DNA from: Selenomonadaceae bacterium
GTDB taxonomy: Bacteria; Bacillota; Negativicutes; Selenomonadales; Selenomonadaceae
Assembly (NCBI GenBank): GCA_030523645.1
Contig: JAUNIB010000008.1
Span: forward strand, 1 to 64,000
DNA: 64,000 nt
Direction of reading: 5' to 3'
Positions 1 through 64,000 of the stretch are shown piece by piece. A program made the translations under genes and the position numbers. The notes under the pieces are model-generated. The model did not search any database. It was not told the DNA's origin and worked only from the letters and a program-made list of their open reading frames with translations. Each line of letters begins with the position of its first letter. Position 1 is the first letter of the stretch.

Positions 1-7
1 TATAAAA

Positions 8-118
8 ACCTTCCCCTCTGGGGAAGGTGTCAGCCGCAGGCTGACGGATGAGTAACCGCTAGTCGGTATAAAGACCTTCCCCTCTGGGGAAGGTGTCAGC
101 CGCAGGCTGACGGATGAG
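8..118. repeat. Two tandem half-units of palindromic repeat family B
   Basis: The same 45-bp unit occurs at 8-52 and 74-118. Each contains a CCTTCCCC/GGGGAAGG palindrome followed by a GTCAGCC/GGCTGAC palindrome and ends in GACGGATGAG. Related units recur at 18325, 28047, 29157, 32835 and 62860. No coding potential is seen. Such GC-rich intergenic palindromes are common in gut Firmicutes, and their role is unknown. Confidence 0.85.
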
Positions 119-172
119 GTCTCTCACAACTCCCCTCACAAGCTCCCCATCCTCTCTACTTACTACCGCAGC

Positions 173-215
173 AAAAAGTCCCCCGAAACCGTCCGAAACG
201 GTTCCGGGGGACTTT
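173..215 (-). terminator. Rho-independent terminator of the chemotaxis receptor gene
   Basis: A 17-bp stem (175-191 with 199-215) has a short loop. In the minus direction it ends in a run of five T. It lies just after the stop codon at 242, so it closes the receptor transcript. Confidence 0.85.
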
Positions 216-241
216 GCTTCCTATGGATTTATTTACGCAGA

Positions 242-2254
242 TCAGACCTTGAAGGACGCTACAGCCTCCTGCAGCTTGTTGGCAAGCTCAGCAAGGCTCT
301 GGCTGGCGGAGGAAATCTCCACCATGGATGCGGTCTGTTCCTCAGTGGCAGCGGAGATGGACTGAGCCTCACCGGCACTGTTATTACTGCTGGACTCGAT
401 GCTCCGTACAGAGGACGCTACCGACTCGCTGCCTTCGGCAACCTCCTTGACTGCTTCGGTAACAACATCAACCTGAGAGCAAAGCTCGGTAACATCAGCA
501 GATATCTTCCGGAAGGTCTCGCCGGCAGCCTGCACAGCTGTCAAACCCTGCGTAACGAGAACGGAACCGCGCTGACCGGCCTCTACAGCCACCTTCATGT
601 CAGCCAGGTTCTTGGTAATCAGCTCGCTGATCTGTTCGGAGCTGGTGCGGGATTCCTCAGCCAGCTTCCTGACTTCCTCGGCAACGACAGCGAAGCCGCG
701 CCCGGCCTCACCGGCTCTGGCAGCCTCAATCGCTGCATTGAGCGCCAGCAGGTTTGTCTGGGAAGCGATGCTGGTAATCATATCGACGATATTATTAATT
801 TGCTGAGAGCCCTGCTCCAGCTTTGTGATGGCGTCCAGAATTTCACTGGAGCCCTCGTTGATTTCATTCATGCGGCTTACAACGCCCTCGATAGCCTCGC
901 GGCCTTCGTTTGCCCGGGCGCTGGTATCAGCTGCCACTCTGGCAATATCGTTGGCGTTCTGAGCGATTTCGCCGGTGGATACGGACATGGTCTGCGCGGT
1001 GGCATTTGCTTCTTTTGCATCGGAAGCCTGAGTAGCCAGACCGCCGGCAATATTGGTGATGGAGTCGGCCACAGTCTGAGCTGCCTGACTGGACTGATAA
1101 GCACTGGCAGTAAGCTCCTCACTTGCCGCAGCTACCTGCTCGGATTCGCTCATTACCGTGGTAATCAGCTTCCGGAGATTTGCCCGCATCTCGTCGAAAT
1201 CCCGGGCCAGCTTACCAATTTCATCATTGCTGTCTACGGTTACACCCTGACGACGAAGGTCGCCGTTGGTAAGTTCCTCACATTCATCACAGAGCTGGAC
1301 GATAGGTCTGGAAATATTGTTGGCGAAGGCAATGATTGCGCCAATAGCCACAATGATAATAACGATGGTTGCACCGGCCATCAGCTTCAGGATGTTGTTC
1401 GCCTGAGCCTTTACCTCATCGAAGGGAGCAGTAGTGACAACATAGAAGTTGCGGCCAGCCAGAGCAGCCGGGCTGATAACTGCCAGCTGATGTACGCCGT
1501 CCGGGGAGGTGTACTCACCGGCGACCTGTTCCTTCTTGCTGGTTGCATCAGCAAAGAGCTTCATGAGCCGCTCATCCATTTCGCCGCCGCCGGGGATTTC
1601 CTTTGTCTTCAGATTCAGCTTGCCCATCTGTTCCGGGTGCTTAGCATAGCCGAGGACAAGGCCATCCTCATCGACGATGTAGCCGTAGCCGGACTCAAAG
1701 AGTTTAACCTCGGAGCTGATTTTGCCGAGGCTGTCGAGGGATACGGTACCGAAGATGATACCGTCGAACTTGCCGTTGTTCATAACAGGAACAGCCAGAA
1801 TAGTGGTGAGCTTACCGGTGCTGGCACCCATGCTGGGAGCAGCCTGATAGGGCTTTCCGCTGGCCTTTACTGCCTTGAAGTAGTCACGGCTGGAGCGGTC
1901 AATGACCTTCTTGGCGGTATTGACGCCCTTACCGTTGGCATCCAGCCAGACCAGAGAATTAACCTCCGGCACGAGAGCTTTTGCCTTAATAAGAGCCTCG
2001 GCCTTCTGCTCCACGGTACCGGTCTTGAACACCGGCAGGATAGCCAGCTCTTCCATGTGGGCCTTTACAAGCGCCATCTCGGATTCGACCCGGACCGCGT
2101 TGCGTTCGCCGGTCTCACAGGCCAGTTCTGTAGCTTCCTTGACAAGAGCATCTGATGCCAGATAGTAGCTGATTGCACCGAGAACCAGTGACGATACCAC
2201 AAACAGCGGCACCAGCATCACCAGCAGTTTTGCACGGACAGATGAAAAACTCAT
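242..2254 (-). CDS. Methyl-accepting chemotaxis protein with dCache sensor
   Basis: Transmembrane chemoreceptor of 670 aa that passes ligand state to CheA/CheW. An N-terminal membrane helix (about residues 7-31) is followed by a large extracytoplasmic region of about 260 residues, typical in size of a double Cache domain. A second helix follows near residue 295-315 ([16 protein letters not shown]). Next come a HAMP segment ([17 protein letters not shown] onward) and a long coiled-coil signalling domain. The conserved hairpin tip is visible ([20 protein letters not shown], then [17 protein letters not shown]). The start is supported by AGGAGGG eight to nine bases upstream (2264-2270). It is monocistronic, with its own promoter and terminator. 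The ligand cannot be told from sequence. Cache domains often bind amino acids or small organic acids. A second receptor of different architecture lies at 34694. Confidence 0.95.
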
Positions 2255-2294
2255 AAAATCTATCCCTCCTAATAAACGATATATATTACAGTTT

Positions 2295-2322
2295 ATTCTA
2301 TCATAAAATGGATAGCGGTCAA
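2295..2322 (-). promoter_or_regulatory. Sigma-70-type promoter of the chemotaxis receptor
   Basis: On the minus strand TTGACC (2317-2322) and TAGAAT (2295-2300) are separated by 16 bp. They lie about 40 bp upstream of the start codon. No sigma-28 box is evident. Confidence 0.6.
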
Positions 2323-2341
2323 CAAAATCAGCGGGGACTTA

Positions 2342-4453
2342 TTATCTATTTGTAAGAATACGGTATGTTTTTGATTCTTCCAGGCTCCTTTTTGCCGGAT
2401 TCTCCACGAAAGAGTACAATCCCTCCGAGCCTGAAATAAAATCAAGCTCCCGGAACACTTCCAAAATCAGCTGCAGTTCCTCGCTGCACACTCCGGTGGA
2501 GCGAACAAGCGACTCATCCACCGCAAACTCTCCGGCGCCTGCAGCCTGAACTGCCTGTCGTGTCAGCTTAAAGACATTTCGCAGCCGCTGAGGAGAAAAC
2601 GCCGATGACGATGAACGGAGCTCGGTGATGACGCACTCCGGTCGATGCTGTCCCTGCCACTCGTTGTCGTTCACAGTAAAAAGGAAGTCAACGGCCGAGC
2701 TGTTTATCAGATCAAGCTGCTCTCCGCCTCGCCAGTAGACCACCCGCGTCCGGCCGGGGAGCCAGAACTGAAGATGTACACCCTCCTGCCCCATGGTGGC
2801 TGTCCGCTCGGCCCGGGCCTCGAATATTCCAAAGACCGGCTTCCTGTTTCCCTCACCGGTAGGCTCCAGCTTCTTCAAATCCTCCAAAATACCCGGACTT
2901 ATCTCCGAGGGCTGCAGTCGGCACTCAGCCTTTATCTTCTTCTGCTTGTCCCTGTCGGTGAGGACTCTCCCGGCATATTCCGTCAGCGCTGCCGTGAAGT
3001 CACCCAGCCTGTCCGCCTCCACCGATACACCAGCAGCCTTGGCATGACCGCCGAAGCGTGAAATATGGGCCGACACCTCCGGGGAGGACAGTGCATCATG
3101 TATATGGAAGCCGTCGATACTTCTGGCGGAGCCTTTTGCCCACCGAACGCCGGTGGTTTTGTCCTCGGTGATTGAGAAAACCACCGCCGGCCGATTGTAT
3201 TTCTCCATGAGTCTGGCCGCTGCCAGTCCGATTATGCCCTCGGCCCAGTCCTCTCCGGCCACTACGATGACATCTCTCTGGGCTGCCGGCACTGCCCCCA
3301 GCGATTCCTCCTGCTCCAGCTCAGCTTCCGCCTGCGCCGTAAGCTGCTTTGTGAGATTCTGCCGTTCCAGATTGTAGTCCTGCAGCTTTCCGGCAAGTCT
3401 GGCCAGAGCAAAGGAATCCGTTTCCAGCAGCAGCTCCACCACCGTCCCTGCATCGGCCACACGACCGGCAGCATTGATGAGAGGAGCCAGCCGGAAACCA
3501 ACATCCTCGGTTGTGACTTCCCATACCGCCTGTCCCTCGGAAAACACATCTTCTCCTGTAGAATTTTGAGGCTGGATTTTCTTAATCCGGGCCGCTTCCA
3601 AAATAGCTCTCAGACCCTTTATCTCCGTCTGCCCCAGCAGCTCCAGGCCACGCTTTACAATGCGGCGGTTTTCGTCCAGCAGGGGCATTACATCCGCACA
3701 GGCACCGAGGGCCGCCAGCTCCATGTCGATTTCATAGGGTGTGCCATCCGGCAGGGGAGCCATCATCTCCGTCAGCAGCTCTGCCAGCTTGAAGGCCACC
3801 TCCGCACCGCAGATTTCCTCCCACGGATACGCCGCGCCGCCGTGATGACAATGAGGGTTTACCACCGCTATCGCTTTAGGAATGAGTTCCGTTCCCGACT
3901 CGTCCTTATCCGGCAGATGATGGTCGGTAACAACGAACTCCATTCCCAGCTCTGCCGACATTGAGGCAATAAGCTCCATCGACTTTATGCCGCAGTCCAC
4001 CGTCACAACAAGCCGGGTTCCCTCAGCCGCAATCTTCCGTAGAGCCGCCTCATTGAGACCGTATCCCTCTCGGAAACGATTGGGTACGTACCAGGTAATA
4101 TTTTCCTCTTTGCCCCCCAGCCGACGCAAGGTCCGGACAAGAATCGTCACGGAGGTAACGCCGTCCACATCGTAGTCACCGTATATGCAGACCTTCTCTC
4201 CCCGCTCTATGGCTACCGCGATTCGCTCCGCCGCCGCCATAGAGTCGGAGAGCAGTCGCGGCGAATACAGCTCCTGTTTTTCCAGCGGATTGAGAAATTT
4301 CTCCGCCGCCTCTGCCTCGGTAATGCCCCGACGATACAGCAAACCGGCCAAGAATTCCGATATTCCTGCCGCCCGGGCCAGCTCCTTTATCGGCTCCATG
4401 CAGTCGCTGCCGTCAGCTGCGAACTCCCAAATTGACCTTTCCCTGTTTATCAT
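2342..4453 (-). CDS. recJ: Single-stranded-DNA-specific exonuclease RecJ
   Basis: 5'-to-3' single-strand exonuclease of the DHH superfamily, used in recombinational and mismatch repair. The motifs follow in order: DYDVDG, VVTVDCGI, the metal-binding VTDHHL, and the DHHA1-side NAAGRVADA. A C-terminal OB-like and extra domain region brings the protein to about 703 aa, longer than the roughly 570-aa minimum but usual for Firmicutes RecJ. The frame is open upstream to 4549. I choose the ATG at 4453 because AAGGAGC sits six to seven bases before it, while 4549 has no ribosome site and would overlap the kinase gene. The gene follows the kinase on the same strand with a gap of about 60 bp and may be co-transcribed with it. 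Confidence 0.93.
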   Translation of the reverse strand: MINRERSIWEFAADGSDCMEPIKELARAAGISEFLAGLLYRRGITEAEAAEKFLNPLEKQELYSPRLLSDSMAAAERIAVAIERGEKVCIYGDYDVDGVTSVTILVRTLRRLGGKEENITWYVPNRFREGYGLNEAALRKIAAEGTRLVVTVDCGIKSMELIASMSAELGMEFVVTDHHLPDKDESGTELIPKAIAVVNPHCHHGGAAYPWEEICGAEVAFKLAELLTEMMAPLPDGTPYEIDMELAALGACADVMPLLDENRRIVKRGLELLGQTEIKGLRAILEAARIKKIQPQNSTGEDVFSEGQAVWEVTTEDVGFRLAPLINAAGRVADAGTVVELLLETDSFALARLAGKLQDYNLERQNLTKQLTAQAEAELEQEESLGAVPAAQRDVIVVAGEDWAEGIIGLAAARLMEKYNRPAVVFSITEDKTTGVRWAKGSARSIDGFHIHDALSSPEVSAHISRFGGHAKAAGVSVEADRLGDFTAALTEYAGRVLTDRDKQKKIKAECRLQPSEISPGILEDLKKLEPTGEGNRKPVFGIFEARAERTATMGQEGVHLQFWLPGRTRVVYWRGGEQLDLINSSAVDFLFTVNDNEWQGQHRPECVITELRSSSSAFSPQRLRNVFKLTRQAVQAAGAGEFAVDESLVRSTGVCSEELQLILEVFRELDFISGSEGLYSFVENPAKRSLEESKTYRILTNR

Positions 4454-4512
4454 AAAACGCTCCTTATCGCTCATACTACCAAGGACAATGACGTGTTTAC
4501 TACCATCATCTT

Positions 4513-5940
4513 CTACATATCCGCCCAATTTCGCTTCCGCACATCCCATTTAGGGAAATAAAAGCCAAACCCGTAGTTTTCTTTTAGAGTCAGATGCTCC
4601 GGCAGATTTTTCAGCCCTATATGGATATGCGCCATGTAATCTCGTACATTATCATGGCACAATCCACCAACCGGCAGCCGGAAGCTGCAGCTCCCCCCCG
4701 GTGCAACGGCACCACTGGTCAGCGTCCATGTCTTCTTCGTCGTATCGCTTTTATACTCCGCCTCTATCTGCGGATGCTCCCAGATTATCTTGCTGTTGTT
4801 CACCAGCCGCAGCTCTATCTCCCATCCATCCGGGAAATAGACAGCGAAATCTCCCACCGGAGAGATTTTCGGCCCTCGCCGCCAACTGCTAACCTCATCA
4901 GCCGATAAAAAATAATTCAAGCCTGTCAGTTCCTGCCCATTCACATACAGTTTTCCATCCATATAATTGTCAAGCACAGAATCCCTTGCATGGCTTTGGT
5001 AATCCTCTCTCAGCTGCTTCACCTGTTGCTGCAGACTTTCTACGTTAGTTTCATTGGCAGTTTCATTGGACTTTTGCTTGTCTTCTGTCACCTTGCTATC
5101 CTGCTGTCGGCTTTCCACCTTCACCTCACTAGGTTTGTTCTCAGCCGTGTCTTTCTCCTCCGACCGTGGGAAAAGAATCAGCGCCGCCGCACACAATGAC
5201 ACCACCAAAGCCGCTATCATATAGTTGCGGACATTCCCCTTGCTCTGCAGTGCCGCCAGAAGCTCTCCGGCAGATTGATAACGGGCAGCAGGGTCGAGAC
5301 AGCAGCACTTATCCAGCACGGCACTCAGGCTCCCGGGCTCCTGACCAAGCAACTCGCCCATTGTCTTGCCCAGCGCATAGACATCGCTTCTCGCATCAGT
5401 CCGGCCGAACCCATACTGCTCCGGCGGAGCATAACCCCTTGTGCCCAGCAGGCGAGTATCCTGCTCCTTCGGCTCCGACTCCTTCTCTTCATCCGCTAAT
5501 CGGGCCGCACCGAAATCTATAAGCTTCACCCGGCCATCTGACTGCAGTATTATATTGGAAGGTTTAATATCGCGATGCAGAATCCCCGCTCTATGCAGCA
5601 GCTCCAGAGCCTGAGCCAGCTGCACAAAGATTTTCCTTACCTGCGGAGCCGACAGCTTCCCCTCGGTGAGCAGCACTTCGGCCAGCGTCTTTCCGCTGAC
5701 ATATTCCTCCACCACAATCAGCCGGTCATCGCTGTCAGCAATGAAATGAATCTCCGGCCAATACAAAGGTGGTAGTTCTTTCAGGCGCTTCATCAGCGCA
5801 GCGTCCTGCCGGAAATTCCGCCAGATACAGGGACGGCCTGCCGCATCACGAACCAGCCAAACTTCACCCTCGACTCCCTGCTTAAGCTGCTGCAGCTTCT
5901 CATACTGCTCTGCCAGGAAATCCTCAACGAAAGCGTCCAT
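4513..5940 (-). CDS. Membrane-anchored Ser/Thr protein kinase
   Basis: Hanks-type kinase of about 475 aa. The catalytic loop HRDIKPSN, the magnesium-binding DFG (LIDFGAAR) and the APPE activation-segment end are all present. At the beta-3 position, where the ATP-binding lysine normally lies, the sequence reads CIWRNF, so an arginine may replace the lysine. A single membrane helix (YMIAALVVSLCAAALILF) follows the kinase domain. Then comes a charged linker with a coiled coil and an extracytoplasmic region of about 150 residues that I do not recognise. The start at 5940 is chosen over 5973 because AAGGGGGG lies five bases upstream. The gene is divergent from a helix-turn-helix gene at 6019, with only 78 bp between them. 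The kinase is likely a surface sensor. Its substrate is unknown. Confidence 0.85.
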   Translation of the reverse strand: MDAFVEDFLAEQYEKLQQLKQGVEGEVWLVRDAAGRPCIWRNFRQDAALMKRLKELPPLYWPEIHFIADSDDRLIVVEEYVSGKTLAEVLLTEGKLSAPQVRKIFVQLAQALELLHRAGILHRDIKPSNIILQSDGRVKLIDFGAARLADEEKESEPKEQDTRLLGTRGYAPPEQYGFGRTDARSDVYALGKTMGELLGQEPGSLSAVLDKCCCLDPAARYQSAGELLAALQSKGNVRNYMIAALVVSLCAAALILFPRSEEKDTAENKPSEVKVESRQQDSKVTEDKQKSNETANETNVESLQQQVKQLREDYQSHARDSVLDNYMDGKLYVNGQELTGLNYFLSADEVSSWRRGPKISPVGDFAVYFPDGWEIELRLVNNSKIIWEHPQIEAEYKSDTTKKTWTLTSGAVAPGGSCSFRLPVGGLCHDNVRDYMAHIHIGLKNLPEHLTLKENYGFGFYFPKWDVRKRNWADM

Positions 5941-5951
5941 CACTACCCCCC

Positions 5952-5981
5952 TTGCCACATTTTCTTCTTTCATGCTATCAT
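5952..5981 (+). promoter_or_regulatory. Possible promoter of the helix-turn-helix gene
   Basis: TTGCCA (5952-5957) and TATCAT (5976-5981) are spaced 18 bp apart in the 78-bp space between the divergent kinase and helix-turn-helix genes. A minus-strand promoter for the kinase must lie in the same space, so joint control is plausible. Confidence 0.45.
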
Positions 5982-6018
5982 AACTTTATTATCTTAGCAC
6001 CCGCAGGAGACAATGACA

Positions 6019-6447
6019 ATGGAAAAAGACACGGCTGAAATAGCCCACGAAATAAAAAACGCCAAATCCCCGGAGGCTCTGCTCCAAGACCCGGAAAACA
6101 GTCTGCCCCCCATGACTCTGGCTGAGTACCTCACCCAACTCCTCGACGAGCGGAAAATGACGAGATCTCAAATGGCCCGGGCGGCCAGCATAAAGGATAC
6201 CTACTGCTGTCATCTGGTGGACGGCAGGAAGAAATCCACATCCCGGCCAAAGCTGCTGGCCATCGCCGTCGGCCTCTCCCTCTCGGAAAAGGAGACCCAA
6301 AGACTCCTCTACTACGGTGGCCACCCCCCACTCTACCCCAGAGCCGATTGGGACAAAATCATCCTCTATGCGCTCCAGCACCATCTTTCGGTCATTGATA
6401 CAAACATAATGCTAATCAAGCTGAACCTCCAGCCATACCTCGAATGA
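6019..6447 (+). CDS. Helix-turn-helix protein paired with the Ser/Thr kinase
   Basis: Protein of about 142 aa, soluble, with no signal peptide. Residues about 33-85 (TLAEYLTQLLDERKMTRSQM onward, then HLVDGRKKSTSRPKLLAIA) fit a Cro/C1-type helix-turn-helix fold. The remaining C-terminal half (PRADWDKIILYALQHHLS) is unassigned. AGGAG at 6005-6009 favours the second ATG (6019) over that at 6013. From the divergent arrangement I infer that it is a DNA-binding partner, possibly a target of the kinase. Ser and Thr residues are available but no phosphosite is evident. The gene ends before a clear terminator. Confidence 0.7.
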   Translation: MEKDTAEIAHEIKNAKSPEALLQDPENSLPPMTLAEYLTQLLDERKMTRSQMARAASIKDTYCCHLVDGRKKSTSRPKLLAIAVGLSLSEKETQRLLYYGGHPPLYPRADWDKIILYALQHHLSVIDTNIMLIKLNLQPYLE

Positions 6448-6468
6448 ATGTTAAATCACACCACGCAC

Positions 6469-6509
6469 AAAGGGCCGTTTGCTCATCTTGAACTAACGGC
6501 CCCTTTTTT
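6469..6509 (+). terminator. Terminator of the helix-turn-helix gene
   Basis: The stem GGGCCGTT/AACGGCCC (6472-6479 with 6495-6502) is followed by six T. It lies 25 bp after the stop codon of the plus-strand gene. Confidence 0.8.
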
Positions 6510-6543
6510 ATTACTTATATTGTTCAGGCTGCTTTTCGCAGTA

Positions 6544-7482
6544 TCATTCGCTGCTCGTTTTCATAATATCTCCCCAATAAAAACATTCCCCTTCTTCATC
6601 CAGCATATAATCTGTCCATCCATTCTCATTATTAGCCGCAAATTGACGCAGCTTAGATGCGGTTCCTTCATCCTTATCGACGCCGTATCCATTTTCATAG
6701 CAATAGGCCAGACGATATTGCGCTTCTGCAAGATTTTGGTCAGCCGCCAATCGATACCACTTGGCCGCCTCATCATAACTCTTCCTTGTCCCGAGTCCCT
6801 TTTCAAAGGCTTCTCCCAGTAAAAACTCTGACAATGGCTCTCCTGTTTTTGCCAAAATCTTTAATCTCACAAACGACCACTCTGTTTCCTTATCTCTCAG
6901 TTCTCTCTCCAAATCAAGCACACGGCGCAAAGAACTGTGATCTCCCTTTACTGCATTTATACGGTATAGCTCAAGTGCCTTATAAACACTCTGTCCTACA
7001 CCCTCACCACGCTCTATGCACCCTGCAAGGTACCATCTGGCAGATTTGCTGCCCCGTTTTTCAGCCATGTCAAACAGCTTTACTGCATTGGCAGGGTTTT
7101 TCTCTACTTCACAGCCTGTCAGGTACAGCACCCCCAGCTTCACCATAGCTGTGACACTGCCTCGCGTCACAGCCTGCTCCAGACATCGAATTCCCCTTAC
7201 TATATCTTTCTCTGTTCCGTGCGCTTTGCAATAGCACCAGCCAGTTTTCGCCAAAGCTCCTGTATCACCTGCGTGCGTAGCCTTCTGGTACCAGGCAAAC
7301 GCCTCCCGATACATTTCTTCATCTGCCATCCAATAATATATATCGCCAAGCAGGCACATTGCCTCTGTATTGCCCTGCTCGGCAGAATGTAAAAGAAGTT
7401 CTTCTGCCTCTTTCAAGCAGTCGCCTGTACCATCATTCTGCATTGCGTACTGCAATAGCCGTTTTGCCTCTTTTATAGACAT
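6544..7482 (-). CDS. Sel1-like (TPR-type) repeat protein
   Basis: Protein of 312 aa built of Sel1-like helical repeats. Repeat signatures include AEQGNTEAMCLLGDIYY, GDTGALAKTGWCYCKAHG, GSVTAMVKLGVLYLTGC, GSKSARWYLAGCIERGEGV and NLAEAQYRLAYCYENGYGV. No signal peptide or membrane segment is seen, so it is probably a cytoplasmic protein-protein interaction scaffold. The best ribosome site (AAGGAG) is 17 bases before the ATG, which is unusually far, and no better in-frame start exists. It lies 32 bp downstream of the XRE gene at 7515 on the same strand, so the two form a small operon. The partner is unknown. The setting suggests a link to the GTPase island. Confidence 0.85.
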   Translation of the reverse strand: MSIKEAKRLLQYAMQNDGTGDCLKEAEELLLHSAEQGNTEAMCLLGDIYYWMADEEMYREAFAWYQKATHAGDTGALAKTGWCYCKAHGTEKDIVRGIRCLEQAVTRGSVTAMVKLGVLYLTGCEVEKNPANAVKLFDMAEKRGSKSARWYLAGCIERGEGVGQSVYKALELYRINAVKGDHSSLRRVLDLERELRDKETEWSFVRLKILAKTGEPLSEFLLGEAFEKGLGTRKSYDEAAKWYRLAADQNLAEAQYRLAYCYENGYGVDKDEGTASKLRQFAANNENGWTDYMLDEEGECFYWGDIMKTSSE

Positions 7483-7514
7483 AACCGAATAATTTCGTTC
7501 TCCTTAAAACGCAT

Positions 7515-7778
7515 TTACCACATATTCTTATCAGCATCCGAGAACCGCAAAAACTCCATCGGCTCCACATCCATAGTTTCTGCCAAAATGAACAGCATAT
7601 CTATAGACAGATGGTCATTGTAGTCGCCGCGCTCAATCCTGCTCAGTGTGCTGGGACTGATATTTGCCGCTTTGGCCAAATCTGTCTGACTCATTTTCTT
7701 GATTGTGCGGTAGTAAGCGAGCTTTGCACCTATCTGACGAAACATCATTTCCCGTCTGTTATTCACGAGCCACCCCAT
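7515..7778 (-). CDS. XRE-family transcriptional regulator (paralogue 1)
   Basis: Small regulator of 87 aa, essentially one Cro/C1-type helix-turn-helix. IGAKLAYYRTIKKMSQTDLA, then the recognition helix region NISPSTLSRIERGDYND, then LSIDMLFILAETMDVEP. It is clearly paralogous to the regulator at 14105: both begin MG, share RQ(I/L)GAK(L/I)AY, S.LSRIE/STVSKIE, YND.LSI.ML, and end F.D..K.MW. The AAAGGAG ribosome site directly abuts the ATG, so a GTG four codons later is an alternative start. Upstream lie a 35-bp palindrome and a terminator that recur at 13.9 and 14.5 kb. I infer that this protein or its paralogue binds those palindromes. Confidence 0.85.
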   Translation of the reverse strand: MGWLVNNRREMMFRQIGAKLAYYRTIKKMSQTDLAKAANISPSTLSRIERGDYNDHLSIDMLFILAETMDVEPMEFLRFSDADKNMW

Positions 7779-7828
7779 CTCCTTTCACTACCTATAGATA
7801 TTATTCGCCAAAACCAGGCAAAATCATT

Positions 7829-7863
7829 TGTGAAAACTCTTACTACCTGTCCCAGTTTTCACA
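7829..7863 (-). promoter_or_regulatory. Palindromic operator candidate, module A
   Basis: A perfect 10-bp inverted repeat TGTGAAAACT (7829-7838) and AGTTTTCACA (7854-7863) is separated by 15 bp. It lies about 50 bp upstream of the XRE1 start. Copies with the same 35-bp geometry lie at 13898-13932 and 14538-14572. No convincing -35/-10 pair could be assigned downstream. Confidence 0.6.
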
Positions 7864-7879
7864 TCCCTTTAATATCATA

Positions 7880-7914
7880 CAAAAATCCCGGCAGGCTTTG
7901 TTGTCCTGCCGGGA
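7880..7914 (-). terminator. Terminator of the GTPase operon (module A)
   Basis: The stem TCCCGGCAGG/CCTGCCGGGA (7886-7895 with 7905-7914) is followed, on the minus strand, by five T. It lies 90 bp after the stop of the GTPase gene at 8005. The same hairpin recurs at 13947 and 14588. Confidence 0.85.
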
Positions 7915-8004
7915 CAAAATCATACAAATTGTTTGAACTACAGCCGAGGCAATCACCACCCCGCTTTATGTCAGCGGTGCGCCACCATTGACGCAGTTAT
8001 AACT

Positions 8005-9717
8005 TCATTTGGTCATCTGCACTGCCAACTTACTGTCCAACCAAACATATTCATCATAAATATTGCTGACTTCATCGAATGTCTGCTTTCTGTTCTGTGC
8101 CAGATTATTAAGATTATTTAATTCATTGTTAATTGGCTCTTCCAACTTTGCGAAAATAGTCTGAACCGTCTTTTGGCTTTCCTGCTTCAAGCTGTCCGCA
8201 ATCTCCTCTGACATGCAGACAAACTTCTGCCTAAGCTCCTGCTGAGCCTGAAGCTCCGCCTCTGCAAGCCTTCTGCTGTATTCAGCCTGTCGCTCGTCTT
8301 CAGCTCGCTGTCTGTCAGCCTCGCCGTCTGTCCAACTAATCAGCGACTTAACGACCGAGATTCCAGTCACAATCCAGCCCGCAGGCCCGAGCCATGGCAG
8401 AATCGGGCCAAGCATGGGAAGGACGGCCTTTCCTATTGCCGTTTTTGCAGCAACAGCCAATACTGCTTGTCCTGTCGTACTGGCTAATGCTTCACCGACA
8501 GTAATAGCTGCTGCGCCCAGAGCATCCATCTTCCCGATTAATACTTCAATATTATTTTTTGCATCATCAAGCTCAATCTCTGAAATCTGTATATTACCAG
8601 CACCGACCGCTTTATTGGTCAGTTCCGCCTGAAGCTCCAACAAATCCTGCTTCATCGTCTCGACATCCTGACCAAACTCCTGCAGATATTCTTCCATTTC
8701 CTTCTGCAGTTCATCCTGTACTTGGGTGCACAGTTTTTCCAATGCCTGACTTATTTCCCGCTGAAGCTCCTCATCCTCAACATCTCGTTTTTCCCAGATA
8801 AGCATCGGCATTTCTTTACTGAATCGTGATGTCTGCTTTTCAATAAAATCCGCCAGCCTATCATCAATAGACAACCTTTGCTTGTGCAATCGGTTTATAA
8901 ATTTACCAAGCCTATCAAGCTCTGCCGAATCCTGTCTACTAAGTGTCTCCAGTATCTGTTGCAGCCCAGTTTCTACCTCAACAATGCCGTTATGCAGCAC
9001 CTCAAAAGTGCTTGTCCTCCTAAGCTCGCTGAGAATAACCTTCTCCAGCTCAGGCATACAGCTTCTCTCTAAAAGACCGTTCTTATTTTCCAGTCGTCCT
9101 TTTCGTGCTCGTCTTGCATTGACCGCTACAATACTGTATTTGTCCTCTGCTACCTCAATACCTTCCAGCTGCATGTTCTTTATCACTTGCTGCTTCAAGG
9201 CTGTCATTCTTCCATCGTCTTTACCCAAAATACCATCTTTATCATTGAGTACGATGATAAGACGCTTACCCTTTTCTATGATAGACTTCATTCTCTCATA
9301 GTTCTGACGCCGCTCCAAAGAACCATTGCTGCTCATGACAAACAGTACCACATCGGCTTGTGGTAAATACTCTGCCGTAATCTCTTCATCAGCCACCGGC
9401 CCACCTACACCGGGAGTATCCGCCAGCCGATATCCGTTCCATTCGTAGCAGGACACCTCCTTGGTGGTAGGTTCATCGGCTACATCAGCCAAATCATTCT
9501 GCATCAGCTCATTGATGATGCTGCTTTTACCCGCATTATAAATTCCGTACACCATAATCTGCGGTCTTATATTATTTAGTTTTTTACTGTATATTTCCTC
9601 GATAGCTGCCAAAGCATCTGCCACACCCTCCTCTCTGGAGTATGGTGCCAGTGCTTCTTTTAAGGAAGTATAATTCTGCCCCAACTTTCCCTGATAATCA
9701 ACAAAAATACTTTCCAT
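8005..9717 (-). CDS. Dynamin-like large GTPase with hydrophobic segment (LeoA-like)
   Basis: GTPase of 570 aa. The G1 P-loop GIYNAGKSS is at 58-66, a conserved threonine pair (EPTTKE) in the G2 region at 82-87, G3 DTPGVGG at 100-106, and NDKD in the G4 position near 158. Long helical and coiled-coil stretches follow. A hydrophobic region (about 393-457, including AVLPMLGPILPWLGPAGWIV) could insert in or touch membrane. A charged coiled-coil tail ends the protein. Size and layout match bacterial dynamin-like proteins of the LeoA type. It is the last gene of a four-gene minus-strand operon: small protein, two other GTPases, then this one, with 24 bp to the preceding gene. In E. coli, LeoA, LeoB and LeoC are dynamin-like proteins encoded together, and related systems are reported to protect against phage. 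That role here is inference. Confidence 0.85.
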   Translation of the reverse strand: MESIFVDYQGKLGQNYTSLKEALAPYSREEGVADALAAIEEIYSKKLNNIRPQIMVYGIYNAGKSSIINELMQNDLADVADEPTTKEVSCYEWNGYRLADTPGVGGPVADEEITAEYLPQADVVLFVMSSNGSLERRQNYERMKSIIEKGKRLIIVLNDKDGILGKDDGRMTALKQQVIKNMQLEGIEVAEDKYSIVAVNARRARKGRLENKNGLLERSCMPELEKVILSELRRTSTFEVLHNGIVEVETGLQQILETLSRQDSAELDRLGKFINRLHKQRLSIDDRLADFIEKQTSRFSKEMPMLIWEKRDVEDEELQREISQALEKLCTQVQDELQKEMEEYLQEFGQDVETMKQDLLELQAELTNKAVGAGNIQISEIELDDAKNNIEVLIGKMDALGAAAITVGEALASTTGQAVLAVAAKTAIGKAVLPMLGPILPWLGPAGWIVTGISVVKSLISWTDGEADRQRAEDERQAEYSRRLAEAELQAQQELRQKFVCMSEEIADSLKQESQKTVQTIFAKLEEPINNELNNLNNLAQNRKQTFDEVSNIYDEYVWLDSKLAVQMTK

Positions 9718-9741
9718 CTCTCTACTCCCAACTGGTTATCT

Positions 9742-11535
9742 TCAATATTTTAATGCTCTGAACTGCTTTTCCAGCCCATCAAGTTTCTTCAGCATATCCT
9801 CGGTATATTTTTCCTGAGTCACAAAGTATGTATTCTTGATGTTATCTATATTCTCCGTTATATGCTTTTCCAAGACCTCCTGTAGCATCGGCAATATGGA
9901 CTCGATGAAGCTGTTAACATTTGTCCCCATATCAATGCTTTGCTTGACTTTGCTGGTTTTCGTGAAACGGTCATAATACTTTTTCCCGAAGAAAGATAGC
10001 ACATTTTCCCAGAAGCCCTCCGGATCACGCTCTTCATAATATGCCTCTTCGTAGGACTTCTCCTGCTCCTTAATCTCCTTATGAATACCATTGGTTTTCA
10101 GCTTCATCTGCAACGGAGAAATCGCCTGCTCACGATAAGAAGTTATGATATCCCCAACAGCCTCATTTATTTCCTTGGCTATCTGCGGAGAGATAATTTC
10201 CATCAGCCGCTTGGAGATTTCTGCATCACTCAAATCTTTACCGGTCGTATCTACCTCCCTGCCCCATTTCCTCAGCTGCGACTTCACGGTAAGCTCCATC
10301 GTCTTCTGAATGTCCTTGACGATGTACGCCTTTTTATCATCCAGCTTCTTCTTGCCGCTTTCTATTTCATTTCTTATGCCGAGGAAGTTCTCTCTGAGCG
10401 CAGCCACACTCACACCACCATCAGGGTCGGCGATTATGTTCTCAATAAATGCATTCAAAGTCTTTTTCGGTTTTTCCTGCTTCAGCTTTATCGCATTGTC
10501 TCCCGTCTTCGCCGCGATAAGCTTCATTAAGGTATCAATATTGCCTTCTTTGAACTGCGCCTCGTTATTGTTTATAAGCCCCTCTCTCGACAAAATTGAC
10601 GAAACGCTTATGGCAGAATATTTCTCAGGAGGAATATCCGGAGATTTTTCCTTTATCTGTCGGCAAATATGTTCCTCCTGCCTCCTTCGTGTCTCCTTGT
10701 CCTTTGGAATCCAGTGGATTACAAGATTTCCATTGTCATCCTCATCCTCATCATTCACGTCGGATTTTGTAATGACGACAAGTGCCGTCTGATTCTCCTT
10801 GTGCAGCTGACAGATATATTTCATATCTTCCATCAATCCCGGCTCTGATGAGTTCATCAGGAATATACACATATCAGTATAGGGTAAGTATTCCTGTACC
10901 ATCTCATCCATTGAGCGGCCATCCTGTTTATCCGTGAGCTTGGCTACCGCTCCTGTGCCGGGAGAATCCATCCAGCGAAGCCCGGACAGCGAGAAATACT
11001 GCATATTTCCGGTAGTGTCCGTATCTCCCTCGGCAAACCATCTGCGCCCCTTATCGTCCACAGTAATTCCGCCGGTGGCTCTCTTCTCGTCCTCCGTCAC
11101 AAATTCCGCAAGGGCGTGACGCTTGTAGGCATTGTCAAACTCCGTCTCCATCCAGGGCTTTCCGGCAAAAAAATTCCCCAAAGAGCTTTTTCCCGCTTTT
11201 ACCGCACCAAAGACCAGAACCAGCAAATGCTTTTCATGCTTGTGCATGAATTCCGTCCCCTTACGGCTACGTTCAATTTGTGCCTGCCAGTCTGACATAG
11301 CATCCTGCACCTGCTTTACTGCCTCAGCCGCAGCCTTCTCCAATGCACTTCCTTTCTTTGCAGACACCTTTTTCTGAAGTGGCGTCTCACTCTGTTCAGC
11401 GAATTTCCGCAATACATCAAAGGCTTTCTCCCGTCTGCCATCTATTTCCCCGGAAAAAGTTGACAGCTTCTCCTGCATATCGTCCAGCCGCTGAAAGAAA
11501 TCTGCCGCTACCTCGGCCATGTAGTTTTTTCCCAT
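9742..11535 (-). CDS. Dynamin-like GTPase, soluble, second of operon
   Basis: Protein of 597 aa with about 100 helical residues before the GTPase domain. G1 GAVKAGKSS is at 110-118, a TGGIT segment in the G2 region near 154, G3 DSPGTG at 190-195 and a canonical G4 TKSD at 256-259. The C-terminal 300 residues are predicted helical (for example LRENFLGIRNEIESGKKKLD) with no membrane helix. One aromatic patch (FWENVLSFFGKKYYDRF) may be a lipid-touching or hinge region. AAGGGGG lies seven bases before the ATG. The gene starts 12 bp after the stop of the GTPase gene at 11548 and ends 24 bp before the next one, which implies co-translation. It is distinct in sequence from its two neighbours, so the three are not simple recent duplicates. 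Confidence 0.85.
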   Translation of the reverse strand: MGKNYMAEVAADFFQRLDDMQEKLSTFSGEIDGRREKAFDVLRKFAEQSETPLQKKVSAKKGSALEKAAAEAVKQVQDAMSDWQAQIERSRKGTEFMHKHEKHLLVLVFGAVKAGKSSLGNFFAGKPWMETEFDNAYKRHALAEFVTEDEKRATGGITVDDKGRRWFAEGDTDTTGNMQYFSLSGLRWMDSPGTGAVAKLTDKQDGRSMDEMVQEYLPYTDMCIFLMNSSEPGLMEDMKYICQLHKENQTALVVITKSDVNDEDEDDNGNLVIHWIPKDKETRRRQEEHICRQIKEKSPDIPPEKYSAISVSSILSREGLINNNEAQFKEGNIDTLMKLIAAKTGDNAIKLKQEKPKKTLNAFIENIIADPDGGVSVAALRENFLGIRNEIESGKKKLDDKKAYIVKDIQKTMELTVKSQLRKWGREVDTTGKDLSDAEISKRLMEIISPQIAKEINEAVGDIITSYREQAISPLQMKLKTNGIHKEIKEQEKSYEEAYYEERDPEGFWENVLSFFGKKYYDRFTKTSKVKQSIDMGTNVNSFIESILPMLQEVLEKHITENIDNIKNTYFVTQEKYTEDMLKKLDGLEKQFRALKY

Positions 11536-11547
11536 AGCTATTCCCCC

Positions 11548-13563
11548 TTAATATTGTGCAAGCATATTGTCGATGGCGCGCAGTACCTTTTTGGAGTTTT
11601 GGTACTTCATGTAAACAGAACCCAGACCGACCTTTTCCATTAGCCGCTCTTGGTAGGACTCTATATTCTTATTCAAAGCCTCATCTGCATCAACGAACAC
11701 CGCTTGTTCGCCCCAAATTCCCAACTCATGTAAAATACGACCTGCCTCTTTACACTTCGCATTTCTTCTGTGCTCAATAGGTTGTATTATCTTTTTCTTA
11801 ATTTCATCCTGTTTAGCTTCAAGAGCTTTTGCTTTGCGTTCAGTTTCTTCGAATTTTTCCCTGTTAGCTTTGTTTTTCCACAATGCAGTTATTTGCTGCC
11901 CAATTGCCATGACTCTATCCCATGCTTCATTCCATTCATTGCTAATTGCATGTACTTCTTTCATATGCACACTAACCGCATTATATCTTTCTTCTACAGC
12001 GGCTTCCGCTGAGCTAAGCAATTTCTGCCACGCACTATGGCACTCGTCATTGATATTTTCCATACGCTCTCTTAGCTTCTGCAGAATATCCTTTGCCTCG
12101 TCATCCGCCTGTCTCTGTACAGCTTCCTTAAGCTCATCTATATCTATATCAAAAGAGTCGGCATATTGGGTTAGGATTACCATCTGCCTGTTTATTCCCG
12201 GTTTGGTGTTGGCAGCCTTTGTTATTTCTTTTAAGCTTTTGGCAGCTTTCAGCAAACAACCTACTTTTGCCTCCTTTTTAGTAACAGCAAATTCCTGCTC
12301 TGCTTCAACTTCATCAAGCTTTCTATACAATTCAGACATTTCTACATCTTTATCATCTGGCCAGATTCCTACCTTAACCATCTTTAACTTTATTTCATCC
12401 CACAATTCTCCTTGCTCGTCAAAAATATTCAAATGCCTCTTATCAAGCGACCATATTTCTGCATCAATCTGTCTAATACGTTCTTCTAACGCTTCATTCT
12501 CCCTTTCCAATTCCCCTTCACTACGCGCAAGGAACCTCCCCACAAATCCCAAAAATCCACCCGTATAATGAACTAAACTTTCGTTAGTATTTTTCATTAT
12601 CTTTTCGTTGATTTCTTCATTTTCTTTATTACGTGCATCTATTTTCTTTTGCAGGTCATCGCTTTCTTGTCCTAACAAACCATACCTATTTTTCCAATCT
12701 GCTATATATTCCCTAACACCTTTTATGTCAACATTCTTATCGTTTCCTTTACTATTTTTGAGCTCTGACGCACAATCTTCCATTGCAGGGATTATTTGCT
12801 GCATCATTTCTTCGTTCTGCTTCTCCTGCAGCCCCACCTTGTCGCTCTGCCACTCCTCGCTCTTATCCTCTATGTAATCAATCAGCTCAGGTATGCCACT
12901 CAATGCCACCAAGCCCATCTTGTTTTCCTGCATACCCTTTTGATAGCGTCTATTGGATATACAGAACACCGGAAAGGCTCCTGTGTCACAGGCTGTTTTT
13001 ATCGTGCTCACCGATGCATTCTTGATGTTCTCCAATGCCTCCGGGCTTACTGAATCCCTAAAGCTTAAAACGAGACAAAAATGTTTACCGAAATACTCTT
13101 TCCCGATAATCTCTTTCATCTTATTGATTGCTTTTATTTCGCTTTCATGCAACTCGCCAACCTTAACGGTATGCACAAAAAGTATCATGTTGGCCTTTTT
13201 GTAGCCCTCATAAGCAACTGTATTATCATCATCTGTCGCATCAAGCCCCGGTGTATCCATAAGAATAAAATTATCCTTCCACGGCACTTCCCTGTTTTCC
13301 ACCGTACAGCGAACATCTTCTACTGCAAGCTCATTTTTCCCAAGCAGAGAATTAAACAGACTGCTTTTGCCGTGATTCATGCGGCCGGCATTCACTATAT
13401 ATACCTTTTCTCCATCCGCTTGCGTGGTTTCGGCTTTTTCAAACAGTTTACTTGTAAAGTCATCCAGACTTGCCGAAAAAGCTTCCGGTGCATCGTCACT
13501 ATGTTTGTTGAACCAGTCGACAAAAATATCGCCATACTTTGTATTAAGAGCTTTCTTTTTCAC
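11548..13563 (-). CDS. Dynamin-like GTPase with long coiled coils, first GTPase of operon
   Basis: About 671 aa from the GTG at 13563. The G1 P-loop GRMNHGKSS is at about 60-68 and G3 DTPGLDA at about 103-109. The position of G4 reads LSFRDS rather than N/TKxD, so guanine recognition may be weakened or shifted. The rest is highly charged, with two coiled-coil blocks flanking a small glycine-rich hydrophobic hinge (YTGGFLGFVGRFLA). The frame is open to 13608, but GGAGG eight bases before the GTG at 13563 marks the likely start. An ATG at 13578 is an alternative. It follows the 59-residue gene by 64 bp. Such GTPases usually act as oligomers on membranes. A heteromeric complex with the two downstream GTPases is inferred from the operon. 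Confidence 0.82.
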   Translation of the reverse strand: MKKKALNTKYGDIFVDWFNKHSDDAPEAFSASLDDFTSKLFEKAETTQADGEKVYIVNAGRMNHGKSSLFNSLLGKNELAVEDVRCTVENREVPWKDNFILMDTPGLDATDDDNTVAYEGYKKANMILFVHTVKVGELHESEIKAINKMKEIIGKEYFGKHFCLVLSFRDSVSPEALENIKNASVSTIKTACDTGAFPVFCISNRRYQKGMQENKMGLVALSGIPELIDYIEDKSEEWQSDKVGLQEKQNEEMMQQIIPAMEDCASELKNSKGNDKNVDIKGVREYIADWKNRYGLLGQESDDLQKKIDARNKENEEINEKIMKNTNESLVHYTGGFLGFVGRFLARSEGELERENEALEERIRQIDAEIWSLDKRHLNIFDEQGELWDEIKLKMVKVGIWPDDKDVEMSELYRKLDEVEAEQEFAVTKKEAKVGCLLKAAKSLKEITKAANTKPGINRQMVILTQYADSFDIDIDELKEAVQRQADDEAKDILQKLRERMENINDECHSAWQKLLSSAEAAVEERYNAVSVHMKEVHAISNEWNEAWDRVMAIGQQITALWKNKANREKFEETERKAKALEAKQDEIKKKIIQPIEHRRNAKCKEAGRILHELGIWGEQAVFVDADEALNKNIESYQERLMEKVGLGSVYMKYQNSKKVLRAIDNMLAQY

Positions 13564-13627
13564 TTTTCTTTCCTCCATATCCTCTATTATCGCTACAATA
13601 ATTAGCAATGTATTCCGCTAGCGTTCC

Positions 13628-13807
13628 TCACCCCATCTTCGATGCAGTCATATTGACCACCTTAATCGAAGTCGGTATTCTCTGCATTACCTTTGCCTTT
13701 GCATCCATTATGGAGCTGGCCTGTACCGTTGTTGAGTGTCGGCTGCCGGTTTTTGCATTTGGATTATTTGCCGATTTTTGCTCCCAAGTTACCCTATACT
13801 GTGCCAT
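13628..13807 (-). CDS. Small protein of unknown function leading the GTPase operon
   Basis: A 59-residue reading frame that starts MAQYRVTWEQKS and ends VVNMTASKMG. GGGAGGAAATAATC directly precedes the ATG, a strong ribosome site with good spacing. Composition and pattern suggest two short beta strands (YRVTWEQ, STTVQASS), one helix (IMDAKAKVMQRIP) and a last strand (SIKVVNMTA), giving a compact beta-beta-alpha-beta domain. No signal peptide or cysteine motif is seen. It is the first gene after the module B palindrome, on the same strand as the three GTPases and 64 bp upstream of them. I do not recognise the family. It could be a partner, adaptor or sensor for the GTPases. Confidence 0.7.
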   Translation of the reverse strand: MAQYRVTWEQKSANNPNAKTGSRHSTTVQASSIMDAKAKVMQRIPTSIKVVNMTASKMG

Positions 13808-13897
13808 GATTATTTCCTCCCAATTTATATTTCATTTCACTTTCGGGACTGGCGGACATCCCAAATAAAATATTCGCCAACTCCCGTCATACCCATT

Positions 13898-13932
13898 TGT
13901 GAAAAACCTCATGCCCATGCTCAGTTTTCATA
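13898..13932 (-). promoter_or_regulatory. Palindromic operator candidate, module B
   Basis: Left arm TGTGAAAAAC (13898-13907) and right arm AGTTTTCATA (13923-13932) form the same 35-bp geometry as module A with a few mismatches. It lies about 90 bp upstream of the small gene at 13807 and so in front of the whole GTPase operon. The bases TTGGCGAATA further downstream (minus strand) are shared with module A. Confidence 0.55.
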
Positions 13933-13946
13933 TCCATTCACAGAAT

Positions 13947-13982
13947 ACAAAAATCCCGGCAGGTTTTGTTGTCCTGCCGGGA
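13947..13982 (-). terminator. Terminator of XRE paralogue 2 transcript (module B)
   Basis: The stem TCCCGGCAGG/CCTGCCGGGA (13954-13963 with 13973-13982) is followed by five T on the minus strand. It is nearly identical to the hairpins at 7880 and 14588. It lies about 120 bp past the stop of the XRE gene at 14105. Confidence 0.8.
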
Positions 13983-14104
13983 CAAAATCACTATCTCATG
14001 CAACCTAAATCTTCCAGCCCGGCGATATCATTTGACTTACCTTTTCTGCTGTTAAGTTGACCTCACAAAATTACGATCTGCATTATGCTAATCGCGGGAT
14101 ACAT

Positions 14105-14386
14105 CTATATTTCATTCGCCGTTATTGTCCTGTCCCACATCTTCTTTTCAAAGTCATTGAAGTGGAGCAGCAGTGACAAATCAACATTTAGAGCATTTGC
14201 TATGCTGACCAGCATCGGGATACTCAAACTGTCGTTATATGAGCCGCATTCTATTTTCGAGACTGTAGACTGGGTGCTGTTTATCCTCTTAGCCAGCTCT
14301 GATTGGCTGATACCTGCCAGAGTTCTAAAATATGCGATTTTTGCGCCAAGCTGCCGCAGAACTATTTTAGGCTCTGTATGCCCCAT
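14105..14386 (-). CDS. XRE-family transcriptional regulator (paralogue 2)
   Basis: Regulator of 93 aa with one Cro/C1-type helix-turn-helix (LGAKIAYFRTLAGISQSELA, recognition region NSTQSTVSKIECGSYND). It is a paralogue of the regulator at 7515. A short tail (WDRTITANEI) follows the shared F.DFEKKMW end. The ATG is preceded by AAGGATGTGTAGAAG, a moderate ribosome site. The gene stands alone between terminator modules B and C, upstream of the GTPase operon. An unusually long leader (about 150 bp from palindrome C) contains three copies of a TATGCGATA half-site. These are candidates for autoregulation. Confidence 0.85.
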   Translation of the reverse strand: MGHTEPKIVLRQLGAKIAYFRTLAGISQSELAKRINSTQSTVSKIECGSYNDSLSIPMLVSIANALNVDLSLLLHFNDFEKKMWDRTITANEI

Positions 14387-14420
14387 CTTCTACACATCCT
14401 TCATCTCGCTCATAAAATAA

Positions 14421-14493
14421 TTATCGCATACTATTAAGCTCGACACTAATGCTTTATATCGCATATTCTTTCATAGATAGGAATATGCGATAT
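14421..14493 (-). promoter_or_regulatory. Inverted-repeat cluster in the XRE2 leader
   Basis: A perfect 13-bp inverted repeat (ATATCGCATATTC at 14456-14468 and its complement at 14481-14493, 12-bp loop) is accompanied by a third half-site TTATCGCATA at 14421-14430. On the plus strand the hairpin ends in five T and could also act as a weak terminator. On the minus strand it lies in the presumed 5' leader or operator of the XRE2 gene. Confidence 0.5.
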
Positions 14494-14537
14494 TTTTCTC
14501 TTCAGTATTTATTCTCCCTAAGCCTAACTAAAACATT

Positions 14538-14572
14538 TGTGAAAATTCCCATGCCTCAGCCTAGTTTTCACA
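14538..14572 (-). promoter_or_regulatory. Palindromic operator candidate, module C
   Basis: TGTGAAAATT (14538-14547) and AGTTTTCACA (14563-14572) give the third copy of the 35-bp palindrome. It lies 150 bp upstream of the XRE2 start and just after the terminator of the M15 peptidase gene. Confidence 0.55.
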
Positions 14573-14587
14573 TCCTTGTGACAGAAT

Positions 14588-14623
14588 ACAAAAATCCCGG
14601 CAGGTTTTGTTGTCCTGCCGGGA
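14588..14623 (-). terminator. Terminator of the M15 peptidase gene (module C)
   Basis: The stem TCCCGGCAGG/CCTGCCGGGA (14595-14604 with 14614-14623) has five A before it on the plus strand, so five T follow on the minus strand. It lies about 45 bp past the stop codon at 14670. Confidence 0.85.
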
Positions 14624-14669
14624 CAAATTCATATCATTTTTTTCTTTCATCTGCATAGTCTATCAGCCA

Positions 14670-15290
14670 TCACTCAAACTGCGGGTACCACTGAGCTATC
14701 TGCTCCGTCCCTATCTCAAAATGCTGATAATCCTTCTTCTCTATCCAGTCGCCGCCCCACTGGAAACCAGCTGACCGGAAAAGCTGACAGCACAGGTCAT
14801 TCCCTGTTATCTTGTAGGGGAAACTGTTTTGCCTGTCTATGTATGCTTTGCCTCCGGCCGGGGCCACATAAAGGCTGCCCTCCACCGTCTTCACATAAGG
14901 ATTGTACAGAGGATTTATATCCACTGCCAGCCCCAGACCGTGCTTGGATATTTTATCGGTGTGGGCGATGAGACGGTAGTTGAAGGCGGATGAGTTATTG
15001 TCCTCCATGGACAGGTCATCATCTGCCCCATAGTCATCAATAAGCCTCATCCGTTCAATTGGGTAACGGGCTTCATAAAGCTGCCGCAATATGTTCAGCA
15101 CCGAGTCGGCTATATGATGATTTACCACCATTTCGCCCTCATGGGTCAGCCCATCCAAATCCACATGAAGACAGTGGATATATCGCAGCTCGTCCCACGG
15201 CAGCCTGCAGTCGGATTTGTATGATTTGCCCGTCATGCGCTGCTTCAGTGCCGGTGTTATATGGGAAATATAAAAATTCTGGTTATTCAT
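14670..15290 (-). CDS. M15-family peptidase (D-Ala-D-Ala carboxypeptidase / endopeptidase-like)
   Basis: Protein of 206 aa with the zinc-site signature of M15 peptidases. SKHGLGLAVDINP supplies the first His and Asp, and WIEKKDYQHFE near the C terminus supplies a further His. The family cleaves D-Ala-D-Ala or L-Ala-D-Glu bonds of peptidoglycan peptides. The N terminus (MNNQNFYISHITPALKQRM) is not a signal peptide, so the enzyme would stay in the cytoplasm unless exported by lysis or another route. That is unusual for the family outside phage endolysins. AAGGAAAGG precedes the ATG. The gene is divergent from an OppA-type lipoprotein gene, with a promoter in the 88-bp gap. It is likely part of a wall-peptide cluster with the genes to the right. 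Confidence 0.8.
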   Translation of the reverse strand: MNNQNFYISHITPALKQRMTGKSYKSDCRLPWDELRYIHCLHVDLDGLTHEGEMVVNHHIADSVLNILRQLYEARYPIERMRLIDDYGADDDLSMEDNNSSAFNYRLIAHTDKISKHGLGLAVDINPLYNPYVKTVEGSLYVAPAGGKAYIDRQNSFPYKITGNDLCCQLFRSAGFQWGGDWIEKKDYQHFEIGTEQIAQWYPQFE

Positions 15291-15310
15291 AGCGTTTCCT
15301 TTCCTTATAT

Positions 15311-15340
15311 ATTATAATGCAAATGTTTAAGAATTTGCAT
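15311..15340 (-). promoter_or_regulatory. Promoter of the M15 peptidase gene
   Basis: TATAAT (minus strand, 15311-15316) has ATGCAA 18 bp upstream (15335-15340). The same TGCAA(A/T)-rich -35 region recurs before the genes at 23509, 38313, 53371 and 57271. Confidence 0.55.
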
Positions 15341-15378
15341 GGCAATTTCTTCCTATTGGCTCAAAAAAAGGAGCACCT

Positions 15379-16962
15379 ATGAATAGATTACGGATTTTCT
15401 GCAGCCTTCTGCTGCTTCCCCTTCTTCTGCTGATCGCCGGCTGCGGCGGCAGCCGATACAGCTCCGCTCCCAAGGACACCGTCTCCATGGTACTGAGCTC
15501 GGAGCCGTCCACCCTTGACCCGGCCATGACCTACGGCCTCGCCGAGAGCAATGTGCAGGTAGAGCTTTTCGAGGGATTGACCCGTCTGGACGAGAAGGGC
15601 GTACCTCAGCCGGCCTTGGCGGAGCGCTGGGATATTTCCCCCGACGGCCGCACCTATACTTTCCACCTGCGGCCCGGTATCTGCTGGAGCGACGGCACCC
15701 CCATCACCGCCGATGATTTCGTATACTCATGGCAGCGGGTCCTCGACCCCAAGGTTGGCTGCGGCAATGCCTATATGCTTTATCCCATACTCAACGCGGA
15801 GGAATACAACACCGAGGAAGCAAAGACGGAGTCTCTCGGTCTGAAAGCCCTTGACCCAACCACTCTGCAGGTAGTGTTGAAAAATCCCACCGCCTATTTT
15901 CTCGACCTGACGGCCTTCCATGTCTTTTATCCGATACCGAAGCATATCGCGGCAAAGGCATCGGACACCTGGGCCAGCAACTACGAGACCATCGTCGGCT
16001 GCGGCCCCTATACCATCACCAGATGGGTTCACTCCAGTGAAATCGTCCTCATGAAAAATGAGAAATACTGGAACAAAGACAATGTTCGCTCCTCCTGTAT
16101 CATCATGCCCATCAGCGAAACGAAAAGCACTCGCCTCACCATCGTAGAAAGCGGACAGGCCGACCTGATGCTGGATCCTCCCTCCGCCGATGAAGACAGG
16201 CTGAAGGAAAAAGGACTGTACCGGGTAGAGCCGATACTTGGCACCACCTATTATGTTTTCAATGTGACGAAGCCGCCCTTCGACAATCCGCTGGTACGCA
16301 AAGCCTTTGCCCTTGCCGTCTCCAGAGAGGACATGGTAAAGACCATTATCCGCAACGGTCGGTCGGCTGCCTACGGCCTTGTACCTCCGGGAATGATGAC
16401 TGCCGGCAGGGATTTCCGACAGGAGGGCGGTCAGCTTATGAAGGACAACGCCGTTCTCGCCAAAGAGTTTTTGGCGAAGTCCGGCTACAAGGATGAGCCT
16501 GTCGCCATCCTCTACAACACAAACGAAATGAATAAGGCTGTGGCGGAATCCATTCAGGACATGTGGAAGGATGTTCTGGGAGTCAATGCCGCCCTTACCA
16601 ATCAGGAGACAAAGGTTTTCTATGACACCCGTGAAAACGGCGACTATCAGGTAGCTACCACCAACTGGGTGGCGGACTTTGCCGATCCGGCAAATTTCCT
16701 GGAGGTTTTCTCCGACAAGACAAACGACGCCCAGTATCACGACCCGGAATACGAAGCCATCATTGCCGCCGCCCAGCAGGAAATCGATCCTGCCAAGCGG
16801 CTGGCTATTCTCCACAAGGCGGAGAAAAAGCTCTTTGACGACTGCGTTATCATCCCCCTGTTCCACAGCAGTCAGCCGATGGTGGTTCATCCTGCCTTCA
16901 AGGGCTTCTTCTGCTCACCAATGGGCATCATCGACCTGACCCATGCTTATAGAGAGGAATAA
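15379..16962 (+). CDS. Oligopeptide ABC transporter substrate-binding lipoprotein (OppA-like)
   Basis: Protein of 527 aa of the SBP family 5. A lipoprotein signal peptide ends in LLIAGC, so the mature protein is anchored by its first cysteine. Family features follow: VLSSEPSTLDPAMTYGLAES at the N terminus, WDISPDGRTYTFHLRPGICW, and ADDFVYSWQRV. The C-terminal part (WVADFADPANFLEVF) is also typical. It captures peptides outside the membrane for the permease. AAGGAG lies 7-8 bases before the ATG. It is followed after 2 bp by an M20 hydrolase on the same strand, while the permease and ATPase genes are on the opposite strand at 18501-22167. This implies separate control of binding protein and channel. 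Confidence 0.93.
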   Translation: MNRLRIFCSLLLLPLLLLIAGCGGSRYSSAPKDTVSMVLSSEPSTLDPAMTYGLAESNVQVELFEGLTRLDEKGVPQPALAERWDISPDGRTYTFHLRPGICWSDGTPITADDFVYSWQRVLDPKVGCGNAYMLYPILNAEEYNTEEAKTESLGLKALDPTTLQVVLKNPTAYFLDLTAFHVFYPIPKHIAAKASDTWASNYETIVGCGPYTITRWVHSSEIVLMKNEKYWNKDNVRSSCIIMPISETKSTRLTIVESGQADLMLDPPSADEDRLKEKGLYRVEPILGTTYYVFNVTKPPFDNPLVRKAFALAVSREDMVKTIIRNGRSAAYGLVPPGMMTAGRDFRQEGGQLMKDNAVLAKEFLAKSGYKDEPVAILYNTNEMNKAVAESIQDMWKDVLGVNAALTNQETKVFYDTRENGDYQVATTNWVADFADPANFLEVFSDKTNDAQYHDPEYEAIIAAAQQEIDPAKRLAILHKAEKKLFDDCVIIPLFHSSQPMVVHPAFKGFFCSPMGIIDLTHAYREE

Positions 16963-16964
16963 TT

Positions 16965-18131
16965 ATGACCGCTGTCCCTTCATCTGAAATAAAGCAGCTC
17001 CTCTGTCAGAAGCTGGATGAGCTTGCTCCGGTGTTTCACCGGATTGCTGACTATCTGCATCAGCACCCGGAGCTGAGCGGAGAGGAAGAAAATTCCTCCC
17101 GGCTTCTGCAGGATATCTTGTCGGAGTCCGGCTTCTCCATCGCTCCGGTGATTCCCGATAAGCTGCCCACCGCCTTTCATGGTATAAAGGGCAGCGGTCC
17201 GGTGCATATCGGCTTCCTTGCTGAGTACGATGCCCTGCCGGAGCTGGGCCACGGCTGCGGTCACAACCTGATTGCCGCCATGAGTACCACCGCCGCCATA
17301 GCCTGTGCCGACATATTTGCCGACGAGGCTGCCGTTCACATCTTCGGCTGTCCCGCCGAGGAGACAATCGGCGGCAAAGTGTTCATGAGTGAGGCGGGCG
17401 TATTCGCCGGACTGGATGCGGCTCTCATCTGTCATCCCAGTGATGTGACTGCCGTCGGCGGCACCTCATACGCTACTCACCCTGTGAAGTTCACCTTTAC
17501 CGGCAAGCCCGCCCATGTAGCCGACCCGGATTATCACGGCATCAATGCCCTTGACGCTCTGGTGGATTTCTATCAGCAGCTTGGCACTCTGCAGAGGACC
17601 TTCACCGAACCTCACATCATCGGCAAAATCATCACCGAGGGCGGCACCGCTCCCAATATCGTACCGGAACGGGCTGCCATGAAAGCTACCATCCGGGCTT
17701 TGCGGACTGAATATCTTGAAGACTTCATGCTACCACGGATAAAGGAGCTGGCTCAGCAGGTGTCACAGGCTCACGGCACAGAGTTGGAAATGGAGCATTA
17801 CGAGCCGCTGTTCAAAAATCTCATCAATGACCGGCAGCTCAGCGAATATATGAAAGCCAATCTTGAAGCTCTCGGTACAGATGTAACGGTATATCCCGCC
17901 GATGACGCCGACGGCTCCACCGATGTTGGCAATGTGAGTCACGACGCTCCCACCATTCAGCCGGAAATAAAAATAGGTGAGGGCATTGCTGCCCACACCT
18001 ATGAGTTTGCTGCCGCTGCCGGCAGCGAGTACGGTAAAAAAATGGCACTGCTGGCGGCCAAGGCGATGGCCATGACCGCGGCGGATGTGATTTTACAAAA
18101 AGAAACAGTGAAAGCGGCGAATAATCTCTGA
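16965..18131 (+). CDS. M20-family metallohydrolase (amidohydrolase / aminoacylase-like)
   Basis: Protein of 388 aa. Zinc-binding and catalytic features of M20 peptidases are visible: GHGCGHN, PAEE with the catalytic glutamate, and a later STDVGNVSH segment. A dimerisation domain sits in the middle (PVKFTFTGKPAHVADPDYHG). The pattern is nearest to the M20D group (AbgB-, ThrC- or hippurate hydrolase-like enzymes), which cleave acyl-amino acids or dipeptides. It is probably cytoplasmic and probably handles peptides brought in by the neighbouring Opp system. The start at 16965 lies 2 bp after the OppA stop. The last codons (after KAANN) and the stop fall at the left end of a family A repeat, so the C terminus may have been shaped by that insertion. 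Confidence 0.88.
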   Translation: MTAVPSSEIKQLLCQKLDELAPVFHRIADYLHQHPELSGEEENSSRLLQDILSESGFSIAPVIPDKLPTAFHGIKGSGPVHIGFLAEYDALPELGHGCGHNLIAAMSTTAAIACADIFADEAAVHIFGCPAEETIGGKVFMSEAGVFAGLDAALICHPSDVTAVGGTSYATHPVKFTFTGKPAHVADPDYHGINALDALVDFYQQLGTLQRTFTEPHIIGKIITEGGTAPNIVPERAAMKATIRALRTEYLEDFMLPRIKELAQQVSQAHGTELEMEHYEPLFKNLINDRQLSEYMKANLEALGTDVTVYPADDADGSTDVGNVSHDAPTIQPEIKIGEGIAAHTYEFAAAAGSEYGKKMALLAAKAMAMTAADVILQKETVKAANNL

Positions 18132-18252
18132 CGAAAACACGCTCTCGCTCGGCAATCAACATAACAGCACTAGGCTCTGACTGCGTATGCTTACTTGTCA
18201 ATCGCCAAGTGCCGATGTTGATTAACGGTTTTCTTACAGGCATCATTCACCG
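18118..18252. repeat. Dispersed repeat family A, copy 1
   Basis: Imperfect terminal inverted repeats (GCGAATAATCTCTGACGAAAA at the left, the complement of GTGAATGATGCCTGTAAGAAAA at the right) flank an internal part with TCAATCGCCAAGTGCCGATGTT. The internal part matches copies at 30556-30680 (opposite orientation) and 56521-56660. No open frame is present. The left end overlaps the stop codon of the M20 gene. The structure is MITE-like. Confidence 0.65.
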
Positions 18253-18265
18253 CTGTTTACATTAT

Positions 18266-18304
18266 AAAAGGGGCTGTCGCTTTGTGCGTCAGTCCCTTTC
18301 TTTT
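18266..18304 (+). terminator. Terminator of the OppA-M20 transcript
   Basis: The stem AAGGGGCTG/CAGTCCCTT (18268-18276 with 18290-18298, one G-T pair) is followed by a T-rich tract. Confidence 0.65.
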
Positions 18305-18324
18305 ATCAATATATGTTGACGCAA

Positions 18325-18434
18325 GCCTCCCCTCTAGGGGAGGTGACCTGCGCAGCAGGTCGGAGGGGTGATAGAGACTGCTTTTACACCCCTCAGTCAG
18401 CTTCGCTGACAGCTCCCCTCAATGGGAGCCTTTC
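18325..18434. repeat. Palindromic repeat family B, copy
   Basis: GCCTCCCCTCTAGGGGAGG, an ACCTGC/GCAGGT palindrome, then a distal half with CAGTCAGCTTCGCTGACAG and CTCCCC. Together with repeat A and the terminator it fills the 369-bp gap between the convergent M20 and OppF genes. Nothing else is seen there. Confidence 0.75.
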
Positions 18435-18500
18435 AAACGGATTAGTCACAGTCATCAATTGTTTGATGTTTCATTACTCCATGAACGCCAAAATATAGTA

Positions 18501-19301
18501 CTAGCACTTCGGACATGGCAGTGGAATTGCCGACAGGAGTTTCTTCGTATACTCATGCTGCGGGTTGCTGTACAGTTCATCAGCCGCCGCCAGCTCCACA
18601 ATCTGTCCCTGATTCATTACCGCCACCCGATCGCTGATATACCTGACCATAGCCAAATCGTGAGCGATAAACAGATAAGTAAGCCCCAGCTCCCTCTGAA
18701 GCTGGCTGAGAAGATTTACCACCTGTGCCTGTATGGACACATCGAGAGCCGAAATCGGCTCATCGCAGATAATCAGCTCAGGATTTACCGCCAAGGCTCT
18801 GGCGATACCAACCCTCTGCCGTTGACCGCCGCTGAACTCATGGGGGAAACGGTTTGCCTGCTCCGGACTGAGTCCAACCAGATCGAGCAGATGACGGATT
18901 CGCTTCTGCCGTTCCTGCGGCTCCCTGTACATCCCCTTGATTTCCATGGGCTCCGCGATAATTTCGCCCACCGTGAGCCTCGGATTCAGACTGGCGTATG
19001 GGTCCTGAAATATCATCTGTATCCTGCTGTCGGGGCCGCTGCTGTAGTCCAGCTCCTGTCCGTGCATCAGCACCCGGCCGGAGGTGGGCCTGTACAATCC
19101 CATGATGGTGCGGCCGGCAGTAGACTTGCCGCAGCCGGACTCTCCCACCATGCCCAGGGTTTCCCCGGCATATATGTCGAAGCTGATGCCGTTGAGGGCA
19201 TAGGTATACTCCGCAGGTCTCCCCCAGAAATCCCGCCTTGTGACGAAATGCTTTTTCAGCTCCCGCACAGACAGCAGGGGCTGTTTTTCTTTTTCATCCA
19301 C
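18501..19301 (-). CDS. Oligopeptide ABC transporter ATP-binding protein OppF-like
   Basis: ATPase of about 266 aa. Walker A GESGCGKST, Q-loop IFQDPYASLNP, signature FSGGQRQRVGIARAL, Walker B LIICDEPISALD and the switch histidine in IAHDL are complete. The GTG start at 19301 overlaps the stop of the upstream oppD-like gene and has GGGGAGG nine bases before it. The frame extends further upstream, but that part lies inside oppD. It is the last gene of the minus-strand operon ldt-hydrolase-oppB-oppC-oppD-oppF. It pairs with OppD as the heterodimeric motor of peptide import. Confidence 0.92.
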   Translation of the reverse strand: MDEKEKQPLLSVRELKKHFVTRRDFWGRPAEYTYALNGISFDIYAGETLGMVGESGCGKSTAGRTIMGLYRPTSGRVLMHGQELDYSSGPDSRIQMIFQDPYASLNPRLTVGEIIAEPMEIKGMYREPQERQKRIRHLLDLVGLSPEQANRFPHEFSGGQRQRVGIARALAVNPELIICDEPISALDVSIQAQVVNLLSQLQRELGLTYLFIAHDLAMVRYISDRVAVMNQGQIVELAAADELYSNPQHEYTKKLLSAIPLPCPKC

Positions 19302-20310
19302 GGGCGGACACCTCCCCCTGCTCCTGCTGCTCACGGTACGCCCGCCAGCACCAGACGGTGTGATTCTCCCCGAGAGGCACCGCCTCCGGCCGCACATCAC
19401 GGCAGACTTTCATGGCGTAGGGGCAGCGGGGCAGGAAGCTGCAGCCCTGAATATCCAGCGACAAGTCCGGCGGCTGTCCCGCAATCACCGGCAAAGGCTC
19501 CCGTCTGTCCGCATCCAGTCTCGGCAGAGACCTCAGCAGACCCTGCGTATAAGGATGACCGTTTTCAAAGAAAATTTCCTTCGCCGTTCCTACCTCCGCC
19601 ACGCTGCCGGCATACATCACCTCCACCCGGTCGCAAATGCTGGCAATAACCCCCAAATCGTGAGAAATCAGCACGATAGACATTCCGTATTCCTGCCTCA
19701 GCTCTCCCAGCAGCTTCAATATCTGTGCCTGGATTGTCACATCGAGAGCAGTAGTCGGCTCATCCGCAAAGAGCAGCTTCGGCCGGCAGATGAGCGCCAT
19801 AGCTATCATCACCCGTTGGCGCATACCGCCGCTGAATTCGTGGGGATATGCCCCCATTCGCTCCTTTGCGCTGCGTATCCCTACCCTGTCCAGCAGGGCG
19901 ATAGCCTCCTGCCGGGCCTCCTCATGGGACACACCCTTGTGGAGCATGATTCCCTCAGTCATCTGATAGCCGATGGTCAGCACCGGATTCAATGAAGTCA
20001 TGGGGTCCTGAAAAATCATGGCCACTTCCCGGCCTCTAAGCTGACGAAGCTGTGCCTCATCCGCCCCGGTAATATCCTGTCCCCGGAAAACAATCCGACC
20101 GCCGGCAATAAAAGAATTTTCTTTCGGCAGCAGCCCCATCACCGCCTGAGCGGTGACGCTCTTGCCGCAGCCGGACTCACCCACGATGCCCAGTATTTCC
20201 CCCTGTCCCACAGTTAGGCTCATTCCGCGGACAGCCTTTATATCTCCTCGATAGGTGTGGAAGCCTACTGAGAGATTCTCTATTGCCAGCAGTTCATTCG
20301 CTGCACTCAT
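19294..20310 (-). CDS. Oligopeptide ABC transporter ATP-binding protein OppD-like
   Basis: ATPase of 338 aa. Walker A GESGCGKSV, Q-loop MIFQDPMTSLNP, signature FSGGMRQRVMIAMAL, Walker B LLFADEPTTALD and switch ISHDL are present. The C-terminal OppD extension with the cysteine cluster (CSFLPRCPYAMKVC) is visible, and in this family it can bind an iron-sulphur cluster. AGGAGG sits close before the ATG. It lies 11 bp after oppC. Confidence 0.93.
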   Translation of the reverse strand: MSAANELLAIENLSVGFHTYRGDIKAVRGMSLTVGQGEILGIVGESGCGKSVTAQAVMGLLPKENSFIAGGRIVFRGQDITGADEAQLRQLRGREVAMIFQDPMTSLNPVLTIGYQMTEGIMLHKGVSHEEARQEAIALLDRVGIRSAKERMGAYPHEFSGGMRQRVMIAMALICRPKLLFADEPTTALDVTIQAQILKLLGELRQEYGMSIVLISHDLGVIASICDRVEVMYAGSVAEVGTAKEIFFENGHPYTQGLLRSLPRLDADRREPLPVIAGQPPDLSLDIQGCSFLPRCPYAMKVCRDVRPEAVPLGENHTVWCWRAYREQQEQGEVSARG

Positions 20311-20321
20311 GGGGCTTCCTC

Positions 20322-21236
20322 CTATCTTCTCATTTTCGGATCCAGCGCATCCCGCAGACCGTCACTCAGAAAATTGAAGGCCAGCATAGTAAGGCTGATG
20401 GCCGCCGCCGGGAAAAACAACTGGTAGGGAAAAACTCTGATGGTATTCACTCCATCGGAGGCCAGCACGCCCCAGCTGGCCATAGGTGCTGACACACCCA
20501 GACCGATGAAGCTGAGAAACGCCTCCGTGAAGATAGCATCGGGTATGGACATACTGAGGGACACGATGATTGCCCCCACAGCATTCGGTATCAGGTGCCT
20601 GCCGATGATGCGGCTGCCGTCGGCACCCATGCTTCGGGCGGCCAGCACAAACTCCTGCTCCTTCAGCTTCAGCACCTCGCCCCGGACGATGCGGGCCATC
20701 TGCAGCCAGTAACTGATACCGAAGGCAATGAAGATATTCATCAGTCCCGGCTTGAAAACAACCATCAGCAGAATGACATACAGCAGGGTCGGCACACTGT
20801 AGAGAACATCCACGATGTTCATCATTATCCTGTCGGTTCTGCCGCCTGCATAGCCGGAGATACCGCCGTAGATTACGCCGATTACCAGATTTATGAGGCT
20901 GGCCACGATACCGATGGACAGAGAAATCCGCGCGCCGTACAGCACCCGGATAAAGAGGTCACGGCCCAGACTGTCGGTGCCAAACCAATGCTCTGCCGAT
21001 GGCCCAAGATTTGCCTGCAGGAAATTCTGGTCCTCGTAGGAAACAGAGGACAGCATGGGGCCGATGATTGCCGCCGCCAGCAACAGCAGGATGAAGCTCA
21101 AGCCAAGCATAGCTCCCTTATCCTTTTTCAGCCGCAGCCACGCATCTGACCAAAATCCAGCCGATGGTGCAGCGGCCGTCCTGCCGACATCCTCTGCAGA
21201 TATGTTCAGGGGAGAGAACTCGTATTGCTTTTCCAT
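20322..21236 (-). CDS. Oligopeptide ABC transporter permease OppC-like
   Basis: Inner membrane permease of about 304 aa with an N-terminal cytoplasmic segment and about six helices (first GAMLGLSFILLLLAAAIIGP). The Opp/Dpp family motif HWFGTDSLGRDLFIRVLYGA is present. The EAA loop (ARSMGADGSRIIGRHLIPNA) contacts the ATPases. The start at 21236 has GGGAGG six bases upstream and follows the oppB stop by one base. An earlier in-frame ATG at 21275 lies inside oppB and lacks a ribosome site. Confidence 0.92.
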   Translation of the reverse strand: MEKQYEFSPLNISAEDVGRTAAAPSAGFWSDAWLRLKKDKGAMLGLSFILLLLAAAIIGPMLSSVSYEDQNFLQANLGPSAEHWFGTDSLGRDLFIRVLYGARISLSIGIVASLINLVIGVIYGGISGYAGGRTDRIMMNIVDVLYSVPTLLYVILLMVVFKPGLMNIFIAFGISYWLQMARIVRGEVLKLKEQEFVLAARSMGADGSRIIGRHLIPNAVGAIIVSLSMSIPDAIFTEAFLSFIGLGVSAPMASWGVLASDGVNTIRVFPYQLFFPAAAISLTMLAFNFLSDGLRDALDPKMRR

Positions 21237-21237
21237 G

Positions 21238-22167
21238 TCAATCCTCCCTCTCTCCCAGCTTAATCCGCGGGTCAAGCAGGGGATAAATCAAATCCACCAG
21301 CATGTTCATAAAGATGACGATAGCGGAATAAAAGAGGGTAATCCCCAGAATAACCGTGTAATCACGGTTGTAAATACTGGTTACGAAGTAGCTGCCAAGT
21401 CCGGGGATGGCAAAAATCGTCTCGATGACGAAGCTGCCGGTAAGGATGCCTGCCGCCATTGGGCCGAGATATGTCACCACCGGTATGAGAGCATTGGGCA
21501 GTGCATGGCGGAACAGTACCGCCCCGGTGCTGAGCCCCTTGGCCTTGGCCGTCCTGATATAGTCCTGTCCCAATACATCAAGCATACTGGAACGGGTAAG
21601 GCGGGTAATAAAGGCCATGGGCATTGCCGCCAGCGCAACGGCCGGCAGGACACGGCTGGCCCAGCTGTTCCACATGGCCGCCGGCAGCCAGCCCAGCTTC
21701 ATGGCAAAGACTTCTACCAATAGAGCGGCTAGTACAAAGCCGGGTACTGCCACTCCCACGGTGGTCAGCAGATTCACCGCTCTGTCCGGCCAGCTGTTCC
21801 GCCGATAGGCCGCCAGCACGCCGGCCGGCACTCCCACCAGCAGGGCAATGATGATGCTCTCCACGCCAAGCTCCAGAGATACAGGGAAACTCTCGGCGAT
21901 AATGTCATTCACCGAGCGGCCTACATACTTAAAGGAAGGCCCCAAATCTCCCCGAACTGCATTGGATAGATAGTCCTTGTACTGAGTCAGCAGCGGGTCA
22001 TTCAGCTTATAGCGGGCCTCGATATTTGCCCGCACCGCCGGTGGCAGGCTCTTCTCCGCAGTGAAGGGGCCGCCGGGTATGGAGTGCATGAGCAGGAAGG
22101 TCACTGTCATGACCACCCACAGCACGATTATGGAATTGCCGATTCTCTTTATCAGATAATTCAGCAC
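21238..22167 (-). CDS. Oligopeptide ABC transporter permease OppB-like
   Basis: Permease of 309 aa with about six membrane helices, beginning LNYLIKRIGNSIIVLWVVMT. The EAA loop reads RTAKAKGLSTGAVLFRHALP. The GTG start at 22167 follows GGGAGG with good spacing. It is the first transporter gene after the serine hydrolase gene at 22211, 43 bp away, so it is probably co-transcribed with it. It forms the channel with OppC. Confidence 0.92.
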   Translation of the reverse strand: MLNYLIKRIGNSIIVLWVVMTVTFLLMHSIPGGPFTAEKSLPPAVRANIEARYKLNDPLLTQYKDYLSNAVRGDLGPSFKYVGRSVNDIIAESFPVSLELGVESIIIALLVGVPAGVLAAYRRNSWPDRAVNLLTTVGVAVPGFVLAALLVEVFAMKLGWLPAAMWNSWASRVLPAVALAAMPMAFITRLTRSSMLDVLGQDYIRTAKAKGLSTGAVLFRHALPNALIPVVTYLGPMAAGILTGSFVIETIFAIPGLGSYFVTSIYNRDYTVILGITLFYSAIVIFMNMLVDLIYPLLDPRIKLGERED

Positions 22168-22210
22168 TGTAAATCCTCCCGTCTGTATTCGGGCTGCCGC
22201 CCTCCAACAG

Positions 22211-23500
22211 TTACTTCATAAATGCCCGGCACAGGGCATCCATTATTCTTTCTTCCCAGACAAAATTGCCGCTGAAGCGCCCCCGACTCTCCGGGGCATC
22301 CTCCGGCAGACCTTCACCGTTCATAATGTACACGAAGCCGTCCCCGGTATCGGGACGGAAAAATAGACCGGACAACAGACCGAAGGCCTCCCCGGTGTGA
22401 CCAACCAAATCAATATCTATGTCTCGGCAGACTCTTGCCCGGCTGCCTCCGTCAATCTGATACAGACCCAGTCCATAGCTCAGGAAGACACCGTCCTCGG
22501 TATCTCCGTTGTCTCTGCCGCCGACCTGATAAATCCAATGCTTCGCCGTCATCTGCTCCACCGAGTCCCGGCTCAGCACTCTTTTCCCCCGATACAGACC
22601 ACAGCCCATGAGCATTTCAAGGGCGTGACTCATTCCCTTAAGGGACAGCCGCAGACCGCCCTGCGGGGCAAAGAAGGTAGCATTGGTACCCGGCACATAG
22701 CCTGTGAGACTGTACTCCCGGGAATCATCCTGCTCGGCGTAGGGATTCTGCATCGTCACCGTGTCACGAGCCGGCTGTCGTCCGTCGTAACAATCCATCA
22801 TCGGCTGCCAATCGGCTCCTGCCTGCTGCTTCTGATAGATACCGCCCAGCCGATGAAATTCGTCCTGCTGCAGATTAGCAGGCAGATAGCCGCCGTCGAT
22901 GTCCAGCATGGCCAGTATATGCTCCTGCTGATAGGTATCGAACCGCTCACCGGTGACAGTCTCGATGATTGTCCCTAAGAGGCCATAGTTCAGATTGCAG
23001 TAAGAAAAATACTCTCCCGGCGGCTCATCCGAGGTCGCAAAGTGCGCTCCCTCCTCGTAGAATTTCCCATCCGGGAAGAAGAACTCCCGGACACCGAACT
23101 CCGGCGGAATGCAGTAAATAATACCATCCCTCAAACCCGAGGTGTGACAGCAAAGCATCTCTATGGTGATAGGGACATAGGGAAAGTCCGGATGGCGGAG
23201 GGAAAAGCCCAGATACCGGCTCACATCATCCGACAGGGACAGGCGCCCCTGCTCTGCCAGCTGCATTATCGTATAGACCGTGAACTGCTTTGACACGGAG
23301 GCAATGCGAAAGAGGCTGTCCCGCAGAAAAGGTCTGTCCGCCTCCCCGTCCGACTTGCCGCCGATGTAAGCCCTGCCGCCGCAAAAGCTGTAGACCGGCT
23401 GCCCGTTTTTGTACAGAATGGCCCCCAGTCCCGGCACCTGATCAGGGTCTTCACCGATGATGGCCGCCAAGCTTTTCTCCAGCTCCTCGTACTCTGTCAT
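22211..23500 (-). CDS. Serine hydrolase of the beta-lactamase / DD-peptidase fold
   Basis: About 429 aa, class C beta-lactamase-like family (Pfam Beta-lactamase). The catalytic SxxK is SVSK in FRIASVSKQFT. The YxN motif is the YCN of YFSYCNLNYG. The KTG-equivalent is HTG in LVGHTGEAFG. The family includes D-aminopeptidases, DD-peptidases and esterases, so the exact substrate is open. No signal peptide is present at either possible start (23512 or 23500), so the enzyme appears cytoplasmic. That fits processing of imported peptides more than antibiotic resistance. GAGAGG precedes the ATG at 23500. The gene overlaps or abuts the L,D-transpeptidase-like gene and precedes oppB in one operon. Confidence 0.8.
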   Translation of the reverse strand: MTEYEELEKSLAAIIGEDPDQVPGLGAILYKNGQPVYSFCGGRAYIGGKSDGEADRPFLRDSLFRIASVSKQFTVYTIMQLAEQGRLSLSDDVSRYLGFSLRHPDFPYVPITIEMLCCHTSGLRDGIIYCIPPEFGVREFFFPDGKFYEEGAHFATSDEPPGEYFSYCNLNYGLLGTIIETVTGERFDTYQQEHILAMLDIDGGYLPANLQQDEFHRLGGIYQKQQAGADWQPMMDCYDGRQPARDTVTMQNPYAEQDDSREYSLTGYVPGTNATFFAPQGGLRLSLKGMSHALEMLMGCGLYRGKRVLSRDSVEQMTAKHWIYQVGGRDNGDTEDGVFLSYGLGLYQIDGGSRARVCRDIDIDLVGHTGEAFGLLSGLFFRPDTGDGFVYIMNGEGLPEDAPESRGRFSGNFVWEERIMDALCRAFMK

Positions 23501-23508
23501 GGTGCCTC

Positions 23509-24123
23509 TCATTTCGTCAGCGGATAAATGCAGACCCGCACATTGTTGTCCACATTCTGCAGGATGAACTTCATATTCTCCTCGCTGACTGCCACACAGC
23601 CAGCCGTGAAATCATTTGGCCCATCACAGTGCAGGAAGATGTAGGAGCCTTTCCCGGGGACTCGCTCCTTGTTGTAGTCAAGGAACAGGCCGTAGTTGAA
23701 CTGAGGACTCATGTCGTTCATGGGATCCCCGCCGTTTTCGTCAATTATCTCTCTCGGTATTACCCGGTCGTCCAGCAGGAGATTGTAGAACTCTCCCTCG
23801 GCACAGAAGATATGCTCATCCAACTTCACAAAGTCGGCTTTTGTCCCCGGGTTGTCCTTCATGCCTACGGCAGTAAACACGCCAAAGTCACCCATGGGGG
23901 TCCTCATATCTCCCTCCCGGGTCTTGCCGAGGCCTTCTTTGCCCACATAGCCGTCGCAGGTCAAAAGCTTCGTCCAGAAGTCAGGGTATTCATCGGTCTT
24001 GGCGTAGAGTTGCAGCCTCGCCCTGCTTCCCTCTATATGCTGCACGAAGATGACCTGCCGCACCTCCGGCTCCCGGCAATATTTCTGCAGCAGCTCATTC
24101 CAGCTGGGATGTTGCTCTGTCAT
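23509..24123 (-). CDS. L,D-transpeptidase-fold (YkuD-like) protein
   Basis: Protein of 204 aa. The C-terminal part has the YkuD catalytic signature in variant form: IFLHCDGPNDFTAGCVAVS, with the histidine followed by the nucleophile cysteine. Upstream there is a substrate-lid-like stretch (GDMRTPMGDFGVFTA), which is also typical of the fold. The first 60 residues show no signal peptide, lipobox or wall-binding LysM domain. A cytoplasmic L,D-carboxypeptidase or transpeptidase acting on recycled muropeptides is one reading. GGAGGTGGATT precedes the ATG. It is the first gene of the ldt-hydrolase-oppBCDF operon, with its promoter at 24158. Confidence 0.75.
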   Translation of the reverse strand: MTEQHPSWNELLQKYCREPEVRQVIFVQHIEGSRARLQLYAKTDEYPDFWTKLLTCDGYVGKEGLGKTREGDMRTPMGDFGVFTAVGMKDNPGTKADFVKLDEHIFCAEGEFYNLLLDDRVIPREIIDENGGDPMNDMSPQFNYGLFLDYNKERVPGKGSYIFLHCDGPNDFTAGCVAVSEENMKFILQNVDNNVRVCIYPLTK

Positions 24124-24157
24124 AATCCACCTCCGCAGAGTAAATGCTTATCAGTAC

Positions 24158-24187
24158 ATTATAATGCCGTTATTCGGAAAATTGCAA
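24158..24187 (-). promoter_or_regulatory. Promoter of the L,D-transpeptidase/Opp operon
   Basis: On the minus strand TTGCAA (24182-24187) and TATAAT (24158-24163) are spaced 18 bp apart, about 35 bp upstream of the start codon. Confidence 0.6.
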
Positions 24188-24263
24188 AGCAATTTATCTT
24201 ATTGGCATTCAACGGTGTAGCCGCTATAATGCCGTTGTTCAAGAAAGTGCAAAGCAATTTATC
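24160..24263. repeat. Tandem duplication of a promoter-like unit
   Basis: A unit of about 48 bp beginning ATAATGCCGTT and containing GCAAAGCAATTTATC occurs at 24160-24207 and again at 24216-24263. Both copies carry the TGCAA and TATAAT elements, so two staggered promoters may drive the operon at 24123. Confidence 0.65.
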
Positions 24264-24273
24264 CTATTCGCAT

Positions 24274-24303
24274 AAAAAAGCCCCAAGGCATAAGCCTCGG
24301 GGC
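24274..24303 (-). terminator. Terminator of tRNA-Thr
   Basis: The stem GCCCCAAGGC/GCCTCGGGGC (24280-24289 with 24294-24303) is followed on the minus strand by six T, ten bases past the tRNA CCA end. Confidence 0.85.
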
Positions 24304-24313
24304 GATTTTTCTC

Positions 24314-24389
24314 TGGAGCTGGTGACGGGGATTGAACCTGCGACCTTTTGATTACGAATCAAATGCTCTACCAACTGAGCTACACCAGC
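24314..24389 (-). tRNA. tRNA-Thr (CGT anticodon)
   Basis: A 76-nt cloverleaf on the minus strand with acceptor GCTGGTG/CACCAGC, D-arm AGCTCAGTTGGTAGAGC, and T-arm with GGTTCAATCC. The anticodon loop TTCGTAA gives anticodon CGT, which reads ACG (Thr). CCA is encoded. It has its own promoter and terminator. Confidence 0.95.
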
Positions 24390-24403
24390 AATATAACAAA
24401 GGT

Positions 24404-24432
24404 ATTATATCTACCTCAATATATATTGTCAA
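24404..24432 (-). promoter_or_regulatory. Consensus promoter of tRNA-Thr
   Basis: TTGACA (24427-24432) and TATAAT (24404-24409) on the minus strand are separated by exactly 17 bp. Both hexamers are perfect. The promoter lies just after the holA stop codon. Confidence 0.85.
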
Positions 24433-24437
24433 GGAGA

Positions 24438-25556
24438 TTATTTACCGCTCCGGGACAGGGCGATGATGGCGGCCTCCAGCAGCTCCGCTCCTCCCTGCCC
24501 TGTCTTAAGGCGATAGTCCGCATCGGCAAGGTCGAGAAAGACCTTCTTCAGCACAGCTTCGTCCTTGCCGTTCACTGTGCGGGTCAGACGGTTGATGATA
24601 TTGGGGAAGTATTTCTGCTGTCCCAGCGCCTGAGACAGTTCCCTGCCCCGTAGTCCCCGCTTCAGGAGAGCCTTTGCGGTAAGGTACTCACGCACCCGCC
24701 GCACAAGGAGCCCGGCAATCACCGGCAGGTAGGTGCCGCCCTGCAGCTCCTCCGCAAAGAGCTTCAATGCATCCGCTCCCCGTCCGTCGTCAATAGCCTC
24801 CACTATGGCAAAGCCGGATATTTCCGGCAGCCGGGAGAAGGATTCCTTCACCTGCGCCGCTGTAATCACGGTGCGGCCTTTTCCTCCCGGTCTTATGCCC
24901 TGCCCAGCCAGGAACAGCTCCAGCTTGTCCAGCTCTCCGGCCAGATAGCCGAGGGGAACATCGTGGAGAGCCGACAATGCTCCCGACAGATATTCAAAGG
25001 CCGCCGGCTCCAGCCGGAAGCCACGCCTGCCCAGCTCATCCGTCAGCCAGTCTGTCGCCTGCCAGGGACGCAGCGGAGCAGACTCCATCACCATGCCGGC
25101 TTTTTCCAGTGACTTGTATATCTTTTTCCGCTTGTCCGGGGTGATGTTCTGACGGAAAATCACATAATTTGTTTCGGGCATATCGGCGATGGTAGCCAGT
25201 AGATTGTCCAGCGCTCTGTCTGCTTTGCCTTTTTTCTTTTCCTTGCCGTCGTCACCCTCGTCCTTGTCTGCCTTCTTCTTATCTCCAAGGATTTTCGACT
25301 GCTTCACCAGCACCACTGCCCGGTCGCCGAAAAAGGGGATGGCACTCAGCTCCTGCTCCAGCACATTGGGGTCGCCCTCCCCCTCCAGTACCGTGAGGCC
25401 GTCGGAGCGGTCGCTCGCCGTGGGCAGCAGCCGTGAGAGAATAAGCTCTGTCCCCCGGTCAAGGAAGTACGGCTCCTCTCCGCAGAGAAGGAACACATGA
25501 GGCAAGTGACTGTCATCCAGTCGGCTGAGCTGAGCAGCAAAATCGTTGTAGTTCAA
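24438..25556 (-). CDS. holA: DNA polymerase III subunit delta
   Basis: Clamp-loader subunit of about 372 aa that opens the beta sliding clamp. Family features are HVFLLCGEEPYFLDRGTELI at the start, an FGDRAVVLVKQSK segment, NYVIFRQN, and the C-terminal helical collar (LFAEELQGGTYLPVIAGLLV). A lysine/aspartate-rich insertion (KKKADKDEGDDGKEKKKGKA) in the AAA-like domain is longer than usual. A TTG start at 25556 with AGAGG seven bases upstream is preferred over the TTG at 25592, which has no ribosome site. It lies about 50 bp downstream of priA on the same strand. Confidence 0.9.
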   Translation of the reverse strand: MNYNDFAAQLSRLDDSHLPHVFLLCGEEPYFLDRGTELILSRLLPTASDRSDGLTVLEGEGDPNVLEQELSAIPFFGDRAVVLVKQSKILGDKKKADKDEGDDGKEKKKGKADRALDNLLATIADMPETNYVIFRQNITPDKRKKIYKSLEKAGMVMESAPLRPWQATDWLTDELGRRGFRLEPAAFEYLSGALSALHDVPLGYLAGELDKLELFLAGQGIRPGGKGRTVITAAQVKESFSRLPEISGFAIVEAIDDGRGADALKLFAEELQGGTYLPVIAGLLVRRVREYLTAKALLKRGLRGRELSQALGQQKYFPNIINRLTRTVNGKDEAVLKKVFLDLADADYRLKTGQGGAELLEAAIIALSRSGK

Positions 25557-25605
25557 AATACTACCTCTGAGTCCGCCGATTAAATTCGGCAATATATCAA
25601 TAATC

Positions 25606-28008
25606 TTACACGGTATTTATCGGGTCAATGTCGATGAGAGCATCATTTCGCCGGTCATAGCCCTGCCTTCGCAGGAAGCTCCGCACTCTGTCCGGGTCAG
25701 CGGTCTTGATAAGGACGGCGAAGCGGTAGGTACCCTTATAGCAGGCGATGAGCGCGGGAGCCGGGCCGATTATCTGATGAATGGGCAGGAGCTTCTGTCC
25801 GGAGCTGCCCTCCGTCTGTACCGCCCTCTGTCCCCGGCCGTCCTTGCCAAATTCCCTGCGGAACAAGCCAACGCACTCGGCGGCCTTCATCCTTGCCTTC
25901 TCCTCCTGATTGTCGGTGAAGGTAATCTTGATGAGCCGGCAGAATGGTGGGAAGAAAAGCTCCCGCCGCAGGGCCAGCTCCTCCCGGTAAAATCGTCCGT
26001 AATCCTGAGCGATGGCACTCTCTACCGCGTAGTGATGAGGATTGTAGCCCTGCACCAGCACCCGGCCCGGTCTGTCACCTCGTCCCGCCCGGCCTGCTGT
26101 CTGAGTAATGAGCATAAATGTCCGCTCCGCCGCCCGGAAGTCCGGCATATTGAGTGCGCTGTCGGCGCTGATAATTCCCACCGCCGTAACCATGGGAATG
26201 TCGTGACCCTTTGCCACCATCTGAGTGCCCAGCAGAATGTCATACTCTCCACGGCGGAAAGCAGTAAGTATCTCCTGATGAGCAAATTTCTTGGCAGTGG
26301 TGTCCCTGTCCATACGGACCACCCGCGCCTCCGGCAGCAGAGTCCGCAGCTCCTCCTCCAGCTTCTCGGTACCGGTACCGAAGAAGCGGATATATTTGCC
26401 GCCGCACTGGGGGCAGGTCGTGGGCGTATCGGCAGAAATATCGCAGTGGTGACAGGCCAGCCGTCCACTCTGATGATAGACCATCGGCAGACTGCAGTCG
26501 GGGCAGGTCACTACATAGCCGCAGCTCCGGCACATGACAAAGGTAGAGTAGCCGCGACGATTGAGCATGAGAACGGTCTGCTCCTTCGCCGCCAGATTTT
26601 CCCGGAGCATTGCTTCCATGTCCCTGCTGAGGACATGACGGTTGCCGCTCTTCAGTTCTTCGCGCATATCCACGGACTTCGCTTCCGGCAGGCTGCGGCT
26701 GCCGATACGCTTCGTCAGCTTCAGCAGCTTCAGCTCCCCGTGAGCTGCCCGGTAAGCTGTTTCCAATGAGGGTGTGGCACTGCCCAGCAGCAGGACGCTG
26801 CCGTACAGTTCAGCGATTATCTCCGCTACCACCCGGGCATGATAGCGGGGCGCTTCGTCCTGCTTGTAGCTCATATCCTGCTCTTCATCGAGGATAATCA
26901 GTCCCAGGTTGTCCACCGGGGTAAATAGTGCCGACCTGGCTCCGATGATAATGCCGATGCCTTGCTCCCGAACCCGCCGCACAGCATCCGCCCGCTCCGC
27001 CACCGACAGACGGCTGTGGAGGACGACGATATCTCCGGCGAAAAACTCCTTGAAGCTGGCTACCAGCTGGCCGGTAAGGGCTATCTCCGGCACCAGTACA
27101 ATAGCCTGACGACCGGCCCGGCGGCATCTCGCCACCGCCTCGATGTAGACCCTCGTCTTGCCGCTGCCGGTGATACCATATAATAGGAAAGGATTGTATT
27201 TTTTCTCTGTGAGGGGAGCTTCCAGCTGCTCCATTACTGCCGACTGTTCATCGGTCAGACTGGGAGCCTGAGCCAGCTTTTCCTCAGCCCGGCTCATTAA
27301 TGACGGACCGGCTGTCCTCGGCTCATCTGTCCCCGCATAGCTGTCCCGGAGGACCCGCTCCTCTCTGACGGACACCATTCGCCGCACCACCAGCGAGGCG
27401 ATAGTGGGTGGAGTAATATCGTACTTTTCCTTCAGGCAGCTCTGGCTCAGCGTTCCGCCGTTTTCCCGCAGGGCAGCCAGCAGTGCCTCCTGCCGGGGGC
27501 CAAGCCGCTTTGCCTGCGTATCCTCTGCGGTCTCCGTAAGAGTGACCAGCTTTTCAAAGACTGCCTTCTCCCGCTTTTGGATTCCCTTTTTCTTCGATAT
27601 CGACACGCCGCTCTTGCCGGGCATGAAGAGGCGCATAGCTTCCGCCCGGGAGCAGAGGTAATAGTCGGCCATGCGATAAGCCGCCTCCAGCATCATGGGA
27701 GTAAACCATGGACGGTCGTCTACAAGGCCGCTGATGTTTTTCAGCCGGTATTCCTTACCGGTCTTAGCATCCACGGCAAGGTAGATTTTTTCTCCGCTTG
27801 CTTCATCTGTCTCACAGCGGACACCGCTGCCGGGAAGGTTCTCAGAGAATACTCTGACGATGAAGCCCTCCACATCACGGCCGGCAAAGGGAACCAGTAC
27901 CCGCCAGCCGGGACAGAGCTCCTCCTCCGTCAGCCCCGAGGGGATAATATAGGTAAAGGCACCGGCGATACTCTTTACCGGTAGATTGATATATATTTCC
28001 GCCAGCAT
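25606..28008 (-). CDS. priA: Primosomal replication protein N' (PriA helicase)
   Basis: Replication restart helicase of about 800 aa. N-terminal 3'-DNA-end binding domain (YINLPVKSIAGAFTYIIP), then Walker A YGITGSGKTRVY, DEEQ box LDEEQDMSYK, and helicase motif LLGSATPSLET. The zinc-binding insertion has four CxxC-type pairs (CRSCGYVVTCPDC, then CHHCD, CPQC). C-terminal helicase motifs follow (GTQMVAKGHD, QTAGRAGRG). The start at 28008 has AAGGAGGG about eight bases upstream. The frame continues upstream to 28056, overlapping a repeat. Probably co-transcribed with holA, a replication pair. Confidence 0.95.
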   Translation of the reverse strand: MLAEIYINLPVKSIAGAFTYIIPSGLTEEELCPGWRVLVPFAGRDVEGFIVRVFSENLPGSGVRCETDEASGEKIYLAVDAKTGKEYRLKNISGLVDDRPWFTPMMLEAAYRMADYYLCSRAEAMRLFMPGKSGVSISKKKGIQKREKAVFEKLVTLTETAEDTQAKRLGPRQEALLAALRENGGTLSQSCLKEKYDITPPTIASLVVRRMVSVREERVLRDSYAGTDEPRTAGPSLMSRAEEKLAQAPSLTDEQSAVMEQLEAPLTEKKYNPFLLYGITGSGKTRVYIEAVARCRRAGRQAIVLVPEIALTGQLVASFKEFFAGDIVVLHSRLSVAERADAVRRVREQGIGIIIGARSALFTPVDNLGLIILDEEQDMSYKQDEAPRYHARVVAEIIAELYGSVLLLGSATPSLETAYRAAHGELKLLKLTKRIGSRSLPEAKSVDMREELKSGNRHVLSRDMEAMLRENLAAKEQTVLMLNRRGYSTFVMCRSCGYVVTCPDCSLPMVYHQSGRLACHHCDISADTPTTCPQCGGKYIRFFGTGTEKLEEELRTLLPEARVVRMDRDTTAKKFAHQEILTAFRRGEYDILLGTQMVAKGHDIPMVTAVGIISADSALNMPDFRAAERTFMLITQTAGRAGRGDRPGRVLVQGYNPHHYAVESAIAQDYGRFYREELALRRELFFPPFCRLIKITFTDNQEEKARMKAAECVGLFRREFGKDGRGQRAVQTEGSSGQKLLPIHQIIGPAPALIACYKGTYRFAVLIKTADPDRVRSFLRRQGYDRRNDALIDIDPINTV

Positions 28009-28046
28009 CCGGCTGCCCTCCTTCTTATTTTTCAGCAGGTTATACA

Positions 28047-28148
28047 CCTCACACACCGGCTTCGCCGGTCCCCCTCTCCATAGGAGAGAGTAAAGACTTT
28101 CTCCACAGAGGATGGTTGCTCGCGGAGCGAGACGGATACGGATGAGGT
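28047..28148. repeat. Palindromic repeat family B, diverged copy
   Basis: CCTCACACACCGGCTTCGCC followed by a small-stem region and GCTCGCGGAGCGAGACGGAT ending GATGAGGTT. This is the same order of elements as at 29157 and 32835, with more mismatches. It lies upstream of priA and of the divergent crotonase gene. Confidence 0.75.
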
Positions 28149-28300
28149 TTATTCGACTATGTTTTCAATGGATTGTATTAAGGAAATAAATCACTCTGCA
28201 ATTTATTATATTTCTGAATTATATCATTTTGCAGGAATATCAAATTCGATGTAGAATAAGGTAATTATATGATAAATCGCACACGAAAGGAAGTAATAAA

Positions 28301-29083
28301 ATGGCAGAAAACGAAGCAGTCCTCTATGAAAAAAAGGGCAATGTAGCCGTCATCACCATGAACCGTCCCAAGAGCCTCAACTCCATGAGCCTTGATCTGG
28401 TTGAAGGCATCGTAGACTATCTCAATGCCGCCGAGGCAGATGATGAAGTCCGCGTCATCGTCCTCACCGGTGCAGGCCGTGCCTTCTCCGCCGGCGGCGA
28501 CCTGGCCTCCCTCGACAATCTCCACACCACCGAGGAGCGCCGCCGCTTCATCGTGAAGGTCGGTGCCGTAGTTCAGCGCATCCATGATATTGCCAAGCCG
28601 GTCATCGCCCTTGTCAATGGCGTTGCCGCCGGTGCCGGCTTCAATCTGGCCATCAGCTGCGACCTCGTCTACGCCGAAAGCTCCGTGAAGTTCATCCAGA
28701 GTTTCGTCAAGGTCGGTCTCCCACCTGATTGCGGTGGCTTCTACTATCTGGCCAAGACCGTCGGTCAGGCAAAAGCCAAGGAGCTTATGTTCACCGCCCG
28801 TCCTGTACCTGCCGATGAGGCAAAGGCTCTCGGTCTCGTAAATGAAGTATATCCTGCCGAGGAGCTGAACGAAAAGGTAATGGCCATCGCTGAGTCCATC
28901 GCCGCTACCGCTCCGCTGGCTATTCAGGCTGCCAAGAAGGCCCTCAATATGCCGGAGGCTACCCTCGCCGAGACTCTCACCTATGAGTCCCTTGCTTCCT
29001 CTTCACTGCTGGGCAGCGAGGACTTCAAGGAGGGCGTCACCGCATTCGCTGAGAAGCGGGCTCCGAAGTTCCAGGGAAAATAA
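28301..29083 (+). CDS. Enoyl-CoA hydratase/isomerase family protein (crotonase)
   Basis: Protein of 260 aa with the crotonase fold. The oxyanion-hole motifs are GRAFSAGGDLASL and NGVAAGAGFNLAISCD. The active-site loop reads VGLPPDCGGFYYLAK. The residue before CGG is aspartate rather than the second catalytic glutamate of classical hydratases, a pattern also seen in isomerase-type members such as PaaG. So hydratase versus isomerase is undecided. AAAGGAAG lies eight bases before the ATG. It is alone on the plus strand, closed by a strong terminator at 29277. The substrate cannot be inferred from neighbours. Confidence 0.85.
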   Translation: MAENEAVLYEKKGNVAVITMNRPKSLNSMSLDLVEGIVDYLNAAEADDEVRVIVLTGAGRAFSAGGDLASLDNLHTTEERRRFIVKVGAVVQRIHDIAKPVIALVNGVAAGAGFNLAISCDLVYAESSVKFIQSFVKVGLPPDCGGFYYLAKTVGQAKAKELMFTARPVPADEAKALGLVNEVYPAEELNEKVMAIAESIAATAPLAIQAAKKALNMPEATLAETLTYESLASSSLLGSEDFKEGVTAFAEKRAPKFQGK

Positions 29084-29109
29084 AATAAAGACGGTGAAAC
29101 CGTCTACCT

Positions 29110-29253
29110 TAATGTGAGCAGCCGTGAATAGGGTCTGTAAGAAAACCGTTTATCTACCTCACCCACCGGCTGCGCCGGTCCCCCCTCCCCAAAGGGGAGG
29201 GTAAATACCTTCCCCACTGGGGAAGGTGGCTCGCGAAGCGAGACGGATGAGGT
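29110..29253. repeat. Composite repeat: family A end fragment plus family B copy
   Basis: Bases 29110-29156 carry the family A end (GTCTGTAAGAAAACCGTTTA). They are followed directly by a full family B unit at 29157-29253: CACCGGCTGCGCCGGT, two CTCCCC/GGGGAG stems, and GCTCGCGAAGCGAGACGGAT. The same composite occurs at 32787-32930. Confidence 0.75.
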
Positions 29254-29276
29254 TGATGTCAGTTTTTAATTAAGGC

Positions 29277-29320
29277 AGAGACAGAGAAATTCGCTTATAA
29301 AATTTCTCTGTCTCTTTTCA
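29277..29320 (+). terminator. Terminator of the crotonase transcript
   Basis: A perfect 15-bp stem (29277-29291 with 29301-29315) built of AGAGACAGAGAAATT and its complement is followed by TTTT. It lies about 190 bp past the stop codon, beyond the repeats. Confidence 0.8.
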
Positions 29321-29375
29321 TATCCAAAAGCAAAATCTCCAATCATTGTTTTATCTTTATTCTATTAAATATTGT

Positions 29376-29404
29376 TTGACAGACACCTCCTTTTTTAGTA
29401 TCAT
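29376..29404 (+). promoter_or_regulatory. Promoter of gap
   Basis: TTGACA (29376-29381) and TATCAT (29399-29404) with 17-bp spacing lie 70 bp upstream of the gap start codon. This fits a highly expressed glycolytic gene. Confidence 0.75.
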
Positions 29405-29474
29405 TTAATCGAACTCTGCATAAAACAGATAACAAACAACAAAGTTTTACCATTAAATAGGAGGGCATTTCAAA

Positions 29475-30482
<1,008 letters not shown>

Positions 30483-30497
30483 GAACCGCATAGCTGC

Positions 30498-30532
30498 GGG
30501 CCCGGCCGCTGGGCCGGGCCCGTTCTTATTTC
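30498..30532 (+). terminator. Terminator of gap
   Basis: An 11-bp GC-only stem CGGGCCCGGCC/GGCCGGGCCCG (30498-30508 with 30513-30523) is followed by TTCTTATTT. Confidence 0.85.
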
Positions 30533-30545
30533 CTTAATGTAAATA

Positions 30546-30684
30546 TTTCGTAGCATAGTCCAAAAGAAAAACATTATGAACGCCGGTACTTAGTGACTAA
30601 CGAGCAAGCATGCGAAGTTAGAGCTTAGTACCGTTGCGTGAATAAATAAGCGAAAGCGGTTTTTCGTTGGTCTATGCTACGAAA
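30546..30684. repeat. Dispersed repeat family A, copy 2 (reverse orientation)
   Basis: The internal segment GAACGCCGGTACTTAGTGAC to TTGCGTGAATAAATAAGCGA matches copy 3 at 56521-56660 as its reverse complement. The outer inverted repeat (TTTCGTAGCATAG and complement) differs from the ends of copies 1 and 3. It fills the gap between gap and pgk. Confidence 0.7.
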
Positions 30685-30738
30685 GCAGTTCTAACATTAC
30701 CGATACGAATATTTTTCCCATGGAAAAGGAGAATAGCC

Positions 30739-31932
30739 ATGAGCAAAAAATCCATCGAAGATATCCAGGTCAAAGGCAAGAAAGTATTTGTCCGTGCCGA
30801 CTTCAATGTCCCCTTGGACGACAATCAGGAAATAACCAATGACAAGCGCATCCGCGCCACTCTCCCCACTATAAATTACCTGCTGGAGCAGGGCGCCGCC
30901 CTCATCCTCTCCAGCCATCTCGGCCGCCCGAAAGGAAAGGTCGTCCCCGAAATGTCCCTTGCTCCGGTGGCCAAACGCCTCTCCGAGCTTCTGGGCAAGG
31001 AAGTTGCCTTCGTCTCCGACTGCGTAGGTGAAGCAGCCGAAGCTGCCGCTGCCAAGCTGCAGCCCGGTGATGTCCTCCTGCTGGAGAACCTCCGCTTCCA
31101 CGCCGAAGAGGAGAAGAATGACCCCGGCTTCGCACAGCAGCTGGCCAAGCTGGCCGATGTAGCCGTAGACGACGCCTTCGGCTGCGCTCATCGCGGCCAC
31201 GCCTCCAACGAAGGAATTACCAAGTTTATTCCCACCGTTGCCGGCTACCTCATTGAAAAGGAAATCAAATTCATCGGTGACACCCTTGAGGCCCCCCAGC
31301 GTCCCTTCGTGGCCATCCTCGGCGGTGCCAAGGTCTCCGACAAGATAAATGTAATCGACAACATGATTGACAAGGTCGACACCATCATCATCGGCGGCGG
31401 CATGGCTCACACCTTTGATGCAGCCAAGGGCCTCTCCGTCGGCTCCTCCCTCTGCGAGACCGACAAGATTGACCTTGCCAAGTCCCTGCTGGAAAAGGCC
31501 GAGAAGAAGGGCGTCAAGGTCGTCCTCCCGGTTGACCTTGTAGTCGCTGACAAGTTCGCCGCTTATGCCAACGCCAAGACCGTCCCTGTAGACAAGGTAG
31601 AGGACGGCTGGATGGGTCTCGACAGCGGTGCTGAGACCAGCAAACTCTATGTAGAAGCACTTGCTGACGCCAAGACTATCATCTGGAACGGCCCCATGGG
31701 CGTATTTGAATTCGACGCCTTCGCCAAAGGTACCCTCAATGTAGCTCAGGCTGTAGCCGAGGCTACCGACCGCGGTGCTACCAGCATCGTCGGCGGCGGC
31801 GACTCCATTGCCGCTCTGAAAAAGACCGGCCTTTCCGACCGGATAAGCCACATCTCCACCGGCGGCGGTGCAACACTGGAAATGCTGGAGGGCAAAATCC
31901 TCCCGGGCATTGCTGCTATCGCTGAGAAGTAA
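30739..31932 (+). CDS. pgk: Phosphoglycerate kinase
   Basis: Glycolytic kinase of 397 aa. [12 protein letters not shown] at the N terminus, the SHLGRPKG substrate loop, [14 protein letters not shown], and the C-terminal GGGDSIAAL motif are all family signatures. AAGGAG lies seven bases before the ATG at 30739. An upstream ATG at 30667 lies inside a repeat and has no ribosome site. tpiA follows 15 bp later, so the two are translated from one message. Confidence 0.98.
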
Positions 31933-31947
31933 CAAAAGGAGGCCCCT

Positions 31948-32736
31948 ATGGCTAAAAACAAAACCGTAGAAACCCGCCGCCCTCTCATCGCCGGCAACTG
32001 GAAAATGAACAACACCATCTCCGAATCTATGCGGCTGGTAAATAACCTTACCGGCAAGGTAAAGGCCGCTAAGGACAGAGATATTGTCGTCTGCGCCCCG
32101 GCTACCGCACTGGCTGTCGTCACCACCGCCCTGAAGGGCAAGAACATACAGGTCGGCGCCCAGAATGTCCACTGGGAAAAATCCGGTGCCTACACCGGCG
32201 AAATCAGCGCCCCCATGCTCACCGAGCTGGGCGTAAAATATGCCATCGTCGGCCACAGCGAACGCCGCCAGTACTTCGGCGAGACCTGTGCCACCGTCAA
32301 CGCCCGAGCCAAAGCCGCCCTCTTCGCCAACATCACCCCCATCATCTGCGTTGGTGAATCCCTTGAGAAGAGAGAAAAGGGCAGCTACAAGCTGGTCATC
32401 ACCGGTCAGGTAAAGCGGGCTATGGCTGACATCAAGAAATCCGATGCCGCCAAGTGCGTAATCGCCTACGAGCCTGTCTGGGCCATCGGCACCGGCAAGA
32501 CCGCTACCTTCGAGCAGGCTGAGGAGGTCTGCGCCCACATCCGCGGCGTCCTCACCCGCCTCTACGATGCCAAGACTGCCAACGCTGTCCGTATCCTCTA
32601 CGGCGGCAGCGTGAAGCCCGACACTATCGACGGCCTCATGGTGAAGCCCAATGTAGACGGTGCACTGGTCGGCGGTGCCGCTCTGAAGTCCGACGACTTC
32701 GCCCGCATCGTAAACTTCGTAACTCCTGCGGAATAA
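31948..32736 (+). CDS. tpiA: Triosephosphate isomerase
   Basis: TIM-barrel isomerase of 262 aa. GNWKMN carries the catalytic lysine, VGHSERR the histidine, and the YEPVWAIGTGKTA segment the catalytic glutamate and loop 6. The phosphate-binding ILYGGSV is also seen. AAAGGAGG precedes the ATG closely. It is co-transcribed with pgk. Confidence 0.98.
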   Translation: MAKNKTVETRRPLIAGNWKMNNTISESMRLVNNLTGKVKAAKDRDIVVCAPATALAVVTTALKGKNIQVGAQNVHWEKSGAYTGEISAPMLTELGVKYAIVGHSERRQYFGETCATVNARAKAALFANITPIICVGESLEKREKGSYKLVITGQVKRAMADIKKSDAAKCVIAYEPVWAIGTGKTATFEQAEEVCAHIRGVLTRLYDAKTANAVRILYGGSVKPDTIDGLMVKPNVDGALVGGAALKSDDFARIVNFVTPAE

Positions 32737-32739
32737 TAA

Positions 32740-32787
32740 AAAAGGGACTGTGAAAAAATGAGCACTCATTTTTTCATGGCCCCTTCC
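32740..32787 (+). terminator. Terminator of pgk-tpiA
   Basis: A long imperfect stem: AAGGG, then TGAAAAAATG/CATTTTTTCA, then CCCTT, is followed by CCTTAATG. The run of T after the stem is weak, so efficiency is uncertain. Confidence 0.6.
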
Positions 32788-32930
32788 TTAATGTAGATGC
32801 TGTGAACAAAGCCTGTAAGAAAACTGTTTATTTACCTCACCCACCAGCTTCGCTGGTCCCCCCTCCCCAGCGGGGAGGGTCTTACCTTCCCCTTTGGGGA
32901 AGGTGGCTCGCGAAGCGAGACGGATGAGGT
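32787..32930. repeat. Composite repeat: family A end fragment plus family B copy
   Basis: CTTAATGTAGATGCTGTGAA and GCCTGTAAGAAAACTGTTTA (family A type) are followed by a complete family B unit at 32835-32930. This has the same order as at 29110-29253. Confidence 0.75.
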
Positions 32931-32976
32931 CATTGTCAGACTTTTTCACAGCCAATATTTTTCCTTAACATAAATC

Positions 32977-33010
32977 CGTGAGGGATTGCATCTGTCAGGC
33001 AATCCCCACG
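32977..33010 (+). other. Stem-loop in the 5' leader of gpmI
   Basis: CGTG, a bulged A, GGGATTGC, a loop, then GCAATCCCC and ACG give about 12 paired bases ending 12 bp before the GAGGAA ribosome site. No T run follows, so it is not an ordinary terminator. It could be an RNA stability or translation control element. Confidence 0.45.
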
Positions 33011-33033
33011 TAAATCAAAAAGAGGAACTAACA

Positions 33034-34557
33034 ATGGCAACTATAAAGAACGCCCCTGTCTGCCTCATCATCATGGACGGCTGGGGAATCGGCACCGGCA
33101 GCCAGCACGACGCTGTCGCCTGTGCCAAGACTCCGAACATCGACCGTCTTACCGCCTCCTGTGCCACCACCACCGTCGCCGCCTCCGGCGAAGCTGTCGG
33201 CCTCCCCGACGGCCAGATGGGCAACAGTGAAGTAGGCCACACCAATATCGGTGCCGGCCGCATCATCTATCAGGAGCTTACTCGTATCACCTGCGCCATC
33301 AAGGACGGCAGCTTCTATCAGAACGCCGCCCTCAACGATGTCATCGACAAAGCCCTCGCCAAAGGCGGTGCCCTGCACCTCTTCGGTCTCCTCTCCCCCG
33401 GCGGCGTCCATAGCCACACCGACCACCTCTACGCCATCCTGAAGCTGGCCGCCGACAAAGGACTCCCCTCTGACCGAGTCCTCGTCCACTGCTTCCTGGA
33501 CGGCCGCGATGTCCCCCCCAAGAGCGCTGACGACTATCTCGCCGCTCTGGAAGGAAAGTGCAGCGAAATCGGCGGCAAAATCGCAACCGTCAGCGGCCGC
33601 TACTACGCCATGGACCGAGATAAGCGCTGGGATCGCGTGGCCAAAGCCTACGAAGCCATCGCCCACGCTGCCGGTGAAAAAGCACCGACTGCGGCCGCCT
33701 GCCTTGCCGACAGCTACGCCAAGGATGTAACAGACGAATTCGTCCTCCCCACCGTCATCGGCGACTACGCCGGCATGGGCGAAAGCGACTCCGTCATCTT
33801 CTACAACTTCCGTCCCGACCGGGCCAGAGAGCTGACCCACGCCTTCACGGATGATACCTTTGAGGGCTTCACCAGAGACGAGCAGCTCCGCCCCGCCTAC
33901 GCTACCATGACCCGCTACGAGGAAGGGCTCAATGTTCAGGTGGCCTACCCGCCCCAGAGCATTGCCAACAATCTCGGCGAATATCTCCAGAAGCAGGGGC
34001 TTACTCAGCTCCGCATCGCCGAGACTGAGAAATACGCCCATGTCACCTTCTTCTTCAACGGTGGCGTCGAGGAGCCCTATGAAGGCGAAGACCGTATCCT
34101 CGTCCCCAGCCCATCAGTAGCCACCTACGACCTCCAGCCGGAGATGAGCGCTGTCGAGGTCACCGACAAGGTAGTCGAAACCATCAAGTCAAAGAAATAT
34201 GACTTCATCATTCTCAACTATGCCAACGGCGACATGGTCGGTCACACCGGCGTCATGGAAGCTGCCATAAAGGCCTGTGAGACAGTCGACACCTGTGTCG
34301 GCCGCTTCGTTGAAGCTCTTGATGAAGTCGGCGGCGTGGCCCTCATCACCGCTGACCACGGCAACGCCGAGAAGATGCAGGACGACACCACCGGCGAGCC
34401 TCATACCGCCCACACCACCAACCTTGTTCCCCTTATCTGCACCGACAAGAGCGTAAAGGAGCTGAAGGAAGGCCGTCTCTGTGACCTTGCCCCCACTCTG
34501 CTAAAGCTGGCAGGACTGCCTCAGCCGGAGGAAATGACCGGCGTACCGCTTTTCTAA
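33034..34557 (+). CDS. gpmI: 2,3-bisphosphoglycerate-independent phosphoglycerate mutase
   Basis: Alkaline-phosphatase-fold mutase of 507 aa. IMDGWGIG and GQMGNSEVGHTNIGAGR (the serine of NSEVGH is the phospho-acceptor) bind manganese and substrate. FLDGRDVPP, YYAMDRDKRWDR and the C-terminal ADHGNAE complete the set. GAGGAA six bases before the ATG at 33034 fixes the start, and 32986 is an upstream in-frame ATG without a site. It is alone between two repeats and a terminator. Confidence 0.98.
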   Translation: MATIKNAPVCLIIMDGWGIGTGSQHDAVACAKTPNIDRLTASCATTTVAASGEAVGLPDGQMGNSEVGHTNIGAGRIIYQELTRITCAIKDGSFYQNAALNDVIDKALAKGGALHLFGLLSPGGVHSHTDHLYAILKLAADKGLPSDRVLVHCFLDGRDVPPKSADDYLAALEGKCSEIGGKIATVSGRYYAMDRDKRWDRVAKAYEAIAHAAGEKAPTAAACLADSYAKDVTDEFVLPTVIGDYAGMGESDSVIFYNFRPDRARELTHAFTDDTFEGFTRDEQLRPAYATMTRYEEGLNVQVAYPPQSIANNLGEYLQKQGLTQLRIAETEKYAHVTFFFNGGVEEPYEGEDRILVPSPSVATYDLQPEMSAVEVTDKVVETIKSKKYDFIILNYANGDMVGHTGVMEAAIKACETVDTCVGRFVEALDEVGGVALITADHGNAEKMQDDTTGEPHTAHTTNLVPLICTDKSVKELKEGRLCDLAPTLLKLAGLPQPEEMTGVPLF

Positions 34558-34644
34558 ATAAATTGGCTAAGCTTTTATATTCCCTAATGCAATCCAATTA
34601 TGAATATGGTTTGTAAGAAAACCATTAATCAACATTTTACACAA

Positions 34645-34676
34645 AAAATCCCCGATGGCTTTCGCCATCGGGGATT
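34645..34676. terminator. Bidirectional terminator between gpmI and the second chemotaxis receptor
   Basis: AAATCCCCGATGGC/GCCATCGGGGATTT with a TTTC loop. On the minus strand six T follow. On the plus strand a shorter TTTGTATTTCTT follows. Confidence 0.8.
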
Positions 34677-34693
34677 TGTATTTCTTATGACTT

Positions 34694-36379
34694 TTACAGC
34701 TGGAACTTCGCAATACCGTTCTGGAGGTTCTGAGCCAGCTCGGCCAGCATCCGGGATGCCTCGGACATCTCGTGCATGGTAGCGGCCTGCTCCTCGGTGG
34801 AAGCGGATACATTCTGCGCCTCGTTGGTAGTATCCTGGCTGATTGCCTTGGCACTATCCAGCTCGGCAACAATCTGCTGTGCACTGCCGGCACCGTTTCT
34901 GATAGCGGTGATGGACTGAGTGATATTGTTGTTCAGATTGCCGATGAGACCCTCAATAGCCTCGAACTCAACACCGGTGCGGCGTACGCTCTCGGTACCG
35001 GCCACGACTTCCTCATTTCCGCGCTGCATGGACTGTACAGCCAGAGCGGTATCATTCTGAATCTCAGTGATAAGGGAAGCAATGTTGCGGGCAGCCTCGC
35101 CGGACTGCTCGGCCAGCTTGCGGACTTCCTCAGCGACAACGGAGAAGCCGCGGCCTGCCTCACCGGCACGGGCAGCCTCGATAGCTGCATTGAGAGCCAG
35201 TAGGTTGGTCTGGTCTGCAATGGAAGATACGGTATCAACAATCTGGCCGATCTGCTGAGCACGGGTACCGAGGTTTTCAACCTGCTTGGCGCTGGTATTA
35301 ATCTGCTCGGCCATTTCCTTAATCTTGGTAATAGCATCGGTGACAGCGGCGCGGCCGTTCTCAACACCCTGCTGAGTACGCTCTGCCATCTGACGCATTT
35401 CCTCGGAATCGTTCAGGAGCACCTGCATATCACTGCCCATGCCCATAGCCTTGTCATTGATTTCCTCGAGATTGGTGGACTGTCTCTCTGCGCCCTCGCT
35501 CATAGCTACGGCATTGTCGGCTACCATGCGGATGGTATCGCTGGTCTGGCTGAAGCTGGCGGTCAGCTCCTGAGAAGAAGCAGCCAGCTGCTCAGCGGTG
35601 TAAGCAACCTCGGCCAAGAATTTCTTCAGGTCGTTCTTCATCTTGTTGGCGCTGCGGCAGACATCACCAATTTCATCATCAGCATCGACAGCCAGGTCTT
35701 CACCGCGGAAGTTACCGCTGGCAACGACGGCGAGCGCATCGGTAGCGGCGGTCAGCTTGCTGACGACCTTACCGACAATCCAAGTAGCCAGTAAGGCAAT
35801 GAGAATGATGGTAACAAGTACGGAAATACCGACGGAAGTGATGTACTCCTTCTTGATGGCATCAATGGTCTGAGTAGGAATACCCATGAAGACCATACCG
35901 ACAATCTTGCCGTCATCGGTCTTGATGGGATTGTATACGCTGTAATACTGGTTGCCCATAACCTCAGCATAGCCGGCATAATCCTTGCCGCCGGTGAGTA
36001 CAGCCTTGGCTACCTCAGCGGAGCACTGGGTACCGGTAGCCCGGCTGCCGTCGGCCTTCTTTACAGTGGTAGCTACACGGGTATCGCCGCGGAAGAAGGT
36101 AACATGGTTGCCGGTGAGCTTGCCCAGACGGTCAACGAACTCAGCATTTCCATCAATCTTAGTCTTGCCCTTGTAAAGAACGCCGTCCTTTACCTGCCAG
36201 GAATCCTTGTCCATAGCCTCGGCAATTTCCTCTGCCATGGCTGTGTCGCTGGCAGCTTTCAGTCCGAGCGCCGTCTCGAATCCCTTGCCGGCCATCAGGT
36301 AGCCGATTACCGAGCTGACGGTGCAGGCCAGAACGATGAATACCGCAAAGGCCAGTACAGCTTTCTGCTTCAACTTCAT
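34694..36379 (-). CDS. Methyl-accepting chemotaxis protein with single Cache sensor
   Basis: Chemoreceptor of about 561 aa. N-terminal helix ([20 protein letters not shown]), then a periplasmic or extracellular domain of about 150 residues containing [13 protein letters not shown] and [20 protein letters not shown], typical of single Cache domains. A second helix ([20 protein letters not shown]), HAMP and the signalling domain follow, with [20 protein letters not shown] at the tip. The start at 36379 has GGGGGG seven bases upstream. An ATG five codons earlier overlaps that site. It is monocistronic. The signalling domain is about as long as that of the receptor at 242, but the sensor is shorter, so it likely has a different ligand. 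Confidence 0.93.
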
Positions 36380-36785
36380 AATAAATCCCCCCATTTTAAT
36401 CTCAGGCCTCCCGCCGCTCAGACAGAAGTCCTATATTCCTGTAATACAGCTCCATTTCATCAGCACCACACTAGACCAATCCCACAGAGCCGGCATATTG
36501 TGGTTTCAGCCGGGAACAGCCAATCTCTCTATCTGTTATGACTGCTTATACTCTCAGCCTCTTACAATATGTTAAATTTAGTTTAACTCATTCCTTATCA
36601 AATCGCAACAAATAAATTTCCATAGACAAAAATTTGGGATGATTTACCCCCCGCAATAATTTCGGTATATTATAGCATGCGTATAGTGAATATTTCGTGC
36701 TGACAGATAAAAATGCTGTGAAAAAAGTCTGACGAAAACACTCTATCGCCAGGCATCTCACAGACATTATTCACAGCATCTGCAT
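36380..36785. other. Long intergenic region with inverted repeat and short family A copy
   Basis: About 400 bp without a gene. It contains GTTAAATTTAGTTTAAC (36571-36587), an inverted repeat with a 5-bp centre in the probable upstream region of the receptor gene. A shortened family A copy lies at 36713-36778, with ends GCTGTGAAAAAAGTCTG and the complement of GCTGTGAATAATGTCTG. No convincing promoter or open frame was found in the rest. Confidence 0.5.
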
Positions 36786-36830
36786 CAAAAAGGGACTGCG
36801 AAAAACGAATGCTCATTTTCCGCAGTCCCT
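36786..36830 (-). terminator. Terminator of the secreted protein gene at 36846
   Basis: AGGGACTGCG/CGCAGTCCCT (36791-36800 with 36821-36830) is followed on the minus strand by five T. Confidence 0.8.
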
Positions 36831-36845
36831 CTGTTCAATTTATTA

Positions 36846-37892
36846 TCAGTTGTTTGCCTCGTTCTCCGACTTGGTTTCTTCCTCGTCAGCCTTTTTCTTC
36901 TTGGCCTTGGCCTCAGCCTCAGCCTTGCGCTTTGCCTCCAGCTCGGCAGCTCTGGCCGCACCCTCAGGAGCATTCAGACCGTAGAGGATTGTATCTTCCT
37001 TCGTCTGGATATACAGCTCGGTTCCCTCCGGCAGATTTACATTGCGGCCCTTGACAAAGGCAGCGCCTACCACACCGATAGGACCAAGCACAGCCATACC
37101 GGCGATACCGGCACCGGCGGCCATAGCATAGCCTTCCATCTTCTCCTCGGCTTCTGCACCGATGTGGGTTTTCAAATCGGTGCTGTCCATAGCTCTGATT
37201 GTCTCGAAGTCAACCTCCACGACAGCATCACGGCCGAAGTTCTTTGCAGTCTTGACCTTCGTTACCTTGCCCATACCGGGAGCTCCCTTGGCGATAATCA
37301 GCATACCGTCTACAAATACATCCTCGGATGCCTTGAACTCGACGATATCATCCACCTTGATATTCTTGGCATTGATGGGAGTAACCAGAGCAATACGGAT
37401 AAGGGTCGCTGCCGGAACAACATACTGCGTCAGAGGCAGCGGATCGGCTCCATAGGCATAGCCGGCCAGCTTGTCAATGCGTCTGTTGAAGGCACCTGCC
37501 TCCGTCTTGCCGGTGATATTCATCTCCAGCGCGGTGATTCGCTTCTGAATCGGCTCCATGGACACCTCATCATTGAAGCGGTACTCCACCGCATTCATCT
37601 GAGTCAGCAGGGACGGGCCCTTTTCATTGGTAAAAATCATGCCGTAAAGACGCTCGACTCTGGCTGCCACAGCGTCGTTGGGATGCTGTGCCTCAAAATC
37701 TCCCTCAAGGCGATTCACTCTATCCAGCAGAGCACCGGTCTGCCCATTGCCGTAAGCAGCAGTCTCGATGGCAGTCAGCTTGTCCTGCATACTCACCGGA
37801 GCCGCGGCAAAGGTCGTCAGAGCGGAACCGGCCCACAGAGCGGCACTGACGAACAGTGCGCAGGCCTTTCTCAGAGCTTTTTTCTTCATCAT
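36846..37892 (-). CDS. Exported protein of unknown function
   Basis: About 348 aa. A signal peptide (MMKKKALRKACALFVSAALW onward, probable cleavage after TTFAAA) is clear. The mature part begins with repeated short units resembling each other (MQDKLTAIETAAYG, LLDRVNRLEGDF, IQKRITALEMNITGK, FNRRIDKLAGYAYG), which look like four helical repeats each ending near a glycine. A beta-rich middle (ADGMLIIAKG-like, GKVTKVK) follows, then a glycine-rich hydrophobic patch (MAAGAGIAGMAVLGPIGVVG) and a lysine/glutamate-rich tail. The start at 37892 has GGAGG eight bases before it. I do not recognise the family. The pattern suggests an envelope-associated protein. Confidence 0.7.
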   Translation of the reverse strand: MMKKKALRKACALFVSAALWAGSALTTFAAAPVSMQDKLTAIETAAYGNGQTGALLDRVNRLEGDFEAQHPNDAVAARVERLYGMIFTNEKGPSLLTQMNAVEYRFNDEVSMEPIQKRITALEMNITGKTEAGAFNRRIDKLAGYAYGADPLPLTQYVVPAATLIRIALVTPINAKNIKVDDIVEFKASEDVFVDGMLIIAKGAPGMGKVTKVKTAKNFGRDAVVEVDFETIRAMDSTDLKTHIGAEAEEKMEGYAMAAGAGIAGMAVLGPIGVVGAAFVKGRNVNLPEGTELYIQTKEDTILYGLNAPEGAARAAELEAKRKAEAEAKAKKKKADEEETKSENEANN

Positions 37893-38064
37893 ATCGTATA
37901 CCTCCCGAATACTACATCTCATTCAGTGACTTGTGAACATATCAAAAAATCCCCGCTGAACATCGCAGACAGTGACACTCAGCGTTCTTCTCCTTCTTTT
38001 ATTCTTCATTGACTGCTTTATTCCTGCATTACCGACAAAATTTAAGAGATTTTTAATATTTTCC

Positions 38065-38093
38065 TTTACATTTATCGGCAAATATAGTAATAT
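38065..38093 (+). promoter_or_regulatory. Promoter of tRNA-Pro
   Basis: TTTACA (38065-38070) and TAATAT (38088-38093) are spaced 17 bp apart, 11 bp before the tRNA 5' end. Confidence 0.6.
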
Positions 38094-38104
38094 ATTTTTG
38101 TTGT

Positions 38105-38181
38105 CGGGGCGTAGCCCAGTTTGGTAGAGCGCTTCCTTGGGGTGGAAGAGGTCGTGGGTTCAAATCCCGTCGCTCCGACCA
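38105..38181 (+). tRNA. tRNA-Pro (GGG anticodon)
   Basis: A 77-nt cloverleaf with acceptor CGGGGCG/CGCTCCG, anticodon stem CTTCC/GGAAG and loop TTGGGGT (anticodon GGG), and T-arm with GGTTCAAATCC. ACCA is encoded at the 3' end. Confidence 0.95.
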
Positions 38182-38194
38182 CGATTTGAATTTA

Positions 38195-38228
38195 GCCGCA
38201 TCGGTTTTCCGGTGCGGTTTTTGTTTTG
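38195..38228 (+). terminator. Terminator of tRNA-Pro
   Basis: GCCGCATCGG/CCGGTGCGG with a TTTT loop is followed by TTTTTGTTTT. Confidence 0.8.
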
Positions 38229-38249
38229 CCTTTTTGCCGGCTGTGACAT

Positions 38250-38302
38250 AAAAGGGGCAGGGTCTCGAATGAGTCACCCTCATCAAAGACCCTGCCCGTA
38301 AA
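38250..38302 (-). terminator. Terminator of the MFS transporter gene
   Basis: GGGCAGGGTCT (38255-38265) pairs with AGACCCTGCCC (38287-38297) and is followed on the minus strand by CTTTTATG. The loop of 21 bases is long and the T run short. Confidence 0.6.
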
Positions 38303-38312
38303 AATCACTGAG

Positions 38313-39632
38313 TCAGATAGCCTCCAGCTGCTTCTGGCGGCTCTCGACACCCATCCCCAGCACGATTGCTGCCACGATGACCAGCACTGCGGCAAACATG
38401 AAGAATACGCTGTCCATCTGCGAGCCGCCGGCCAGCATCATGCCTACCAACGCCGGTGCCGTCATACCGCCGATACGGCCAAAGCCTGCCGCCCAACCGC
38501 TGCCCAGTGCGCGGATAGCCGTAGGATAAAGCTCCGGTGTATATGTGTAGATGACGCCCCATGCTCCGAGATTGAAGAAGGACATCACCGCCCCCCAGGC
38601 CAGCAGCGCCTCCGGAGAGCCGGCATTGCCAAAGAAGTAGCTGGCCACGCCGCTGAGCAGCAGGAAGCTGGACAATGTAAGCCGACGGCCGATGATATCT
38701 ACCAGCCATGCCGCCGCCAGATATCCCGGCAGCTGAGCTACCGTCATTATCATCACATACTCGAAGGACTTGACCACCGCAAAGCCCTGCTTGAAGACGA
38801 TAGAAGGCAGCCACATAAAGATACCGTAATAGCTGAAGACGATGCCGAACCAGGCCAGCCAGAGCATCGCCGTGCGTACCCGGTACTCCTTCGTCCAGAG
38901 AGTCAGCGGACTCTGCTTCGGCGGCGCGGTCATCTCTGCTTCACTCAGCTCCGCATCAAATGGCTCGCTGGCGATTCCCGCCTTCGCCTCCAGCCCCAAT
39001 ATGATTTCCTTTGCCTCTTCCACCCGCCTCCTGCTGATAAGATAGCGGACGGACTCCGGCATGCCGATGCGCAGCAGGAAGACATACAGTGCCGGCAGGG
39101 TACCCAGCACAAAGGCTATCTTCCAGCCATAGGTAGGAATAAGCAGATACGCTATCAGCGCTGCCACCAGCCAGCCCACGCCCCAGAAGCTCTCCAGCAG
39201 AACGATGAACCGCCCCCTGAGCTTCGTGGGCGCATACTCACTCATCAGTGTCGCCGCTACCGGCAGCTCACCGCCCAGCCCGAAGCCGACCAGAAACCGG
39301 AAAAAGAGCAGCATCTCGTAGCTTGTCGCCAGCGCGCACATACCCGTCGAAACGGAATACAGCAGCACCGTGATGGTGAATACCTGCTTACGGCCAATCC
39401 TGTCAGCCAGCGTCCCGGCCAGTACAGCGCCAAGGGCCATACCGATGAGACCGATGCTGCCTATCCAGCCCATCTGCCCCGGAGTCAGCCCCCACTCCTT
39501 CGCCAGCACCGGCAGGACAAAGGCAATGAGTCCCGTATCCATCGAGTCAAAAAGCCAGCCCAAACCGGTGACCGCCAGCATCTTGTAGTGAAAACCGCTG
39601 ACCGGTATGCGCTCCAGTCGTTCCAATATCAT
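38313..39632 (-). CDS. MFS transporter, metabolite:H+ symporter-like
   Basis: About 439 aa and 12 helices. The first cytoplasmic loop motif GTLADRIGRKQVF and the second-half equivalent DIIGRRLTL are classical MFS signatures. WLFDSMDTGLIAFVLP in helix 1 is typical of the sugar/aromatic-acid/niacin-type branch (for example NiaP- or YceI-like). RFLVGFGLGGELPVAATLM and YTPELYPTAIRALGSG support the same group. The substrate cannot be fixed. AGGAG lies nine bases before the ATG at 39632. The ATG at 39641 is possible but too close. Monocistronic. Confidence 0.88.
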   Translation of the reverse strand: MILERLERIPVSGFHYKMLAVTGLGWLFDSMDTGLIAFVLPVLAKEWGLTPGQMGWIGSIGLIGMALGAVLAGTLADRIGRKQVFTITVLLYSVSTGMCALATSYEMLLFFRFLVGFGLGGELPVAATLMSEYAPTKLRGRFIVLLESFWGVGWLVAALIAYLLIPTYGWKIAFVLGTLPALYVFLLRIGMPESVRYLISRRRVEEAKEIILGLEAKAGIASEPFDAELSEAEMTAPPKQSPLTLWTKEYRVRTAMLWLAWFGIVFSYYGIFMWLPSIVFKQGFAVVKSFEYVMIMTVAQLPGYLAAAWLVDIIGRRLTLSSFLLLSGVASYFFGNAGSPEALLAWGAVMSFFNLGAWGVIYTYTPELYPTAIRALGSGWAAGFGRIGGMTAPALVGMMLAGGSQMDSVFFMFAAVLVIVAAIVLGMGVESRQKQLEAI

Positions 39633-39688
39633 CTCATGCATCTCCTGATCATCTCGGCTGCAATTGCGCCGAAAAATATATAAACGCG

Positions 39689-39716
39689 ATTATACAACAT
39701 TCAAATAAAAATGCAA
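39689..39716 (-). promoter_or_regulatory. Promoter of the MFS transporter gene
   Basis: TTGCAT (minus strand, 39711-39716) and TATAAT (39689-39694) are spaced 16 bp apart. Confidence 0.6.
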
Positions 39717-39868
39717 GGCATGACAAGCCAAGTCTAATCACTATTTTCAAATTCTTGCATTGATTGGAAAAGCGACCTGTTCTATGGAGAGATTTCAACG
39801 AAGACGACTATTCCAAAAGCCTCGGAAGATTATTATTTTCCCTCTTTTTTCTTTCGCCAAAAATGTAT

Positions 39869-39874
39869 TATAAT
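39869..39874 (+). promoter_or_regulatory. Possible -10 element of the partner-switch operon
   Basis: A perfect TATAAT lies about 65 bp upstream of the STAS gene. No good -35 is seen (a T-rich stretch only). The 308-bp gap between the MFS and STAS genes holds this, the MFS promoter and nothing else I can assign. Confidence 0.35.
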
Positions 39875-39940
39875 AGTATGAAAGTAAATGCAACTGACGC
39901 ACAATATATCTCTGAATGAATATTGAAAGGATTGATCTTC

Positions 39941-40246
39941 GTGGAAATAAAACTTATCAGCACTGACAAACCGACTACCGTCGCCATTATCGGCCGGGTG
40001 GATACGGTCACCGCCCCGGATTTCCAAAAGCAGATGGAAGAAATCTTTGCCCGGCATTCTCAGGATATGCTGCTGGACTGCGCAGAGCTGAGTTTTCTGA
40101 GCAGCGCCGGTCTGAGAGCGTTCTTCATGCTGGCCCGCAAGGCAAAGGCATCTCAGGCAGTCATCAAGCTGAAGTCTGTTGCCCCAAATGTCCGCGAGGT
40201 TCTGAAGATTTCCGGCTTCGACAGCTTTTTTACCATCGTTGATTGA
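39941..40246 (+). CDS. STAS-domain anti-sigma factor antagonist (RsbV/SpoIIAA-like)
   Basis: About 101 aa, a single STAS domain. The sequence around the regulatory serine is LSFLSSAGLRAFFMLA. In the family, phosphorylation of this serine by a partner kinase switches the protein off. The GTG start at 39941 has GAAAGGA nine bases before it. An in-frame TTG at 39923 coincides with that site. It is the first gene of a plus-strand module with a HATPase kinase and two PP2C phosphatases. The 65-bp spacing to the next gene still allows co-transcription. Confidence 0.88.
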   Translation: MEIKLISTDKPTTVAIIGRVDTVTAPDFQKQMEEIFARHSQDMLLDCAELSFLSSAGLRAFFMLARKAKASQAVIKLKSVAPNVREVLKISGFDSFFTIVD

Positions 40247-40310
40247 TACTGCACCTCTGTCTGTAAAGGACAGAGGTGTTTCCATTTGACCACAAAAAGG
40301 AGGTTCTGTC

Positions 40311-40739
40311 ATGGTACTGGCGACGAATCGCTTTTCGGCAACAACGGAAATGCTGCCGGATATCCTCGGCTGGATAGAGGAGCAGACTATGGAGCTGCTG
40401 CCTATGTCTCTGGCTCTGAAGCTGCAGCTGGCAGCGGAAGAAGCCGTCGCAAATGTAGTGAACTACTCATACGCTGACGGTGCCGCCGACCGCCCTCTGC
40501 TTCTGACCTTCGGCCGGGATGACACCGTCTATCTGGAGATTGCCGATTACGGCAAGCCCTTCAACCCTCTGGAGAATATCAATGCTGACCCCACAGCCGC
40601 CCTTGAGGAGCGCGAGCCGGGAGGCTGGGGACGGGAGCTTATCACCAGAATGACCACCGCCGCCTCCTATGAATACCGGGACAACGCCAATGTGCTGCGG
40701 CTGGAAGAAGACCCCGGCAAAGCAGATATACCTGAATGA
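40311..40739 (+). CDS. Anti-sigma-type serine kinase (RsbW-like HATPase)
   Basis: Protein of 142 aa with a GHKL ATP-binding fold. N box EEAVANVVNYSY, G1-type IADYGKPFNP, and G2-type GGWGRELI are visible. Members phosphorylate the STAS partner and often hold a sigma factor. No sigma factor gene is seen nearby, so the output here may be another effector. AAAGGAGG precedes the ATG closely. The next gene starts 13 bp after the stop. Confidence 0.87.
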   Translation: MVLATNRFSATTEMLPDILGWIEEQTMELLPMSLALKLQLAAEEAVANVVNYSYADGAADRPLLLTFGRDDTVYLEIADYGKPFNPLENINADPTAALEEREPGGWGRELITRMTTAASYEYRDNANVLRLEEDPGKADIPE

Positions 40740-40752
40740 GAGGTCACCGCTT

Positions 40753-42678
40753 ATGATTTTACAACGGGAAGCCCCTGTATTCAGCAAGGCAGGTCTGACT
40801 CAGCTTACCGTCACCGCTGCTGTCTACGGTATTCTCATTGCTCTCGCCAATCACTTCATGATGACCCAGGCGGGCTTCGAGCTTCGTCCGGGAGCCTTTG
40901 TCCCTGTGGTGGCCGGTCTGCTCTTCGGCCTTCCCGCCGCGGTGGGTTCCTTTATCGGCAATTTCGTCAGCTCTCACTTCACCGGCTACGAGCTGCTGCC
41001 CAATCTCTATTTCAGCCTGCTGAATTTTCTGCTGGCCTACACGCCGTATCGGCTCTGGTACGGCTATCAGAGCCACAAGGCCACCCTCTATATCTACAAC
41101 AACCGCACCTTTCTGAAATTCGTTCTGCTGAACCTCCTTGGGGGCAGCAGTCTGTCCATACTCGCCTCACTTTTCATTCGGGGGATCTCAGGCATCACCT
41201 CTCCGGGGATGATTTTCGTCACCTTCGCCAATAACTTCGCCTTTCCTCTGATGTTTGGCCTGCCTGTCCTGCTGCTGTGGGATAAATATGTAGGGACTGA
41301 GTATTACCGTCCCTATGAGGAGCCGCGGTTCTGGCATTCCTTTGCCCGCCTTGCGCTGCCTGCCCTCATTATCTTGGAATTGGCCAGCCTTTATCCTCTC
41401 TGCACAGGTCAGCTTACACAGCAGACCTGTATGACTTTTGCCTGTGTCGGCGCTCTGCTTTGGTTCCTGTCTGTACAGCTTCCGTCGGAGTACCATACCC
41501 ATCCGGAGGAAACGGACGGCTTCCAGACGCTTGTGTCCAGCGTGGCCATCCGTCTGTTTGTCGGGGCTGACCTGATTGTTCTTCTTACTCTCATTGTCTC
41601 CACACACTTCTCAGGCTACACTCTGGCCATCTGGCAGAACCAGCAGCACTGGCTGAAGCTCTGCACCAATATTATCATTTGTCTTGCCGTCCTGGTAATC
41701 GGCATATATCTGGTGCTGCTGATAATGGAATCCTCCCTGACCCAGCGGCTGAAGGTGCTGTGTGCAAGAGTCAGAGAGTATCTGAAGACTCACGACCAGT
41801 CTCATCTCCAGCACGGTCTGAATAAAAGCACCCGGCGAAATGAGCTGGACACGCTGGAGTACTCCCTGCAAAAAATGGGTGAAGACATTACCCGCTATCT
41901 GACTGATCTGGACCGCACCATCGCCGAGCAGGAGGCAATGAACACTCAGCTTAGAATTGCCAATTCCATTCAGAACGGCATACTGCCGGATTTGAAATCA
42001 ATCGCTCCCCAGCTGCCGGGCTACAGTATCGACGGCGGTATGCAGCCGGCTAAATTCATTGGCGGCGATGCCTATGATGCCTTCCTGCTGGACAGCGACC
42101 ATCTGATAATCTCGGTGGCTGATGTCTCCGGCAAGGGTGTCCCGGCAGCTCTCTTTATGATGATTACTCAGACTCTGCTGCGGCAGAACGCTCACGAAAT
42201 GCCGCTGGCGGAGGCTATCCGACAGACGAATGAGGCGCTGGTAAAGCACAACGAGCAGTGCCTGTTCGTCACCGTCTGGCTGGCTCAGCTGGAGCTGTCC
42301 ACCGGTCACATCTCATACATAAATGCCGGTCACAATCCATCTCTCCTTACCGGCCCGGAAGGTGGCAGATGTCTGTGGCTGGACAAGCTGTCCGGCCCCG
42401 TCCTTGGGCTGATGCCCGACCTTACCTTCACCGTCCACGAGGCCAACCTGCCGGCAGGCGGCCGTCTCCTGCTCTATACCGACGGACTGAACGAGGCGGA
42501 AAATGCCAATCACGAGTTCTTCGGCAACGAGCGGCTGGAGCGGAGCTTCCTGTCCGCCAATCAGCCGCAGCAGATACTGGCAGACATTGCCGGCTTTGTA
42601 CAAAATGCAGAGCAGAGCGACGACATGACCTACCTCTGGCTGCAGAGAAAGGAGGCAGCCCATGAAGCTGCAGAATAA
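40753..42678 (+). CDS. Membrane PP2C-type serine phosphatase (SpoIIE/RsbU-like), copy 1
   Basis: About 641 aa. The N-terminal half has about eight hydrophobic helices. The stretch GAFVPVVAGLLFGLPAAVGS resembles the substrate-binding membrane component of ECF transporters. A HAMP-like linker and coiled coil (DTLEYSLQKMGEDITRYLTD) follow. The C-terminal SpoIIE phosphatase domain has IGGDAYDAFLLD, VADVSGKGVPAALFMMI, YINAGHNPSLL and LYTDGLNEAEN, including the metal-binding aspartates. It presumably dephosphorylates the STAS protein. GAGAGG before the ATG at 40753 sets the start. The next gene overlaps its end by 17 bp. Confidence 0.88.
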   Translation: MILQREAPVFSKAGLTQLTVTAAVYGILIALANHFMMTQAGFELRPGAFVPVVAGLLFGLPAAVGSFIGNFVSSHFTGYELLPNLYFSLLNFLLAYTPYRLWYGYQSHKATLYIYNNRTFLKFVLLNLLGGSSLSILASLFIRGISGITSPGMIFVTFANNFAFPLMFGLPVLLLWDKYVGTEYYRPYEEPRFWHSFARLALPALIILELASLYPLCTGQLTQQTCMTFACVGALLWFLSVQLPSEYHTHPEETDGFQTLVSSVAIRLFVGADLIVLLTLIVSTHFSGYTLAIWQNQQHWLKLCTNIIICLAVLVIGIYLVLLIMESSLTQRLKVLCARVREYLKTHDQSHLQHGLNKSTRRNELDTLEYSLQKMGEDITRYLTDLDRTIAEQEAMNTQLRIANSIQNGILPDLKSIAPQLPGYSIDGGMQPAKFIGGDAYDAFLLDSDHLIISVADVSGKGVPAALFMMITQTLLRQNAHEMPLAEAIRQTNEALVKHNEQCLFVTVWLAQLELSTGHISYINAGHNPSLLTGPEGGRCLWLDKLSGPVLGLMPDLTFTVHEANLPAGGRLLLYTDGLNEAENANHEFFGNERLERSFLSANQPQQILADIAGFVQNAEQSDDMTYLWLQRKEAAHEAAE

Positions 42679-44593
42679 TTCCTCCCTTCTCAGCCGGACA
42701 GGTCTGCAGCAGATGATTCTGACGGCAGTCTGCTATCTGTTCTTTCTGTCCCTCACCAACTACACCGTGATGAAGCTCCCATGGCTGCAGTTCCGCTTTG
42801 CTGCCTTCGTGCCGGTGGTGAGTGGGATTATGTTCGGCCTTCCCGGTGCCGCAGGCGCTCTCATCGGCAATCTGATGGGAGACATCGGCAGTTCCACGCC
42901 CCTTCCGGTCTGTCTGCTGGCCGGTCTGCTGAATTTCTTTCTGGCCTATCTTCCCTACCGTCTCTGGTTCGGCTGGCACGGGAAAAAGGCTCTGAGCTTT
43001 ATTTCCGACAGCGCTTCCTTTGCCCGCTTTACCGCCATTGCCATCGTGAACGGATTTATCTTCGCGGTCAGTCTTACCGCCCTGATAGACTCCTTCTTCC
43101 CCGTTCACAGCGGCCTCGGCTTCAGCTTCTTCATTCTCTTTTCCAACAACTACGATTTCCCTGTCCTTCTGGGACTGCCGCTGCTGCTCTTTCTTCGCCG
43201 GCGCGCTGCTGTCATCTACCGTCCCGACCCACGGCCGGGCAGATATCTCGGCGGGCTGCAGAAGCAGGCTCTGTATCTCCTCGTCCTGCTGGACATCCTG
43301 TATCTGATACTGTGCCACTGCAGAATAACAGACGCCGCTCTGTCTCAGACATTCTTCGTATTCAGCCTGCTGATGCTGGGCTACATCTGCACTATGCCGT
43401 CAGAGTGCGATGACTCCTGCGAGGCCAACAGCACCTTCTCGCTGGCCGGCTCCACCACGGAGCTGCTGCTGCTTTTTGCCACCGGCTTTATTGTCCTTGC
43501 TCTCACGGGCATCCTGCTCATGCAGAATGATGCCGGACAGCTTTTCGAAGACATTCAGCACTGGCAGCTTTTCTACATTATTCTCAGCATTCCCTTAAAC
43601 GGCGCATTCATCGTCTTTTACTTCCTGCTGCGCTGGCTGGAAAAAACGATTTCCAATCCGCTGGCCGCCCTCAGCCTCCGTGCCCATCACTACATGGAGA
43701 CCGGCCGGGACGAAGAGTCCGCCGTCATTGCGGAAGCTGCCGCAAAAAATGAAATCGAAGTGCTTAATCAGTCCTTCACCCAAATGACGCAGGATATCAA
43801 GCACTATCTGGCTGACCTCACCGCCGCCGCCGAGGCGAAGCATTCCCTCCAATCACAGCTTGATGTAGCTGCTCTCATTCAGCAGGGAACATTGCCCAAT
43901 CTTGACAGTATAAACTCTCTCCTGCAGACCAGGAATCAACCCTACATCATCAAGGGCAGTATGCAGGCGGCAAGGCAGGTAGGCGGCGACATGCTGGACT
44001 GCGGCTGCATCGACGACGACCATATTCTGCTGACTGTCGGCGATGTGGCGGGCAAGGGTGTACCGGCAGCATTGTTTGCTATGGTGACTCAGGCCCTGAT
44101 AGACAACAGCACCTGCAACAAGCCGTCCTGTATCTCCGCTCTGGCCGATATTGCAGGACGGGTCAACAACGCTCTGGAAGCCAACAATCGGGAAACCCTC
44201 TTCGTCACCCTCTGGACGGGAATACTGGAGCTGTCTTCCGGAAGGATAACCTATGTCAATGCCGGTCACAACCCGCCGATGCTGGCAAAGCTCGACGGCA
44301 GCGGCGAGCTTCATCTGCTGGAGGAGCTGTCCGGCCCGGTGCTGGGACTGATGCCGGATATTCCCTATACCAGCCACACAGCTCTGCTGCCTCCCGATCA
44401 CAAGCTTCTCATATTCACCGACGGTCTCAACGAAGCAGAGAACCGACAGCATGAATTCTACGGGGATGAACGGCTGCGGGAAATGTTCCTCAGGGCAAAA
44501 GCTCCCGAGGAAATCATGGAGGACATCAATCACTTCGTCGGCGATGCTCCCCCCAGCGACGACAAAACCTACCTGTGGGTAGAAAGAAACTAA
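42662..44593 (+). CDS. Membrane PP2C-type serine phosphatase (SpoIIE/RsbU-like), copy 2
   Basis: A paralogue of the preceding gene (643 aa) with the same layout. The hydrophobic N-terminal sensor contains FVPVVSGIMFGLPGAAGALI, then a linker with EIEVLNQSFTQMTQDIKHYL, and a SpoIIE domain with VGGDMLDCG, VGDVAGKGVPAALFAMV, VNAGHNPPML and FTDGLNEAEN. Sequence identity is clear but far from complete, so the duplication is old and the sensors may respond to different signals. AAGGAGG precedes the ATG within the end of copy 1. A hairpin at 44596 closes the operon. Confidence 0.88.
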   Translation: MKLQNNSSLLSRTGLQQMILTAVCYLFFLSLTNYTVMKLPWLQFRFAAFVPVVSGIMFGLPGAAGALIGNLMGDIGSSTPLPVCLLAGLLNFFLAYLPYRLWFGWHGKKALSFISDSASFARFTAIAIVNGFIFAVSLTALIDSFFPVHSGLGFSFFILFSNNYDFPVLLGLPLLLFLRRRAAVIYRPDPRPGRYLGGLQKQALYLLVLLDILYLILCHCRITDAALSQTFFVFSLLMLGYICTMPSECDDSCEANSTFSLAGSTTELLLLFATGFIVLALTGILLMQNDAGQLFEDIQHWQLFYIILSIPLNGAFIVFYFLLRWLEKTISNPLAALSLRAHHYMETGRDEESAVIAEAAAKNEIEVLNQSFTQMTQDIKHYLADLTAAAEAKHSLQSQLDVAALIQQGTLPNLDSINSLLQTRNQPYIIKGSMQAARQVGGDMLDCGCIDDDHILLTVGDVAGKGVPAALFAMVTQALIDNSTCNKPSCISALADIAGRVNNALEANNRETLFVTLWTGILELSSGRITYVNAGHNPPMLAKLDGSGELHLLEELSGPVLGLMPDIPYTSHTALLPPDHKLLIFTDGLNEAENRQHEFYGDERLREMFLRAKAPEEIMEDINHFVGDAPPSDDKTYLWVERN

Positions 44594-44595
44594 AC

Positions 44596-44640
44596 AAAAA
44601 TCCCGACAGGCTTCGGAAATTTCCGAGACTGTCGGGATTA
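44596..44640. terminator. Terminator between the phosphatase operon and the VirK/YbjX gene
   Basis: TCCCGACAG (44601-44609) pairs with CTGTCGGGA (44629-44637), with a second small stem in the loop. Five T follow on the minus strand. On the plus strand TTACTTTT follows. Confidence 0.75.
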
Positions 44641-44646
44641 CTTTTG

Positions 44647-45567
44647 CTATTTTTTCAGCTCCGCCATTTTTGTTTCAATGGCTTCGTCGATTTCATCAAG
44701 GAGAGCAAAGCGACGACGATAAACTGCCCGCTTCCGGGTAGGTATCTCTTCGGCACTCTTCCGCGCCTCTCTCAAGGGCAGCTCGTAGAAGCGGCTGTCG
44801 GCGGCCTGACTGCCGCCGGCCTCCTGCCAGAAGTCATCAAAAGAGGTCTTCAGCTTCCGGTCAAAGCGCACATGATTCATTGCATAGTAGCCGCTGTTGG
44901 TTACTGCGTAGATATGCTCTACTCCCATCGAACGGGCTGCCGCCTGTGCTGCATACAGGATGAGATTCTTCGTCCGATAACCGTGACAGAATTTCGTGAG
45001 GCGCTTGATGATTTCCTTCGGCTCCTCACCGTTTGGCCCCTGCATTGCCCCAATGTAGAGATTGCGGGAAGAAGCTGCCGCCGCCTTATCGACGGCAGGA
45101 GTTTTTCCCAGCCAGAACATTATCTGATAGAGGTACCGCTCCCCCAGCCTGAGCACCATTGAAGCAGCTCCTTCTTTTCGCTGTCCCGGATGAAACGCCA
45201 AAGAAAGTCTAAGGGCCTGCTCCTCGAACTCTGTCTTCCAGAGGACTGTCTCCTTACCGCTGTAGATATCGTAAATCGTCTCCGGCCGAAAAAAGTCCAC
45301 CATTGCATCCATGTGTTCTTCCATGAGCTGAATGCGCTCATCGAAGGTAGACTTGTTGTAAAAAAAGGCCCGCTGCGGCTGCTCGTAGACAAAAGGACAC
45401 AGGTCGGCAATTTTTTCCCGCACCGGGTCCTGATGGTAATAGTTATCTATTCTGTCCATACGGGCTCCGTTAAAAAAGGCCCGCAGACGGAAGTAAATGT
45501 ACCGCTTCAATTCCTTATGGTAATTGACACGGTATATCTTCTTCCCGATTTCGGCAATGTTCTTCAT
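44647..45567 (-). CDS. VirK/YbjX family protein (DUF535)
   Basis: Soluble protein of 306 aa without signal peptide. The family pattern is visible in the second half: LYIGAMQGPNGEEPKEIIKR, TKFCHGYRTKNLILYAAQAA, GVEHIYAVTNSGYYA and FDDFWQEAGG. In Enterobacteria VirK/YbjX proteins have been linked to virulence and resistance to antimicrobial peptides. The biochemical role is unknown. The ribosome site is weak (GGATGACGCT). It has a separate transcript from the secreted protein gene to its right, as a terminator lies between. Confidence 0.82.
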   Translation of the reverse strand: MKNIAEIGKKIYRVNYHKELKRYIYFRLRAFFNGARMDRIDNYYHQDPVREKIADLCPFVYEQPQRAFFYNKSTFDERIQLMEEHMDAMVDFFRPETIYDIYSGKETVLWKTEFEEQALRLSLAFHPGQRKEGAASMVLRLGERYLYQIMFWLGKTPAVDKAAAASSRNLYIGAMQGPNGEEPKEIIKRLTKFCHGYRTKNLILYAAQAAARSMGVEHIYAVTNSGYYAMNHVRFDRKLKTSFDDFWQEAGGSQAADSRFYELPLREARKSAEEIPTRKRAVYRRRFALLDEIDEAIETKMAELKK

Positions 45568-45582
45568 AGCGTCATCCGTTGC

Positions 45583-45617
45583 GTAAAATAAGCCGTCAGC
45601 ACATAGTGATGACGGCT
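45583..45617 (-). terminator. Terminator of the fab-rnc transcript end
   Basis: AGCCGTCA/TGACGGCT (45591-45598 with 45610-45617) is followed on the minus strand by TATTTT. It lies 20 bp past the stop of the gene at 45636. Confidence 0.75.
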
Positions 45618-45635
45618 CATCCTGTTATGATTTAC

Positions 45636-46373
45636 TTATTTCTTATCGCTGTTCTTTGCCTTGGCAGCGCCCTTCTTATCATCGGCAGTGGTTGGCCACT
45701 CCTGGAAGGTCAGCAGACCGACCTGATAAGCGGAAACATTCGCCGGAGTCAAATCCGGATTGTCGATAAGCTCTACCGCAAAGCGCCCGCCGAACTGTCC
45801 ACGGAAGAAGGTCTTAATCATCTGGGTGTCAGAAGTCAGAACCTCATCTACCTTACCGTCACCGTTTGTATCAATCTCTATTTCCTTGGCAGTTATGCAG
45901 TACACACCGCTGGTATGACCCATATCGGCGACACGCACCAGCTCATAGCCGCTGTTCTTGGAGAGCTTTTCTACCAGCTTAGCCTGTGCCGCTTCGTCCA
46001 TGGTGTGAATATTGGCCGGAATTTCATTTTCCTCAAAAGCCTCAACCATGATAATCCAAGCGTTCTTTATATAGTACTCGTCGTTGTCAAAAATGAGGAC
46101 TTCGCCCTTTGCTTTCTCCTCCATAATGGAAAGAGGTATTACATTTGGCTTCTTCGGGCAGACGATGCTATATCCATAGCGGGTACTGGTATGCTTGTAG
46201 CCGTTCTCTTTGGCAAGCTCAGCCATCTCGGCAACAGTCATGCTCTGCTGCTGACCGGCTTCTTCCGGAGCCGCCTGAGCAAAGGAGGCAAATGCCATGG
46301 TTCCTACCGCACAGGTAAGAGCCAGATATTTTTTCAGTGAACGAGTAAGCTTATTCATTTTATCGGAGTTCAT
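45636..46373 (-). CDS. Exported protein with a calcium-loop-like motif
   Basis: Protein of 245 aa with a signal peptide (KYLALTCAVGTMAFASFAQA, cleavage after AQA likely). A DTNGDGKVDE stretch has the DxNxDGxxxE spacing of EF-hand or dockerin calcium loops. The rest includes YKHTSTRYGYSIVCPKKPNV and a lysine-rich tail. I do not recognise the family. It starts 10 bp after the rnc stop with GGAGGAGAACA as ribosome site, so it appears to be the last gene of the fab-rnc operon. Confidence 0.7.
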   Translation of the reverse strand: MNSDKMNKLTRSLKKYLALTCAVGTMAFASFAQAAPEEAGQQQSMTVAEMAELAKENGYKHTSTRYGYSIVCPKKPNVIPLSIMEEKAKGEVLIFDNDEYYIKNAWIIMVEAFEENEIPANIHTMDEAAQAKLVEKLSKNSGYELVRVADMGHTSGVYCITAKEIEIDTNGDGKVDEVLTSDTQMIKTFFRGQFGGRFAVELIDNPDLTPANVSAYQVGLLTFQEWPTTADDKKGAAKAKNSDKK

Positions 46374-46383
46374 TGTTCTCCTC

Positions 46384-47100
46384 CTACTTAAATTGACCCA
46401 ATGCTTCCTTTGCAGCTGCCTGCTCTGCTTCCTTCTTGCTCCGCCCTGTGCCGTTTCCGTAGGCTATGCCATTGATACGCACACAGACCGTGAAGACCTT
46501 CGCATGGTCAGGGCCATCTGCTGCCAGAAGCTCGTAGAGGACCCGCTGTCCGGGATGGCGCTGAATCTTTTCCTGCAGCATCGTCTTAAAGTCACGCCTC
46601 TGATGTCCGGCTCTTAGTCCGGCCAGATCATCATGAAGCCGCTTCAGGATATACTTCCGTGCCGTTTCCCATCCACAGTCGAGATATATCGCCCCGATGA
46701 CTGCCTCAAAGGCATCTGCCAGAATAGATGGTCTCCTGTCTCCGCCGTTCATCCTCTCGCCGTTTCCCAGCAAAAGATGATCACCCAGACCGATGTCTGC
46801 TGCCCGGCGGCAAAGAGACTCTTCACAGACGATAGAGGCTCTTGCCTTCGTCATGTCACCCTCCGGCAAATTGGGGTAATGTTTATACAGGTAGTCGCTC
46901 GTCGCCAGCTCCAGAACAGCATCACCCAGGTACTCCAGCCGTTCATTGTGCGTCGTATTGCGGCGCAGCGATTCATTGGCGTAGGATGTGTGAGTGAGAG
47001 CCGTGTCTAAAAGGCCGATGTCATTTAAGGCGACACCCAGCTTCTGCGAGAGCTCCGTGAGCTCCCGACGGCGTTCCGCCGTTAGCTCATTGGCATTCAT
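46384..47100 (-). CDS. rnc: Ribonuclease III
   Basis: Double-strand RNA endonuclease of 238 aa. The catalytic signature NERLEYLGDAVLEL and later ILADAFEAVIGAIYLDCG carry the metal-binding acidic residues. The double-strand-binding domain ends the protein (NGTGRSKKEAEQAAAKEAL). The ATG overlaps the fabF stop (ATGA). fabF next to rnc is common in Firmicutes. Confidence 0.97.
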   Translation of the reverse strand: MNANELTAERRRELTELSQKLGVALNDIGLLDTALTHTSYANESLRRNTTHNERLEYLGDAVLELATSDYLYKHYPNLPEGDMTKARASIVCEESLCRRAADIGLGDHLLLGNGERMNGGDRRPSILADAFEAVIGAIYLDCGWETARKYILKRLHDDLAGLRAGHQRRDFKTMLQEKIQRHPGQRVLYELLAADGPDHAKVFTVCVRINGIAYGNGTGRSKKEAEQAAAKEALGQFK

Positions 47101-48341
47101 GCTTTATACTTCTTTGCGACCAGGCAGGAATTGTGTCCGCCGAAGCCAAAGTTGTTGGAAATAGCAGCTCTTACCGTATGCTGACGAGCCTTGCCCGGAA
47201 CATAGTCCAGATCCATGTCCTCATCAACGGTCTCGTAGTTCATGGTGGGGGGAATCATATCCTGCTCAATGGTGAGCGCCATGGCTACGAACTCCACGCC
47301 GCCGGCAGCACCGAGAAGGTGACCGGTCATGGACTTGATAGAGCTTACGGGTACATCATAGGCACGCTGACCGAAGAGTCCCTTTATAGCAGCAGTCTCA
47401 CCCTGGTCATTCATGTGGGTGGAAGTGCCGTGAGCATTTACATAGTCAATATCGTCAGGGGTGAGGCCGGCATCCTTGACAGCCAGCTCCATGCACTTCT
47501 GCTGATATACACCGCCGGGCATCGGGCTGGTCATGTGGTACGCATCGGAATTTGCACCATAGCCTACCAGCTCACAGTAGATGTGCGCGCCGCGAGCCAG
47601 AGCGTGGTCAAGGGTCTCCAGTACGACAACACCGGCACCCTCGCCCATGACGAACCCGCTGCGGTTCTTGTCGAAGGGACGAACTGCATGAGCCGGGTCA
47701 TCGTTATGGTCGCTGCAGAGAGCCTTCATCTGACCGAAACCGGCTACCGCAGTCGGGGAAATGCTTGCTTCAGTACCGCCGGCCAGCATTACATCAGCAT
47801 CACCGCGCTGAAGAATGCGGAAAGCACCGCCGATATTGTCAGTACCTGTTGCACAGGCAGTAACCAGGCAGCAGGAGGGGCCGTGGAAGCCATAGCGGAT
47901 AGCAACCTGAGCGGCACCCATGTTGGAAATCTCCATGGGGATAAAGAACGGGCTGATGGCACGGGGACCACGGTCAAAGAGCTTCTTGTACTGATCGTAC
48001 ATAGTCTCAATACCGCCGATACCGGAACCGATGTAGGTTCCTACACGATCCTTGTCGACCTTCTCAAGATCGAGAGCAGCGTCCTCAATAGCCATAGCGC
48101 TGGCAGCCACTACGAAATGAGAGTAGCGATCCATGCGCTTTGATTCTTTTTTATCAATATAGTCGGTAGGTTCAAATTCCTTGACCTCACCTGCTATCTG
48201 ACAGGCATAGCCCTCAGTGTCAAAACGAGTAATACGGTCAATACCGTTCTTGCCGGCGAGAAGCGCCTGCCAGAACTCATCCTTGCCGATACCGATAGGA
48301 GTAATAGCACCAAGACCCGTTACAACTACTCTGTTGGCCAA
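47097..48341 (-). CDS. fabF: 3-oxoacyl-ACP synthase II
   Basis: Elongating condensing enzyme of about 414 aa. The catalytic triad is visible: Cys in VTACATGTDN, His in NAHGTSTH and His in MTGHLLGAAGG. The protein begins NRVVVTGLGAITPIGIG. I choose the TTG at 48341 because GAGG lies eight bases upstream. The GTG at 48350 overlaps that site. It is 25 bp downstream of the nitronate monooxygenase-like gene. Confidence 0.96.
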   Translation of the reverse strand: MANRVVVTGLGAITPIGIGKDEFWQALLAGKNGIDRITRFDTEGYACQIAGEVKEFEPTDYIDKKESKRMDRYSHFVVAASAMAIEDAALDLEKVDKDRVGTYIGSGIGGIETMYDQYKKLFDRGPRAISPFFIPMEISNMGAAQVAIRYGFHGPSCCLVTACATGTDNIGGAFRILQRGDADVMLAGGTEASISPTAVAGFGQMKALCSDHNDDPAHAVRPFDKNRSGFVMGEGAGVVVLETLDHALARGAHIYCELVGYGANSDAYHMTSPMPGGVYQQKCMELAVKDAGLTPDDIDYVNAHGTSTHMNDQGETAAIKGLFGQRAYDVPVSSIKSMTGHLLGAAGGVEFVAMALTIEQDMIPPTMNYETVDEDMDLDYVPGKARQHTVRAAISNNFGFGGHNSCLVAKKYKA

Positions 48342-48366
48342 GTAAAACACCTCACAGTTCTGTCTA

Positions 48367-49311
48367 TCATTCAGCCACTGCGGCTTCTTCCTTCAGACGA
48401 CGGAAGATTTCGCTAACCGGCAGAATTTCATCGATGCGGGAAATATACTCGCCGGTGAAGACGAGACCCGTATCCACATCACCCTGCTGGGCTCTGGTAA
48501 GAGCGCGGATGATGCAGAAGTTATGCTTGCAGGCCTTAAGGCAGTTGTCACAGCGCTGGATGGGCCAGTTGTCCTTCATGATGTGCTCCGCAAAGGGATT
48601 GCGGACGGCACGGCCGGGCAGACCAACAGGACTGTGGATAACAACGATATCCTCAGGCTTTGATTTCAGATAATATTCCTTTACGGTGGGGGCAGAGTTT
48701 GCCTCCACGCTGGCGGCAAAACGGGAACCCATCTGGACTCCGTTTGCACCCATCTTTATAAGATCAACGATGTCCTGACCATGGAGACAGCCGCCGGCTG
48801 CAATAACCGGAATGCTTACGGCTGCCCGGATACCGGGGATAAGCTCACGGACCGAAGTGTCGGTGCCGAGATGACCGCCGGCCTCCTTGCCCTCCACCAC
48901 GATAGCGGTGGCGCCAAGACGCTCTGCAATTTTCGCAAGTTTTACGGACGATACAATCGGAACAATGGGCGTACCGGATTCTTTACCATAGCCGAAAATA
49001 TCACGGGAGAAACCCGCACCGGCTACCACAAGGTCGATGCCCTCATCGATTGCAGTCTGAACTACTTCGCTAAACTTTTTCGCGGCAACCATGATATTAA
49101 TGCCGATGATTCCGTCGGTCAGAGAACGGGCCAGACGAATCTCATAGCGAAGCTCTTCATTCGACATACCGGACGCGGCAATGAGTCCTACGCCGCCTTC
49201 ATTGGCTACTGCTGCAGCCAGGCGTGCTGTCGAAAGACGGATAGCCATACCTCCCTGGAAAATGGGTACCTTGGCCACCTTATTGCCAATTTTAAGTTCT
49301 GGAAGCTGCAA
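48367..49311 (-). CDS. FabK-like flavoprotein / nitronate monooxygenase family
   Basis: TIM-barrel FMN enzyme of 314 aa. VPIFQGGMAIRLSTARLAAA, GGVGLIAASGM, GKEAGGHLGTD, PVIAAGGCLHGQDIVDLIKM and GANGVQMGSRFAAS define the NMO/FabK superfamily. It also carries a cysteine group CDNCLKACKHNFC that is absent from the true FabK at 51389, suggesting a metal or redox site. A second enoyl-ACP reductase, a lipid-linked oxidase or a nitroalkane detoxifier are all possible. The TTG start at 49311 has GGAGGAG five bases upstream. It sits between acpP and fabF, so a role in fatty acid metabolism is likely. Confidence 0.78.
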   Translation of the reverse strand: MQLPELKIGNKVAKVPIFQGGMAIRLSTARLAAAVANEGGVGLIAASGMSNEELRYEIRLARSLTDGIIGINIMVAAKKFSEVVQTAIDEGIDLVVAGAGFSRDIFGYGKESGTPIVPIVSSVKLAKIAERLGATAIVVEGKEAGGHLGTDTSVRELIPGIRAAVSIPVIAAGGCLHGQDIVDLIKMGANGVQMGSRFAASVEANSAPTVKEYYLKSKPEDIVVIHSPVGLPGRAVRNPFAEHIMKDNWPIQRCDNCLKACKHNFCIIRALTRAQQGDVDTGLVFTGEYISRIDEILPVSEIFRRLKEEAAVAE

Positions 49312-49403
49312 ATTAACTCCTCCGTTCAGTCATCTTCACAAAGGTTCGGGGCTGCGCCAGAGTTCTGACGCTTTCCCCGACCTCTTCGTGACAGATGCCA
49401 GGA

Positions 49404-49634
49404 TTACTTGTTCTGATCAATGTAGGTCACAACATCCTGTACGGTCTTCATCTTTTCAGCGGCCTCATCCGGAATCTCAGTCCCGAACTCTTCCTCAAAA
49501 GCCATGATGAGCTCAACGATATCAAGAGAATCTGCGCCCAGGTCATCGATGAAAGTGGATTCAACGGCTACATCACCGGCGTCAACACCAAGCTGCTCTA
49601 CAACGATATCTCTTACTTTTTCAAAAGTCGACAT
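49404..49634 (-). CDS. acpP: Acyl carrier protein
   Basis: A 76-aa acidic helical protein. The phosphopantetheine serine lies in [26 protein letters not shown] eight bases before the ATG at 49634 sets the start. A GTG three codons earlier lies inside that site. It carries the growing acyl chain for the adjacent Fab enzymes. Confidence 0.97.
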
Positions 49635-49673
49635 GTCGGTCACCTCCTCCCGAGTGGTCTCAATAATTTTCTA

Positions 49674-50417
49674 TCACATAACCATGCCGCCATCAACATT
49701 AATGACTTGACCGGTTATATAAGAAGCATTGTCAGATGCAAGGAACAGCACAGCCTGAGCTACATCCTCGGGCTGCCCGGCACGACCGAGAGGAATGGAT
49801 GTCATCATCGCTTCCTTGGCCTTCTCCGGCAGGTCCTTCGTCATGTCGGTCGCAATGAGTCCCGGTGCTACCATGTTGCAGGTAATACCGCGGGACGCCA
49901 GCTCCTTGGCGACCGTTTTTGAAAAGCCGATGACGCCGGCTTTGGCAGCTGCGTAGTTCGCCTGTCCGGCATTGCCGGTAAGACCTACGACAGAAGCCAT
50001 GTTGATGATGCGGCCGTAGCGCTTCTTCATCATGAGCTTGGTTACTGCCTTGGTGGTGTAATATACACCCTTGAGATTTGTATTGATTACCGCATCGAAG
50101 TCCTCATTCTTCATGCGCATGAGGAGTCCGTCACGGGTAATACCAGCATTGTTTACGAGGATATCAATCTGTCCGAAAGCCTCGACGGTGTCAGCCACCA
50201 TCTTGTCCACTGCTTCGCAGTCGGCAATGTCAGCCTTCAGCAGGATAGCGGTGCCGCCGGCTGCCTCGATAGCTGCTTTGGTCTCCTCGGCAGCGGCATC
50301 ATTACCGGCATAGTTGACTGCAACCTTTGCACCGGCAGCAGCCAGAGCGACTGCTACAGCCCGGCCGATACCACGGGATGCTCCGGTTACCAGAGCGGTC
50401 TTGCCTTCCAACAACAT
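49674..50417 (-). CDS. fabG: 3-oxoacyl-ACP reductase
   Basis: Short-chain dehydrogenase of 247 aa. NADPH motif VTGASRGIGRA, NNAGITRDGLLMR, catalytic Ser (INMASVVG) and YAAAKAG (YxxxK). The C terminus ITGQVINVDGGMVM is typical of FabG. GGAGG is about eight bases before the ATG at 50417, one base after the fabD stop. Confidence 0.97.
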   Translation of the reverse strand: MLLEGKTALVTGASRGIGRAVAVALAAAGAKVAVNYAGNDAAAEETKAAIEAAGGTAILLKADIADCEAVDKMVADTVEAFGQIDILVNNAGITRDGLLMRMKNEDFDAVINTNLKGVYYTTKAVTKLMMKKRYGRIINMASVVGLTGNAGQANYAAAKAGVIGFSKTVAKELASRGITCNMVAPGLIATDMTKDLPEKAKEAMMTSIPLGRAGQPEDVAQAVLFLASDNASYITGQVINVDGGMVM

Positions 50418-50418
50418 A

Positions 50419-51360
50419 TCAGCCGACCTCCTTAAAGAAATCCAGCGCCTTCTGCAGACTTGCACAATCGCCTACATTGAGGCTCTTAATCTTGCGGTCG
50501 ATACGCTTATCAAAGCCGCAGAGTGTCTTGCCCGGACCCGCCTCTACATGGGTATCTGCCCCGAAGGCGGTCATAGCGGCTACGCAATCCTCCCACTTAA
50601 CGGGATGGTCTGCCTGAGTAACGAGATTTGCCTTGATGTCGGCAGCAGCAGTTTCCAGCTGTCCGTTGACATTGGCTACTACCGGGAAGGCAGCATCTCT
50701 GATTTCAATCTTGTCCAGCTCTACTGCCAGCTTCTCGGCAGCAGGCTTCATAAGGGTGCTGTGGAAAGGTGCGGATACCGGCAGGATTACTGCCATCTTG
50801 GCACCGGCGGCCTTGCACAGCTCGACAGCCTTTTCTACACCGGCTGCGGCACCGGCGATAACGGTCTGTCCGGGGCAGTTGAAGTTTACTGCCTGAACCG
50901 GGGATGTCTGGGAAGCTTCGGCACAAAGCTCAACAATCTTTTCACGCTCAATGCCGAGGATTGCGGCCATGCCGCCCTCCCCTACAGGAACCGCTTCCTG
51001 CATATACTGGCCGCGCTTGTTTACGATGCGTACCGCATCGGCGAAGTCCATGACTCCGGCTGTAACCAGTGCGCTGTACTCGCCGAGGCTGTGACCGGCT
51101 GCGATATCAGGCTTTACGCCTTCCTCCATCAGCAGACGGGCAGCAATAACGCTGACAGTGAGAATAGCCGGCTGGGTATTGGCGGTGAGCATCAGCTCAT
51201 CGGCCGGGCCCTCGAAGCAGAGCTTCTTGATGGAGAAGCCCAGTGCATCATCGGCTTCCTCAAACATCCGGCGGGCCAGGTCAAAGTTCTCATAGAGATC
51301 CTTGCCCATGCCGACAGTCTGAGCACCCTGACCGGGGAATATAAAAGCAAGTTTATTCAT
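50419..51360 (-). CDS. fabD: Malonyl-CoA:ACP transacylase
   Basis: Protein of 313 aa. FPGQGAQTVGMGKDLYE, the nucleophile serine in AAGHSLGEYSAL, and a histidine in PVSAPFHSTLM are the family hallmarks. AAGGAGAACAA precedes the ATG. It supplies malonyl-ACP to FabH and FabF. Confidence 0.97.
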   Translation of the reverse strand: MNKLAFIFPGQGAQTVGMGKDLYENFDLARRMFEEADDALGFSIKKLCFEGPADELMLTANTQPAILTVSVIAARLLMEEGVKPDIAAGHSLGEYSALVTAGVMDFADAVRIVNKRGQYMQEAVPVGEGGMAAILGIEREKIVELCAEASQTSPVQAVNFNCPGQTVIAGAAAGVEKAVELCKAAGAKMAVILPVSAPFHSTLMKPAAEKLAVELDKIEIRDAAFPVVANVNGQLETAAADIKANLVTQADHPVKWEDCVAAMTAFGADTHVEAGPGKTLCGFDKRIDRKIKSLNVGDCASLQKALDFFKEVG

Positions 51361-51388
51361 TTGTTCTCCTTAAATGAATATTGACCAA

Positions 51389-52336
51389 TTACAGGCAGGC
51401 TTTGCCGATGGCAGCCTCTGCCTTGCCGATACCGGCAATGAGTTCCTCCATGATGTCAGCTACCGGCTTAATCTCATTCATCATACCGGAAATCTGACCA
51501 ATCATGACGGAGCCGCGCTCTACATCGCCTTCACGGGCAGCGAGGCGAAGAGTACCGGCACTGAGCTTATCCAGCTCTTCGGTGGATGCGCCGGCCATTT
51601 CCCGCTCCAGGAAGGTGCGGGTGAGCTTATTCTGGAGGCAGCGGGAGGGATGACCGGTGCTGCGACCGGTAACAACCGTGCTGCGATCTTTTGCCTTCAG
51701 TACGAGGCTCTTGTAGTTCTCGTGAGCAATACACTCCTCGGATACTACGAAGCGGGTACCCATCTGAACAGCCTGTGCGCCGAGAGCAAAGGCAGCGGCA
51801 ATACCGCGGCCGTCGCCGATACCGCCGGCAGCGATAACGGGAACATCTACAGCGTCTACAACCTGCGGAACGAGTGCCATAGTGGTAAGCTCGCCTACAT
51901 GGCCGCCGCTCTCGGTACCCTCGGCGATAACAGCATCAACGCCGGTACGGACGAGGCGCTTGGCCAGTGCCACAGAGGCAACGACCGGAATAACCTTGGT
52001 GCCGTTGGCCTTCATTGCGGGGATGTACTCTGCCGGGTTGCCGGCACCGGTGGTAACAACCGGAATCTTCTCATCAACCATCAGCTGCATGACTTCCTTA
52101 ACGAAGGGGGACATGAGCATGATGTTTACACCGAAAGGCTTATCGGTGAGTGCTTTTGTCTTTTCGATTTCTGCCTTGAGGACATCAGGCGGCATGTGAC
52201 CTGCGCCAATGATTCCGAGACCGCCGGCATTGGATACGGCAGCTACCAGCTCTGCAGTGCCCAGCCATGCCATGCCGCCCTGAAATACAGGGTACTTGAT
52301 TCCCAGCATCTGGCAAATTTTGTTATCTTTGAACAT
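51389..52336 (-). CDS. fabK: Enoyl-ACP reductase II (FabK)
   Basis: FMN-dependent enoyl-ACP reductase of 315 aa. IKYPVFQGGMAWLGTAELVA, GGLGIIGAGHMPPD, IAEGTESGGHVGELTTMALV and AAGGIGDGRGIAAAFALGA match FabK. It lies between fabH and fabD, the usual FabK position in Firmicutes. GGGAGG precedes the ATG. No fabI is seen in the window, so this is probably the main reductase. FabK enzymes are insensitive to triclosan. Confidence 0.95.
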   Translation of the reverse strand: MFKDNKICQMLGIKYPVFQGGMAWLGTAELVAAVSNAGGLGIIGAGHMPPDVLKAEIEKTKALTDKPFGVNIMLMSPFVKEVMQLMVDEKIPVVTTGAGNPAEYIPAMKANGTKVIPVVASVALAKRLVRTGVDAVIAEGTESGGHVGELTTMALVPQVVDAVDVPVIAAGGIGDGRGIAAAFALGAQAVQMGTRFVVSEECIAHENYKSLVLKAKDRSTVVTGRSTGHPSRCLQNKLTRTFLEREMAGASTEELDKLSAGTLRLAAREGDVERGSVMIGQISGMMNEIKPVADIMEELIAGIGKAEAAIGKACL

Positions 52337-52372
52337 TTATAAATCCTCCCTTGTCCGAAAACGGACGAAGTG

Positions 52373-53374
52373 TCATTTTGCCCATCTCATTACGCAGGAT
52401 GCCCAGGTAAGTCCGGCACCGAATCCGGCAAGAGCAACCAGGTCACCTTTTTTAAGCTTACCGGCAGCGTTAGCCTCAGCCAGGGCAATAGGTATGGAGG
52501 CTGCCGATATGTTGCCGTAACGCTCGATATTTATAACAAACCGGTCAAGGGGCTGCGCCAGTCTCTTGGCGGCTGCCTCAATGATTCGGATGTTTGCCTG
52601 ATGGGGAACGATCCAGGTCAGTTCATCTGCTGAAGCACCGGCTTTTTCCAGCGAGCGCTTCAGGGTGGCCGGCAGCGCCTTTACCGCGAAGCGGAAGACC
52701 TCCTTGCCGTCCATGTGAATTCTGTTGACCTTGCGGGCGATAGTGTCCTCGTTGGCCGGGTATCTGGTACCGCCGCCGGGGATGCCCAGCAGCTCAGGAC
52801 CCCGTCCATCACTGCCCAGGTCGAAGGAAAGTATACCGCTGCCGTCCTCCGCTGCCGTAAATACAGCAGCTCCGGCACCGTCGCCGAAGAGAACGCAGGT
52901 ATTTCTGTCTTCCCAGTTTATGTATTTAGAAAGGGTCTCGGCACCGATAACGAGAACATTTTTATAGAAACCGTTCTCGATGAACTGGGCCGCAACCGTG
53001 GTGGCATAGACAAAGCCGCTGCAGGCTGCCTGCAAATCAAAGGCGGCTGCATGGTCTGCTCCCAGCCGCTTCTGCAGCAGGCTGGCGGTAGACGGGGTGG
53101 GATGGTCGGGAGTCAGCGTAGCTACTACCACCAGATCCAAATCTGCGGCGGTAATCCCTGCGTCGTCCAGTGCCATCTTAGCTGCCTCGTAGGCAATATC
53201 ACTGGTAGCTACATCATCAGCAGCTATGTGGCGCTCTTTTATACCGGTACGCTCCACAATCCACTGGTCACTGGTGTCCACGATTTTTTCCATATCGTGG
53301 TTGGTCATGACCCGCTCGGGAACATAGAAGCCGGTGCCAATAATGGCCGCTCTTCGCTTATTCTCTGTTGTCAT
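52373..53374 (-). CDS. fabH: 3-oxoacyl-ACP synthase III
   Basis: Initiating condensing enzyme of 333 aa. AAIIGTGFYVPERVMTN at the start, the catalytic Cys in DLQAACSGFVYA, His in IVPHQANIRI and Asn in YGNISAASIPIAL. The ATG overlaps the plsX stop by four bases. Confidence 0.97.
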   Translation of the reverse strand: MTTENKRRAAIIGTGFYVPERVMTNHDMEKIVDTSDQWIVERTGIKERHIAADDVATSDIAYEAAKMALDDAGITAADLDLVVVATLTPDHPTPSTASLLQKRLGADHAAAFDLQAACSGFVYATTVAAQFIENGFYKNVLVIGAETLSKYINWEDRNTCVLFGDGAGAAVFTAAEDGSGILSFDLGSDGRGPELLGIPGGGTRYPANEDTIARKVNRIHMDGKEVFRFAVKALPATLKRSLEKAGASADELTWIVPHQANIRIIEAAAKRLAQPLDRFVINIERYGNISAASIPIALAEANAAGKLKKGDLVALAGFGAGLTWASCVMRWAK

Positions 53375-54384
53375 TGTTCAGCATCTTCCTCCTTCGCCAG
53401 GGTATCGCTGATGCGTTGCAAGACATTGTTATTTACAAATTCATTTGCTACGCCGATTGCATTACAGATTGCTTTCTCATTGGAGGAGCCGTGGCTGATG
53501 ATAACGCAGCCGTTGACTCCCAGCAGGGGGGCGCCGCCGTACTCGCTCACATCAAGGCGCTTTGCCAGCTTCTTGAGGGGCGGGATAATGAGCAGTGCGC
53601 CGAGGCGGGCCAGCAGGCCGCCGTTCTTGATGGCGTCCTTTACCATCTCTACGATGGTCTTCGCCAGTCCTTCGGCAAATTTCAGAACCACATTGCCCAC
53701 GAAGCCGTCACAGACGACCACATCAAACTCACCCTTGGGGATGTCGCGGCCCTCGGCATTGCCGGTAAAATGTATAGAGGGATTGTCACGAAGGAGCGGA
53801 TATGTGAGCAGCGCCTGCTCATTGCCCTTCGTTTCTTCCTCACCTATATTCAGCAGTCCTACCCGCGGCTTCTCTATACCGAAGACATACTCGGAATAGA
53901 TGGAGCCCATCACGGCCGACTGCACGAGATGCTCAGGCTTGGAGTCTACATTGGCACCGGAGTCCAGCAGGAGAGTAACGCCCTCTCTGGTGGGTATGGG
54001 AGTAGCAATGGTCGGACGGGCGATGCCCTTTATCCGGCGGAGAATCAGCTGAGCGGCGGTTACTGCCGCACCGGTAGAGCCGGCAGACAGCACAGCGTCG
54101 CACTTCCCTTCCTTTACCAGGCGGGTCGCCACTACTATCGAGGAATCCTTCTTGGTACGAACAGCCTCAGCCGGGTGCTCGTGCATCTCAATTACCTGAG
54201 TCGTGTTTACGATTTCTATTTTTTTGTTATCGGCAACTTTTTCTTTTGCCAAAAGCGTTTTTATCTTCTCTTCGTCGCCCACAAGGACGATTTCACAGCC
54301 AAACCGCCCGACTGCTCTTGCAGCACCCGCAACGATTTTTTCGGGGGCGAAGTCGCCTCCCATGGCATCAACTGCGATTTTCAA
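53371..54384 (-). CDS. plsX: Phosphate acyltransferase PlsX
   Basis: Protein of 337 aa. KIAVDAMGGDFAPEKIVAGA, LSAGSTGAAVTAAQLIL and LLDSGANVD are PlsX signatures. It makes acyl-phosphate from acyl-ACP for phospholipid synthesis. The start is TTG at 54384 with GGAGGG eight to nine bases before. It is the first gene of the fab operon, directly downstream of a promoter with an 18-bp palindrome. Confidence 0.96.
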   Translation of the reverse strand: MKIAVDAMGGDFAPEKIVAGAARAVGRFGCEIVLVGDEEKIKTLLAKEKVADNKKIEIVNTTQVIEMHEHPAEAVRTKKDSSIVVATRLVKEGKCDAVLSAGSTGAAVTAAQLILRRIKGIARPTIATPIPTREGVTLLLDSGANVDSKPEHLVQSAVMGSIYSEYVFGIEKPRVGLLNIGEEETKGNEQALLTYPLLRDNPSIHFTGNAEGRDIPKGEFDVVVCDGFVGNVVLKFAEGLAKTIVEMVKDAIKNGGLLARLGALLIIPPLKKLAKRLDVSEYGGAPLLGVNGCVIISHGSSNEKAICNAIGVANEFVNNNVLQRISDTLAKEEDAEQ

Positions 54385-54456
54385 ATATTTTCTCCCTCCG
54401 TCAGCATCCTCACAGCTCTGTGACCTGCAAAGTATACACTGACAGTAATGACAGCC

Positions 54457-54499
54457 TAATACAAATTTGTATTATATCGGCAAATTGTGAAAATTGCAA
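54457..54499 (-). promoter_or_regulatory. fab operon promoter with 18-bp palindromic operator
   Basis: On the minus strand TTGCAA (54494-54499) and TATAAT (54471-54476) are 17 bp apart. The perfect palindrome TAATACAAATTTGTATTA (54457-54474) overlaps the -10 and start point, where a repressor would block transcription. It differs from the consensus I know for FapR and for FabT. Confidence 0.65.
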
Positions 54500-54503
54500 G
54501 AAA

Positions 54504-54536
54504 AAAAGAGAGCAGGCTAAACCTGCTCTCTTTCAA
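54504..54536 (-). terminator. Terminator of the DUF177-rpmF transcript
   Basis: AGAGAGCAGG and CCTGCTCTCT form a 10-bp stem, followed on the minus strand by seven T. It lies ten bases past the rpmF stop, so plsX starts a new transcript. Confidence 0.85.
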
Positions 54537-54545
54537 AAAGCATTT

Positions 54546-54725
54546 TTACGCTTCCTGAGCGATGACTTCCTTGCCATCATAGTAGCCGCATTCGCTGCAT
54601 ACATGATGGGGCATTACCGGCTCATGGCACTGGGGGCAGAGAACATACTGAGGAGCAGTGAGCTTCCAGTTTGCACGACGGGAATCACGACGAGCTTTGG
54701 ACATTTTGCGTTTCGGTGCTGCCAT
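54546..54725 (-). CDS. rpmF: 50S ribosomal protein L32
   Basis: A 59-aa basic protein beginning MAAPKRKMSKARRDSRRANW with two zinc-type cysteine pairs (CPQC and CSEC). AAGGAGGTGTCATAA precedes the ATG. It follows the DUF177 gene by about 30 bp, the usual yceD-rpmF pair. Confidence 0.97.
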   Translation of the reverse strand: MAAPKRKMSKARRDSRRANWKLTAPQYVLCPQCHEPVMPHHVCSECGYYDGKEVIAQEA

Positions 54726-54756
54726 TTATGACACCTCCTTAATTCTCATACAACAA

Positions 54757-55308
54757 TCAATCTTTAAAAAAATCGGCTAAGGCGGCCAAACGAGGGTCGA
54801 CCACGCGACGATCGCAGCCGCAATCGCCGAGGTTTAAATCATGTCCGCATTTGGAGCACAAACCGCGGCAATCGGTTCGGCAGAGATTCTGCATGGGCTG
54901 GATAGCCACCAGCGTATCACTGACGGTGGGAAGCAGATCGATGATGTCACCATCAAAGTCGGTCTCTACTTCGCCTTTCATCTCCGTCTCGCCCTTTTCT
55001 GCCGGTCGACGAATGCTTTCATCGCCCCGGGAACCATCCCTGCGGAAGAAATTCTCCGAGAAGGGAATCGTCTCTGTCAGCGTCGTCTCTGCCAGACAAC
55101 GGTCACAGGTAAAGGACTTGCTGTATTTGACAGTACCCTCAGCCCGGTAGCATTCGCCGGTGGCCTGAAGTGTCCCACGGACCTCCACTTCGCCGACAAA
55201 AGTCACCGATACCGCCGCATCAAGCTCTGCCGCATCAACATTAAATGAAAACGGCACCATCTGACCCGGCGTCTCACGGAGCGCTGTCACGGAAATAAAC
55301 ATACCCAT
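54757..55308 (-). CDS. DUF177 / YceD family protein
   Basis: Protein of 183 aa. Two cysteine clusters (CDRCLAETTL, and CRTDCRGLCSKCGHDLNLGDCGC near the C terminus) and the conserved position upstream of rpmF identify the YceD family, linked to 23S rRNA accumulation. A long acidic middle is present. The start at 55308 lies only about 12 bases after the predicted transcription start of a consensus promoter. A second in-frame ATG lies two codons later. Confidence 0.88.
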   Translation of the reverse strand: MGMFISVTALRETPGQMVPFSFNVDAAELDAAVSVTFVGEVEVRGTLQATGECYRAEGTVKYSKSFTCDRCLAETTLTETIPFSENFFRRDGSRGDESIRRPAEKGETEMKGEVETDFDGDIIDLLPTVSDTLVAIQPMQNLCRTDCRGLCSKCGHDLNLGDCGCDRRVVDPRLAALADFFKD

Positions 55309-55327
55309 AAAAAATCAGCCTCGATAC

Positions 55328-55356
55328 ATTATAACGATGAGTACTTTTCTTGTCAA
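55328..55356 (-). promoter_or_regulatory. Consensus promoter of the DUF177-rpmF operon
   Basis: TTGACA (55351-55356) and TATAAT (55328-55333) on the minus strand are separated by exactly 17 bp, both perfect. The 5' leader is very short. Confidence 0.85.
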
Positions 55357-55397
55357 GAAAACATTTAAATTATTTGAGAAGTGATACCACTATGCCA

Positions 55398-56495
55398 TCA
55401 GGCACAGCAGTAAGTCATAGCCGCCCGCACGACTGCCTCCGGTACATCCTTCGTGATAACGGTTTCGCCTGGGCGCGGAGCCAGTACCCAGCTTACTACG
55501 CCGTTTACCGTCTTCTTGTCGTGGAAAATGTCTTCATACATTTTATCTACGGTGCAGTTCTCCACTCTGGTGGGAAGCCCCAGCCGACTGCAGAGATTTT
55601 CTATCCTCTCAAGCAGTGCCTTGTCACCGATGTTCAATGCCGCTCCGATGTGAGCCGCACAGACCATACCGATAGCTACGGCTTCGCCGTGGTTATAGCA
55701 TCCGTAGCCTGCTTCCTTCTCCACCGCATGAGCCATGGTGTGACCATAATTCAAAATCCGGCGGAGGCCGCCTTCCTTTTCATCACGGCTTACTACATCC
55801 GCCTTTATCTCGCAGGAGCGTATAATCAGATGACGGACAGCCTCTGTATCAAGGCGTTTTACTGCTTCGGAGTTTTCTTCCAGATAGTCGAACAGCTCCG
55901 CATCGCTGATAATGCCGTACTTCACGATTTCTCCCAGGCCGGTAGATATCTCACGAGCCGGCAGCGTCTTCAGACAGTCAAGGTCGATGAATACAGCATC
56001 CGGCTGATAAAAGGCGCCGATGAGATTTTTGCCCAATCGGTGATTGACTGCGACCTTGCCGCCTACGGATGAGTCCACATCAGCCAGCAGGCTGGTGGGA
56101 ATCTGAATGAAGGGAACACCGCGCATATAGGTCGCTGCGATGAAGCCGCTAAGGTCACCAACGACACCGCCGCCAAGTGCAATCACCGGAGAGTGGCGGT
56201 CAAGGCCAGCCTCTATTGCAGTAGTGAAGACACCCTCGGCTACTGTTAGGGACTTGGAGGCCTCTCCGGCCGGAATAGTCGCCACCTCTGCGGTCATGCC
56301 TGCTGCCGAGAGCAAGGCTTTCACCCGGTCTGCGTAAAGAGGGCCGACATTTGTATCGGTGATGACGAGGGCGGTGCGGGAATATTTTTTCCCGGCCACA
56401 AATCCCGTCAGGCTGTCCAGCGCTCCGCTGCCGATTACTATATCGTAGCTGTCCGGGCCAAGCTCCACCCGGACGATATCAAAATCTTTTTTCAT
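55398..56495 (-). CDS. aroB: 3-dehydroquinate synthase
   Basis: Shikimate-pathway enzyme of 365 aa. NAD and metal features: ALGGGVVGDLSGFIAATYMR, PTSLLADVDSSVGGKVAVNH, LNYGHTMAHAVE and YNHGEAVAIGMV. The C terminus VPEAVVRAAMTYCCA extends slightly. The ribosome site is weak (ACGG before TATAAT). It is the last gene of aroC-aroK-aroB. A family A repeat separates it from aroK. Confidence 0.96.
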   Translation of the reverse strand: MKKDFDIVRVELGPDSYDIVIGSGALDSLTGFVAGKKYSRTALVITDTNVGPLYADRVKALLSAAGMTAEVATIPAGEASKSLTVAEGVFTTAIEAGLDRHSPVIALGGGVVGDLSGFIAATYMRGVPFIQIPTSLLADVDSSVGGKVAVNHRLGKNLIGAFYQPDAVFIDLDCLKTLPAREISTGLGEIVKYGIISDAELFDYLEENSEAVKRLDTEAVRHLIIRSCEIKADVVSRDEKEGGLRRILNYGHTMAHAVEKEAGYGCYNHGEAVAIGMVCAAHIGAALNIGDKALLERIENLCSRLGLPTRVENCTVDKMYEDIFHDKKTVNGVVSWVLAPRPGETVITKDVPEAVVRAAMTYCCA

Positions 56496-56520
56496 ATTAT
56501 ACCGTTACAACTTAATATTC

Positions 56521-56660
56521 AAACGCGTGATGCCTGCCGGAAACGCGCTCTCGCTTAATTTATTCACGCAGCGGTACATAAGTTCTGACTTCGCCTTGCG
56601 GCTCGTCAATCGCTAAGTACCGGCGTTCATAAAAGTTTCCTTACAGGCATCACCGCGTTA
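56521..56660. repeat. Dispersed repeat family A, copy 3
   Basis: Ends AACGCGTGATGCCTG and the complement of AACGCGGTGATGCCTG form terminal inverted repeats. The inside (CGCTCTCGCTTAATTTATTC to CGCTAAGTACCGGCGTTCAT) matches copies 1 and 2. It lies between aroK and aroB. Confidence 0.75.
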
Positions 56661-56688
56661 CTCCACACAAATTTGACCGTTTTCTTCA

Positions 56689-57231
56689 TTAGAAAGAGGG
56701 GAGCATTACGGAGTCCATCTCGAAGCGGCTGAATATCTCACCTGCTACATCGTCAGGAGTCTTGCCGTCGGTGTCGATGGTATAGTCTGCTTCCTTGTAG
56801 AGAGCCTCACGCTCAGCCAGCAGCTTCTCAATGGCTGCCTTACGGTCATCGCCGGCAGCGTCCAGCAGGGGACGCTCGCCCTGAGCGGCAGTACGCTGGA
56901 GAATGGTATCAACGGAAGCGGTGAGGCAAACAATGATGCCGGCTTCCTTGAGAGCTTCCATGTTCTTCGGATCCTTCACCGTGCCGCCGCCGGTAGCGAT
57001 GACCTGCTTGTTGCCCTTAGCCAGACGCTGAGCGACTTCGCTCTCCTTCTGACGGAAATATGCCTCGCCCTTCTCGGCGAAAATATCCGGTACAGCCTTG
57101 CCCTCTTCCTTCTCGATGATGGCATCCATATCGGAGAACTCAAAGGTTACCCACTCGGCCAGGGTCTTGCCTACGCTTGTTTTACCGGTACCCATGAAAC
57201 CGGTGAGAACGATGTTTCTTGCTTCCTTCAT
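56689..57231 (-). CDS. aroK: Shikimate kinase
   Basis: P-loop kinase of 180 aa. Walker A GFMGTGKTSVGK, substrate residues in FSDMDAIIEKEEG, RQKESEVAQ and IATGGGTV, and a lid (AAQGERPLLD). AGGAGGTATTATTA precedes the ATG. It follows aroC by 39 bp. Confidence 0.95.
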   Translation of the reverse strand: MKEARNIVLTGFMGTGKTSVGKTLAEWVTFEFSDMDAIIEKEEGKAVPDIFAEKGEAYFRQKESEVAQRLAKGNKQVIATGGGTVKDPKNMEALKEAGIIVCLTASVDTILQRTAAQGERPLLDAAGDDRKAAIEKLLAEREALYKEADYTIDTDGKTPDDVAGEIFSRFEMDSVMLPSF

Positions 57232-57270
57232 TAATAATACCTCCTCTGCTGTCTGTAAAAATTTTATAGT

Positions 57271-58428
57271 TTACATTTCTGCTGCAAGTCTTGCTTTGTA
57301 ATCAGCGATATTCCGCTTGATATCCGCCAGATTGTCACCGCCGAAGGTCTCCAGTATCTCTGCGGCAAGAGTGATGGCAACCATCGCCTCACCTACCACT
57401 GAGGCAGCGGAGACGGCACAGCAGTCGCTGCGCTCCTTGGAAGCCAGAACCGGCTGCTTGGAGCGAATGTCTACGGAGTGAAGGGGCGTCATGAGGGTAG
57501 GAATCGGCTTCATGCAGGCTCTTACCACCAGCTCTTCACCGTTGGTAATGCCGCCCTCCAGACCGCCGGCGTGATTTGTCTCACGGTAGACATGGGCATT
57601 CTCATCGAAGAACATTTCATCGTGAGCCTTGCTGCCGGGAAGATAGGCGTAGCCAAAGCCTTCGCCTACCTCAACGCCCTTGATAGCCTGAATGGACATA
57701 AGTGCCTGAGCCAGCTTGCCGTCGAGACGGCGGTCCCACTGGATGTGGCTGCCGAGACCGATAGGAAGATTTCTGACGATGACCTCGAAGATACCGCCGA
57801 GAGTATCGCCGGCCTCCATTGCCGTCCTTATCTTTTCCTTCATTGCCTCTTCGGCAGCGGGGTCGCAGCAGTTCAGCTCACTGTCGGTATTGCCGATGGC
57901 TTCGGATGCAATCTTGCTGCGGTCAACTGTGACACCGCCGATGTTTACCACATGGGAAACAACTGCAATGTCCAACGCCCGGAGGAATTCCTTGCAGAGA
58001 GCGCCCACGGCAACTCTGGCAGCCGTTTCTCTGGCACTGGCCCGCTCCAGTATGTCACGAGCATCCCTGCGGTCATACTTCAGCACGCCCACCAGATCAG
58101 CATGACCGGGACGGGCCTCGGTGACTGCCGGTCCCTCCGGCTCACCGAACTGAGACATCCGGCCGGTCCAGTTCTGCCAGTCGCGGTTGTTCACTCTGAG
58201 CGTAATGGGTGAGCCAAGGGTCTCCCCGAAGCGAATGCCGGACTGAACCTCGGCCTTATCAGTCTCAATCTTCATCCGGCCGCCGCGGCCGTAGCCCTGC
58301 TGACGCCGGGCCATATCTTTATTTATCCGTTCAATGTCCGGCCTGAAGCCTGCCGGCAAGCCTTCAACGATTGCCGTAAGGCAGGGACCGTGAGATTCTC
58401 CGGCTGTCATAAAACGCAGCTTTCCCAA
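57271..58428 (-). CDS. aroC: Chorismate synthase
   Basis: FMN-dependent last step of the shikimate pathway, about 385 aa. RFMTAGESHGPCLTAIVEG at the start, HADLVGVLKYDRRDARDILE, RASARETAARVAVGA and the C-terminal RSDCCAVSAASVVGEAM are signatures. I prefer the TTG at 58428, since GAGG lies eight bases upstream. The GTG at 58437 overlaps that site. First gene of aroC-aroK-aroB. Confidence 0.96.
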   Translation of the reverse strand: MGKLRFMTAGESHGPCLTAIVEGLPAGFRPDIERINKDMARRQQGYGRGGRMKIETDKAEVQSGIRFGETLGSPITLRVNNRDWQNWTGRMSQFGEPEGPAVTEARPGHADLVGVLKYDRRDARDILERASARETAARVAVGALCKEFLRALDIAVVSHVVNIGGVTVDRSKIASEAIGNTDSELNCCDPAAEEAMKEKIRTAMEAGDTLGGIFEVIVRNLPIGLGSHIQWDRRLDGKLAQALMSIQAIKGVEVGEGFGYAYLPGSKAHDEMFFDENAHVYRETNHAGGLEGGITNGEELVVRACMKPIPTLMTPLHSVDIRSKQPVLASKERSDCCAVSAASVVGEAMVAITLAAEILETFGGDNLADIKRNIADYKARLAAEM

Positions 58429-58478
58429 ATCCAGCACCTCTTTGTTTCTGTAAAAATAAGCATAAAAGCCTATTTTGA

Positions 58479-58508
58479 ATTATAACGCCATTAATCAGAA
58501 AAATGCAA
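58479..58508 (-). promoter_or_regulatory. Promoter of aroC-aroK-aroB
   Basis: TTGCAT (minus strand, 58503-58508) and TATAAT (58479-58484) are spaced 18 bp apart, about 50 bp upstream of aroC. Confidence 0.6.
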
Positions 58509-58546
58509 GGCATTTTCTCCACATTACCTTTGAATGCCTCGGCCGC

Positions 58547-59143
58547 CTATCGGGGCGAAACCTGCTTCAGCTCATACGCCTCCAGCAGCAGCTCAAGTGT
58601 CAGGTCTCCTGCCTGCGACTGTCCGCTGCTTCGCTTCAGCTTCCAGCTCTTTACCGCCGCAAACCTCTCGCCCTGCTCCAGCCGGGTAAGAAACTCCGTC
58701 ACCGCCCGATAGCTGCCACGGAGAGTAAATCGGCACTGTCTGGGCCGCATTCTCTTCTCGCCTTTGCCGCCCTCGGCAGCTTCCTTATCGTCACCCGCCG
58801 CCATCTGCTCTATCGTCAGTCCCGCCGACTCAGCCATGCCTGTCAGTTCACTCTGGAAGAATCCGTCGGCGTCTCCCTCATCCGTAAGGAATAACCGCTC
58901 CGCTCTTTCCTGCCGAACCGCCAGCTTTCCCCTGTAATCTTCCAGCTCCGGATGACGGCGGTTAAAATTCTCCATCTCCATTCTGACGGTTCTGACTTCT
59001 GCCTGCCGCAGTGCCATCTCACTCAGCTCCGTCTGCTGAGGCTCCCACACCAGCGTCAGGAATGCACAGAAGCTCAGAACCATCAGTAGACCCAGGGACA
59101 GCAGCAGCCGACGGCTTTCCGTCTTTATAATCGGCCGCTTCAT
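58547..59143 (-). CDS. Type IV pilus PilO-like assembly protein
   Basis: Bitopic membrane protein of 198 aa. One N-terminal helix (LLLSLGLLMVLSFCAFLTLV), a coiled coil (LSEMALRQAEVRTVRMEMEN), and a C-terminal ferredoxin-like part with RFTLRGSYRAVTEFLTRLEQ, the hallmark of PilO/GspM. It is the last gene of the pilus cluster and overlaps the PilM/N-like gene by four bases (ATGA). With PilN it links the platform to the pilus machinery. Confidence 0.82.
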   Translation of the reverse strand: MKRPIIKTESRRLLLSLGLLMVLSFCAFLTLVWEPQQTELSEMALRQAEVRTVRMEMENFNRRHPELEDYRGKLAVRQERAERLFLTDEGDADGFFQSELTGMAESAGLTIEQMAAGDDKEAAEGGKGEKRMRPRQCRFTLRGSYRAVTEFLTRLEQGERFAAVKSWKLKRSSGQSQAGDLTLELLLEAYELKQVSPR

Positions 59144-60390
59144 GGCTGCTTCTCCTCTCCCAAAATGATGACAAACTCCTGCTTTGTCCCCCTGCCGCTC
59201 GCCGGAGACTTAGCTTCGGAAATGCTTTTCAGCTTTATTGCCGCAGGATTCATCCTCCGGCGAAATGTTTCAATAAAATCTTTTACCTGTTTGCTGCTGC
59301 GGGTCTCTCCCTTTATAAGTATCGTACCCTCCGGCTGCCCAGTCAGCTCTGTCAGTCGGATGCCTACCGGGGTAAGAGCGCCCAGTGCCTGCAAAGTCGG
59401 TGACACAGCCCGCCGCTCTGCCGTCAGTCTCACAGCCTCCCGCTCCAAGGTCATTATCCGTTTTTCCGCCGCCATCATCTGCCGGCGTTCCGTCCCGCCC
59501 GTGTCCTGCCGCTTCAGCAGTGTCTCTTCACTGCTGAGGGCAGTCCTTGCAGCCGTGACCTCCAGCTGAACACGAAAGAAAAATCCGCCAAGGCAAATCA
59601 GCCAGACGACAAGCACCACCGCTGCCGCCTGCTGCCAACGGTACAGCTCAGGTCTCTCCTCCAAGGGCAGGAAATTCATTGCCGCTCCTTCCGCCAACTC
59701 CTTTCCGCCAAAGGTGCAGTTCATCGGCAGTCCTCTTCCCAAATCTGCCCACAGCAAACAGGCCGCCAGCTCTGCCGGACTGCTCTTTGGTGCTTCGTCA
59801 GCCGTCACCGGCTCAGTCAGCTCCGGGACCGCAATGCGATAGCCGGCCTCATAGCCGTCCGTACCACGGTCTGCCCTCCTGCCCATGACAAAGACAGCCA
59901 TCGGCTCAACCCCGATGGAACGGAGCAGCGTAAGACCGCGCTCCCCATCCTCACGGGATATTGCCTCAATGCGATATACTCCAGACAGGTTTTCTTCATT
60001 ATTAACAGGAGTTGCTGTCCACCAGACCTGTCGCTCCATTATCGTTTCCCGAGTCATAAGGCTCCATCGGGCAGCGCCCGGCAGCTCCTTTTCTCCCAGA
60101 TCACCAAGCTGTTCCTCGTAGCTGTCCAGCAGAGCCATCTCCGGCAGCATCACCGCCCCTGCTATCTCCTCTGGCTTCAAGCCCAAGCCGGAAATAAACC
60201 GGGCAAAGGACTCACGGGCAGCTTCTTTTTTTATTTTTCGGACTGCCGCCGGCTCTCCTGCCGACCTGATAACAGCCACAGTGTAATCAGCCTCGTCCTC
60301 ATAGATGCCGCAGACCACCGAATAGTCACGCCGCAGCCCGGCTGTCACCTTATCCGGCCAACCGGTCAATAGTTTTTCCTGCAATCTCAT
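59140..60390 (-). CDS. PilM-PilN (GspL-like) fusion-type pilus assembly protein
   Basis: Protein of 416 aa. The N-terminal 230 residues resemble a degenerate PilM/GspL cytoplasmic domain (VVCGIYEDEADYTVAVIRSA, GAVMLPEMALLDSYEEQL). One membrane helix (about 255-275, QQAAAVVLVVWLICLGGFFF) is followed by a coiled coil and a PilN-like periplasmic domain (GALTPVGIRLTELTGQPEGT, KQVKDFIETFRRRM). The fused layout is like GspL in type II secretion. A separate PilM or PilN gene is not present in the window. The start lies one base before the next gene stop, and it overlaps pilO. Confidence 0.7.
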   Translation of the reverse strand: MRLQEKLLTGWPDKVTAGLRRDYSVVCGIYEDEADYTVAVIRSAGEPAAVRKIKKEAARESFARFISGLGLKPEEIAGAVMLPEMALLDSYEEQLGDLGEKELPGAARWSLMTRETIMERQVWWTATPVNNEENLSGVYRIEAISREDGERGLTLLRSIGVEPMAVFVMGRRADRGTDGYEAGYRIAVPELTEPVTADEAPKSSPAELAACLLWADLGRGLPMNCTFGGKELAEGAAMNFLPLEERPELYRWQQAAAVVLVVWLICLGGFFFRVQLEVTAARTALSSEETLLKRQDTGGTERRQMMAAEKRIMTLEREAVRLTAERRAVSPTLQALGALTPVGIRLTELTGQPEGTILIKGETRSSKQVKDFIETFRRRMNPAAIKLKSISEAKSPASGRGTKQEFVIILGEEKQP

Positions 60391-60391
60391 A

Positions 60392-60850
60392 TCAATGTTC
60401 CCAATATGCCACCGTATATTTTTCCGTCCCGTCCGGGGCGGTCTTTTTACTTATCCGGCCAATAACCCTCGTACCGAGGGAATTTTTGCTGTTATGCTCC
60501 CAGCTCAGCAAGCGCTTTGTCTGGGCCGTGGCCTGACCGTAGAATCCACCGGAGCCGTCCTTCTTCAGAAATACGGTGGTAGTGATGTCCCCCTCCGTAA
60601 TCGTGGAAAACGCCACCTCACCTGCTGCATTGTTCACCAAATTTCGCCGGGATGTATCAACTGTCAGCTCCGCTGCCGCCGCTATGAGACCACTCTCTGC
60701 CGCCAGCCGCAGGTCTGTGGTCAGCACCTCTCTGGCGGCACCCTTCGCCCTCCTGTCAGCCAGACCATAGACTCCAGCCATGAAGAACAGTACCACCGCC
60801 AGCAACAGAACACCCCACGCCGCTGCAAAGCCCCGTTCATTTTTTCTCAT
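60392..60850 (-). CDS. Pilus minor component, PilX-like
   Basis: About 152 aa. The N terminus MRKNERGFAAAWGVLLLAVV has a short basic leader and a hydrophobic helix like PilX-type minor pilins, but the residue at +5 is not the usual glutamate. A region of about 110 residues follows (AAESGLIAAAAELTVDTSRR). AAGGA lies ten bases before the ATG at 60850. It is 52 bp past the PilW-like gene. Confidence 0.65.
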   Translation of the reverse strand: MRKNERGFAAAWGVLLLAVVLFFMAGVYGLADRRAKGAAREVLTTDLRLAAESGLIAAAAELTVDTSRRNLVNNAAGEVAFSTITEGDITTTVFLKKDGSGGFYGQATAQTKRLLSWEHNSKNSLGTRVIGRISKKTAPDGTEKYTVAYWEH

Positions 60851-60902
60851 GAGAAAATTTTCCTTCAACCGCTTCCCATATAACAATTTGCCAATGCGGA
60901 GT

Positions 60903-61403
60903 TTAAGGTACATTCAAACAGGTCACCGCTGTATGAAGCCGATAAAAAAGATTGTACTCTCTTATTTCTCCGGCAATGGCCACCTCTACCGTACGGGGGC
61001 CGGTCTGCCGATAGGTGAATTCCTTTATCACCACTCTGCCGGCGTCACTGTCACCCGTAAGCGGCTGCCCGTTTCGTCTGATTGGCCGGCAGGAACTGCC
61101 CGTATCCTGATTGTAGGACACATAGTCGGCTGCCTCAACAGTCTGCTTAGTCCGGACCCGCAGACGGACGGAATTAATATCTATATATTCTGCATAGGAA
61201 AGGTCACGACAGATCCTCTCCATGGCAAAGCTAAGCTCAGACACAAGCTCCGTCTCCGCCCGAAGACGGTTGTAATTTCTCACCGATGACAGGGCGAATG
61301 TCCCCAACGACCAAAGGAGCATGGTCAGCAGCGGTACCGCTATAATGAGGGACAGCAGCGACAGTCCCCTCTGTCCTCTGCGATTTCTTAAGTCCGCTCT
61401 CAT
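60903..61403 (-). CDS. Prepilin-like protein, PilW-type
   Basis: Protein of 166 aa. RRGQRGLSLLSLIIAVPLLT shows a type III signal with cleavage after glycine, though position 5 is not glutamate. The body contains SFAMERICRDLSYAEYI and CRPIRRNGQPLTGD, as in PilW-like minor pilins. It overlaps the end of the PilV-like gene by one base. Confidence 0.7.
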   Translation of the reverse strand: MRADLRNRRGQRGLSLLSLIIAVPLLTMLLWSLGTFALSSVRNYNRLRAETELVSELSFAMERICRDLSYAEYIDINSVRLRVRTKQTVEAADYVSYNQDTGSSCRPIRRNGQPLTGDSDAGRVVIKEFTYRQTGPRTVEVAIAGEIREYNLFYRLHTAVTCLNVP

Positions 61404-61777
61404 CAGGGTGCCTCCAGCAGCCGGACAAGCCGCCGCTCTCCCAGCCGTCCGTCCCTGCGCCGCCAGGTCACTGCTATCTCTGCCCGTTTCGTTCCGGCTG
61501 ATGCGTCCGTCACCTCTGCCGTCACGGTGTAGTCGATTTCATTCTGCCGATTTTCTCCTGCCGGCCCCAGCCAACCGACACTGCCGGAGAAATTGCCCGC
61601 CTCAAGGTAGGCAAGCTCTTCACGAGCCAGATAATCGGCGCAGATTGTTTCCCGACCGGAAGCCGCACTTCTGTAAGCGATGGAAAACACGCCGTAAGCT
61701 ACCGCCGCGGCCATTACAATAAAGGCCAGTACCAGAGTTTCCGTCAGCAGGAAGCCCCGCTCTCCTGTGCGTCTCAT
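61403..61777 (-). CDS. Prepilin-like protein, PilV-type
   Basis: Protein of 124 aa. RRTGERGFLLTETLVLAFIV is a standard type III leader with glutamate at position +5. REELAYLEAGNF and ending VRLLEAP fit PilV-like minor pilins. The start follows the next prepilin gene by 13 bp. Confidence 0.75.
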   Translation of the reverse strand: MRRTGERGFLLTETLVLAFIVMAAAVAYGVFSIAYRSAASGRETICADYLAREELAYLEAGNFSGSVGWLGPAGENRQNEIDYTVTAEVTDASAGTKRAEIAVTWRRRDGRLGERRLVRLLEAP

Positions 61778-61790
61778 ATCTTTACCCCCA

Positions 61791-62279
61791 TCAGTTCGGC
61801 TTCGTCACGGAAATTCTGACCCTGCCCTCCCTGTCCACGATAACATAGCGGGTCTTACCCTTACGAGTCAGACCAACGGTAGCTGTATTTGCACTGTTGG
61901 CTTCGTATTCCAGCCTGCTGCGGTTGCGGCTGACAGTGACACCATCAGCCGCCGTAAATTGCCGTCGCCGAAGCACCCGGTCTCCCTGAATCAGGATATA
62001 GCCGTCATTACGCACTTCGACATAGGGAAGCGGCTCCGATACGGCCGAGGGAAACACTCCGTTCACTCGCCGGCAATTCATGACCAGTCTCTCCATATAG
62101 CGAATATCCTCGGCCATAAGCTGGGCCTCCTGCTCAAGCCAGGCAGTATTCAGCCGGTCCTCCAGCGGAGCCATCACCCGCGGCAGAATGAATGCCCCGA
62201 CTGCCGCCATTATCCCCACGACGACAATCAGCTCCAGCAGGGCAAATCCCCTCTGCCGCCGCTTTCCCGCCGTTCTCAT
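61791..62279 (-). CDS. Prepilin-like protein, GspH/FimT-type
   Basis: Protein of 162 aa. MRTAGKRRQRGFALLELIVV has the canonical G^FxxxE leader. It is followed by an alpha-helical pilin N terminus and a beta-rich body (YVEVRNDGYILIQGDRVLRR). The ATG at 62279 overlaps the stop of the prepilin peptidase gene (ATGA). The frame is open further upstream inside that gene. Confidence 0.8.
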   Translation of the reverse strand: MRTAGKRRQRGFALLELIVVVGIMAAVGAFILPRVMAPLEDRLNTAWLEQEAQLMAEDIRYMERLVMNCRRVNGVFPSAVSEPLPYVEVRNDGYILIQGDRVLRRRQFTAADGVTVSRNRSRLEYEANSANTATVGLTRKGKTRYVIVDREGRVRISVTKPN

Positions 62280-62818
62280 AGGCCGCTCCAAAATGTGTAT
62301 ATCTCTCCGTGAAACAAGAACGACAGCCAGGCGCCCAACGCCAGGAACGGCCCGAATGGCAGTGCCGACCGCCAGCCGTACCGTCCCCCAAGCAAAAGTG
62401 CCAATGCCACCGGCACCGCCGTAATAAAGGAAAGAATTATAGCCAGAAGGCATCGCTCCGGCCCCAGCCACCAGCCAAGCAATGCCGCCAGTTTCACATC
62501 CCCAAGGCCCAGTCCTCCGCCGGACAGCTGCCGCAAAAGAAGGAAAAATCCCCCTGCCGCAGCCCCACTCAGCAGGCATCCTGTCCAATCAGCATCAGTC
62601 CCCAGCTTCAGCAAGGTAACGGCAACAAAAAAAGCAGCGGAAACCCGGTCGAGAATCAACCCGAACCGCAAGTCAACCGCTGCCGTTATCGACAAAAATA
62701 CAGCTGCCGTAATCGCCTCTGCCGTAAAATTTCCCTGGAGGTGCAGACAGCAAAAAAGCACTGTCATAATTGCCAGTGCCTGATAACGACAATGAAAGAG
62801 AATTTTGCTGTCACTCAT
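62276..62818 (-). CDS. Prepilin peptidase (A24 family, short form)
   Basis: Membrane aspartic protease of about 180 aa. The two catalytic aspartates are in TAAVDLRFGLI and GLGLGDVKLAALLG. Several hydrophobic helices are seen. The length is well below the 250-290 residues of PilD, and the N-terminal methyltransferase domain with its cysteines is absent. So it may cleave leaders without N-methylating pilins. AGGAGAGGCGC sets the start at 62818. It is the first gene of the minor pilin part of the cluster. Confidence 0.82.
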   Translation of the reverse strand: MSDSKILFHCRYQALAIMTVLFCCLHLQGNFTAEAITAAVFLSITAAVDLRFGLILDRVSAAFFVAVTLLKLGTDADWTGCLLSGAAAGGFFLLLRQLSGGGLGLGDVKLAALLGWWLGPERCLLAIILSFITAVPVALALLLGGRYGWRSALPFGPFLALGAWLSFLFHGEIYTFWSGL

Positions 62819-62859
62819 GCGCCTCTCCTCTTTCATCCGTCAATATAAATCCTCTTAAA

Positions 62860-63034
62860 GCCTCCCCTCCAGGGGAGGTGCCCAAAGGGAGGAGGGGTAC
62901 TCAAAGGAATTCTTTTAGCTATTACCCCTCAGGCGCCTCCGGCGCCAGCTCCCCTAAAGGGGAGCCTACTAGGCTGATTATTGGTTACCCCTCAGTCAGC
63001 TTCGCTGACAGCTCCCCTAAAGGGGAGCCTTTTT
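62860..63034. repeat. Palindromic repeat family B, multi-unit copy
   Basis: A chain of CTCCCC/GGGGAG and GTCAGCTTCGCTGAC palindromes (units beginning GCCTCCCCTCC, CAGGCGCCTCCGGCGCC, CAGTCAGCTTCGCTGAC) fills most of the gap between the major prepilin and the prepilin peptidase gene. It could act as a transcript boundary, since the two genes share a strand. Confidence 0.75.
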
Positions 63035-63035
63035 A

Positions 63036-63443
63036 TTAGCTGCCAGATGATGCCCCCGGCTTTCCTATCTCGCTCAGCTTCTTCCCAGCAAAGAGCGCCT
63101 CCGACCCGTCTGCAGCCAGAGTATATTCCGTCGCCGAGGCCGTTCCGCCGTCCTTCAGATAAACTGTTCCGGAGGGCGGCTTCAAATCGCCGATGTTATT
63201 TACATAGTCCGACAAATCGGTAAGAGCGGTAGGCGCCGCACCCTTCTCTGCCATCCGCATTACAATAGCGGAATTCAGCACCTGCAGGTCAGCCTGTACC
63301 CGGGCTGTCCGGGCAGAGGTCATGGTATCGGTGAACTTCGGCACTGCGATAGCCGCCAGCACACCTATGATGCCCATCACCACCACCAGCTCCAGCAGCA
63401 TGAAGCCCCGTTGCCGTTTCCTCTTTGTCACGTTTTCATTCAT
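63036..63443 (-). CDS. Major-type prepilin (type IV pilin / pseudopilin)
   Basis: Protein of 135 aa. KRQRGFMLLELVVVMGIIGV is a perfect type III leader with G^F and glutamate at +5. It continues LAAIAVPKFTDTMTSARTAR, the pilin helix, and a C-terminal region resembling GspG-type pseudopilins (LTDLSDYVNNIGDLKPPSG). AGAGGA lies before the ATG. It follows the galE stop by 12 bp on the same strand. Confidence 0.9.
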   Translation of the reverse strand: MNENVTKRKRQRGFMLLELVVVMGIIGVLAAIAVPKFTDTMTSARTARVQADLQVLNSAIVMRMAEKGAAPTALTDLSDYVNNIGDLKPPSGTVYLKDGGTASATEYTLAADGSEALFAGKKLSEIGKPGASSGS

Positions 63444-63455
63444 GGCGCTGTCCTC

Positions 63456-64000
63456 TCATTCCTCATATCCGTGGGGATGATTGCTGTGCCACCGCCAGGC
63501 GGTTGCGATAATACCCTCGACTGAGGTGTACTCCGGCTGCCAGCCCAGCACCCGCCGGGCGTTTTTGCCGCTGGCTACCAACTGCGCCGGGTCGCCAAGC
63601 CGTCTGGCTCCCATCTCAACCTTAAGAGGTTTGCCGGTAACCTTCTCCGTTGCCTCAATCATCTCTCTGACAGAAAAGCCGGTACCGTTGCCAAGATTAA
63701 AGGCCGCCGACTCCCTGCCATCTGCCAAATATTTCATGGCCAGAAGATGTGCATCCGCCAAATCGGTAACATGTATATAATCACGGATGCAGGTACCATC
63801 CTGCGTAGGATAATCGTCGCCAAAGACTGTTATATGGTCACGCTGGCCCAATGCCGTCTGCAAAATCAGGGGAATAAGATGCGTCTCCGTGGGATGGTCT
63901 TCACCGATGGTGCCATCCTCTGCCGCTCCTGCCGCATTGAAATAGCGCAGAGCCACATACCGAAGGCCGTGAGCCAGACAAACCCACCGCATCATCCGCT
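63456..64000 (-). CDS. galE: UDP-glucose 4-epimerase, C-terminal part (truncated by window edge)
   Basis: Partial gene. The 5' end lies beyond 64000. The visible 180 residues match the C-terminal half of GalE: LRYVALRYFNAAGAAEDGTI, DYPTQDGTCIRDYIHVTDLA, FNLGNGTGFSVREMIE, and the end GWQPEYTSVEGIIATAWRWH. The catalytic Tyr-x-x-x-Lys would lie outside. It interconverts UDP-glucose and UDP-galactose for envelope polysaccharides. Its close spacing to the pilin gene suggests co-transcription, perhaps by accident of order. Confidence 0.93.
   Translation of the reverse strand, partial: RMMRWVCLAHGLRYVALRYFNAAGAAEDGTIGEDHPTETHLIPLILQTALGQRDHITVFGDDYPTQDGTCIRDYIHVTDLADAHLLAMKYLADGRESAAFNLGNGTGFSVREMIEATEKVTGKPLKVEMGARRLGDPAQLVASGKNARRVLGWQPEYTSVEGIIATAWRWHSNHPHGYEE

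What the first reader, a model, noticed from the sequence alone, without database searches (positions are those of the whole stretch)
7825..14627. One terminator-plus-palindrome control module used three times across the GTPase island
At 7825-7918, 13894-13986 and 14534-14627 the same arrangement of about 93 bp recurs. A 35-bp palindrome (TGTGAAAA.. / ..AGTTTTCA) lies 22-23 bp from an identical CCCGGCAGG hairpin with a T5 tail on the minus strand. Each copy ends one minus-strand transcript and starts the next: M15 gene to XRE2, XRE2 to the GTPase operon, GTPase operon to XRE1-Sel1. The modules are the only intergenic sequence shared across the island. With two paralogous XRE genes present, they look like a shared operator set that couples three transcripts. 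I know of no described regulon with this combined layout.
Basis: partly seen in the sequence, partly recalled or inferred. Interest (0 to 1): 0.85.

Follow-up and report, generated by a model that had tools for sequence, protein, structure and literature searches.

The report
Repeated control switch in GTPase island
Three copies of a 100-base unit, a transcription stop signal followed by a probable protein-binding site, sit at the gene boundaries of a bacterial GTPase (probable anti-phage) island, so one small regulator probably controls three transcripts together, much as the switch proteins of restriction systems do.

Summary
Three ~100-bp units (7825-7924, 13894-13990, 14534-14634) share a terminator hairpin and a 35-bp gapped palindrome, and occur nowhere else in the 2.3-Mb genome. 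The hairpin (41/44 columns identical) and both palindrome arms (17/20) are conserved while the 15-bp gap has diverged (4/15), which points to selection rather than fresh duplication. The hairpin is an ordinary intrinsic terminator with compensatory base changes in related genomes, usually just 3' of a protein-kinase gene that also neighbours this island. The palindrome is most likely a DNA operator: copy 2 no longer folds as RNA but keeps both half-sites. The likeliest binder is XRE1, whose predicted structure best matches restriction-modification controller proteins (C.BclI Z 13.3, C.AhdI, C.Esp1396I). XRE2 has a separate conserved site, so the idea that both XREs share the palindrome is not supported. 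The sequence is not conserved in relatives, but the layout is: in two other genomes an XRE homologue and neighbouring operons share a different repeated element. Binding, direction of control and function are untested. I class it as a new variant of a known kind: a controller-protein-like local regulon governing dynamin-like GTPases.

The parts
7887..7913 (-). terminator hairpin of module 1 (CCCGGCAGG-N9-CCTGCCGGG, T5 tail), 92 nt after the GTP3 stop codon
7829..7863 (.). 35-bp palindrome of module 1, arms TGTGAAAACT, gap 15, upstream of XRE1; perfect arms
13955..13981 (-). terminator hairpin of module 2, downstream of XRE2
13898..13932 (.). 35-bp palindrome of module 2 (half-sites TGTGAAAAAC / TATGAAAACT), upstream of the 59-aa ORF and GTPase operon
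14596..14622 (-). terminator hairpin of module 3, 47 nt after the M15 peptidase stop codon
14538..14572 (.). 35-bp palindrome of module 3 (half-sites TGTGAAAATT / TGTGAAAACT), upstream of XRE2
7515..7778 (-). XRE1, 87-aa controller-protein-like regulator; proposed binder of the palindrome
   Evidence: Pfam HTH_3; PDB C.BclI, C.AhdI by sequence and predicted fold
14105..14386 (-). XRE2, 93-aa paralogue (about 46% identical to XRE1), with its own conserved upstream site
14456..14493 (.). second palindrome ATATCGCATATTC-12-GAATATGCGATAT, overlapping a block conserved upstream of XRE2 orthologues; proposed XRE2 autoregulatory site
13628..13807 (-). 59-aa ORF, first gene after module 2; relatives in 7 other genomes of the family
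11548..13608 (-). GTP1, dynamin-like/AIG1-like GTPase
9742..11535 (-). GTP2, dynamin-like GTPase (weak Pfam match below cut-off; conserved partner in relatives)
8005..9717 (-). GTP3, LeoA/LeoBC-like dynamin-like GTPase
   Evidence: PADLOC LeoBC 9e-41, LeoA 2e-40
6544..7482 (-). Sel1-repeat protein downstream of XRE1
4513..5973 (-). protein kinase whose relatives carry the same hairpin terminator at their 3' end
6013..6447 (+). 144-aa HTH-like protein divergent from the kinase; marker of the conserved locus (104 of 189 genomes)

Best explanation
Each unit is a transcript boundary. The hairpin is an intrinsic terminator that ends the upstream minus-strand transcript. The 35-bp palindrome is an operator for the next transcript, read as two 10-bp half-sites TGTGAAAACT about 25 bp apart. 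The operator is most likely bound by XRE1, a single-domain regulator with the fold of restriction-modification controller (C) proteins. XRE1 would then regulate its own gene and Sel1, the 59-aa ORF plus GTPase operon, and XRE2, as one local auto-regulated switch. XRE2 adds a separate loop through its own site at 14456-14493. I think XRE1 more likely activates than represses: the palindrome lies about 25 bp upstream of a conserved GAATA block that could be the -10 region, and no -35 consensus is seen. Shown: the units, the terminator structure, their uniqueness, the arm-versus-gap conservation, the fold resemblance. Inferred: binding by XRE1, the promoter position, the direction of control and a defence role.
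For: Units confined to the island. Arms 17/20 columns identical, gap 4/15, hairpin plus tail 41/44, outer flank 6/32. Hairpin: 100% of cells paired and two compensatory pairs in 11 sequences, each copy following a stop codon. Copy 2 palindrome folds no better than shuffles as RNA (z 0.10) yet keeps both half-sites, which favours a DNA site. The perfect palindrome is the one in front of XRE1. XRE1 best matches C.BclI and C.AhdI among solved structures of known function by sequence and C.BclI by predicted fold, Z 13.3 over 75 residues, C.AhdI Z 12.4 over 69. XRE2 orthologues share a different site. G139 repeats a 280-bp hairpin-plus-palindrome unit (arms 9, gap 15) in front of its XRE2 orthologue and a second operon. 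G173 has a different repeated element upstream of its XRE and at three more places. G004/G006/G011 have a 9-15-9 palindrome near the second XRE.
Against: No binding or transcript data. The palindrome sequence is absent from relatives. No minus-strand sigma-70 consensus was found between the palindromes and the genes they precede. Half-sites 25 bp apart seem too far for one XRE dimer, so two dimers must be assumed, and the half-sites are not themselves clear dyads. The excess of 33-35-bp palindromes upstream of XRE homologues is modest (5 clusters, two of them the window's own, against about 1.2 expected) and other spans are in excess too.
Confidence: 0.55

Rival explanations
1. Same operator set, but bound by XRE2, by both XREs or by the 144-aa HTH-like protein beside the kinase.
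For: XRE2 also has a copy upstream; both XREs belong to one subfamily.
Against: XRE2 orthologues with a nearly identical recognition helix (TQST[IV]SK) share another site and lack this palindrome.
Confidence: 0.2
2. The repeats are leftovers of segmental duplication or gene conversion of one intergenic region; only the terminator is functional.
For: Whole units are repeated, including spacer and loop; XRE1 and XRE2 are paralogues.
Against: The 15-bp gap has diverged (4/15) while the arms either side have not (17/20).
Confidence: 0.15
3. The palindrome is an RNA hairpin in a leader, acting in attenuation or mRNA stability.
For: Copies 1 and 3 fold better than shuffles (z -3.9 and -2.5).
Against: Copy 2, in front of the GTPase operon, does not (z 0.10); the gap is not conserved.
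Confidence: 0.05
4. The unit is a mobile repeat or a cassette-boundary recombination site.
For: It separates gene cassettes three times; in G006 two copies of the related hairpin flank inserted genes.
Against: No other copy in the genome; I saw no target-site duplication; always in the orientation of terminator then next gene.
Confidence: 0.05

Closest known systems
Controller (C) proteins of type II restriction-modification systems (C.BclI, C.AhdI, C.Esp1396I, C.Csp231I)
   Same: Single-domain XRE fold of 75-100 aa; site in front of the regulator's own gene and of other genes of the locus; C.Esp1396I covers a 35-bp operator and has three sites (PMC4041747, PMC3758141); C.Csp231I has widely spaced sites (PMC4321490).
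   Different: No restriction or methylase gene among the island proteins scanned; one overall dyad of two 10-bp half-sites instead of two dyad sites; no GACT/AGTC box; controls GTPases; each operator is coupled to a terminator in a repeated unit.
Local regulators of defence islands (RptR, BrxR/CapW, CapH)
   Same: Small HTH regulator at the locus with repeated sites at the promoter (RptR, PMC12255303; WYL regulators, PMC9122601).
   Different: RptR uses three 6-bp palindromes at one promoter and represses; here one element is placed at three separate promoters.
Eleos / LeoABC dynamin-like systems
   Same: GTP3 matches PADLOC LeoBC and LeoA models.
   Different: Three GTPases, a 59-aa ORF, XREs and a nearby kinase; GTP1 and GTP2 match no PADLOC model.

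Membership tests
Controller (C) protein of R-M systems | single-domain XRE/HTH protein of about 75-100 aa with the C-protein fold | tested here: met
   Z 13.3 to C.BclI over 75 residues, top rank; other XRE proteins such as ClgR score almost as high
Controller (C) protein of R-M systems | restriction endonuclease and/or methylase gene in the same operon | tested here: not met
   eight island proteins scanned against Pfam, NCBIfam, PADLOC, PHROGs; no endonuclease or methylase, only an HTH-level hit of XRE2 to one REase model
Controller (C) protein of R-M systems | C-box of two adjacent dyad sites (GACT/AGTC or CTAAG-N5-CTTAG) | tested here: not met
   35-bp length fits, but one overall dyad with half-sites TGTGAAAACT
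Controller (C) protein of R-M systems | regulator binds and autoregulates its own promoter | not testable with these tools
   needs a binding assay; only the position is consistent
Intrinsic (Rho-independent) terminator | stable G+C-rich hairpin followed by a T run, downstream of a stop codon | tested here: met
   compensatory changes in 11 sequences
Eleos / LeoABC defence system | LeoA plus LeoBC-type dynamin-like genes side by side | tested here: inconclusive
   GTP3 matches both models at about 1e-40; GTP1 and GTP2 match none
Mobile repeat (MITE/REP) | further copies dispersed in the genome | tested here: not met
   only three copies in 2.3 Mb, all in the island

The most novel reading that the evidence does not exclude
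A controller-protein-like regulator family, linked to a protein kinase, runs copy-and-paste local regulons: in each genome the XRE has its own operator sequence, and terminator-plus-operator units are duplicated in front of each cargo operon (GTPases here, zinc-ribbon genes in G139), giving modular wiring for exchangeable, probably defensive cargo.
Probability: 0.3. Interest if true: 0.68.

Novelty: new variant of a known kind. Interest (0 to 1): 0.45.

Why it matters
How dynamin-like defence GTPases are kept off and switched on is, as far as I know, little studied. If right, this is a controller-type switch outside restriction-modification, with cargo wired in by duplicated operator units. 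It also names testable pairs: different XRE recognition helices with different operators in one family of genomes, suited to a direct test of co-variation.

Tried and rejected
Palindrome conservation: 380 genomes of the class give background-level hits only. Viral contigs with an exact TGTGAAAA-17-TTTTCACA carry no XRE homologue nearby. Unit in plasmids and phages: none. A general 33-35-bp geometry across XRE homologues: suggestive only. Mobile element: rejected, no dispersed copies. RNA hairpin for the palindrome: copy 2 fails. Promoter scan: no convincing minus-strand promoter.

Full report
WHAT IS THERE. On the minus strand the order is: M15 peptidase, unit 3, XRE2, unit 2, a 59-aa ORF, GTP1, GTP2, GTP3, unit 1, XRE1, Sel1 protein. 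Further along lie a 144-aa HTH-like gene on the plus strand and a protein kinase on the minus strand. The units align over about 100 bp. Segment by segment, identical columns are: hairpin with tail 41/44, spacer 9/16, left arm 9/10, gap 4/15, right arm 8/10, the next AATG 4/4, following 22 columns 8/22, outer flank 6/32. The units occur nowhere else in the 2.3-Mb genome.

TERMINATOR. Each hairpin lies 47-124 nt after a stop codon and has a T5 tail. Folding energies are -22 to -25 kcal/mol, z about -5. A DNA search of 189 genomes of the family found the hairpin half, without the palindrome, in other genera. The places inspected lie just 3' of a relative of the kinase that flanks this island, or close to one (G182, G176, G172, G041, G019, G006). 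In 11 aligned sequences all ten pairs are kept in every sequence, two of them through changes on both sides. This is an ordinary terminator that is conserved in sequence at this locus type.

PALINDROME. Half-sites are TGTGAAAACT with variants TGTGAAAATT, TATGAAAACT and TGTGAAAAAC. As RNA, copies 1 and 3 fold better than shuffles but copy 2 does not (z 0.10), while both half-sites of copy 2 keep the GAAAA core. Arms conserved with the gap diverged is what a protein-bound operator would show.

WHICH PROTEIN. XRE1 and XRE2 belong to one subfamily (GAKIAYYRT ... EKxMW); 74 of 189 genomes have a match to XRE2 at E 1e-12 or better, in many of them within a few kilobases of the kinase-linked 144-aa gene (hit positions; layouts). 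XRE2 orthologues in G139, G006 and G004 share a conserved AT-rich upstream block with window XRE2 that overlaps the palindrome at 14456-14493, and lack TGTGAAAA sites. So XRE2 probably uses its own site, and the TGTGAAAA palindrome, perfect only in front of XRE1, is assigned to XRE1. The XRE1 model (pLDDT 87) has C.BclI, C.AhdI and C.Esp1396I among its best hits; phmmer also finds C.BclI and C.AhdI. ClgR and other XRE proteins score nearly as well, so the fold alone does not make it a controller protein.

SAME LAYOUT ELSEWHERE. In G139 a 280-bp region upstream of the XRE2 orthologue is repeated at 81% identity in front of a zinc-ribbon operon 3 kb away; each copy holds a hairpin and a gapped palindrome, TGCTATATA-15-TATATAGCA, perfect in one copy and with two mismatches in the other. 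In G173 a different element is repeated upstream of the XRE, upstream of a 305-aa gene followed by a relative of the 59-aa ORF, and at two more places. In G141 the order is kinase, terminator, XRE, GTP1, GTP2, GTP3. The sequence therefore differs from island to island while the plan recurs.

DIRECTION OF CONTROL. About 25 bp downstream of the palindrome copies 1 and 2 read GAATAATAT and GAATATTTT and copy 3 GAATAAATA. With no -35 match this suggests an activator position, but the promoter is not established. Controller proteins do both: activation at low and repression at high occupancy (PMC4041747, PMC4824078).

WHAT IS NOT SHOWN. Binding, transcript ends, phage defence and any role of the kinase. 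The class and family of the host are known only as unnamed groups in the tool.

Noticed in passing
window 14456-14493: A second, different palindrome (13-bp arms, 12-bp gap) upstream of XRE2, overlapping a block conserved in XRE2 orthologues of three other genomes.
   Followed up: partly
window 13628-13807 (-): A 59-aa ORF with no Pfam family heads the GTPase operon; relatives in seven other genomes, in G173 next to a kinase and XRE.
   Followed up: partly
L047, L050, L054-L058 and others: A conserved cassette in the family: GTP1 (about 300 aa), about 140 aa, GTP2 (585), 390 aa, 580 aa, GTP3 (570). The window has a shorter version with a longer GTP1.
   Followed up: partly
window 4513-6447; 104 of 189 genomes: A divergent pair of protein kinase and 144-aa HTH-like gene; the HTH-like gene is widespread in the family and the pair is often followed by an XRE and variable cargo, which looks like a hotspot.
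   Followed up: partly
L131 (G006), 3962 and 5601: Two copies of the kinase-type hairpin flank inserted genes, one of 299 aa.
   Followed up: no
L167 (G173), 3699, 6594, 8963, 11500: Four copies of a different repeated upstream element (TTCGTAT..TGTC..TATGCGT), one of them in front of the XRE.
   Followed up: partly
L135 (G121), upstream of the XRE: Repeats of about 250 bp with long G+C-rich inverted arms, resembling a miniature mobile element.
   Followed up: no
L060 (1543-1571) and L056 (6212-6234 on its minus strand): Related palindromes GCATACTC..GAGTATGC upstream of GTPase cassettes in two genera, resembling the CGCATATTC arms upstream of window XRE2.
   Followed up: no
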